Below, piece after piece: positions 1 through 37,676 of a DNA stretch of 37,676 bases. How positions within the stretch are numbered: the first letter of the stretch is position 1; every line of letters starts with the position of its first letter. Origin of the DNA: Anaerolineae bacterium (GTDB lineage: Bacteria; Chloroflexota; Anaerolineae; UBA1429). The notes below the pieces were generated by a model, which saw nothing but the letters and a program-made list of their open reading frames with translations, made no database searches and was not told the DNA's origin. Made by a program: the position numbers and the translations under genes. The stretch covers positions 1-37,676 of the forward strand of contig JAGGYI010000021.1 of NCBI GenBank assembly GCA_021162655.1. Reading direction: 5' to 3'.

Positions 1-840
1 TAGATGGGACGGCGGTCTCTGGCGCGACGGAGTCGACGTTCGATTGGACGGCGGTAGCCGGGAAGCACACGATCAAGGTAGTGGCGAGCAACGAGTGTGG
101 GGATGTGGAGTGCTCGCTGGATGTGGACGTAGGAGACAAGCCGACGTGTGGGATTGAAGGTGACGTGAGCGGCTGTGCTGGGGAGACGCTGAGCTACGAG
201 TACACTGGGAGTGGAGCGGAGAGCTACCAGTGGTACGTAGATGGCGAGGCGGTCTCTGGCGCGACGGGGTCGGCGTTCGACTGGACGGCGGAGGCTGGGT
301 CGCACACGATCAAGGTCGTGGCGAGCAACGAGTGTGGGGATGTAGAGTGCTCGCTGGATGTGGACGTAGGAGAGAAGCCGGAGTGTGGGATTGAAGGTGA
401 CGTGAGCGGCTGTGCTGGGGAGACGCTGAGCTACGAGTACACTGGGAGCGGAGCGGAGAGCTACCAGTGGTATGTAGATGGGACGGCGGTCTCTGGCGCG
501 ACGGAGTCGACGTTCGATTGGACGGCGGTAGCCGGGAAGCACACGATCAAGGTAGTGGCGAGCAACGAGTGTGGGGATGTAGAGTGCTCGCTGGATGTGG
601 ACGTAGGAGACAAGCCGACGTGTGGAGTTGAAGGCCCCGATAGTGGTTGCGCCGGGGAGACGCTGACTTATACCTACACTGGCTCGAACGAGACAAGCCT
701 GCAGTGGTACGTAGATGGCACAGCGGTTTCCGGTGCGACAGGGAAGAGCTTCAGCTGGGTAGCAGTGCCAGGCACTCACAACATCTCAGTGAAAGCGACC
801 AACGAGTGTGGTTCAGTAGAGTGTGGAGTGAGCGTAGATG
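1..840 (+). repeat. In-frame tandem repeat, 237-bp (79-aa) unit; copies begin at 1, 238, 475 and 712 (last one divergent)
   Basis: The same landmark (tagatggNNNggcggtctc...) recurs at exactly 237-bp spacing. Copies 1 and 3 match at 150 of 151 bases over 1-151 versus 475-625. Confidence 0.95.
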
Positions 841-3572
841 TAGCTTACGGCACGATCATTGCCTACAAGTTTGAGGATGTGAATGGCAATGGCCAGTATG
901 ATAATGGTGAGCCCATGCTCAGTGACTGGACCATCACTCTGAGTGCTGGAGTCCCGGTTCAAGAGGCCCGAGCTCTACCGAGTGGAGGAGCACCATCATC
1001 TACCTCTAAAGAGACGGACGAGGGTGGTAAGGCTGTCTTCGACGAGCTTGATTGCGGCACTTACCTTGTCTCTGAAGAGGTCAAAGAGGGCTGGACGGCC
1101 ATGACCCCCATCTCCTATGAAATCTCTGTAGGCGAAAATGAGACAAAGGAGGTGTGGTTCGGCAACTTCCGTTGCTTGGAGGTCTATGGCTACAAGTGGC
1201 TAGATGCCGATGGCGATGGTGTGATGGATCAGGATGAGAAGCCCATTGAAGGGTGGACGATCTACCTGAGTGACGGCCGTGAGACCAAGACGAATGAAAG
1301 TGGTTTCTATCACTTTACCATCTGCCAGCCTGGCGAGTATACCGTGAGCGAAGAGCAACGTGAGGGTTGGGAAGCGACTACAGCTACAGAGCACACCTTC
1401 GTTGCCAAGAGTGGCCAGTCGATCGGTCCGCTGAACTTTGGTAACCGTACACTTCCATCCTTTGGTGGAGTGATGGGAGCCAAGTTCTGGGATCTGAACG
1501 CTGATGGCCATTGGGATAAGGATGAACCCGGTAAAGGAGGAGTGCGGATCATTATCCGTGATGCCTCTGGGAAGGTCGTCTACGAAACGCTGACGGTAGA
1601 TGCTCCGGGTACGCCTCTCCATGGAAGTTGGTCGGTCTCGCAGGGGTTGACCCCTGGCGAATACACCGTGGAAGAAGTCGTACCTGAGGGCTGGGTGCGC
1701 ACCTATCCCGAGACCAACAATGGGGTCTACCGTATCCTACTCAAGGATGATGGTTCATATGAGTTGCTCAGCCCACGGCCGAGTTGGTTCACTGGTCTGA
1801 ACTTTGGCAATGCCCGGTGGATGGGATACAAGTTCTTTGACCGGAACCGCAGTGGTGTGAAAGACGCTGATGAGGAGTTGCTGGGCAACTGGCGCATCCT
1901 CCTCAAGGATATGAACTTTAACATCGTCTTTGAGACACGGACGGTAGCAGGTGCCTCTGATTGGCGCCATGGTCAGTGGTTCCTCACCAAGGAGTTACCC
2001 GAGGGTGACTACTATGTTATCGAGGAGCAGCAGGATGGTTGGGAGCAGACCTATCCGCAGACAAATAACAGCGCTTACCTCATCCACCTCTATGCGGATG
2101 GCTCGTACAAGCTGCTCAGCCAACGGCCGACTTGGTTCGAGGGTCTGAACTTTGGCAACTTCCAGCTTGGCGGACCGCCTCCGTGCCCGCTCTGCCCGGA
2201 TTGGGTCGTCTTCCAGTCCGACCGTGAGGGTGATAACTTTAACATCTTCCGGATGAACTTTGACGGCACGGATGTGCGCCAGCTGACCCATGCGCCAGAG
2301 GACGATGTCTCGCCCACGTGGCGGTTCGATGGCAAGGAGATAGCCTTCGCCTCCAAGCGCGATGGCGATTGGGAGATCTATCGCATGGATGCTTGGGGTG
2401 GCGGGCAGACGAACGTCACCAAGTATCCGGATGCGGCTGATCTTGCTCCGAGCTGGAACTGCTTCTGGATTGCCTTCCAGTCGAACCGTGATGGCAACTG
2501 GGAGATCTACAAGACCGATCCGAACGGCTTGGAGCAGATCCGCCTGACGGATAACCCTGCCGCCGATGAGGCGCCGAGCTGGTCTCCTGATGGCAAGTGG
2601 ATCGTCTTCCAGTCGAACCGCGATGGCAACTGGGAACTCTATATCATGGATGGCAATGGCGAGAACTTGCGCCGTCTGACGAACAACCCGGCGACAGATC
2701 GCAATCCTGCCTGGTCGATCGATGGCAAGTGGATCGCCTTTGAGTCGGATCGCGATGGCCAGTTCGATATCTACAAGATCAATGTGGAGACTGGCGAACT
2801 GATTCGGCTGACAGATGATCCTGGCCGAGATACAGATCCGGCGTGGACGCCATATTGCCAGTACATCATCTTCCAGAGCGATCGTACCCAGAACGCTGAG
2901 GTCTTCCGTATGGAGTATGATGGCTCTGGGCAGACGGATCTCTCGCGGGAGATCGATTGGTTCGACGTTGTTGACTATGTGCCGCAGGGGCTGATTGCTC
3001 CGGCGGTGAGCCGCCAGGCCTTGATTGAGGGAGTGGATGGCTATGCTGGTTGCACTGATACCTCCCTCAATGCCTGGGCTCCGGAGGAGGTGCTGGGTGC
3101 AGAGCATACCCTGCGGGTTCGCCCAGGGGTCAAGGATGTGCTGATCCGCTTCGACCTCAGTGCACTCCCTGAGGGGGTGACCATCCAGCAGGCTCAACTC
3201 GTCCTCTATAGCATGGAGCGGACGAATGAGAACCCTGTTGAGGTTGGAGTGTATGCCCTGAACCGTGGTTGGGCTGAGGATGAAGCGAACTATACCGCCT
3301 CTAATACGGGGAACCCCTGGACAGAACCTGGGGCCTGGGCGGATGCCGCGGCTGATCCGGTGGCAACAGTCCGGGTGGACGCGACGGATAAAGCATTCGT
3401 CTGGGATGTGACCGATCTGGTCAAAGCGTGGTATGCTGACCCCGATGGAAACTATGGCCTCCTCGTTGGGGCCAAGGGTGGGCCGGCGGTGGAATACAGC
3501 TTTGCTTCCTCGGAGCACAAGAATTCTGCTTGGCGCCCGCGGTTGCTGGTGACCTACCAGTTTGCTCCCTGA
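1..3572 (+). CDS. Large modular surface/secreted protein, 5'-truncated by the window edge: Ig/PKD-like 79-aa tandem repeats, four SdrD/Cna-B-like domains, PD40/TolB-like beta-propeller, C-terminal DNRLRE-like domain
   Basis: The frame is open from base 3 (DGTAVSGATESTFDW...), so the listed start at 81 (a GTG inside a repeat) is artefactual. Repeats carry CAGETLSYEYTGSGAESYQWYVDG. Sdr-like domains carry DxNxDGxxDxDE and end in GLNFGN. Propeller blades carry FQSNRDGNWEIY...LTDNPA...PSWSPDGKWI. The C-terminus (LIRFDLSALPEGVTIQQAQLVLYS...VWDVTDLVKAWYADPDGNYGLLV) is typical of DNRLRE domains. Confidence 0.9.
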   Translation, partial: DGTAVSGATESTFDWTAVAGKHTIKVVASNECGDVECSLDVDVGDKPTCGIEGDVSGCAGETLSYEYTGSGAESYQWYVDGEAVSGATGSAFDWTAEAGSHTIKVVASNECGDVECSLDVDVGEKPECGIEGDVSGCAGETLSYEYTGSGAESYQWYVDGTAVSGATESTFDWTAVAGKHTIKVVASNECGDVECSLDVDVGDKPTCGVEGPDSGCAGETLTYTYTGSNETSLQWYVDGTAVSGATGKSFSWVAVPGTHNISVKATNECGSVECGVSVDVAYGTIIAYKFEDVNGNGQYDNGEPMLSDWTITLSAGVPVQEARALPSGGAPSSTSKETDEGGKAVFDELDCGTYLVSEEVKEGWTAMTPISYEISVGENETKEVWFGNFRCLEVYGYKWLDADGDGVMDQDEKPIEGWTIYLSDGRETKTNESGFYHFTICQPGEYTVSEEQREGWEATTATEHTFVAKSGQSIGPLNFGNRTLPSFGGVMGAKFWDLNADGHWDKDEPGKGGVRIIIRDASGKVVYETLTVDAPGTPLHGSWSVSQGLTPGEYTVEEVVPEGWVRTYPETNNGVYRILLKDDGSYELLSPRPSWFTGLNFGNARWMGYKFFDRNRSGVKDADEELLGNWRILLKDMNFNIVFETRTVAGASDWRHGQWFLTKELPEGDYYVIEEQQDGWEQTYPQTNNSAYLIHLYADGSYKLLSQRPTWFEGLNFGNFQLGGPPPCPLCPDWVVFQSDREGDNFNIFRMNFDGTDVRQLTHAPEDDVSPTWRFDGKEIAFASKRDGDWEIYRMDAWGGGQTNVTKYPDAADLAPSWNCFWIAFQSNRDGNWEIYKTDPNGLEQIRLTDNPAADEAPSWSPDGKWIVFQSNRDGNWELYIMDGNGENLRRLTNNPATDRNPAWSIDGKWIAFESDRDGQFDIYKINVETGELIRLTDDPGRDTDPAWTPYCQYIIFQSDRTQNAEVFRMEYDGSGQTDLSREIDWFDVVDYVPQGLIAPAVSRQALIEGVDGYAGCTDTSLNAWAPEEVLGAEHTLRVRPGVKDVLIRFDLSALPEGVTIQQAQLVLYSMERTNENPVEVGVYALNRGWAEDEANYTASNTGNPWTEPGAWADAAADPVATVRVDATDKAFVWDVTDLVKAWYADPDGNYGLLVGAKGGPAVEYSFASSEHKNSAWRPRLLVTYQFAP

Positions 3573-3588
3573 GTGAGCTGGAGGCGAT

Positions 3589-3624
3589 AAAAAAGGGGGC
3601 CCACAAGGGTGGGCTCCCTTTTTT
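3589..3624. terminator. Intrinsic terminator, probably bidirectional, between convergent genes
   Basis: aaaaaagggggcccac-aagg-gtgggctccctttttt: near-perfect stem with A/T tracts on both sides. Confidence 0.85.
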
Positions 3625-3638
3625 CTATTGGGTGGGGT

Positions 3639-4604
3639 TTATTCGGGGTAATTTCCTTCCTGGCGCCAGATTTCGAGCATAAGTTCGTAGCGTTCCAGGG
3701 GCATGCCTGTGTAGATACAGTTGCTTGTAGAAAAGATGTAGCCGCCCCCGGGCATGCCGTGTTGTAGGGCATAGTGGACGGAAGCAATAACCTCCTCGTC
3801 TGTTCCTGAGTTCAAGAGGCCACAATTTACGTTGCCAATGAGAGTGACGCGATCTCCCACTAGACGCTTTACCTCAGCGATATCCACGCCGGCCTGAGGG
3901 TCTAGAGAATGCAGCGCGTGGGGATTGGCTTCAACCAGGTCATCGAGAATGGGCATGATATTGCCATCAGTATGTTTGATGACATAAAATCCCAGCTCTC
4001 GCTGCCCGGCGATGAGCCGCTTTAGATAGGGAGCGACGACCTGCTTGAACATTCGAGGGCTCAGAAAGGGGCCGGTATTAAAGCAATAGTCAGCACAGAG
4101 GGCGAATCCGTCCAACCCCCCATGTCGGCGGAGTCGTTCGGCTTTTTCGAGCATTTCGTCCACTCGGCGATCAGCCTCTGCCTTGGCTTCATCTAGGTTT
4201 TCATAGAGCCAGGCACACCACTCCTCCATTTGCTCACCACTGGGAATGGAGTAGGTGGCGTCTCCGTGCATCATAATAAAGTACCGGTCACCTGTACGCG
4301 CGCGGATGAGGTCGATCAAGCGGAAGGTTTCCTCTAGGGTGTTGGGGTTCGGGTGGATAAAGATTGCATCGTGTTCGTAGCGTTCGGCCGTCATGATGTA
4401 AATATCGGCCATTTCGGAGCGGTGGAGCCGCCGTTCCGATTCGGACATCTGGTCCCACTGGTGGTAACTCCGATGGAGGGGATGTACCTTGCCAAAAGCT
4501 TCCATGGTGAGAAAAAAGACCAGCTCAAAGTGGGGCACACGCCCAGGGATGGGACGGTGTTCCAAGGCAGCGATAAAGCGCTCTCGAGGGGTCATTTCTG
4601 CCAT
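3639..4604 (-). CDS. Uroporphyrinogen decarboxylase (URO-D)-family protein, likely a corrinoid-methyltransferase-like member
   Basis: MTPRERFIAALEHR N-terminus, FYVIKHTDGNIMPILDDLVEANPHALHSLDPQAGVDIAEVKRLVGDRVTLIGNVN, and GGGYIFSTSNCI; RBS aaaggag upstream. Confidence 0.85.
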   Translation of the reverse strand: MAEMTPRERFIAALEHRPIPGRVPHFELVFFLTMEAFGKVHPLHRSYHQWDQMSESERRLHRSEMADIYIMTAERYEHDAIFIHPNPNTLEETFRLIDLIRARTGDRYFIMMHGDATYSIPSGEQMEEWCAWLYENLDEAKAEADRRVDEMLEKAERLRRHGGLDGFALCADYCFNTGPFLSPRMFKQVVAPYLKRLIAGQRELGFYVIKHTDGNIMPILDDLVEANPHALHSLDPQAGVDIAEVKRLVGDRVTLIGNVNCGLLNSGTDEEVIASVHYALQHGMPGGGYIFSTSNCIYTGMPLERYELMLEIWRQEGNYPE

Positions 4605-4632
4605 AGTTCTCTCCTTTGGCTAGTTCAAAACT

Positions 4633-4661
4633 AGGCTATCTCGATTGGGAAGGCTTGTCAA
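4633..4661 (-). promoter_or_regulatory. Candidate sigma-70-type promoter for the URO-D-like gene
   Basis: Minus strand TTGACA-N17-TAGCCT; the -35 is perfect and the -10 weak. Confidence 0.5.
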
Positions 4662-4671
4662 TCATTTTTCC

Positions 4672-4699
4672 TTGACAGGGGAAGTAGGTGCCCTAGAAT
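4672..4699 (+). promoter_or_regulatory. Sigma-70-type promoter for the Gfo/Idh/MocA gene
   Basis: TTGACA-N16-TAGAAT, 36 bp upstream of the start codon. Confidence 0.75.
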
Positions 4700-4735
4700 T
4701 TGCCCGATTGTTGGAACTACATAAGGAGGGTACCC

Positions 4736-5803
4736 ATGCCTGAATTTCGTGTTGGTATCATTGGCTGTGGCCGGCCTATTCGAACGGAGGGGGCAACGGG
4801 CTTTGGTATGGCCCATGCGCACGCTCTCGGGTATGAGGCTTCTCCGGACGCCAAGATCGTCGCTTTGGCGGATATTAACCTGGAGAACGCCAGAGTCTTT
4901 CAGCGGGAGCATGGAGGGGAGCGTATCTATCAGGATTACCATGAGATGCTAGCCAAAGAGCAGCTCGACATAGTGAGCATTTGCACCTGGCCCCATCTAC
5001 ATGCTGAGATGGTTATCGCAGCGGCGGAGGCCGGGGTTAGGGCGATCCATTGCGAAAAGCCTATGGCCCCGACATTTGGTGAGGCCGTGCGCATGGCAAA
5101 GGTCTGTGAAGAGCGGGGAGTGCAGTTGACCTTTAATCACCAGCGCCGCTTTGGCCTTCCCTTTCGCAAAGCCAAGGAGCTGCTCAAAGCAGGGGCGATA
5201 GGAGACCTGGTTCGTTTGGAGGCGGCTTGCTCCAATATGTTTGATTGGGGAACTCACTGGTTTGACATGATGTTTTTCTATAACGATGAAACACCGGTGG
5301 ATTGGGTGATGGGACAGATCGAACCTCGAGGTGGGCGCAAATTTTTTGGCGTCCCAGTGGAAGGACAGGGAATCAGCTACTTCAAGTATCGGAACGGAGT
5401 ATATGGGTTGCTCATCACAGGAGCAGGAGTAGAGATAGGAGCGGCGAATCGCCTTATAGGGACGGAAGGAGTTATCGAGGTAGGGCATAGCCAAGAGGTC
5501 CCTCTGCGCATTTGGGGCAAGGGGCAGAACGGCTGGCAGGCAGTGCCGCTTGAATCGGGCTTGCATGGGAACGAGTATGTCAAGCTCGCTGTTCTGGATG
5601 TCATCGATGCCCTCAAAACGGGTCGGGAGCCAGAGCTCTCTGCGCGCAAAGCGCTGCAGGCTACCGAGCTCATTTTTGCGACATATGAATCAAGCCGCCG
5701 AAGAGGACGGGTGGACCTGCCTTTGCAGATCGAGGACTCGCCTTTTCTCTCGATGCTTGCTTCAGGTGAGATGAAGGGAGAGTTCGAGGAGGTCAAATGG
5801 TGA
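4736..5803 (+). CDS. Gfo/Idh/MocA-family NAD(P)-dependent oxidoreductase
   Basis: MPEFRVGIIGCG Rossmann N-terminus, CEKPMAPTFGEAVRMAKVCEERGVQLTFNHQRRF. Start moved from 4700 to 4736, where aaggaggg precedes the ATG. Confidence 0.9.
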   Translation: MPEFRVGIIGCGRPIRTEGATGFGMAHAHALGYEASPDAKIVALADINLENARVFQREHGGERIYQDYHEMLAKEQLDIVSICTWPHLHAEMVIAAAEAGVRAIHCEKPMAPTFGEAVRMAKVCEERGVQLTFNHQRRFGLPFRKAKELLKAGAIGDLVRLEAACSNMFDWGTHWFDMMFFYNDETPVDWVMGQIEPRGGRKFFGVPVEGQGISYFKYRNGVYGLLITGAGVEIGAANRLIGTEGVIEVGHSQEVPLRIWGKGQNGWQAVPLESGLHGNEYVKLAVLDVIDALKTGREPELSARKALQATELIFATYESSRRRGRVDLPLQIEDSPFLSMLASGEMKGEFEEVKW

Positions 5804-5806
5804 ACG

Positions 5807-5836
5807 CTCCAGGGAGCAGATTTTCGCTCCCTGGAG
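5807..5836 (+). terminator. Hairpin terminator
   Basis: Perfect 11-bp stem CTCCAGGGAGC/GCTCCCTGGAG with an 8-nt loop; only a weak T-run (ctgctttt) follows. Confidence 0.6.
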
Positions 5837-5846
5837 AGGTCTGCTT

Positions 5847-6812
5847 TTAGAGATCTTGAACGAGGAATTCGACCCAGGCGGAGAGCTTTGCACCCGGTTC
5901 AAGGATAATGAGGTGAGATTCTCGTCCCAGCCCTCTGGCGTAAAGGTTGTGGGCATCAGTGGAGCATGATTGATTTTCCAAGCAAAAGAAAGGCTTTCCC
6001 TGGGGGGTGTAGACGACGCTGTGAGTAAAGATCTCGGAAGCCCGCAGGGAGAGCTTTTTGCCTATGGCGTCGTAAAAGATCACCTGAGGATGTTCAGGAG
6101 TCATTCCCCAAAAGACATCGTCCACATCGAGTCCGTCCAAGGAAGTGGGCTTGCGAAGATCTGCGGGGGCATCCGTGAGGTCTACAAGGCGCCCTGTAGG
6201 GATGAGCTTGATGGCCTCCATCCATTTTTTTGCGGGCACTTGGATACGTACGTCTGCACGCGATCCGATGATATTAAAGTACGGATGGATGGCTAACCCA
6301 AAAGGTAGGGGTTGCCAGGTATCTGTATTGTGGATGGTGAACTCTAAGCGAATCGCTCGTGGGCGCAACGTGTAAGTGAGCTCCAGAACGTTGTGAAAGG
6401 GAAAGAGGTGGAAAAGCTCTGTCCCAGGAGTAAAGGCAATGTGGCAGGTAATGGAAGCTTGCTCCTCGGAGAGTGAAGGAGTATCCCATTCCCAAGGGAT
6501 ATTGCGCACAAGGCCGTGGATGAAATGAGGGCCGTCGTTTGCCGGAAAGTGATACGTTTTCCCCTGGAAAACGAAACGAGCATTTTTGACCCTGTTAGGT
6601 GTGGGGTAAAGAATAGGGGTACCCAAAAGGCGGCCTTGGGGGGAAAAGCCACAAAGATATTCTTGGCCGTCTACCTGGAAGCTGATGAGGTTGCATCCTA
6701 CTTCAGGTAAAAATGAGAGAGAGGTCTGTCCCTCCAGGCTTTGGTGGTTTAAGCGGATTATTTCACTGCCAGTGTGAGGATCTTGGGTGGTAGAATAAGT
6801 GAACTCAGCCAC
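5847..6812 (-). CDS. Aldose 1-epimerase family protein
   Basis: FLPEVGCNLISFQVDGQEYL...GTPILYPTPNRV...HFIHGLVRN...FGLAIHPYFN. GTG start at 6812 (VAEFTYST) preferred over 6845 because aaggaggg lies just upstream of it. Confidence 0.85.
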   Translation of the reverse strand: MAEFTYSTTQDPHTGSEIIRLNHQSLEGQTSLSFLPEVGCNLISFQVDGQEYLCGFSPQGRLLGTPILYPTPNRVKNARFVFQGKTYHFPANDGPHFIHGLVRNIPWEWDTPSLSEEQASITCHIAFTPGTELFHLFPFHNVLELTYTLRPRAIRLEFTIHNTDTWQPLPFGLAIHPYFNIIGSRADVRIQVPAKKWMEAIKLIPTGRLVDLTDAPADLRKPTSLDGLDVDDVFWGMTPEHPQVIFYDAIGKKLSLRASEIFTHSVVYTPQGKPFFCLENQSCSTDAHNLYARGLGRESHLIILEPGAKLSAWVEFLVQDL

Positions 6813-6850
6813 GGGAGCCCTCCTTGTGTAATCATCACTTGTCAAAGTAT

Positions 6851-6879
6851 ATACTAGGGAGAGGTTTCCCCAAAGTCAA
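6851..6879 (-). promoter_or_regulatory. Candidate promoter for the aldose epimerase gene
   Basis: Minus strand TTGACT-N17-TAGTAT; overlaps a perfect 10-bp palindrome agtatatact (6846-6855). Confidence 0.5.
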
Positions 6880-6892
6880 AGAGGTGGTGACA

Positions 6893-8041
6893 ATGAGAAT
6901 TACAGAGATTGAGCCGGTCATCGTTCATGTGAACCATCGCGGGGATTGGGTTTTTGTCCAAGTGCACACGGATGAGGGCCTTGTGGGCCTGGGGGAGGCT
7001 AGCCACAGTTCCAATGATGCTCTCCTCGTAAAGACTTTGGGAATTTTTGCAGAGAGGCTTAGAGGCCAAGACCCCCTGCGTATTGAGGCCCTTTGGTGGC
7101 AGTTATACAGTAGGAATGGGGGGCGCATCTGGAACACAGCTCTTAGCGCGGTGGAGCAGGCTCTTTGGGACATCATGGGGCAATATCTGGGGGTGCCTAT
7201 TCGCACGCTGTTTGGTGGGGCTTTGCGAGAGCGAGTTCGTCTCTATGCCAATATCAACCGACACGTGGTTGATCGGAGCCCCGAGGGATTTGCCGAGGCG
7301 GCTCGCCGTGCGGTTGCAGAGGGGTTCCGAGCGATCAAACTGGCACCCTTTGATGAACTGGTTGGTCCTGCTCATGTGCGCTCGGGGCCACTGGCTGCTT
7401 GGCGCCGTGGGCTGGAACGCGTGCGGGCTGTGCGTGAGGCTATAGGGGAAGACGTGGAACTGCTGGTGGATTGTCATGGAAGGATGGACGTCTCTGAGGC
7501 GATTCTCGTGGCCAAAGAACTCGAGCCTTATAATCTTTATTGGTATGAGGAGCCTGTGCCCCATACGTACACGGAAGGCTTGGCACGCATTACTCAGACG
7601 ATATCGATCCCTACAGCCTCGGCAGAGAGTGTTTTTGCCATGGAGGGGTTTGCCCCATTCTTGAACAAGCGGGTAGTGGATATTTTGATGCCTGATGTCA
7701 AGCACGATGGCGGTCTCTTGGAGACCAAGAGGATTGCTGGGGCAGCACGGATGCAAGGACTCCTAATAGCTCCGCACAATCCGGCAGGGCCTGTTTCGAC
7801 GGCAGCAACTGGCCAGGTGGTCAGTACACTTTCGAATTTTGTTATTCTGGAATACGCTTGGGGGGAGGCCGATTGGCGGGCGTCTCTTTTGGACCCTCCA
7901 GAGCGAATCGAGGATGGTTATCTTTTGCTTCCAGAGGGACCAGGGCTGGGGCATCGTTTGAATGAAGCAGTGGTGGCGGAACATCGCCAAGTTGCGCCAA
8001 GAGGAGAAGATTCTAGCAAAGTGGTACCTTTGACAGGCTAA
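6893..8041 (+). CDS. Mandelate racemase/muconate lactonizing enzyme (enolase) superfamily protein, probable sugar-acid dehydratase
   Basis: MRITEIEPVIVHV, AVEQALWDIMGQYLGVPIRTLFGG, IKLAPFDE, LLVDCHGRM, YWYEEPVPH, and the DVKHDGG/APHNPAGPVS region. Start moved to 6893. Confidence 0.88.
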   Translation: MRITEIEPVIVHVNHRGDWVFVQVHTDEGLVGLGEASHSSNDALLVKTLGIFAERLRGQDPLRIEALWWQLYSRNGGRIWNTALSAVEQALWDIMGQYLGVPIRTLFGGALRERVRLYANINRHVVDRSPEGFAEAARRAVAEGFRAIKLAPFDELVGPAHVRSGPLAAWRRGLERVRAVREAIGEDVELLVDCHGRMDVSEAILVAKELEPYNLYWYEEPVPHTYTEGLARITQTISIPTASAESVFAMEGFAPFLNKRVVDILMPDVKHDGGLLETKRIAGAARMQGLLIAPHNPAGPVSTAATGQVVSTLSNFVILEYAWGEADWRASLLDPPERIEDGYLLLPEGPGLGHRLNEAVVAEHRQVAPRGEDSSKVVPLTG

Positions 8042-8067
8042 AGCCCCAGAGGGCGCTTTGCTTTTTT
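8040..8067 (+). terminator. Probable intrinsic terminator
   Basis: AAAGC.CCC-aga-GGG.GCTTT stem followed by gcttttttag. Confidence 0.6.
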
Positions 8068-8085
8068 AGCAAGATAGGATAAAAT
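8058..8085 (+). promoter_or_regulatory. Candidate promoter for the traR/dksA-lspA-rluD block
   Basis: TTGCTT-N16-TAAAAT. Confidence 0.4.
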
Positions 8086-8131
8086 GGATTCGTTGGTCCC
8101 TGCGGCCAAGTAGGATGAGGAGAGTCGGTCG

Positions 8132-8500
8132 ATGGAGATCAAGGCCAAATCAAAGAGGATGGAAGACCTGAAGGCCTACTTGGAGGCCGAGCGAGAACGG
8201 CTGCGTGCCGAGATTGCCCGGAGCGATTTGAGCACCGGGGAGAAACGTACTGGCTATAGCACCCATATGGCAGATGATGCGACCATTGCCTTCGAGCAGG
8301 CCAAGAATGTGAGCTTGCGGAGGTCGCAGGAGGCGCTGCTAGCCGAAGTAGAAGATGCGCTCAAGCGCATGGAAAACGGCACTTATGGGATTTGCCAACG
8401 CTGTGGTAGGATGATCGATCTTGCTCGTTTGAAAGCGATGCCTACAGCGGCTCTTTGTCTTGCCTGTCAAGAGCTTCTGGAGCAGCGCCGCGCCGTATAG
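8132..8500 (+). CDS. TraR/DksA-family zinc finger protein
   Basis: Coiled-coil N-terminus, then GTYGICQRCGRMIDLARLKAMPTAALCLACQ (CxxC...CxxC). Confidence 0.92.
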   Translation: MEIKAKSKRMEDLKAYLEAERERLRAEIARSDLSTGEKRTGYSTHMADDATIAFEQAKNVSLRRSQEALLAEVEDALKRMENGTYGICQRCGRMIDLARLKAMPTAALCLACQELLEQRRAV

Positions 8501-8518
8501 CTGGAGGGTGCAAAATAG

Positions 8519-9043
8519 ATGCTGACAAAGTACCGTCGTCTCTCCTTGTTAGTCATCGGGGCTATCGTTATCGCGGTGGACCAGTTCACCAAGTCTTGGG
8601 TGCGCCAACATATTCCCCTTTATGCCTCCTGGAATCCCCTTCCTTGGTTACGCCCCATTGTAACCTTGACCCATGTGCGTAACACAGGAGCCGCTTTTGG
8701 GTTCCTTCCTCAATTTGGTTCGGTCTTTATCATCATCGCTTTGATGGTTGTTCTTCTTATCTTTGTTTTCTATCGGCAATTGGCTAGAGGGTCCTGGGTT
8801 TTGCACCTGGCTTTGGGGCTTCAGCTGGGTGGGGCTACAGGGAATCTAATCGATCGTCTCGTACGTGGCTATGTGACGGATTTCATTGATTTTCATGTTT
8901 GGCCAGTATTCAATGTTGCCGATAGTTCTATAGTAGTAGGGACGGCTTTACTAGCTTATTATTCCCTTTTCCTAGATAGAGAAGATGAGGGAGAGCACCA
9001 AGCTCCCGTTGAGGCGGAGGAGCCTCCTGGTTCGTATGAGTGA
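8519..9043 (+). CDS. lspA: Lipoprotein signal peptidase (signal peptidase II)
   Basis: VDQFTKSWV, HVRNTGAAFGFL, GGATGNLIDRLVRGYVTDFIDFH, and FNVADSSIVVG (catalytic Asp motifs); TM segments. Confidence 0.96.
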   Translation: MLTKYRRLSLLVIGAIVIAVDQFTKSWVRQHIPLYASWNPLPWLRPIVTLTHVRNTGAAFGFLPQFGSVFIIIALMVVLLIFVFYRQLARGSWVLHLALGLQLGGATGNLIDRLVRGYVTDFIDFHVWPVFNVADSSIVVGTALLAYYSLFLDREDEGEHQAPVEAEEPPGSYE

Positions 9044-9052
9044 TGTGGCGGG

Positions 9053-9952
9053 ATGAACAAACTTGAGTTTCGGGTAGAGGAGGCGGCCAGACGGCTTGAT
9101 CGCTATATTGCGGATCGATGTCCTGAGCTTTCTCGCTCGGAAGTTCAGCGGCTCATCAAAGAAGGGCTTGTGTTGGTGAACGAGGCCCCAGCAAAGGCGA
9201 GTTATGGGCCTGTCCCTGGGGATTGGATAACTGTTTATTTGCCTCAGGAAGAGACTCTGGTACCGGAAGAGATCCCCTTAGATATCCTCTTTGAAGACGA
9301 GTATTTGTTGGTCATTAACAAACCGGCCGGTTTGGTTGTTCATCCTAGTCCAGGGCATGAAGCAGGGACGCTGGTTAATGCTTTATTGGCGCACCGGCCC
9401 GATCTGGTAAGGGCAAATCTGGATCCTCAGCGCCCAGGGATTGTTCACCGGCTGGACCGGGAAACTTCTGGGGTGTTGGTTGTGGCGGCCACTGCCCAAG
9501 TGCAACGGGCGCTTCAACAGCAGTTCAAGTCCCGAGAGGTGGAAAAGATCTATCTTGCTTTAGTGTATGGGAGGCTGCTTCCTTTGCGGGCAGCGATAGA
9601 AGCCCCCATTGGGCGTGATCCCCGTGACCGTAAAAAGATGAAGGTGCTGCGAGAGGGGAAATATGCCCGTACAGAATATCATGTGCGAGAGCACCTAGCG
9701 GAGAGTACTTTTCTAGAGGCTACTTTATTGACAGGACGAACTCATCAATTGCGTGTTCATTTTGCTTCGATTGGGCATCCAGTTGTTGGGGATCGAGTTT
9801 ATGGTCCTCGGCATCAGCGGATTGACGCCCCTCGACAGATGCTTCACTCTTGGCGTCTGCGTTTCTCTCATCCTATCACAAAGGAACGGATGGAGTTTGC
9901 TGCCCCCCTTCCTGAGGATTTTGACAGGGTTTTAAAGGCCCTTCGCCGGTGA
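9053..9952 (+). CDS. rluD: RluA/RluD-family 23S rRNA pseudouridine synthase with S4 domain
   Basis: S4-like N-terminus, INKPAGLVVHPSPGH, PGIVHRLDRETSGVLVVA, TGRTHQLRVHFASIGHPVVGDRVYG. Confidence 0.93.
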   Translation: MNKLEFRVEEAARRLDRYIADRCPELSRSEVQRLIKEGLVLVNEAPAKASYGPVPGDWITVYLPQEETLVPEEIPLDILFEDEYLLVINKPAGLVVHPSPGHEAGTLVNALLAHRPDLVRANLDPQRPGIVHRLDRETSGVLVVAATAQVQRALQQQFKSREVEKIYLALVYGRLLPLRAAIEAPIGRDPRDRKKMKVLREGKYARTEYHVREHLAESTFLEATLLTGRTHQLRVHFASIGHPVVGDRVYGPRHQRIDAPRQMLHSWRLRFSHPITKERMEFAAPLPEDFDRVLKALRR

Positions 9953-9960
9953 GGAGGCGA

Positions 9961-10512
9961 TCAATCTCGGTGCCACCGCATAGAACGCCAGCTGCGCCAG
10001 CTTTTCACTGCACCAAAAAATTCTGGCAATGCTTTGGTTTTGAGTCGTTGCCAGCGTAGGATGAGCGTAATACTCAGGTAAAGGACGATGACCCACCCCC
10101 AGATGGGGTTGAATTGAAAGGCAATGCCTGTGAGGATAGCATAGGGTGAGGCGTAGAAAGGCCACGAGAGTTGTGGAGAGTGGAAGAACCAGAGGCTGAG
10201 TGTAAGTAGGGGAATGCCTAATCCTATCCAAGTACTCACACAATGGCTGAAGACAAGGTAGAGAGAAAGTCCCAAAGAGGTGCTCAAGTCGGCTTCGGCA
10301 TCGTGTTGACCTGTCCATGTTTGCTTACCTCGGGGATCTCGTCTAGCTAAGGGACCATCGAGAATGTCTGTGGCCCACGAGGTGATGACAGCAAGGACAA
10401 CTTGAGGTAAAGCTTCCTTGCCCCTGGAGATTCCCAGCCATGCGATGCAGACGGCCAAGAGAACGCGCAGTTGGGTGAGGAAATCCGCGAGAGGTTTTGT
10501 GTGCTTGAACAT
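9961..10512 (-). CDS. CDP-alcohol phosphatidyltransferase family membrane protein
   Basis: DILDGPLARRDPRGKQTWTGQHDAEAD, close to DxxDGxxAR(x)8-9G(x)3D(x)3D; hydrophobic TM segments. Start 10512 (MFKHTKPL) with RBS ggaggtagc. Confidence 0.78.
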   Translation of the reverse strand: MFKHTKPLADFLTQLRVLLAVCIAWLGISRGKEALPQVVLAVITSWATDILDGPLARRDPRGKQTWTGQHDAEADLSTSLGLSLYLVFSHCVSTWIGLGIPLLTLSLWFFHSPQLSWPFYASPYAILTGIAFQFNPIWGWVIVLYLSITLILRWQRLKTKALPEFFGAVKSWRSWRSMRWHRD

Positions 10513-10556
10513 GCTACCTCCAAGGCAAAAGAGGATGAGAAGCAATTCTCTTCTCT

Positions 10557-10586
10557 ATCATAGTTGAAGCACTGTAGCAGCGTCAA
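10557..10586 (-). promoter_or_regulatory. Candidate promoter for the CDP-alcohol phosphatidyltransferase gene
   Basis: Minus strand TTGACG-N18-TATGAT. Confidence 0.55.
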
Positions 10587-10791
10587 GTGTTTGGATAGAA
10601 GTGTGGGGCAGTGAGAGACGAGCTCCTATCACCTTGGGATGGGTGAGGTTAGTGTTATCCTAGCGATGATGGATTTGGATAAGGTGTGCCAGCAGTCGAG
10701 AAAAAGCGCAGAACTGCGGTCTTGGCAGCCACGAGACCATCGAGCTATTGTCGGAATGTATTGAAAAGTTTGTCTATACAAGGAGGTTTAG

Positions 10792-11832
10792 ATGGAATTC
10801 ATCGATTTGCGTAGCGACACGGTAACCAAACCAACGCCCGAGATGCGCGAAGCGATGTATCGGGCCGAAGTGGGAGATGATGTGTATGGCGAAGATCCCA
10901 CGATGAACCGCCTAGAGGAAATGGCCGCCGAGCGTTTAGGAAAGGAAGCCGCTCTTTTTGTCGTTAGTGGAACAATGGGGAACTTGGTCTCGCTGTTAAC
11001 CCATTGCGGCCGTGGGGATGAGATCATTATGGGAGATAAAGCGCACACCTTCCTTTACGAGCAAGGAGGGGTCTCTGCTTTGGGGGGTATTCACGTGCGT
11101 ACTGTACCTAATTTACCTGATGGGACCCTGGACCCCCAAGATGTGGAGGCAGCCATTCGCCCGGACAATCTTCATTTTCCGAGGACACGAGTAATCTGCT
11201 TAGAAAATACACACAATGTCTGCGGAGGTGTCCCGCTCACACCTCAGCAGATGGCTCCTATCAAAGAGATTGCCGAACGGCATGGCTTGGCTGTGCATTT
11301 GGATGGGGCTCGCATTTTCAACGCGGCCGTTGCATTGGGGATTGAAGCCAAAGAGATCGCAGCTCAAGCGGATACGGTGCAGCTCTGCTTTTCAAAGGGG
11401 CTTTCTGCCCCCATTGGTTCTGCTATTTGCGGTCCGGCTGATTTTATCAGAGAGGCCAGGAGGACGAGAAAGGTGGTTGGGGGCGGGATGCGCCAAGCGG
11501 GTGTTATTGCCGCAGCAGCCATTGTCGCTCTGGAAAAGATGGTGGATCGTCTCGCCGAGGATCACGAGAACGCTCACCTGCTTGCGGAGGGATTGGCAGA
11601 GATCCCTGGTCTCAAGATCGACCCCTCGTCTGTCAAGACCAACATTGTCATTTTTGGGGTGCAGGCTCAAGTCGCAGAGCAGGAAGTTGTCGCTCGTCTG
11701 GCAGAGAGAGGGGTAAAAGTGGGCGTCATTGGCCCAGGGCGGCTTCGGGCGGTGACGCATTACGGCATCACGCGTCAGGACATCGATCGAGCCCTTGTGA
11801 TCATTCGCGGTGTGATGAAAGAACTGGTATGA
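10792..11832 (+). CDS. ltaE: Low-specificity L-threonine aldolase (PLP-dependent)
   Basis: IDLRSDTVTKPTPEMREAM, AEVGDDVYGEDPTMNRLEEMAAERLGKEAALFVVSGTMGNL, HLDGARIFNAAVALG, CFSKGLSAPIGSAICG; RBS aaggaggt. Confidence 0.95.
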   Translation: MEFIDLRSDTVTKPTPEMREAMYRAEVGDDVYGEDPTMNRLEEMAAERLGKEAALFVVSGTMGNLVSLLTHCGRGDEIIMGDKAHTFLYEQGGVSALGGIHVRTVPNLPDGTLDPQDVEAAIRPDNLHFPRTRVICLENTHNVCGGVPLTPQQMAPIKEIAERHGLAVHLDGARIFNAAVALGIEAKEIAAQADTVQLCFSKGLSAPIGSAICGPADFIREARRTRKVVGGGMRQAGVIAAAAIVALEKMVDRLAEDHENAHLLAEGLAEIPGLKIDPSSVKTNIVIFGVQAQVAEQEVVARLAERGVKVGVIGPGRLRAVTHYGITRQDIDRALVIIRGVMKELV

Positions 11833-12443
11833 GCAAACGATACCATTTGGAGGCACTTGATCCCTATTTGCTCTTTCTCCTTTTCATAGGGGTGGGGCTA
11901 GGCACGGTGTTGCTTCCGCAGCCTGTCCGCATGGCCGTGCTTTGGACCACCTTGGCGCTCCTTAGCGTATTTTACCGAGGGCAGTATAAAGTGTCTCTTG
12001 ACTTTTCTCTTTCAGCCCTTGGCCGAGGAGCATTGCTGGGAGGAGTGGTCTCCTTGCCCTTGCTGGCTTTCCTTTCTACCCAATTGCAGCCATTTGTGGA
12101 ACGGTTGTATGCTACTCAGGATATCGTGGCGCTGTTCTATCAGATCTGCTTTGTTGCCGCCCCTGTGGAAGAGTATTTCTTACGCGGCGTCCTCAGAGAG
12201 ACCAAGGGAGCATCCATAAGTATAGCATTATACGCGGTGACGGCGTTGCTCTACTTTCTTCCTCATGCTCCCGTTTTGGCGTCTCTGATTATGCTTGTAG
12301 GAATGGGGCTTTTTGGGCTTGTCTACAACTATGTGCGTGAGCGCTATGGTCTTGCGGCGGCCATTGCTTGCCATGTCGTCGTGGGCTTTTTCCTGCAGGT
12401 GATGCCCTCCGTGCTCAAAGCGTTGCGCTTGGTTCTTTTTTGA
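11829..12443 (+). CDS. CPBP-family (CAAX/Abi-like) intramembrane metalloprotease
   Basis: EEYFLRGVL motif, FLPHAP, ACHVVVGFF; polytopic; ATGA overlap with the threonine aldolase gene. Confidence 0.82.
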   Translation: MSKRYHLEALDPYLLFLLFIGVGLGTVLLPQPVRMAVLWTTLALLSVFYRGQYKVSLDFSLSALGRGALLGGVVSLPLLAFLSTQLQPFVERLYATQDIVALFYQICFVAAPVEEYFLRGVLRETKGASISIALYAVTALLYFLPHAPVLASLIMLVGMGLFGLVYNYVRERYGLAAAIACHVVVGFFLQVMPSVLKALRLVLF

Positions 12444-12448
12444 GAACT

Positions 12449-14758
12449 TTAACTGCGAGTTTGGGGCGTGAGATTGAGGATAGACTCGGTCTCACGCTCT
12501 ATTGCTTTTCGTGACCAGAGCATGGGGTGGTATTTTCCTTTGAGCCAGAGGGGAGCCAGGTCGTTGTAGTGGGGGCTGGATATCTGTCCTGACTGTCCAG
12601 GTCCATGGATTGCCAGGGAGTGGTCCAGATCGGCCAAGTCGACGATCTGGCGGAAGGAAGGCCCTACGGCATTGGCATCATAGGGAGCAGTGGGGAGCAT
12701 GGCCATCTGGCATAACGTATCGGTATCTCCTCCCACAGGGAAGGGGCCCACGTTCAGGCCTTCACAGAGTTCCCCAAGGGCGTGGTGAAAAGTAACTTGG
12801 TGTAGCTTTCCCCATTGCCATTGGGAGGGATCAGCCCCTTGGGCTTTTTGGAGCCAGCGGACAGCTTCTTGAAAGCTTTGGCGTAGGAGATTTTCTCGTC
12901 CACCAGCTTGTTGGATCCACCACGAGTCATCCTTGTTGAGCAGGCGTAGTAGAGCGAGGGTATCGTGTCCATAGAACTCGTTGACTGGGGTGAGCCAAGA
13001 GGGGAGCCCAGCTCCCATGAGGTGGTTGGCAAGTTCTTTCCCCAGGACGGGTTCTAGTAGACGGCGGACAAGTGTGTATCGTACTACTTCATAGAGCGCT
13101 CCTGCAGCGCTTCTCGGGCCCAGGTCTCCATTCCAACTGAGAAGGAGTTGGAGGGCTTGAGATTCTCTGGCTGTAAGGCCAGTAAGGGAAGCAAAGTGGC
13201 GGGCTAGCTCTGGGCCGGGGAGGCAATGGTAATCAAGCTGGAGTTTTGCGCAGTCTTTAATGGAGAGAGAATCCTTGTTTTGAATGCAATGTGTCGCTCG
13301 GAGGGCCCGATAGCCATTCATCCAGGTTCTCCCCAAGAAATAGGGATAGTCGCTCGAGATGGGCTGCTGATTGCAGGAGACGATGAATCCCTGCTGAGGG
13401 TTGAGGGCATGAGGCATCTCTTCAAAGGGAATCTCCCCCTGCCAGTGATATTTTCCCTTCCAGCCTGGTACGGGCAGAGAGCCGTCTCCATGAGTACGCA
13501 AGGGAACGGCTCCTGCAAGCCTATAACCGATGTTCCCTGCCTTGTCAGCATAGAGGATGTTGAGGGAAGGTGCTTTGATATGTTGGAGGGCAGTGGAAAA
13601 GGCCTGCCAATTTTCTGCCGTGTTAAGAAGGTACCATCCTTTGAGGGGGATGGGTTCTTTTAACGCGGTGGCGCAGAGAGCGAGAGGAGGATGCTCTGTT
13701 ACCAGAGTGTTCGAGATGATGGGGCCATGGGGGCCGAGGAACACGGGCTCGATGAAAGGAGCTCTTTTCCCACGGACGCGGATGGCTTCCTCAAGAAGTG
13801 TGCCCTCCTCAGGAGAGAAAAGGAAAGTATTCTCATAGAAAAGGTCTTCGCAGTCAGCAAAGCCTAGGGTAATGCCCCAGGCGATATTGGCATTGTGCCC
13901 TACCATGACCAGAGGAATCCCTGGTAGGGAGACGCCAGTCACTTGGAAGCCATCCTCACTGACGAGATGGTTCTCATACCATAGCGAAGGAGCCATGAGG
14001 GGGAGATGCGTATCGTTGCATAGCAAAGGGCCCTGCCGAGTTTTGCTAGGGGAAAGGACCCAGGCATTGCTCCCCAAACCTTGCCAGATGAGGGAGGAAC
14101 GCTGCTTGGGGGGTAGGTTCACTTCGATTCCTCTTGGTAAAGTAGGAGGGACTTTTTCGGGAGGGAAGATGTCCCAGCTTGCTCCTCGCTGAGCTCCTAC
14201 TCGCTCGTAAAGCTGTTGACGGATGAGTTCGTGATACCACCCACTCGAAAGTTGCCAGACCACTAATCTGGCAAAAGCTAGACTGTCCAAGGGAGTCCAT
14301 GGTTCGGGAGCATGTTGCAAAAGAGTGAATTCAGCAGGTTTTTTGGAGCTGTGTTGTAGCCAAGAATTTACTCCTCGAGTGTAAGCAAGGAGGATGCGAT
14401 GGATTGTCTCGTCAAGCTTATCCCAGTCTTGGAGGGCCAGGCGGTAGAATCCTAGAGTGCGGGTAATGCGGTCCTCTAAAAGAGTTCTTGGTCCCAGCAA
14501 TTCGCTCAGCCGGCCTGTAGCAATGCGCCGGTGAAGCTCCATTTGCCACAGTCGATCCTGTGCATGTACAAACCCTTGAGCAAAGAAGAGGTCCTCTTGA
14601 TTTTGAGCGTAGATATGGGGAATGCCCCAGCGATCGTGAACGATCTTTACTGGGGCTCGGAGGCCGGGTACATTTTGCTGTCCCTCTTTTTGAGGGAGAG
14701 CACGTCTATCCAAGTGAGAGATAAGAGAGAGAAGTAGTGATTCAAGTATTTTCATCAT
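12449..14758 (-). CDS. Penicillin acylase family (Ntn-hydrolase) protein
   Basis: DRWGIPHIYAQNQEDLFFAQGFVHAQDRLWQMELHRRIATGRLSELLG; GLGSNAWVLSPSKT nucleophile Ser region; LPGIPLVMVGHNANIAWGITLGFAD. Confidence 0.93.
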   Translation of the reverse strand: MMKILESLLLSLISHLDRRALPQKEGQQNVPGLRAPVKIVHDRWGIPHIYAQNQEDLFFAQGFVHAQDRLWQMELHRRIATGRLSELLGPRTLLEDRITRTLGFYRLALQDWDKLDETIHRILLAYTRGVNSWLQHSSKKPAEFTLLQHAPEPWTPLDSLAFARLVVWQLSSGWYHELIRQQLYERVGAQRGASWDIFPPEKVPPTLPRGIEVNLPPKQRSSLIWQGLGSNAWVLSPSKTRQGPLLCNDTHLPLMAPSLWYENHLVSEDGFQVTGVSLPGIPLVMVGHNANIAWGITLGFADCEDLFYENTFLFSPEEGTLLEEAIRVRGKRAPFIEPVFLGPHGPIISNTLVTEHPPLALCATALKEPIPLKGWYLLNTAENWQAFSTALQHIKAPSLNILYADKAGNIGYRLAGAVPLRTHGDGSLPVPGWKGKYHWQGEIPFEEMPHALNPQQGFIVSCNQQPISSDYPYFLGRTWMNGYRALRATHCIQNKDSLSIKDCAKLQLDYHCLPGPELARHFASLTGLTARESQALQLLLSWNGDLGPRSAAGALYEVVRYTLVRRLLEPVLGKELANHLMGAGLPSWLTPVNEFYGHDTLALLRLLNKDDSWWIQQAGGRENLLRQSFQEAVRWLQKAQGADPSQWQWGKLHQVTFHHALGELCEGLNVGPFPVGGDTDTLCQMAMLPTAPYDANAVGPSFRQIVDLADLDHSLAIHGPGQSGQISSPHYNDLAPLWLKGKYHPMLWSRKAIERETESILNLTPQTRS

Positions 14759-14792
14759 TGGCTAAAGTGTAAAGGGCCGAGATCTCTTGAGC

Positions 14793-14820
14793 AGTATATC
14801 CCGGAAGGTGAGCTCGTCAA
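14793..14820 (-). promoter_or_regulatory. Candidate promoter for the penicillin acylase gene
   Basis: Minus strand TTGACG-N16-TATACT. Confidence 0.6.
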
Positions 14821-14897
14821 GGGTTACTTGACAATCGTGAAAGGAATCACATAAGCTAAAAAAGAGATAGGATACATTTTCATGACGAGGAGGTGAG

Positions 14898-15422
14898 ATG
14901 ATGGAGGTTCTGAAAATCGATAATCTTTTTGCGCGGCGAAGCATTCGCAGCTTTACTTCTCAGCCAGTGAGCGAAGAGCAGATTGAAATGCTTCTTAAAG
15001 CGGCGATGGCTGCCCCTTCAGCAGGGAACCGTCAGCCTTGGCATTTTGTTGTTGTTACGGATCCGGATATGCGCAACAAATTGGCAGATATCCATCCCCA
15101 TGCCCAGATGGTTCGCCAGAGCCCTGTATGCATTGTTCCTTGTGGGGAACCACGGCTTAGTTTTCCGGGCATGAATGATTATTGGATTCAGGATCTTTCC
15201 GCTGCAACAGAGAACATTCTTTTGGCTGCGGTGGGGCTTGGTTTAGGGGCCGTTTGGTGTGGTGTGTATCCTGTTCCCGAGCGAGTCAAGGGAACACGAG
15301 AGGTCCTGGGTATTCCGGAAGAAGTAGTTCCTTTCGCTTACATTGCAGTGGGCTATCCGGCAGAGCACAAGGAGCCCAGGACTCAGTATGATCCTTCTCG
15401 TGTGCATCGCAATCGCTGGTAG
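14898..15422 (+). CDS. Nitroreductase family (FMN-dependent) protein
   Basis: RRSIRSFTSQPVSEEQIEMLLKAAMAAPSAGNRQPWHFVVV; ENILLAAVGLGLGAVWCGVYP; RBS gaggaggtgag. Confidence 0.93.
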   Translation: MMEVLKIDNLFARRSIRSFTSQPVSEEQIEMLLKAAMAAPSAGNRQPWHFVVVTDPDMRNKLADIHPHAQMVRQSPVCIVPCGEPRLSFPGMNDYWIQDLSAATENILLAAVGLGLGAVWCGVYPVPERVKGTREVLGIPEEVVPFAYIAVGYPAEHKEPRTQYDPSRVHRNRW

Positions 15423-15447
15423 TTGATATTCTTTCGAAGGAGTCAAG

Positions 15448-16278
15448 ATGGAAGGGATAGGAAGGCAGAAGATTGTTCGAAATCCCGTCAAGTACAAGCT
15501 TACCCATGGGCTTCCTGCTGTGGGGACATGGCTTTCCCTTTGTTCCCCCGTGGCAGCAGAGTTGATGGCTCATGTGGGATGGGATTGGCTGGTAGTGGAT
15601 GCGGAGCACAGCCCAGTGGGGTTTGAAACAATGGTGAATAGCTTTCGAGCTATTCAGTTGGGTGGGGCCGTGCCCATGGCAAGGGTGCCTTGGAACGATA
15701 CCGTGTGGATTCAGCGAACTCTGGATGCCGGGGCTTTTGGGCTCGTCGTCCCTATGGTGAACTCGGCAGAGGAAGCCCAAAAAGCGGTGGCAAATATGAA
15801 GTATGCTACTCAGGGGATTCGCAGCTACGGGGGAAGCCGGGCAGCGCGCTACATCGATGGGGATTATCGCCTTTGGGCTCAAGAGAACATCACGGTTATC
15901 GTGATGATTGAGACGATCCAGGCTGTAGAGCGGGCAGAGGAGATTCTCTCTGTCGACGGGGTAGATGGCTGCTTCATAGGGCCTTCGGATCTAGCTTTGT
16001 CAATGGGGCTTGATCCTGCCACCGATATAGGCCCGGGGACTGAGCACGAAGCGGCTATCATGCGCGTGCTGGAAGCTGGCAAGAAGGTGGGCACGGCCGT
16101 GGGCAAGCATTGCTATGATGCTGAGGAGGTTAACCAACGCATCGCCCAGGGGTTCCAGTTCCTTGCGCTGGCCAGTGATGCACGCTTTATGCTCAAGGAG
16201 GCGGGTCTTCAGTTCGGCCAGCTGCGCCTGGATGTGGACGCTTCGGAGCCAGAAGGAAAGGGAGATCTCTACCCCTAG
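15448..16278 (+). CDS. HpcH/HpaI-family aldolase (class II pyruvate aldolase)
   Basis: GTWLSLCSPVAAELMAHVGWDWLVVDAEHSPV; RTLDAGAFGLVVPMVNSAEEA; VIVMIETIQAVERAEEILSVDGVDGCFIGPSDLALSMG. Confidence 0.93.
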   Translation: MEGIGRQKIVRNPVKYKLTHGLPAVGTWLSLCSPVAAELMAHVGWDWLVVDAEHSPVGFETMVNSFRAIQLGGAVPMARVPWNDTVWIQRTLDAGAFGLVVPMVNSAEEAQKAVANMKYATQGIRSYGGSRAARYIDGDYRLWAQENITVIVMIETIQAVERAEEILSVDGVDGCFIGPSDLALSMGLDPATDIGPGTEHEAAIMRVLEAGKKVGTAVGKHCYDAEEVNQRIAQGFQFLALASDARFMLKEAGLQFGQLRLDVDASEPEGKGDLYP

Positions 16279-16307
16279 GCTCTAGGCTATTCGAGTGTTA
16301 GTTAAAG

Positions 16308-16336
16308 GAGGCCCCTGCCGAGAAAGGAGGGGCCTC
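16308..16336. terminator. Hairpin terminator between convergent genes
   Basis: Perfect 9-bp stem GAGGCCCCT/AGGGGCCTC followed by ttcctcttc. Confidence 0.65.
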
Positions 16337-16343
16337 TTCCTCT

Positions 16344-17681
16344 TCAAGGGGTATAGGGGATAGCGTTCGTCTCGTCGACGATCAGGCCCCAGCGATCGCG
16401 ATAGGCCTGGGCGGGGAGGAATTCGTCTTTTGTGCGTTGGAGCCACTGTTGGAGCTCTTGTTCAAGGAGGTCCTGGAGCTTGGAATAATCTGGGTCATTC
16501 ACCAGATTGTGAAGTTGGAAGGGGTCACGTAGATTGTCATAAAGTAGCCAGGGACCTTGTAGTGTCTTGACATAAGTAAAACGCTCTGTACGAATGCCAC
16601 GCCACTCCGGACAGTGTGGACATTCTCCAAAGGGAGCGATGGATTCAATCAGTGCGGAATTGGGACGTGGCCCTGGAGCGCCTGTTAGGAGATGAGAGAG
16701 GTCGTTGCCCTCGACGCTTGGGGGGATGGGGGCATGGGCTAAGCGAAGGAGGGTTGGCATGAGGTCTACCACATTAAAGGGGGTAGAGACTATTCGCGCT
16801 CCTCTTTGGATAGCAGGATAGCGAATGATGAGGGGCACGAGGATGGATTCATCCCAGGGCCATTGCTTTCGCCATACACCTTGGGATCCAAGCATATCGC
16901 CATGATCGGAGGTGAAGACGAAGATCGTTCGTTCAGCTTGTCCTGATTCCTCCAGAGCTGAGAGGAGCCACCCTAGAGCCTCGTCTAGGGCAGTGATGTG
17001 TGCATAATATCCAGCCAGGGATTCGCGATCTGCTTTGGGCACATTTGGGCGCACATATATTTGCTCGGGGTCGTAGAGCTGAAGATACTTTTGGGGAACC
17101 TCTCGATAGGGGTTGTGGGGAGGGCCCCAAGAGAGGAAGAGACAATAGGGCCGCTCTTGGCCGTGGGTACGGATATACTCAATGGCGAGCCTTGTCTGTG
17201 CATGGGCATCATACCCTTGCCAGTAGAGAGGATCGGGAGTATCCCGATAGTAGATGGAATGGAAGTATTGGTGGGTGCAGTTCCCCACAGCCCAAAAGTC
17301 GAACCCCTGGCGCCTGGGCCCGGGAGGTGTGAAGCCACTGCGCTCGGGGCCGTCTAGGTGCCATTTGCCGATATAGGCCGTGTCATAGCCGGCTTCTTTG
17401 AGCACCTGGGCGATTGTAATCTCTTCTTCAGGGAGGCGTAGATCGTTGATGATCATCCCCGTACTTAATGGATAGCGCCCGGTGAGCAAGGATGCGCGAT
17501 AAGGGGTACATACTGGGCAACAGGCTACCGCGGTGGTAAAAGTGATTCCTTCGGTGGCAAGGCGGTCTAGGTTGGGGGTTTGCACGCAAGGATTGCCGGC
17601 GTATCCGGTTGCTTGGGCGCGCATTTGGTCGGCAAAGACAAAGACAATGTTGGGGCGAGGAAGTGAATCAAAAGAAGACAT
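16344..17681 (-). CDS. Type I sulfatase family protein (formylglycine-dependent arylsulfatase-like)
   Basis: PNIVFVFADQMRAQATGYAGNPCVQTPNLDRLATEG; CTPYRASLLTGRYP (CxPxR); YIGKWHLDG; VFTSDHGDMLGSQGVWRKQWPWDESILVPLIIRYP. Confidence 0.94.
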   Translation of the reverse strand: MSSFDSLPRPNIVFVFADQMRAQATGYAGNPCVQTPNLDRLATEGITFTTAVACCPVCTPYRASLLTGRYPLSTGMIINDLRLPEEEITIAQVLKEAGYDTAYIGKWHLDGPERSGFTPPGPRRQGFDFWAVGNCTHQYFHSIYYRDTPDPLYWQGYDAHAQTRLAIEYIRTHGQERPYCLFLSWGPPHNPYREVPQKYLQLYDPEQIYVRPNVPKADRESLAGYYAHITALDEALGWLLSALEESGQAERTIFVFTSDHGDMLGSQGVWRKQWPWDESILVPLIIRYPAIQRGARIVSTPFNVVDLMPTLLRLAHAPIPPSVEGNDLSHLLTGAPGPRPNSALIESIAPFGECPHCPEWRGIRTERFTYVKTLQGPWLLYDNLRDPFQLHNLVNDPDYSKLQDLLEQELQQWLQRTKDEFLPAQAYRDRWGLIVDETNAIPYTP

Positions 17682-17763
17682 GTTCTTCCCTCTCGCTGTA
17701 TTCCTCTGAGCTTACAATGCCTATAATATGGTAGTTCGAGCGATAAGGCAAAGGAGATAGCGC

Positions 17764-19086
17764 ATGGCCAAGGTAATCTTTAGTTTTGATACAGAGGACT
17801 ATATTAATCCTCAGGCTGAAGAGGCAGTTCTTCGTCTTGCTCACACTTTGGAAGGCGAGGGCGTGCGTGGGTGCTTTTGTGTAGTCGGAGAGGTGGCGGC
17901 TACGTGGAGGCGTCGAGGGAGCAATCAAGTGCTAGAAGCATTACGCCCACATGAGATTGCTAGCCATACCTGGCGCCATTCGTGGCATCCGAACATCGTG
18001 GAATATAGCGAAGACCCGGATTGGCATCGCTCTTTGGCGCGCTTTTTGCGCGAGGAGCGGTATTCCTGTGATCTCATAATGGATGTGTGTGGGCGAGATC
18101 GTCTGTGGGCTTTTGTCAAACCAGGGAATTCCCTTTCGGCTCAGGCGATTTATGGGTATACCCTTTTGGGTAGTCCTATCTTTGGGGATAGCTTCCTCGA
18201 GCTTGGGAAAGGACGGGGACTCTGGTTTTGCAATGCACTGAACCTCTCCTATTCAGTGAGTGTGGAGCCTCTAAGGGAGAGGGGAGCTTTATCAAGCTAC
18301 CAACAACGGTTGGATGAATGGGCAGAAAGGGAGCGAATCACTTTCTATGCGCATCCTTGTAACCTGGTTTTGGCCAAATTCTGGGATACAGTGAACATGG
18401 CTCATGAGAACCGTCCCTGGGGAGATTGGTTACCCTCGCCTCCTCGTCCGCGGGAGGAAGTGGAACGATTTTTTGCTTCCTTTCGCGAGTTCATTCGGCT
18501 CCTCAAAGCTCATGGCGGCTTTGAGTTCGAGACCTATGAAGAAGTATGGCGACGGTATCAGGGGGAAATTCACCGTTCTTTGACCCTTCCCCGTTTGGTG
18601 CCGCTGTTGCAAAAGGCTGCGCAAAAGTTGACCTGGCAAACGGCCGAAGAAGGGGAAACCTTTTCTCCTGCTGAGCTCTTTGCTGCAGCGGTGGACTTTT
18701 TATCCGGGCGCCAGGATCCTTGGGGAGCTTGGGGAGTGATGGGGCCCATAGAAGAGCTGGCCAGCATAAAGGACCCCATCACTCTGCCAGCTAAAGACGT
18801 ACGTAAGGCTGCCGAGGCGTTAGCTCCTATTACCTACGTTCCTGGCCAAGTGCAGATAGGACGGGCTCTTTTGGGCCCCGGAGACATGTTGCGCGCTATG
18901 ACCCAGGTACTTGCAGGAAGGGAGCGGGTGAATCTCTCCCCTGGCCCTCAACTTCCTGAAGCTGCTGCCTGGCCACAATTGGCCCAGTTTGTTACCTCTG
19001 GGCAGTGGTGCCATCCTCCAGAGTGGACCAGCGAGCTTGTGGATAAACGGCTGCGTTGGCAATCTTGGACGATCCGGCCAGCCTAA
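17764..19086 (+). CDS. Polysaccharide deacetylase (NodB)-like protein with a C-terminal extension of unknown function
   Basis: FSFDTEDYINPQAEEAV, GVRGCFCVVGEVA, HEIASHTWRHSWHP (HxxxH-like), ITFYAHPCN; ~150 aa C-terminal to the NodB-like part not recognised. Confidence 0.8.
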   Translation: MAKVIFSFDTEDYINPQAEEAVLRLAHTLEGEGVRGCFCVVGEVAATWRRRGSNQVLEALRPHEIASHTWRHSWHPNIVEYSEDPDWHRSLARFLREERYSCDLIMDVCGRDRLWAFVKPGNSLSAQAIYGYTLLGSPIFGDSFLELGKGRGLWFCNALNLSYSVSVEPLRERGALSSYQQRLDEWAERERITFYAHPCNLVLAKFWDTVNMAHENRPWGDWLPSPPRPREEVERFFASFREFIRLLKAHGGFEFETYEEVWRRYQGEIHRSLTLPRLVPLLQKAAQKLTWQTAEEGETFSPAELFAAAVDFLSGRQDPWGAWGVMGPIEELASIKDPITLPAKDVRKAAEALAPITYVPGQVQIGRALLGPGDMLRAMTQVLAGRERVNLSPGPQLPEAAAWPQLAQFVTSGQWCHPPEWTSELVDKRLRWQSWTIRPA

Positions 19087-20240
19087 TCGGGCATGACGAT
19101 TTCGTAAAATTGGTGTGTTTCCGCAGATTCTCGAGCCCATAGGCAGGTGAGGGCACTCAGGATCCCCGCGGAAATGGGGCTTCTAGAGGGGGTACCGTCG
19201 CGCATGGCCCGCAAAAAGTCTAAAACGAGTTCCCTATCCCCCCCAAAGTGAGACATCTGCCCACTGAAATCGATGGTTTCTACCACTGGGGAGTGGTGTT
19301 TGTAAATGCGGATCGTATTTTCGTACCAATCAAAGTGGATCGTACCACGGTAGCCGTATAGACGGGCGCCCCGACGTGCAGCTTTGAGCCTGGCGAAAAA
19401 GTTCTGAGTGTAGCTGGCCTGGACGCCATTTTCGTATTCGAGAATGACGTTTCCGATGTCTTGATTGCGAATCCCTTTGGCAAAGAGGCACATTCTATCA
19501 GGGTCCGGCTCGACTTTTTCACCTTGAAAGCGTTGGTAGAAGAGGTTAAAAGGACTTTCTGGGCAGGTTTCCCACTCGTCGCAATCAACGCAACGAAGAT
19601 CAAAAGGCTTGTCCCCACCGTATATCCTTTGAGCCTTCATTGCGGCGACGAGGTGAGGGCGTTGACCTAGAAGATAATAAATATAGTCGAAATCGTGGGT
19701 GGCTTTTTGTAAAAAGAGCCCTCCTGTTTGATCATAGTTTCGGTACCATCTGCGGTAGTAAACGTCTCCATAGGGGACGTCGTTGAAAGCGACTACGTGT
19801 TCGACTGTTCCGATTTCGTCTGCTTCGATGATCTGCTTAACTGTCTGTACGATTGGCGTGAGCCGAAGAGGAAAGGAGACAACGACGGGCGCAGTCACCT
19901 GGCGGAAGGCAGCATCTAGCGCTTTGAGCTGTTCAAAGGAAATAGCTACAGGCTTTTCCAAAAAGAGGGGGATATTGTATGGGGCGACTTTGCAAGCCAT
20001 GGGGGTATGCAGATAGCAACGCGTCCCGATCATTACCCCATCTAGCTCTTCGTTGGCCAGCATTTCGTCTGCGTCGGTATAAAAGTGTGTTTCCTCCAGA
20101 AAAGGGTCAGCACTTGCCTGAATCTCTTTTGCCCGAGGGTCCGCAATGGCTGTGACGCGATATGGGGTGTCGTACATTCCCATTCTTTTGGCCATGTTGG
20201 AGATCCGTCGACCATAGCCGATGATGCCTACTTTGAGCAC
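19083..20240 (-). CDS. Gfo/Idh/MocA-family oxidoreductase
   Basis: MLKVGIIGYGRRISNMAKR...VTAIADPRAKEI...PLFLEKPVAISFEQLKAL. Its stop overlaps the stop of the convergent NodB-like gene. Confidence 0.9.
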   Translation of the reverse strand: MLKVGIIGYGRRISNMAKRMGMYDTPYRVTAIADPRAKEIQASADPFLEETHFYTDADEMLANEELDGVMIGTRCYLHTPMACKVAPYNIPLFLEKPVAISFEQLKALDAAFRQVTAPVVVSFPLRLTPIVQTVKQIIEADEIGTVEHVVAFNDVPYGDVYYRRWYRNYDQTGGLFLQKATHDFDYIYYLLGQRPHLVAAMKAQRIYGGDKPFDLRCVDCDEWETCPESPFNLFYQRFQGEKVEPDPDRMCLFAKGIRNQDIGNVILEYENGVQASYTQNFFARLKAARRGARLYGYRGTIHFDWYENTIRIYKHHSPVVETIDFSGQMSHFGGDRELVLDFLRAMRDGTPSRSPISAGILSALTCLWARESAETHQFYEIVMPD

Positions 20241-20270
20241 TGGGACACCTCCAAGAAAGATTTGCTGCTC

Positions 20271-20298
20271 ATTCTATCTTGGTGGAAGGAAAGGTCAA
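20271..20298 (-). promoter_or_regulatory. Promoter for the second Gfo/Idh/MocA gene
   Basis: Minus strand TTGACC-N16-TAGAAT. Confidence 0.65.
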
Positions 20299-20309
20299 GG
20301 GCAAAGAGA

Positions 20310-20336
20310 AAACACCCCCAAGTATAGGGGGTGTTT
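20310..20336 (-). terminator. Intrinsic terminator of the DUF1015-serA operon
   Basis: Perfect 10-bp stem AAACACCCCC/GGGGGTGTTT with a 7-nt loop; TTCTCTTT follows on the minus strand. Confidence 0.85.
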
Positions 20337-20353
20337 CCCAAGGAGGGGCCTGT

Positions 20354-21955
20354 TTATTCCTCTAGGTATCCATCAAGAGGAGGCAGGCAGACCATTCTTA
20401 CTCGCTGTACGTTGGGAACCTGCAAGAACTTGGGCATGAGCTCAGGGGGAACCTTTTCATCCAGGCCTAGGATCATAATCGAAGGCCCTCCTCGGCGCAC
20501 GCGGCTCATTTGGACAAAGGAGATGTTGATGTCTGCGCGCCCGAGGATTTGCCCCATGCCGCCGACAATGCCGGGACGGTCGTGATGAAGATCGACGAGC
20601 ATATGGCCTTGGACAACACAGTCGAGCCTCTGGCCATCGAGCATGACAAGGTGAGGTTCTCCTTGAATGATAGTCCCCGAGATACTGCGTTCCTCTGGGA
20701 CATTGGGCATGCGGGCGGAGATAAGGCTTTCGAAATGCTCTCGGCGTGAGGTGTGCCGTGTCTCAGAGATAGAAAGCCCACGTTGTTTCGCTACTCTAAA
20801 GGCGTTAACGATGTTGACAGGCTCGGCGCTGATAGGGCCCAGAAGACCTGCCAGAAAAGCAGAGCTAAGGATTTGCGTATTGTATTCGCAAATTTTGCCT
20901 TCGTAGATAAGTTCAATTTTGCTTGTCAATTCCCCGTGCCACTGGACGAAAAAGCTCCCCAGCCGCTGAGCGAGGTCGACATAGGGCTGGAGAAACTCTA
21001 GTGCCTTGGGAGGAAGGTAGGGGACGTTGACCGGATTGGAAGGGATGCGTCCTTCCAAAACATCGATGACCGAGCGAGCTACGTCTAGAGCGACAGAGGC
21101 TTGAGCCTCAGCTGTGGATGCACCGAGGTGAGGGGTGGCGATGACATTGGGCAGGCGGACGAGCTCGTTTCCTATGGCGGGTTCTACTTCAAAGACGTCC
21201 AGAGCGGCTCCGGCGATGCGTCCTTCTTTGAGCGCGGCCGCAAGGGCTTGCTCATCGATGATTCCTCCTCGAGCACAGTTGATGATGTAAGCGGAGGGTT
21301 TTACAAGGGCTAGTTGTTCTGCTCCAATCATCCCCCGAGTCTGAGGGGTGAGAGGAGTATGGATGGAGATAAAGTCTGCTTGCGAGAGAAGCTCATCTAG
21401 GCTGGTTAGTTTCACTCCGGAGGAGGCTGCGCGTTCAGGGGAGATGTAAGGATCGAAAGCGATGATCTGCATCTCCAATCCCCGAGCTTTGGAGGCAACA
21501 AGGGAGCCGATGCGTCCTAGCCCCACAAGGCCTAGAATTTTGCCACGCACTTCGATGCCCTGGAGGGTACCTTTCTCCCAGCGGCCTTCCTTGAGGGAGG
21601 AAATTGCAGAGTAGAGACGGCGGGCCAGGGTGAGAATCAAGGCGATGGTATGTTCTGCAACAGCATTGCTGTTCCCTGTAGGAGCATTGACAACGACGAT
21701 GCCGCGATTTGTGGCTGCTTCGACGTCGATGTTATCCACCCCAGTGCCGGCCCGACCGATGACGCGCAATTTATTCCCTGCGGCGATGATCTCTGCAGTG
21801 ACCTGGGTACGGCTGCGAACAATGAGCGCATCGTACTCTTTGATAACCTGGAGGAGTTCCTCAGCCGAGAGTCCTTTTTTTACATCCACTTGGGCATGTT
21901 TGCGAAGGTATTGCAACCCGGCTTCGCTGAGTGTTTCGGTAACTAGAATGTGCAT
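20354..21955 (-). CDS. serA: D-3-phosphoglycerate dehydrogenase, long form with ASB and C-terminal ACT domains
   Basis: MHILVTETLSEAGL; GRAGTGVDNIDVEAATNRGIVVVNAPTGNSNAVAEHT; GLVGLGRIGSLVASKA; CARGGIIDEQALAAALKEGRIAGAALDVFEVEP; ACT HDRPGIVGGMGQILGRADINISFVQMSR. Start moved to 21955. Confidence 0.96.
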   Translation of the reverse strand: MHILVTETLSEAGLQYLRKHAQVDVKKGLSAEELLQVIKEYDALIVRSRTQVTAEIIAAGNKLRVIGRAGTGVDNIDVEAATNRGIVVVNAPTGNSNAVAEHTIALILTLARRLYSAISSLKEGRWEKGTLQGIEVRGKILGLVGLGRIGSLVASKARGLEMQIIAFDPYISPERAASSGVKLTSLDELLSQADFISIHTPLTPQTRGMIGAEQLALVKPSAYIINCARGGIIDEQALAAALKEGRIAGAALDVFEVEPAIGNELVRLPNVIATPHLGASTAEAQASVALDVARSVIDVLEGRIPSNPVNVPYLPPKALEFLQPYVDLAQRLGSFFVQWHGELTSKIELIYEGKICEYNTQILSSAFLAGLLGPISAEPVNIVNAFRVAKQRGLSISETRHTSRREHFESLISARMPNVPEERSISGTIIQGEPHLVMLDGQRLDCVVQGHMLVDLHHDRPGIVGGMGQILGRADINISFVQMSRVRRGGPSIMILGLDEKVPPELMPKFLQVPNVQRVRMVCLPPLDGYLEE

Positions 21956-21980
21956 TTCGTCTCTTCTCCTCAGGAGCAAG

Positions 21981-23261
21981 TTAGTATAAAGGGTTAAAAA
22001 CAAGACCAGTCAGCAACTTGGGGTAGAAATAGGTGCTCGTTGGGGGCATGGGTATGTCGTGAACGGCGGCCGTCCAGACCTGATCGATCCGAGTAGGATT
22101 AAGGATGAAAGCCGCTTTGGCCTGTCCTGTACGAACCATTTCCGCAGCCTTGTTTTCGTCAATGGTATAAGAGACGTGATCTGTAGTTGAAAGAACATGA
22201 GGTGGTAAACCCAAGAGGGGTTCTAGGATCAGCCTTTGCAAGATGACGACGTCCAGTTCGGCGAGTTCTGAAGGCAAGAATCTCTGCAAGGATTGGATGG
22301 CTCGTCTTTTGTCCTTAAGCTTAAGGATCCACTTTCCTGTTTTGGGAAGGTAGAGCCCGATGGCGATGGTCCTTTTGGCCTCTCGCGCGATCTCTAACGA
22401 GAGGGACTTTTGGTCTTTAACCGGCTGAAGGTTGAAGCTTTTCTCCAAGGCTTTGAGGAGCTCTTCTTCCGAGAGGCTCATCGCGCCGAGCACCCGGTGA
22501 GTAGCCAGGATACAGATACCCGGATCTTCTGCAGCGCTGAGATAGATAAGAGTGTAATCATAAGGCTGAGGACTAGGAGGATCCCCCTTTGCTTCTCGGC
22601 ATTCCTTTTGGTAGGCAAGGGCTGTTTCGTAGCGATGGTGCCCATCTGCAATGACTATCTCACGCTTTGCAAGGGTTTGGCAGATTGCCTCGATCGCTTG
22701 GGGATGGGTGATTCGCCAGAAGATATGTTGAACGTGTTCTTCGTCTTCAAAAGAAAGCAGAGGGGCCTCTTCTCGAGACGTTAGCCAATGGAGGACCTCT
22801 TGATCGGGATCGCGATAAAGGCCGAACACGGGACTCATGTTTGTTCGGGTAGCCCGTAGGAGCTTGAGTCGATCTAGTCGGGGGGCTTGGCGGGTGTATT
22901 CATGCCGGTGGATGCTTTGCCCCCAGGGCTGGAGAAGGATACGGGCGAGGAATCCGGTTCGGGTTCTCCTCTGGTCGTTTGGAAGAGAGAACGTTTGTTG
23001 ATAGCCATAGAGAGCAGGGGTCTGGTCTTGAATGAGGATTCTTTGAGTGATCCAGCGATGTAATGTCTGGGCCGCGGCCTGATGCCAGTTCTCTTGAGAG
23101 TCATCGCTTTTGAGGATCAAGCGCACCACGTTATAAGGATCTCGTTGCAGAAGTTGCTTTTTGAGCTCATAGTCGATGACGTCGTAGGGCGGTGCAAAAA
23201 CCCCGGGCCGAGCGTATTGAGGATTGTAACGTAGCCCTCGGAAAGGTTTGATTTCTACCAT
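21981..23261 (-). CDS. DUF1015-family protein
   Basis: MVEIKPFRGLRYNPQYARPGVFAPPYDVIDYELKKQL; NVVRLIL; EIVIADGHHRYETALAYQKE; YTLIYLSAAEDPGICILATHRVL. Start moved from 23396 to 23261; the upstream part is leader RNA. Confidence 0.92.
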   Translation of the reverse strand: MVEIKPFRGLRYNPQYARPGVFAPPYDVIDYELKKQLLQRDPYNVVRLILKSDDSQENWHQAAAQTLHRWITQRILIQDQTPALYGYQQTFSLPNDQRRTRTGFLARILLQPWGQSIHRHEYTRQAPRLDRLKLLRATRTNMSPVFGLYRDPDQEVLHWLTSREEAPLLSFEDEEHVQHIFWRITHPQAIEAICQTLAKREIVIADGHHRYETALAYQKECREAKGDPPSPQPYDYTLIYLSAAEDPGICILATHRVLGAMSLSEEELLKALEKSFNLQPVKDQKSLSLEIAREAKRTIAIGLYLPKTGKWILKLKDKRRAIQSLQRFLPSELAELDVVILQRLILEPLLGLPPHVLSTTDHVSYTIDENKAAEMVRTGQAKAAFILNPTRIDQVWTAAVHDIPMPPTSTYFYPKLLTGLVFNPLY

Positions 23262-23290
23262 TGAGCCACCATGAGAACAGGATAGAAGAG

Positions 23291-23317
23291 AAAAAGCCAG
23301 CTTTCGAAAAAGCTGGC
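23291..23317 (-). terminator. Intrinsic terminator inside the DUF1015-serA leader
   Basis: Minus strand GCCAGCTTT-TTCG-AAAGCTGGC-TTTTT: 9-bp perfect stem, 4-nt loop, T tract. Confidence 0.88.
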
Positions 23318-23408
23318 GATAGAATTTGCCAGCGCCCGTCTCACTTCCCAGTGAGCAGACGGCGCGCGTTGCCTTCCACCTGGCGCGCATGGCCAAGTTT
23401 TGTTTCTA
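23291..23408 (-). ncRNA. Candidate structured 5' leader (riboswitch or attenuator-like) of the DUF1015-serA operon, ending in an intrinsic terminator
   Basis: Lies between a near-consensus minus-strand promoter and the DUF1015 start codon. Has multiple nested complementary segments and mutually exclusive P1, antiterminator and terminator pairings (see findings). Confidence 0.65.
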
Positions 23409-23413
23409 AAGTC

Positions 23414-23442
23414 ATTCTATCATAGAGGGGAGATTGTGTCAA
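23414..23442 (-). promoter_or_regulatory. Sigma-70-type promoter of the DUF1015-serA operon
   Basis: Minus strand TTGACA-N17-TAGAAT. Confidence 0.8.
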
Positions 23443-23468
23443 AAGGAGCGATCTTGTAAGGGATGTCT

Positions 23469-23497
23469 TTGCGACTGTCTGGCGATGATGGTATAAT
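23469..23497 (+). promoter_or_regulatory. Sigma-70-type promoter of the glycan operon
   Basis: TTGCGA-N17-TATAAT, 37 bp upstream of the wzt-like ATG. Confidence 0.75.
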
Positions 23498-23534
23498 CCG
23501 ACTGCTCCGAAGCAAGTGCCCCGGTGAGCGAAAG

Positions 23535-24929
23535 ATGCCAGTTATTGATGTCGAGCATGTTTCCAAAAGTTTTTACCTTTACCCAGATCGCCCGCGTTCG
23601 TTCCAAGAGCTGGTTGTGAACCTTTTCCGCCGCCGCGGAGAAAGGACACCGAGTCGCCAAGTGCTCTGGGCCTTGAGGGATGTCTCGTTTCGGGTCGAGG
23701 CAGGGGAAACCCTGGGGATCATTGGAGCGAATGGGTCAGGCAAAAGCACTTGTCTCAAATTATTGACCCGAATACTCGAGCCAACGGAGGGGAAGATCAC
23801 CGTCAAAGGGCGAGTCTCGGCTTTGTTAGAGCTAGGAGCTGGCTTTCATCCAGAGCTCACAGGAAGGGAAAATATCTTTTTGCACGGCTCTGTGCTGGGA
23901 ATGAGCCGTAAGGAGATGAAGCAGCGCTTTGATGATATCGTTGCTTTTGCCGAGTTGGAACGTTTCATCGATATCCCCGTCAAGTTTTATTCCTCTGGCA
24001 TGTATGTGCGTTTGGCCTTTGCGACGGCGATTAATGTAAGCCCCGATATTCTCCTTGTGGATGAGGTCCTTGCTGTGGGTGACCAGAGCTTCCAAGAGAA
24101 GTGTTTGGAGCGTATCCATGAACTGAAAGCCGAGGGTGTGACAATCATTTTTGTTTCGCATAGCCTTGATGCGGTGCGAAATCTCTGTGATCGAGCTATC
24201 TGGTTAGATCAAGGCATCCTTCGGGAGGATGGAGTAACGGATGTCGTCGTAGCTCGTTATTTGCAGCATGTGTACGAGCGCGAGGAAGAGAAAGCCTTGG
24301 CGGCTCAGGAGGCGAGTCGCCAGCGGAGAGAAAGGGCGGTTGCTCAGGAGGGATCTGAGGAGGAAGAGAAGGGGGCCTCAGCCGAGCAGGAAGAGCAGGA
24401 TCATGCTGAGGGGCGTGAAGTTCAGAATGTGGAGAGTGAGTCCGATCCGCTGGCCCGATATCGAAACCGCTGGGGCTCTCGCCAGGCTGAGATAGTGGAC
24501 GTCTATTTCTTGAATGAGGCGGGAGAGAGACGGCTGCTTTTTGCGACTGGCGAGCCGATGCAAATCGTTATTCGCTATCGAGCTCACGAACGGATCGAAC
24601 ATCCCATGTTTGGCCTGGCCATTCACCGTAGTGATGGATTGCAGATTAATGGTCCAAACAACATTTTTGCCGATTTTGACATCCCCTTTATCCAGGGAGA
24701 GGGAGAAGTGCGTTACATAATGGAAAGTCTGCCTCTTTTGGAAGGAGCATATTATGTGACGGCTGCACTTTATGACACGGATGGAACTCATGCCTACGAT
24801 CATCAGGCACTCTATTACCGCTTTCGTGTGCATCGGGGTCAAGTTGGAGAACGGTATGGAGTGATCTATATCCCCGCCAAGTGGGCCCATTTCCCCCATG
24901 GGGCGGAGGAAGGGGAGGCGAATCGATGA
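23535..24929 (+). CDS. Polysaccharide ABC transporter ATP-binding protein (Wzt-like) with C-terminal carbohydrate-binding domain
   Basis: Walker A GANGSGKST; YSSGMYVRLAFATA signature; DILLVDEVLAVGD Walker B; charged linker, then a Wzt_C-like domain (IVIRYRAHERIEHPMFGLAIHRSDGLQINGPN). Start moved to 23535. Confidence 0.93.
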   Translation: MPVIDVEHVSKSFYLYPDRPRSFQELVVNLFRRRGERTPSRQVLWALRDVSFRVEAGETLGIIGANGSGKSTCLKLLTRILEPTEGKITVKGRVSALLELGAGFHPELTGRENIFLHGSVLGMSRKEMKQRFDDIVAFAELERFIDIPVKFYSSGMYVRLAFATAINVSPDILLVDEVLAVGDQSFQEKCLERIHELKAEGVTIIFVSHSLDAVRNLCDRAIWLDQGILREDGVTDVVVARYLQHVYEREEEKALAAQEASRQRRERAVAQEGSEEEEKGASAEQEEQDHAEGREVQNVESESDPLARYRNRWGSRQAEIVDVYFLNEAGERRLLFATGEPMQIVIRYRAHERIEHPMFGLAIHRSDGLQINGPNNIFADFDIPFIQGEGEVRYIMESLPLLEGAYYVTAALYDTDGTHAYDHQALYYRFRVHRGQVGERYGVIYIPAKWAHFPHGAEEGEANR

Positions 24930-25753
24930 TCTCGCGCCTTCGAGAGCTGTATCGCCACAGGGAGCTGATTGAGAATTTGGTAGTGCGCGACCTCAAGGTG
25001 CGATACAAGAACTCTGTATTGGGCTTTGTTTGGTCTTTGCTAAATCCGCTTCTTCTGATGGTTGTCTTCACCATAGTTTTCACTATCATGCTGCCCAACC
25101 TCACCATTCCCAAATTCCCCGTTTTTGTGATGTGTGCTCTTTTACCATGGAATTTTTTCAATACCTCTGTGATGAGTGCGTTGAATAGCATCGTTCACAA
25201 TGGGCATCTAATCAAAAAGGTCTATTTTCCTCGGGAAGTGCTGCCCATTTCCACGGTACTCTCCAATTTTGTTAATTTTGCTCTTTCCCTTCCTGTGCTT
25301 TTTCTTTTGATTATCTTTTTTAAGGTACCCATCACCATCTGGATCCTCTATCTCCCTTTGATCATGTTGGTGCAGGTGGCTTTTACCGTCGGAGTGTCCT
25401 TGATTCTAGCCACTGTGAACGTTTTCTATCGCGATACGGGTGTAATAATGGAAGTGGTTATGCAGGCATGGTTCTTTTTGACTCCGGTCTTTTATCCTGT
25501 AGACCTTTTACCCGAGTGGAAAACCGTGTGGGGTGTTGCTCTACCCGTTCGTCGGTTGACATATATCCTCAATCCAATGGCCTCTATCATTGCTTCCTAT
25601 CGCTCCGTGCTCTATGGGTTTACAAATGGAAGCCCTCCTGCGGCTCCCGCTTTTGATTTTTTCTCGCGCACAGTGGTGACGGCCCTGCTCTGTATGGTGA
25701 TTGGCTACGCTGTTTTTACAAAGTACAGCCACCGGTTTGGCGAAGAGGTCTAA
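24926..25753 (+). CDS. Polysaccharide ABC transporter permease (Wzm-like)
   Basis: LVVRDLKVRYKNSVLGFVWSLLNPLLLMVVFTIVF; six-TM-like profile; ATGA overlap with the wzt-like gene at 24926. Confidence 0.93.
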   Translation: MISRLRELYRHRELIENLVVRDLKVRYKNSVLGFVWSLLNPLLLMVVFTIVFTIMLPNLTIPKFPVFVMCALLPWNFFNTSVMSALNSIVHNGHLIKKVYFPREVLPISTVLSNFVNFALSLPVLFLLIIFFKVPITIWILYLPLIMLVQVAFTVGVSLILATVNVFYRDTGVIMEVVMQAWFFLTPVFYPVDLLPEWKTVWGVALPVRRLTYILNPMASIIASYRSVLYGFTNGSPPAAPAFDFFSRTVVTALLCMVIGYAVFTKYSHRFGEEV

Positions 25754-25760
25754 GCGCTTT

Positions 25761-27164
25761 ATGAAAGATGACGTCCCTGACGTTTCGGTGGTGATTCCCA
25801 CCAAGAATGCGGGGCCTAGATTTGAACAGGTGCTGGCTGCTGTTCTTGGCCAGCAATGTCCAGTGCCCTTTGAGGTTTTCGTTGTTGATTCTGGATCTCA
25901 AGATGGCACCTTAGCTCGGTGTCGGCGAGCGGGAGTGCGTGTTCTACGTATTTCAGCGCGCCACTTTGGGCACGGGAGAACTCGGAATCTGGCCATCTCT
26001 TTGGTCCGAAGTCGGTATGTAGTTCTTCTTGTGCAGGATGCAGTACCCCAAAAAGGTTGGCTGTGGGCATTAGTCAGGGCGCTTGATGAGAATCCTCATG
26101 CGGCGGGAGCGTACTCGTGCCAGGTTCCTCGGCAAGGTGCTAGCAGAGTGGCACGTGAAGTTACCGAGTATTGGCATAGGCGCCAAGGGGGACGGGTTGA
26201 ACAGTGTATTTGGAATCTGGATTCCTTTTTGCGCCTTCCTTTAGAAATAAAGCAGCAGCAGTGTGCTTTTAATAATGTGAGCAGCATCGTGCGCCGTTCC
26301 GTCTGGGAGCGCATTCCCTTTCGCGAGGTGCCCTTTGCTGAGGATGTAGCCTGGGGATGGGATGTTTTGCGGGCGGGTTATTCTCTTATCTATGAGCCCG
26401 CTTCGGTGGTAGAGCATTCTCATGAGCGCTCCCTTAAATACGAGTTTCGTAGGGCGTATATTGATGCCAAAACGGTTGGCGAGCTTTTTCAAGAAAGGGC
26501 TCGCCCTCTGGCACCAAAGGGATTGGGACGGTTGTTGGAGCTCTGGCGATGGGCCAAGGTTCAGGCGCAATATATGCCTCTTTTGGAGGATGAGACGGCC
26601 TGGCGGCGCTGGCGTGAAGAGTGGTTGAGGACTTGGTATAAAGCGCACTTTTCTCGAGAGACTGTCAAATACATCTTTGGGGGGGCCTCTCCTTATGAGG
26701 AGGGGGAGCGGCGATGGTTGCTTCTTAGCTTGCGACATCGTTGGCATGAGGAGACAGCACAAGGCGCAGAGGAAGCCCCTGTTCCTTCTTTGGATTTGGA
26801 TGCGCGGATAAATGCTTTGGCCTGGGCGGAAGATACGGAAGCCTTGACGGAGAAGGAATTAGCGTTTCTGTTTCAGGCTCTCTGGGAAGATCTAGGGCGA
26901 GACTATGTACGGAGAGCTGTGCTAGAGGAGCGCGAGGCTTCTGGCGATGGGGAGTTTGACCTTTTGCAGCTGAGGATATGGCAGTTTGCGAGCGAATTTC
27001 TCCAGGCTGCTTTCGTCCATGGAGAGCTTACAGAGGAGGTTTTTAGGCGAGCTTGGCTCTATGCTGCCGTGGTGGTTTTGGGGAGACGATTGGGAGAAGC
27101 TAATCGCTACGGAGCTGGCGGACGGTGGGGAAAGTTACTCTCTTGGTGGATGAGAGGGGTTTGA
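25761..27164 (+). CDS. Family 2 glycosyltransferase (rhamnosyltransferase-like) with long C-terminal helical extension
   Basis: VSVVIPTKNAGPRFEQVLAAVLGQ...VVDSGSQDGT...GHGRTRNLA...FAEDVAWGWDVLRAGYSLIYEPASVVEHSH. Start moved to 25761. Confidence 0.9.
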   Translation: MKDDVPDVSVVIPTKNAGPRFEQVLAAVLGQQCPVPFEVFVVDSGSQDGTLARCRRAGVRVLRISARHFGHGRTRNLAISLVRSRYVVLLVQDAVPQKGWLWALVRALDENPHAAGAYSCQVPRQGASRVAREVTEYWHRRQGGRVEQCIWNLDSFLRLPLEIKQQQCAFNNVSSIVRRSVWERIPFREVPFAEDVAWGWDVLRAGYSLIYEPASVVEHSHERSLKYEFRRAYIDAKTVGELFQERARPLAPKGLGRLLELWRWAKVQAQYMPLLEDETAWRRWREEWLRTWYKAHFSRETVKYIFGGASPYEEGERRWLLLSLRHRWHEETAQGAEEAPVPSLDLDARINALAWAEDTEALTEKELAFLFQALWEDLGRDYVRRAVLEEREASGDGEFDLLQLRIWQFASEFLQAAFVHGELTEEVFRRAWLYAAVVVLGRRLGEANRYGAGGRWGKLLSWWMRGV

Positions 27165-27172
27165 GGTAGGTG

Positions 27173-28588
27173 ATGGCGAAGCAAAGCCCTTTGGTCAGTG
27201 TTGTGGTTCTCAATCACAATGGTGCAGGTATTGCTCAGGTGATCCGTCGGGGAGTGGAAGCCCTTGTTCGGCAGAGCTATCCTTATCTTGAGTTAATCAT
27301 GGTGGATGATTGCTCTACCGACGGTAGCGATGAGCTCCTTCGAGCTCTCTGCGAGGAATTTGGTGGAGTCTTTGCTTCGACGAAGGAGAAAAGGAGGCAT
27401 GGTGTAAGTGCTGCCCGCAATGTGGGCCTCGATATAGCGCGGGGGGAATACATTGCCTTTTTGGATAATGATGCTTACCCAGAGCGGGACTGGCTGGCCA
27501 AGCTTGTCGAGCGGATGGAAAAAGAACCTTCTGTGGGGGCTTGTGCCTCTCGGGTGGTGTTTGCGGACAAGCCCGATATTATCAATTCTGTAGGGTCGGT
27601 CTTGAACGAGCTCTTTCATGGGAATGGCGTTTGCATCCACGAGATGTACGCTTTTGCTCAGGTGCCTGATGAGATCATGTATGCTACAGGCAATGGGATG
27701 ATGCTCCGCCGAGAGGCGATTGCTCAGGTAGGGCCCTTTGATGAAGGGTTCTTGTTTTGGGGCGCTGATGATGCAGATTATGGAATGCGCCTTCGGCGGG
27801 CCGGGTGGAAAATCGTCTCAGTCCCGGATGCGCTGGTGTATCATCTCCATAGCTACAGCAAAAAAGAGCAGGGGATGCCCTTTTGGGATGGGCGCAACCG
27901 TATCCGTATGGCTCTCAAACACCTGTCTTGGCGGGAGCTAGGGAGCTTTCTTTTCCAAGATGTCCGCTACTATGCTCGGCCGCGATTGCTCAAGGATTAC
28001 GGACGGTATTGGCTTTCTACTTTGGGGGATTGGGCCGGTTTGCGCGAGCTGCTGGTTTATCGTTGGAGACATCGGGGGGAACCGGCCTATCGGCAGGCTT
28101 TTGCCAAGTTCTTTGCCCCGGAGCGGCGTTTGATTATAGCTCCAGACAACAGGGCTTTCGGCCGTCAATTGCTTCCTCTTGAGCGTGTGTGGGTTGGTGA
28201 AAAAGAAGAGGACTATCTTTATCATGGCTGGTACTGGAGGGAGAGCTGGGGGCAGACCCCTATGCGTTGGGCGATGCCGGTTGCTTCTCTAGTGGGGAGT
28301 TTGCCCCGTGGAGCTTTGGCATTACGCTGGTGGTTGCTTGCTCATCCCCGCTTGGAGAGGATCTCCCTTACCCTTTTGGTGAAGGGGGTGCGGGATGATA
28401 AAGAGGTGGGGCGCTGGCGATTGCAGCTGGGAGATTCTGGACCTATCGTGCCTTTCTATGATGTGGAGTGTCATTTGCCTCCGGGAGAGTATCGTTTTGT
28501 TTTTCTTGCGGAAAAAGGCTATCTGGAGGAAGGGGTTTTCCCTAGACGGATAGGGTTTGGCTTGGCTGGTCTGGAGGTTTTGCATTGA
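27173..28588 (+). CDS. Family 2 glycosyltransferase
   Basis: PLVSVVVLNHNGAGIAQVI...MVDDCSTDGSDELL...GVSAARNVGLDIARGEYIAFLDNDAYPERDW...FWGADDADYGMRLRRAGW. The GTG at 27170 is an alternative start. Confidence 0.92.
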   Translation: MAKQSPLVSVVVLNHNGAGIAQVIRRGVEALVRQSYPYLELIMVDDCSTDGSDELLRALCEEFGGVFASTKEKRRHGVSAARNVGLDIARGEYIAFLDNDAYPERDWLAKLVERMEKEPSVGACASRVVFADKPDIINSVGSVLNELFHGNGVCIHEMYAFAQVPDEIMYATGNGMMLRREAIAQVGPFDEGFLFWGADDADYGMRLRRAGWKIVSVPDALVYHLHSYSKKEQGMPFWDGRNRIRMALKHLSWRELGSFLFQDVRYYARPRLLKDYGRYWLSTLGDWAGLRELLVYRWRHRGEPAYRQAFAKFFAPERRLIIAPDNRAFGRQLLPLERVWVGEKEEDYLYHGWYWRESWGQTPMRWAMPVASLVGSLPRGALALRWWLLAHPRLERISLTLLVKGVRDDKEVGRWRLQLGDSGPIVPFYDVECHLPPGEYRFVFLAEKGYLEEGVFPRRIGFGLAGLEVLH

Positions 28589-28606
28589 TCTGGGCGAGGG
28601 GGGAAA

Positions 28607-29986
28607 GTGAGAATCCTACAAGTTGCTCATCGTTTTCTTCCTGATTCATCCGGGGGGACTGAGGTTCATACCTTTCTTCTGAGTAAAGCGTTGCAACGCA
28701 AGGGACACCAGGTAGCTGTTTATTACCGCATTGCTGATAGGCGCCGTCCGGAACATGAGCTAATCTCCCAAGAGTACCAGGGGATACCCGTTTATAAAAT
28801 AGTGAACAACTTTACCTGGAGCCAAGGCCCAGACTTTGATTTTTTTGATCCTGGGCAGGAAGAAAAGTTTTTGGCAGTGCTAAAGTCGTTCCAGCCAGAC
28901 ATTGTCCACTTCCAACATTTGGGGGGAGGGCTCTCTACTTCACTGCCAGCTCTGACCGAGCAAGAGGGCATCCCTATCATGCTTACTCTGCACGACTTTT
29001 GGCCTATGTGCTACCGATCTCATCTTTTGACAAGCCAAGGTGATTTATGCAGGGGGCCAGAAGGGGGACTGCGCTGTGTACAATGTTGGCTTTATGGCGC
29101 AGTGGAGCGACGTGTTTCCATCCCTCGCCGGATTCGCGAGTTGGGCTTGCGCAACGCGTTGCGGGTTGCGCCTCGCTTCTTGCTTGACTTTTTGGGGTTG
29201 CGGGAATATCTGCCGCCCGTGGCCTATCATACGACTCGCTTGATGGCTCGGGATGTCTATTTCCGAAAGGTGCTGCAACAGTTTGAGCTCTTGATTGCTC
29301 CTTCTCAATTTTTACGTCGGCGTTATATAGAGTGGGGAGTCGATCCTATAAAGATTCGCTTCATCCGCAACGGAGTAGATCCGACCAAGTTTGCAGGGCT
29401 CTCCAAAACGCTTCCTTTGGGCCGAGTGTTACAGGCAGTGTACATTGGTTCAATCCTCCAGCACAAAGGGTTGACAGTGTTAATCGAGGCATTTAACCAA
29501 CTCTGCGACGTGCCTGTAGCCCTGCGCATTTATGGAAATACAAAAAGTTCTCCAGGAGTTCAAAAATATGTGCGTTATCTGCGCGGGTTGAATCGGAACC
29601 CTTTGGTTACTTTTGAGGGACCTTTCCCTAATGAGGAGATCGGTCGGGTTCTCTCGGAAGCGGATTTCGTTATTGTTCCTTCAATTCTCTATGAGAACTG
29701 CCCGATGGTGATTCTAGAGGCACTTTATGCAGGGCGCCCTGTGCTCACGTCCGACGTGGGGGGGATGGCTGAGCTCATCCAAGATGGGAGGAACGGGTTC
29801 ACTTTTCGGGTGGGTGATGCCGCACATTTGGCGGAAAGGGTTCGTTTTCTTTGTGAGCATCGCGAGATTTTATCTCAATTGCAAGCTCAAATAGAGCCTC
29901 CGAGTACCATGGAAGAGGTCGCGGAGGAGGTATTGGCAAGTTACAGTGACCTTGTGGACGCTCACCAGACAGGAGAAGCGGGGTGA
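28607..29986 (+). CDS. Family 4 glycosyltransferase
   Basis: MRILQVAHRFLPDSSGGTEVHTFLLSKAL; DIVHFQHL; IRNGVD; VIVPSILYENCPMVILEALYAGRPVLTSDVGGMAELI; GTG start. Confidence 0.93.
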   Translation: MRILQVAHRFLPDSSGGTEVHTFLLSKALQRKGHQVAVYYRIADRRRPEHELISQEYQGIPVYKIVNNFTWSQGPDFDFFDPGQEEKFLAVLKSFQPDIVHFQHLGGGLSTSLPALTEQEGIPIMLTLHDFWPMCYRSHLLTSQGDLCRGPEGGLRCVQCWLYGAVERRVSIPRRIRELGLRNALRVAPRFLLDFLGLREYLPPVAYHTTRLMARDVYFRKVLQQFELLIAPSQFLRRRYIEWGVDPIKIRFIRNGVDPTKFAGLSKTLPLGRVLQAVYIGSILQHKGLTVLIEAFNQLCDVPVALRIYGNTKSSPGVQKYVRYLRGLNRNPLVTFEGPFPNEEIGRVLSEADFVIVPSILYENCPMVILEALYAGRPVLTSDVGGMAELIQDGRNGFTFRVGDAAHLAERVRFLCEHREILSQLQAQIEPPSTMEEVAEEVLASYSDLVDAHQTGEAG

Positions 29987-31326
29987 GAGTCGCTTTATTT
30001 GTGCATCGCTTTTTGCCTACTTCTACCGGGGGGACGGAGCTGTATGCCTTTCACCTTGCACGTGGACTCTTGACGGCAGGGCATAGTGTCGAGGTCTATA
30101 CTTGGGCTCCGAGCAAAGTAGCAAAGGTAGAGTGTAAAGAGGATGTCTTCCAAGAGATCCCTGTGTGTCGACTCTCTTTTTCTCTTGAGACAGCCAACCC
30201 CCTTCGCGATGAGTACGATCACCCTCTGGTAGCTGAGTATTTGCGCCAAAGATGGGCTGCTCAACCGCCCGACGTTGTCCACATTCTTCACTTTGGTTAC
30301 TTGTCCACTTCGCCGGCTCTCGTGGCAAAGGAGCTAGAGATTCCTCTGTTTGTTACGCTCACTGATATGTGGGTATTGTGCCCCAATGGACTTCTCCTGC
30401 GGGCAGATGGGCAACTGTGTGAGGGGCCCAGTGATGTGGGAGAGTGTGTGCGTTGCTACGCAGCCATGGGGCCTCGGGGCGCCCGTTATGCCTGGCTAGT
30501 TTCTCTGTTGCCCAAGTGGGGATGGCGAGGACTGGCACGTTTGTCTAGGGTCTCATTTGGGGAAGGGATACGCTATTTGCGCTGGATGAACGCTCTTGTT
30601 CAGCGCTCCCAAATCGTTCGCTCGCGGCTAGGGTATGCTCGGACTATCTTTTGCCCGGCCCGTTTTCTTTGTGATCTCTTGCAAAAGAATGGTTACCCGC
30701 AACAGAACCTTGTTTGGGCCCCCCATGGGATCTCTCATCCTGAGCGGTTACGGAGGCAAAGCCCTGTGGGGGAAGGGCCGGAACTTCGTTTTGGGTATAT
30801 TGGTCCATTGGAGTATTACAAAGGGGCCCATCTGTTATTGGAGGCCTTTTTACTCCTTTCTCCGGTTGCCAAGGCCTCATTAACTTTTTGGGGGCGCCCT
30901 CCTCAGGGAGATTTTGACCAAAGACTGTTGGAGCGGATTTCCTCTGAAACCAGGACCGTTTTTCGTGGCCCGTTTAACCCTCGGGATATTCGTGCTGTTT
31001 TGGAAAAAGTAGATGTGCTGGTTGTGCCTTCCCTTTGCTACGAAAACACCCCTACTGTGATTTATGAGGCTTTGGCTAGCGGCACTCCGGTGATTGCAAG
31101 CGATCAGGGGGGGATGCGCGAGCTGATTATGGAATACAAGGGGGGATGGCTTTTTCCTCGAGGGGATATCCAGGCGCTTGCCGAGTTGATGGAGAGTTTG
31201 ATACGAGAGCCTCGTCGCGTATCGCAAGCTGCTGAGCAGATTAGGCCTGTGCCGAGTTTGGAGGAGCACTTGAGGCTCGTTGAGGCCCTTTATCGTCAGA
31301 ATGTTGGGAGTGTTGAGGTCTCATGA
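29983..31326 (+). CDS. Family 4 glycosyltransferase
   Basis: MRVALFVHRFLPTSTGGTELYAFHLARGL; VVPSLCYENTPTVIYEALASGTPVIASDQGGMRELI; GTGA overlap with the upstream gene. Confidence 0.93.
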   Translation: MRVALFVHRFLPTSTGGTELYAFHLARGLLTAGHSVEVYTWAPSKVAKVECKEDVFQEIPVCRLSFSLETANPLRDEYDHPLVAEYLRQRWAAQPPDVVHILHFGYLSTSPALVAKELEIPLFVTLTDMWVLCPNGLLLRADGQLCEGPSDVGECVRCYAAMGPRGARYAWLVSLLPKWGWRGLARLSRVSFGEGIRYLRWMNALVQRSQIVRSRLGYARTIFCPARFLCDLLQKNGYPQQNLVWAPHGISHPERLRRQSPVGEGPELRFGYIGPLEYYKGAHLLLEAFLLLSPVAKASLTFWGRPPQGDFDQRLLERISSETRTVFRGPFNPRDIRAVLEKVDVLVVPSLCYENTPTVIYEALASGTPVIASDQGGMRELIMEYKGGWLFPRGDIQALAELMESLIREPRRVSQAAEQIRPVPSLEEHLRLVEALYRQNVGSVEVS

Positions 31327-32708
31327 GAGAGTCTTGGAAGCAGGGGCGAACCAAAGTCCTCCTTATTAGCCAGGATGTCGTTGGGGCCAAAATGGCTGGG
31401 CCAGGGATCCGGTATTGGGAGTTATCCCAAGTGCTGGCGGCTCATTGCCAAGTCACCTTGGCAGCTCCTGTGACGGAACCTTTGCCCCGAGTGCCTTGGC
31501 GTGTTCATCCCTTGAGCTTTCAGAAATCTGCAGAGCTAGATCCCCTTTTGGCAGAGGCGGACGTGGTAGTTTCCTCTGGGTTCATGCTCTACCATTACCC
31601 ACAGCTTGAGGAGATGCGGACTCCTTGGGTGGTGGATATGTATATTCCCTTTCCAACAGAGGGGTTGGCTCATTATGCTTCTCATCCTATGGAGGGACAG
31701 TTATCCGCCCATCGTGCAAATTCCGAGATGTTCTGGCGTTTTATGACTAGGGGGGATTTTTTCCTCTGTGCCAGTGAGCGCCAGCGGGATCTTTACCTGG
31801 GGATGTTGGCTGCGTTGGGTAGGTTGAATCCTTGGACCTTTTCTCAGGATCCCTCCTTGAGACGTCTTATTGACGTTGTCCCTTTTGGATTACCTCAGGA
31901 GCCGCCTGTTCATCGCAAAGCAGTACTCAAAGGGGTACAGAAAGGCATTGGCCGGGAAGATAAGGTGATCCTTTGGGGTGGGGGGATATGGGATTGGCTT
32001 GATCCGTTGACGTTGATTCGTGCTGTAGAGCTCCTCCGAGATCGGGAGGACCTGCGGCTTTATTTCTTGGGGAGACAGCATCCTTTTTCCTCTCAAGTGC
32101 CTGAAATGGCGATGTATAAAAGGGCCAAAGCACTGAGTGATGCGCTGGGGCTTACGGGGCGGTGGGTATTTTTTGGAGAGTGGGTCCCCTATGAGGAACG
32201 GGCGAATTATCTACTCGAAGCTGATGTTGGAGTCTCTTTGCATTCAGCGGGTGTTGAAGCCCGTTTTGCTTTCCGCACGCGTGTCTTGGATTATATCTGG
32301 GCTGGACTACCGATGGTCCTTAGCGAGGGAGATGAACTAGCACAATTTGCTCAAGAGCATGGTCTGGGGATAGTAGTTCCTCCTCAAGATACTAATGCCG
32401 TGGCTGAAGCACTGCTTACACTTCTTGAGGAAGGGCGGGAAGCTCGGAGGGCCCGTTTCTCTGAGGCGGCCCGAATCTTTTCTTGGAAGAGGGTAGCCCG
32501 TCCCCTTGTAGCTTTCTGTAGCTCGCCTCAGCCGGCTGTGGATAGACAAAAGGGGTATTCTGTGTTGTTCACGGAGGCGGCCCGCGAAGGGCTCACACTA
32601 CAGAGGGCGCGTGAGAGAGTGGCGGAGCTGGAAGAGCTTGTCCAAGCCTATGAGAGAGGGCGTTTTATTCGCTTGATGGCTTGGTTAAAGAGGGTTTTGG
32701 GAAAGTAG
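31323..32708 (+). CDS. Family 4 glycosyltransferase-like protein
   Basis: KVLLISQDVVGAKMAGPGIRYWELSQVL; VILWGGGIWDWLDPLTLIRAVELL; FAFRTRVLDYIWAGLPMVLSEGDELA; ATGA overlap with the upstream gene. Confidence 0.88.
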   Translation: MRESWKQGRTKVLLISQDVVGAKMAGPGIRYWELSQVLAAHCQVTLAAPVTEPLPRVPWRVHPLSFQKSAELDPLLAEADVVVSSGFMLYHYPQLEEMRTPWVVDMYIPFPTEGLAHYASHPMEGQLSAHRANSEMFWRFMTRGDFFLCASERQRDLYLGMLAALGRLNPWTFSQDPSLRRLIDVVPFGLPQEPPVHRKAVLKGVQKGIGREDKVILWGGGIWDWLDPLTLIRAVELLRDREDLRLYFLGRQHPFSSQVPEMAMYKRAKALSDALGLTGRWVFFGEWVPYEERANYLLEADVGVSLHSAGVEARFAFRTRVLDYIWAGLPMVLSEGDELAQFAQEHGLGIVVPPQDTNAVAEALLTLLEEGREARRARFSEAARIFSWKRVARPLVAFCSSPQPAVDRQKGYSVLFTEAAREGLTLQRARERVAELEELVQAYERGRFIRLMAWLKRVLGK

Positions 32709-32711
32709 GAA

Positions 32712-33977
32712 ATGAAAGTTCTCCTCGTTGTCCATCAATATTTGCCTTTTCATCGAGCAGGAACGGAGATCTATACTCATTCCTTGGCCAAGGAACTAGA
32801 ACGCCGAGGGCATCAGGTGTTGGTGTATTGCCATGAAGCTCGCTTGGATGGTCAGGGAATCTCTTTTCTTGTTGAGCTATACGATGGGGTACGGGTGCGC
32901 CGAGTTGCGGCTTTTGCGAAGAGAGAATTTCTTCCTTGGAGGCGGTTTCAGAGGACGTTCCTCAACCCCCGAATCGAAGCGGATTATGCTCAAGTGCTGG
33001 AAGCGTGGAATCCAGATGTAGTACACGTGCAGCACCTCAAAGACCTTTCTGTGGGCATCTTGGAGAAAACCGCGGCACGGGGTGTTCCTCTGGTGATGAC
33101 CTTGCATGACTATTGGGCGCTCTGCCCTAATGCTCAGGCTATTCGGCCCGATGGGACGATTTGTCGGTGGCCTCACCCGCAGCTGAGCTGTGTTTGCTGT
33201 GCTGCCTGGAGAGTAGGACTACCGGTGTTGCGCTTTGCTGCTCCTCTTGTTATGCCGCTGTTTTGGCAGAGGGCACGCTGTGTACGTGAGCAGCTAGAAA
33301 GGGTAGACCGTTTCATTTCTCCATCACAGTTTTTATTGCGGAGGTATGTGGAAGCGGGGTTTTCGCCGCCCAAGTTTTTTATGCTTGAGAATGGTTTTGA
33401 TTACAAGCGGCTAGGGTCACTTGTCCTTCGTCGAAAGGGATGGCGGGGGCATTATGCCTACATTGGTTCGTTAGCTTGGCAGAAAGGGGTCCATATTCTC
33501 ATTCGTGCTTTTACTCGACTGGAGGCTCGCAATATTCGTTTGCGTATCCGGGGAAACTTGGAAACTTTTCCAGAGTATGTCCGATCGCTTCGAGAACAGG
33601 CTGGGGGAGATGAAAGGATCTCTTTTGAGGGCGAGCTTGCCGAGAACCGCATTGGAGAGGCGCTGGCCTGGGCGGATTACCTGGTCGTTCCCTCGCTTTG
33701 GTGGGAGAATTCTCCTGTGACGATCCAGGAAGCGTATGCGGCGGGCGTTCCAGTGATCGCGTCTCAGGTGGGAGCCCTCCAGGAAAAGGTTTTCCCAGGG
33801 ATAACGGGGTTGCTTTTTCATCCGGGCGACGTTGAGGATCTTGTTAAGGTGCTACGGCAAACAGTAGGAAACCAGGAACTTTTTGCGGCTTTACAAGCCC
33901 AGCTGCCCAGGCCCCCGAGTATAGAGGAACATGTAGATCAACTTGAATTGATCTATAAGCGGTTGGAGAAGGGATGA
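32712..33977 (+). CDS. Family 4 glycosyltransferase
   Basis: MKVLLVVHQYLPFHRAGTEIYTHSLAKELERRGHQV; DVVHVQHLKDL; VVPSLWWENSPVTIQEAYAAGVPVIASQVGALQE. Confidence 0.93.
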   Translation: MKVLLVVHQYLPFHRAGTEIYTHSLAKELERRGHQVLVYCHEARLDGQGISFLVELYDGVRVRRVAAFAKREFLPWRRFQRTFLNPRIEADYAQVLEAWNPDVVHVQHLKDLSVGILEKTAARGVPLVMTLHDYWALCPNAQAIRPDGTICRWPHPQLSCVCCAAWRVGLPVLRFAAPLVMPLFWQRARCVREQLERVDRFISPSQFLLRRYVEAGFSPPKFFMLENGFDYKRLGSLVLRRKGWRGHYAYIGSLAWQKGVHILIRAFTRLEARNIRLRIRGNLETFPEYVRSLREQAGGDERISFEGELAENRIGEALAWADYLVVPSLWWENSPVTIQEAYAAGVPVIASQVGALQEKVFPGITGLLFHPGDVEDLVKVLRQTVGNQELFAALQAQLPRPPSIEEHVDQLELIYKRLEKG

Positions 33978-35926
33978 AAAAAGGACTTTGGTGGACTCTT
34001 CTTTTCATCATAGCATTGGGAGTTGCGGTCTGGCCGGTTCCCTTTGACGGGGGAGGAAAGCTTGTCCGGGGAGGTTTCTTCCTGTTGCGAGTGGCTACTC
34101 TCCTTTCTCTTCCTGGATTGGCTCTAGTTCTCCTTTTGCATCCTTTAAGAGATACACTTGCTTCCCTCATCCTTGGGAGCGTATTAACGCTGAGTCTTTT
34201 CCCTATTTTGCTTCTTTGGATGGGGTTACTCGGAGGGCATTGGTCTGCAGAGTTTGTGCGAGGCTTTTTGCTGATATCTGGGATAGTGGTGCTGTTTCAA
34301 CTGTGGAGATCCGATGGGGAGGCGACCTTGAGCCTTGGCTGGGGGGGAGCGCTTTTTCTGGTGTTTTTACTCGCCCTGGGGGTGAGGCTTTATCAAGTGA
34401 GGCACATCCTTTACCCTGCCTGGGTGGATTCCTATCATCACACGATTATTACTCAGATTGTTCTTGATACGGGAAGGGTGCCTGTAGGTTATCGCCCTTT
34501 TGCTCCCCTGGATTCCTTTCATTATCATTTTGGTTTCCATGCCTATAGCGCTTTCGTCGGATGGATTACTGGGTTACCAGCCCATCGGGCCGTTCTCCTG
34601 GGAGGGCAGGTGCTCAATGCCCTCACAGTGCCTTCCCTTTTTTTCTTTGTTGATCGTTTGACCAAAGATCGCCGTGCGGCGCTCTTCTCGGGGGCTATGG
34701 CTGGATTGGTGTGCCGCATGCCTGCTTACTATGTGAACTGGGGGCGTTATACGCAGTTGGCTGGACAGGTTCTTTTGCCTGTGGCTCTAGCGTTCACAGT
34801 GGAGGCCTGTCAAGCAAAGGAGAAACGCGAGCAGTGGCGAAAGGCATTCCTGGCCAGCCTTTTAGCGGGTGGGCTACTTCTGACGCACTATCGGGTGGCC
34901 ATTTTCTACATAGTGGGTGTAGGGATCTTTGGCTTGAGCAAAGTGTTGCGTGGTAGAAGGACGGGACAAGTGCTCCTTTGCCTGGGAGCTATAGGGTTGC
35001 TGGTCTTATTTTGGATTGGTCCCTGGCTTTTCTCGCTGTTGAGAAAAACAATCTCCGTAGCCCAGCAGGTAAGGCGAACCGTGCCCAAGGGACAGCAGTA
35101 TGATTATCTGACTCTGGAATTCGTCTTGGGTTATGGTCTGCGTTTGCCTGTTCTGCTTTTATCTGGGTTGGCAGCAATTTGGCTACTTGCCCGTGTGACT
35201 GTTCGCCCTCTGGGAGGGCTGATCCTCCTTTGGCTGGCGGCGATGTTCTTCTTGGCAAATCCTGTGCTTTCTGGAATCCCTTCGGGTTTTCTGCCCAATG
35301 GCACTGTGATCGTAGCTCTTTATCTTCCAGCCTCTCTGCTTGTGGGGCTTGCTGTAGGGGACGCTTGGTCTTTGCTTGATGGAAAGTGTCGTAAGAATTG
35401 GCCCCGATGGGGGGCCAAGCTTTCTTTAGCGGGTTTTGGGCTTTTGGTACTCGTCGCGAGCATCCTGGGAACTAGGGGTATCCTTGCCCATGGATTGGAG
35501 CCGTGGCGTTATTTGGTCTCCTCCGCAGATCTTCAGGCAATGCGCTGGATTGAGAAGAACGTGCCTCAAGATGCTCTTTTCGCCGTGACGGGGGAGTTTT
35601 GGCTCCCTACTGCTGTGGCTGGCGCGGACGCGGGGCTCTGGTTACCCTATATCGCCCACAGGCAAACACTTATCCCACCGATGATCTATATTAGTGAGGC
35701 AGATGAACATTTTATTGAGCAAGTGAACCGCACGGTGCGAGGCCTCCTCCAGGCAGATTCAGCCCAGGCTCTGGCTCGGGCCTTGTGGCAAGTAGGAGCA
35801 GGGTATATTTATCTTGGGAGGCGTTCTCCAGAGAATTGGCACGCCCTTTTAGAGGATAGCCGCTATTTCCAATGCCTCTATGCAATAGATGATGTGCGTG
35901 TCTATCAGCTCAAGGGCGTGCCATGA
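33974..35926 (+). CDS. Polytopic membrane protein, GT-C-fold-like or DUF6541-like; possible lipid-linked sugar transferase
   Basis: About a dozen hydrophobic segments; conserved-looking loop WVDSYHHTIITQIVLDTGRVPVGYRPFAPLDSFHYHFGFHAYSAF; soluble C-terminal portion; ATGA overlap with the last GT4. Confidence 0.7.
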   Translation: MKKGLWWTLLFIIALGVAVWPVPFDGGGKLVRGGFFLLRVATLLSLPGLALVLLLHPLRDTLASLILGSVLTLSLFPILLLWMGLLGGHWSAEFVRGFLLISGIVVLFQLWRSDGEATLSLGWGGALFLVFLLALGVRLYQVRHILYPAWVDSYHHTIITQIVLDTGRVPVGYRPFAPLDSFHYHFGFHAYSAFVGWITGLPAHRAVLLGGQVLNALTVPSLFFFVDRLTKDRRAALFSGAMAGLVCRMPAYYVNWGRYTQLAGQVLLPVALAFTVEACQAKEKREQWRKAFLASLLAGGLLLTHYRVAIFYIVGVGIFGLSKVLRGRRTGQVLLCLGAIGLLVLFWIGPWLFSLLRKTISVAQQVRRTVPKGQQYDYLTLEFVLGYGLRLPVLLLSGLAAIWLLARVTVRPLGGLILLWLAAMFFLANPVLSGIPSGFLPNGTVIVALYLPASLLVGLAVGDAWSLLDGKCRKNWPRWGAKLSLAGFGLLVLVASILGTRGILAHGLEPWRYLVSSADLQAMRWIEKNVPQDALFAVTGEFWLPTAVAGADAGLWLPYIAHRQTLIPPMIYISEADEHFIEQVNRTVRGLLQADSAQALARALWQVGAGYIYLGRRSPENWHALLEDSRYFQCLYAIDDVRVYQLKGVP

Positions 35927-35931
35927 AAAAA

Positions 35932-37676
35932 CTAACGTGCGCGAGCTAACAGCAGACTCTCAAGGGTTTCTGCTACATCATCGAGGCCCAGTTCGCGGAG
36001 TTTCTCTGGTTTGGGCCATCCTGTCGTTTTATCCCATCCGCGGAGCTCATAGTAACGGTCGAGTAGTTCGCGGAACTCATGAGCGTCTTCGCTGAGATGA
36101 GTGCCATCGACCTTAGAAGGCCATTGGAAGTGAGGGATAACCGCTTCATCGAGGGAGCGCTCTCGGCCATTGTTGCGGATCTCGATGGCGCGCTCCAAGT
36201 TCACTATGCGCTCAGCAATGGGCTGTTCCATCTCTTTGATGTCTAGGTCGATCCCTGTACAGGATTGGAAAAGCCTTGCCTCTGCTGTCAGATCACCATA
36301 GATGGACTCTCCCCGCCTGACCGCCTGTTCCATCTCTTCTTTTGTGTCAAAGGTTTTGCGCAGTACTGGGAAGACCCAGTCGCAGAGTCCCATTGAATCT
36401 TTGATAACGGAGCGATACTGGTGCCAGGCGACGACATGTTCGATGTAGTCAGTCCCTGGATAGATTGCCTTGCGTGAACCGTAGACTTTTTCAACGAGAT
36501 TCAAAAGGGAGATAGAAATATCCTCCGGTTTCTTGGGTTCTGAGGGCTGCCCAAAAAGGCCGTTGAGGAAAAAGAATCCATGGGTGCTAGGTGTTACGTC
36601 GCGCGTCGAAACGGCGTATAATAGTGCCCCATACTCCCAAAAAGGACTGGGGTGGGGTTCCATGAGGCGACCTTCTCGGTGCCAGCCGTGCCCCCGGCTT
36701 CCTGCAGAGGCGGTGAATTCGGCAAGTTCTGGAGGACCGATGGGGTGCTTCTCATAGAAACGGCAAAAGTCCTCGGCGATGTCATTCCCTAACCCTCGAC
36801 GATAAGACACGTTGAGGATCCAGTCTCGCCACCACTCAGGGTTGTCGATATCCAAAGGCTCTCCATCGATTTCGTCGATGCCCAGCTCCTTGAGGGCTCG
36901 AAAATAGCGGCCCCAGGTATGATAGGCCCAGGCGGTGATACCCATCGCTTCAGCAAGGTTGGCCAGGTCGATCCCAATGCCTCCAAAGCCTTTGATTTTC
37001 GGAATGTTGAGGGTTTTCCCTTGTGGTGAACGCGCTTTGTATTCTCCAGAACCACCGCGCCATACTGCGTCGACGCAGGTGGTCATATTTACCTGACTTG
37101 CGCTACCAAAACGGTCTTTGGCGGGATAGATACGAGTCCAACACTTGACAGAGCATCCATGAGTGCAAGCCAGATAGGGGAAACCCTGTTCGATTTTACC
37201 AATGCAGCTGAGCCCCCCCCGAACTAGGTACCAGACGTCGGCAACTGCCTTGAGAAAAGCTTCTGGCTGAGCGATTGGGAAGCCTCGAGTGCCCCGAACT
37301 ACAATGGCTTTGAGCTTTTTGGAGCCCATCACGCCACCAAACCCGCCATTGCCTACTGCGTTGGTCAACCGGTGGGTGATGCAGGCAAAGCGTACGAGGT
37401 TCTCTCCCGCAGGCCCGATGGCTGCAATCTGGTGGAGCTTACTGTGCCGTGCTTTGAGCTCTTGTTGGGTTGCGAATGTTCCTTTTCCCCAAAGGTCTTG
37501 AGCGTCCTCTAGAGAAACTTTGTCATCTTCAATGAGCAGGTAACAAGGGGTGTCAGCTCGCCCCTGAATGATGATGCCATCGTACCCGGCATATTTGAGC
37601 TCAGCCCCAAAATATCCCCCCATACTGGCAGAAGCCCACATCGGGGTAGGGTATCCCCTTGGCATAAGGCTAGAGA
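35932..37676 (-). CDS. Aldehyde:ferredoxin oxidoreductase (AOR/tungsten) family protein, N-terminus beyond the window
   Basis: MGGYFGAELKYAGYDGIIIQGRADTPCYLLIEDDKV; IGPAGENLVRFACITHRLTNAVGNGGFGGVMGSKKLKAIVVRGT; DSMGLCDWVFP. The frame stays open through the visible bases upstream of 37665. Confidence 0.92.
   Translation of the reverse strand, partial: SSLMPRGYPTPMWASASMGGYFGAELKYAGYDGIIIQGRADTPCYLLIEDDKVSLEDAQDLWGKGTFATQQELKARHSKLHQIAAIGPAGENLVRFACITHRLTNAVGNGGFGGVMGSKKLKAIVVRGTRGFPIAQPEAFLKAVADVWYLVRGGLSCIGKIEQGFPYLACTHGCSVKCWTRIYPAKDRFGSASQVNMTTCVDAVWRGGSGEYKARSPQGKTLNIPKIKGFGGIGIDLANLAEAMGITAWAYHTWGRYFRALKELGIDEIDGEPLDIDNPEWWRDWILNVSYRRGLGNDIAEDFCRFYEKHPIGPPELAEFTASAGSRGHGWHREGRLMEPHPSPFWEYGALLYAVSTRDVTPSTHGFFFLNGLFGQPSEPKKPEDISISLLNLVEKVYGSRKAIYPGTDYIEHVVAWHQYRSVIKDSMGLCDWVFPVLRKTFDTKEEMEQAVRRGESIYGDLTAEARLFQSCTGIDLDIKEMEQPIAERIVNLERAIEIRNNGRERSLDEAVIPHFQWPSKVDGTHLSEDAHEFRELLDRYYELRGWDKTTGWPKPEKLRELGLDDVAETLESLLLARAR

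Follow-up and report, generated by a model that had tools for sequence, protein, structure and literature searches.

A putative transcription attenuator before the DUF1015-serA operon in one family of Anaerolineae

Introduction

In a contig of an Anaerolineae bacterium (GCA_021162655.1, JAGGYI010000021.1, 37,676 nt, analysed as a whole and called the window below), a gene for a DUF1015 protein and serA are preceded by a short leader that ends in an intrinsic terminator. The locus raises the question whether this leader controls the operon and, if so, what kind of RNA element it is and what reads it. An earlier note on the same DNA had proposed a new riboswitch or attenuator, with a closing stem P1 around an aptamer, an antiterminator and a terminator.

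Results

Promoter, leader and operon

The features of the locus were as follows.

23437-23442, minus strand: -35 hexamer TTGACA, read from the sequence (letters 23442-23437)
23414-23419, minus strand: -10 hexamer TAGAAT, preceded by TG and separated from the -35 hexamer by a 17-nt spacer
23291-23407, minus strand: leader RNA of ~115 nt, with its start (~23407) predicted from the promoter and its 3' end at the terminator U-run
23296-23317, minus strand: intrinsic terminator GCCAGCUUU-UUCG-AAAGCUGGC
23291-23295, minus strand: terminator U-run of five U
21981-23261, minus strand: DUF1015 gene (PF06245, E 2.6e-85), first gene of the operon, ATG at 23261
20354-21955, minus strand: serA, D-3-phosphoglycerate dehydrogenase (TIGR01327 PGDH, E 4e-191), second gene
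23463-24929, plus strand: ABC transporter ATP-binding gene with a Wzt C-terminal domain, divergent and beyond the leader promoter

The promoter TTGACA-N17-TAGAAT scored 11 of 12 against the consensus, and the serA ATG at 21955 lies inside the listed open reading frame. The near-consensus promoter, the ~115-nt leader and the strong terminator before the DUF1015 ATG were thereby all located where the earlier note had read them. It had also described two copies of GCUGGC competing for one GCCAGC, and this was confirmed, the copies at 23333-23328 and 23301-23296 flanking the single GCCAGC at 23317-23312. Since the Wzt-type ABC transporter gene diverges on the plus strand, there is no gene upstream whose transcripts the terminator could end. 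The leader was more stable than dinucleotide shuffles (z -2.7; -3.0 in a second computation). Its supposed lack of resemblance to known RNA classes was borne out by cmscan against Rfam, which gave no match at gathering score in the window, none at E<=10 in the 251-nt leader region and none at E<=5 in 12 related loci. The serC element (RF00517) was rejected on this basis, with no cmscan match in the window or the 12 related loci, and a T-box was likewise rejected for want of a cmscan match.

On the other side of the promoter, a permease-like gene and several genes resembling glycosyltransferases come after the Wzt-type gene; together with it they probably form a polysaccharide export cluster. 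A promoter-like TTGCGA-N17-TATAAT at 23469-23497 on the plus strand may drive this cluster. Beside serA, the region 16344-20240 carries sulfatase-like and polysaccharide-deacetylase-like genes (both named by eye) and a Gfo/Idh/MocA oxidoreductase gene (by Pfam).

Predicted folds of the leader

Folding of the leader gave the following hairpins besides the terminator, of which A:B and B:C are mutually exclusive because strand B is common to both.

23362-23388, minus strand: predicted hairpin A:B, GCGCGC 23388-23383 with GCGCGC 23367-23362
23332-23365, minus strand: hairpin B:C, GCGCC-GUCU 23365-23357 with AGAC-GGGCGC 23341-23332, with an inner CUCAC-UGGGAA-GUGAG
23312-23333, minus strand: predicted antiterminator (C:D), GCUGGC 23333-23328 with GCCAGC 23317-23312

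Hairpin A:B had a predicted probability of ~0.45 in an RNA cut before the antiterminator. For B:C in the full RNA, the upper part GUCU:AGAC was predicted at 0.26-0.90 and the lower stem GCGCC:GGCGC (23365-23361 with 23336-23332) at only ~0.03. The terminator (D:E) had a probability near 1 in the full RNA. The pairing of GCUGGC with GCCAGC had been put forward as an antiterminator that excludes the terminator, and here the prediction agreed: its probability was >0.95 when the RNA ended in the terminator 5' arm, and matched arms were present in relatives.

The closing stem P1, drawn in the earlier note as eight pairs (23393-23385 with 23335-23328), did not appear as a predicted state. In an RNA cut after the P1 3' arm, the outer GCCA:UGGC reached ~0.5 and the inner GCGC:GCGC half ~0.01; in the full RNA, P1 remained <0.1. 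The GCGC stretches of the drawn stem were predicted to pair as A:B or B:C instead. With its inner half <2% and not conserved among relatives, P1 was rejected as the closing stem of an aptamer.

Recurrence in the host family

In the genome set, the host's order comprised one family with 15 genomes, the relatives being draft assemblies for the most part. Searching GTDB contigs yielded no family members beyond this set. DUF1015 was followed by serA in 13 of the 15 genomes, and a promoter scoring at least 10 of 12 stood before DUF1015 in 12 of these 13. As the earlier note had advised, DUF1015-serA leaders were collected from related genomes: the order promoter-leader-terminator-DUF1015-serA was detected by script in 10 of the 13, and genome G002 was added by inspection as an eleventh (stem CCAGCC/GGCUGG followed by six U). 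G014 showed a promoter and no clear terminator; G003 showed neither. The whole arrangement was absent from all 100 shuffled sets, and likewise from the 40 DUF1015 upstream regions that were taken as controls from other families of the class (0/40). Outside the host family, DUF1015 is often placed downstream of serA in the same class.

Genomes of one genus had related genes upstream of the leader, as did G001 and G007; elsewhere these genes differed, apart from a weak 49-residue match between the host (G000) and G006. As the upstream neighbours differ between most genera, the leader travels with the operon. The host genome contained 92 exact strong promoters, as against 0 for the reversed pattern. 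Among the 91 that were examined, a terminator between promoter and reading frame was present at only three others, one of which precedes a secD-like gene. The recurrence in the family, the absence from the controls and the rarity within the host genome together indicate that the arrangement is uncommon, linked to DUF1015-serA and characteristic of the family.

Some further leaders were observed during these searches. Elsewhere in the class, a terminator-like hairpin stood directly before the serA start codon at loci L198, L187, L190 and L192, at L198 also with a consensus promoter. Their sequences were unrelated to that of the window leader, and the class serA leaders outside the host family gave no credible Rfam match; attenuation of serA may have more than one origin in the class. 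Within the host genome, the secD-like gene (named by eye) at locus L250 (G000:C140:4590-4970) has, ahead of its Shine-Dalgarno sequence, a consensus promoter with a leader of 59 nt and a terminator. This locus lacks the short element described below and is another candidate attenuator. At locus L242 (G000:C113:2570-2950), ~40 nt and a strong terminator separate a promoter from a reading frame MAAEKISNKPWGQFSEADY...; it is likewise a candidate leader.

A short element shared by the leaders

The pattern GGC-N4-6-GYGCC (12-14 nt) was present in 11 of 12 leaders, with a mean of 0.75 and a maximum of 4 in shuffles; this count is optimistic, since the pattern was formulated after the sequences had been seen, which does not affect the pairwise alignment test given below. 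The window leader carries it twice.

23381-23395, minus strand: element copy a, TGGCCATGCGCGCCA, as in G002, G010 and G009
23361-23373, minus strand: element copy b, GGCAACGCGCGCC, as in G012, G013, G004 and G005; its GCGCC supplies the 5' arm of the hairpin that comes next

In most leaders, the hairpin that follows the element (B:C) takes its 5' arm from the GYGCC. The homologue of B:C is directly followed by a U-run in G012, G013, G004, G005, G009 and G001, and is itself the terminator there. The small GGC:GCC switch hairpin has a stem of only 3-4 bp, and its loop begins in most leaders with MAY ([CA]A[CU]), which is kept beyond pairing. GGC and GCC are spaced by 6, 7 or 8 nt, and the element lies ~10 to 64 nt from the predicted start.

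Leaders were also compared by pairwise local alignment, with the terminator 3' part and the promoter left out in most. Similarity was significant across genera, 10 of 66 pairs reaching p<0.01, including G000-G006, G012-G004, G010-G009, G010-G002 and G009-G014. The resulting network consisted of G000-G006, of G012-G013-G004-G005, and of G010-G002, G010-G009 and G009-G014. Weaker links joined these groups (G000-G012, p 0.02; G000-G010, p 0.035; G000-G002, p 0.055). A global MAFFT alignment of all leaders gave no common core.

Downstream of the other strong host promoters, the element was absent apart from one chance-like match inside a reading frame, and the other exact copies examined in the family genomes lay mostly within long open frames. 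Both observations indicate that it belongs to the DUF1015-serA operon. Only one second copy, in G010, was linked to a promoter; it is situated at the end of a contig and resembles an assembly overlap with the operon's contig. A second element before another gene was therefore rejected, as the copies are mostly in long open frames and that of G010 is a likely overlap.

Conservation of the antiterminator

In G000, G006, G010 and G002, hairpin B:C is followed by GCUGG, CCAGC, GCUGG and a U-run, i.e. by an added antiterminator/terminator pair. The antiterminator arms are GCUGGC/GCCAGC in the window (G000), GCUGGCAU/AUGCCAGC in G006, GCUGGUUU/AAACCAGC in G010 and GCUGG/CCAGC (5 nt) in G002. They match exactly over 6-8 nt in G000, G006 and G010, although the arm ends differ between leaders; the changes are matched in G006 and G010, and in part also in G002. 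Against shuffles, antiterminator strength stood out clearly only in G006 (p 0.010) and G010 (p 0.006); the window gave p 0.12, and relatives in which B:C is the terminator gave no signal.

Hairpin H1, which precedes the element in G012, G013, G004 and G005, showed changes on both sides at three positions, one of which RNAalifold counted as well, and the consensus fold of these four leaders contained compensatory changes in six pairs. The covariance model R1, built from four relatives, recovered only its own members with confidence and missed the window leader. With only 12 leaders, all of one family, a test for covariation has little power. The DUF1015 proteins of the relatives are 42-53% identical to that of the window, and no aptamer-sized conserved core was found among the 12 leaders.

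Candidate readers of the element

One ANTAR protein is encoded in 14 of the 15 family genomes. That of the host, an ANTAR response regulator (L295 3889-4485, minus strand, G000:C280), adjoins a sensor-kinase-like gene. Dual hexaloops with A1 and G4 were found in 0 of 12 leaders, nor was such a pair found around the ANTAR gene loci; as the dual hexaloop is absent from 12/12 leaders, identity with an ANTAR target RNA was rejected. CsrA reading AGGA loops was also rejected, csrA being present in 1 of the 15 family genomes, which is not the host. The RNA polymerase pause motif GG-N8-YG was not enriched (9 of 12 leaders, 8.8 in shuffles) and was set aside.

The DUF1015 protein (window 21981-23261) carries an invariant motif, IADGHHRYETAL, which in our view recalls ParB/serine-kinase (SerK) folds. 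A search of solved structures with its sequence gave no match. That DUF1015 is a free serine kinase or a phosphoserine-handling enzyme is our guess.

Discussion

By kind, the leader is very probably a transcription attenuator; it matches no Rfam family and is neither the serC element nor a Ser T-box. Comparison among the relatives shows that the arrangement itself is conserved and tied to DUF1015-serA, that four leaders have the antiterminator/terminator pair and that the short element is conserved. The operon very probably has a real, conserved cis-acting attenuator. This part of the original riboswitch/attenuator proposal stands, together with the mutually exclusive antiterminator and terminator and the lack of an Rfam match; the aptamer closed by P1 does not, P1 being unsupported and an aptamer-sized core missing from the 12 leaders.

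We infer the logic of the switch, its sign, the nature of its regulator and the signal as follows. RNA polymerase would start at ~23407, and the short leader would either stop at 23291 or be read through into DUF1015-serA. The choice would fall to successive, mutually exclusive hairpins, namely A:B (or, in its place, the small GGC:GCC switch hairpin), B:C, C:D and D:E. If A or the switch hairpin occupied B, C would be available to D, the antiterminator would form and the operon would be ON; if B:C paired, D would pair with E and transcription would terminate (OFF). In relatives with the shorter chain, where B:C itself is the terminator, the sign of control would be the same. The lower B:C stem, at ~3% in the full RNA, counts against this chain as far as equilibrium predictions go. 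At the 5' base of B:C, the regulator would read GGC-N4-6-GYGCC. Most likely, the element is held by a protein or some other trans factor, as in attenuation of the ANTAR or PyrR type, and this factor would respond to serine supply; gene content alone suggests serine or one-carbon metabolism as the signal, as the earlier note had also supposed. A protein would be the simplest and most likely reader because the stem has only 3-4 bp and the loop start MAY is conserved beyond pairing. For the statement as a whole, i.e. a family-specific transcription attenuator with a hairpin chain, a small and probably protein-read switch hairpin and serine supply as the signal, we consider the chances about even.

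Other explanations would account for parts of these data. The leader might be passive, a constitutive promoter with a partial terminator setting the expression level, or the source of an abundant short RNA, with no sensing involved. The rapid divergence of the sequence fits this, as does the fact that no signal or regulator was identified, and a strong promoter followed by a strong terminator would yield an abundant ~115-nt RNA. Such a leader would not need a conserved short element or matched antiterminator arms, however, and the arrangement is rare in the host genome and always at the same operon, so that we regard it as unlikely. Ribosome-mediated attenuation, in which stalling on a leader peptide with Ser and Cys codons would choose the hairpin, is quite unlikely. 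G000 and G006 share an open frame R-A-V-C-S-x-G-S...T-G-A-G with three isolated substitutions that are synonymous (by eye), and G004 has a closed reading frame with a GUG start and three Ser codons, but no Shine-Dalgarno sequence precedes these starts, whose positions differ. Moreover, Ser codons in closed leader reading frames were not above shuffles (6 vs 3.9, sd 2.4), a frame open in G012 is cut by TGA in its congener G013 (by eye), and the window frame continues into DUF1015.

A small-molecule riboswitch for serine, phosphoserine or a one-carbon compound, with the 5' part of the leader as aptamer, would agree with the attenuator architecture and its switchable antiterminator, with the biosynthetic operon, with the lack of a match to a known class and with loop bases of the short element conserved beyond pairing. 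Known riboswitch aptamers have a core of many invariant bases kept across phyla, whereas the 12 leaders of one family share just 12-14 nt, with a variable loop length and different flanking hairpins. P1 was unsupported, the four-relative model missed the window leader, and the lack of an aptamer-sized core among relatives with 42-53% identical DUF1015 proteins disfavours an aptamer; we consider this explanation unlikely. Least probable is a DNA operator, in which GGC-N4-6-GYGCC would bind a repressor just downstream of the promoter and the terminator would be separate. G000, G002 and G010 do carry an inverted repeat TGGC...GCCA soon after the predicted start, but a DNA-binding dimer would hardly tolerate a spacing of 6-8 and a distance of ~10 to 64 nt from the start, and the GYGCC half also takes part in the hairpin that follows. 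Returning to the attenuator with a hairpin chain, a bolder form of it is conceivable and rather unlikely: a new family-restricted RNA class in which the 12-14-nt switch hairpin at the terminator foot would sense serine or phosphoserine, directly or via an RNA-binding protein, with an extra hairpin relay gained in some genera and the sign unchanged.

RNA control of serA, in the literature that was found, is limited to T-boxes and perhaps the serC element; neither a serine riboswitch class nor the function of DUF1015 was the subject of any paper in this search. In alpha-proteobacteria, the serC element (RF00517) is a small leader after a near-consensus promoter and before serC-serA. Serine, threonine and vitamin B6 compounds yielded no ligand for it, and its authors suggested that a protein reads it, in the manner of PyrR (PMC1273637). 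The window leader likewise stands directly after a near-consensus promoter and before a serine-synthesis operon, but it has an intrinsic terminator before the gene, whereas the serC element acts on translation, where a GNRA-looped hairpin masks the ribosome site. The Ser T-box before serA of Paenibacillus polymyxa comprises 280 nt with stems I-III, a specifier codon and a 14-nt T-box (PMC8002221). As would be the case at our locus, it attenuates serA transcription by a choice between terminator and antiterminator, in response to serine supply; the window leader differs in having only ~115 nt. ANTAR targets (the eut, nas and ami leaders) are defined by two hairpins with hexaloops carrying A1 and G4 (PMC3369931). 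Our leaders resemble them in a small hairpin at the terminator 5' base with a minimum 3-bp stem and, in several leaders, a loop starting with A, yet the defining hexaloop pair occurs in none of the 12. Orphan premature-terminator leaders are also similar in their terminator close before the gene, alternative antiterminator and fast-evolving sensing part; the main text of that survey does not mention serA, serine or Chloroflexi (PMC2965389).

Few control elements are known outside the well-studied phyla, and the DUF1015-serA attenuator offers a defined place in which to seek a serine-responsive RNA regulator in this group. Because DUF1015 and serA would share one switch, the attenuator also supports a role of DUF1015 in serine metabolism.
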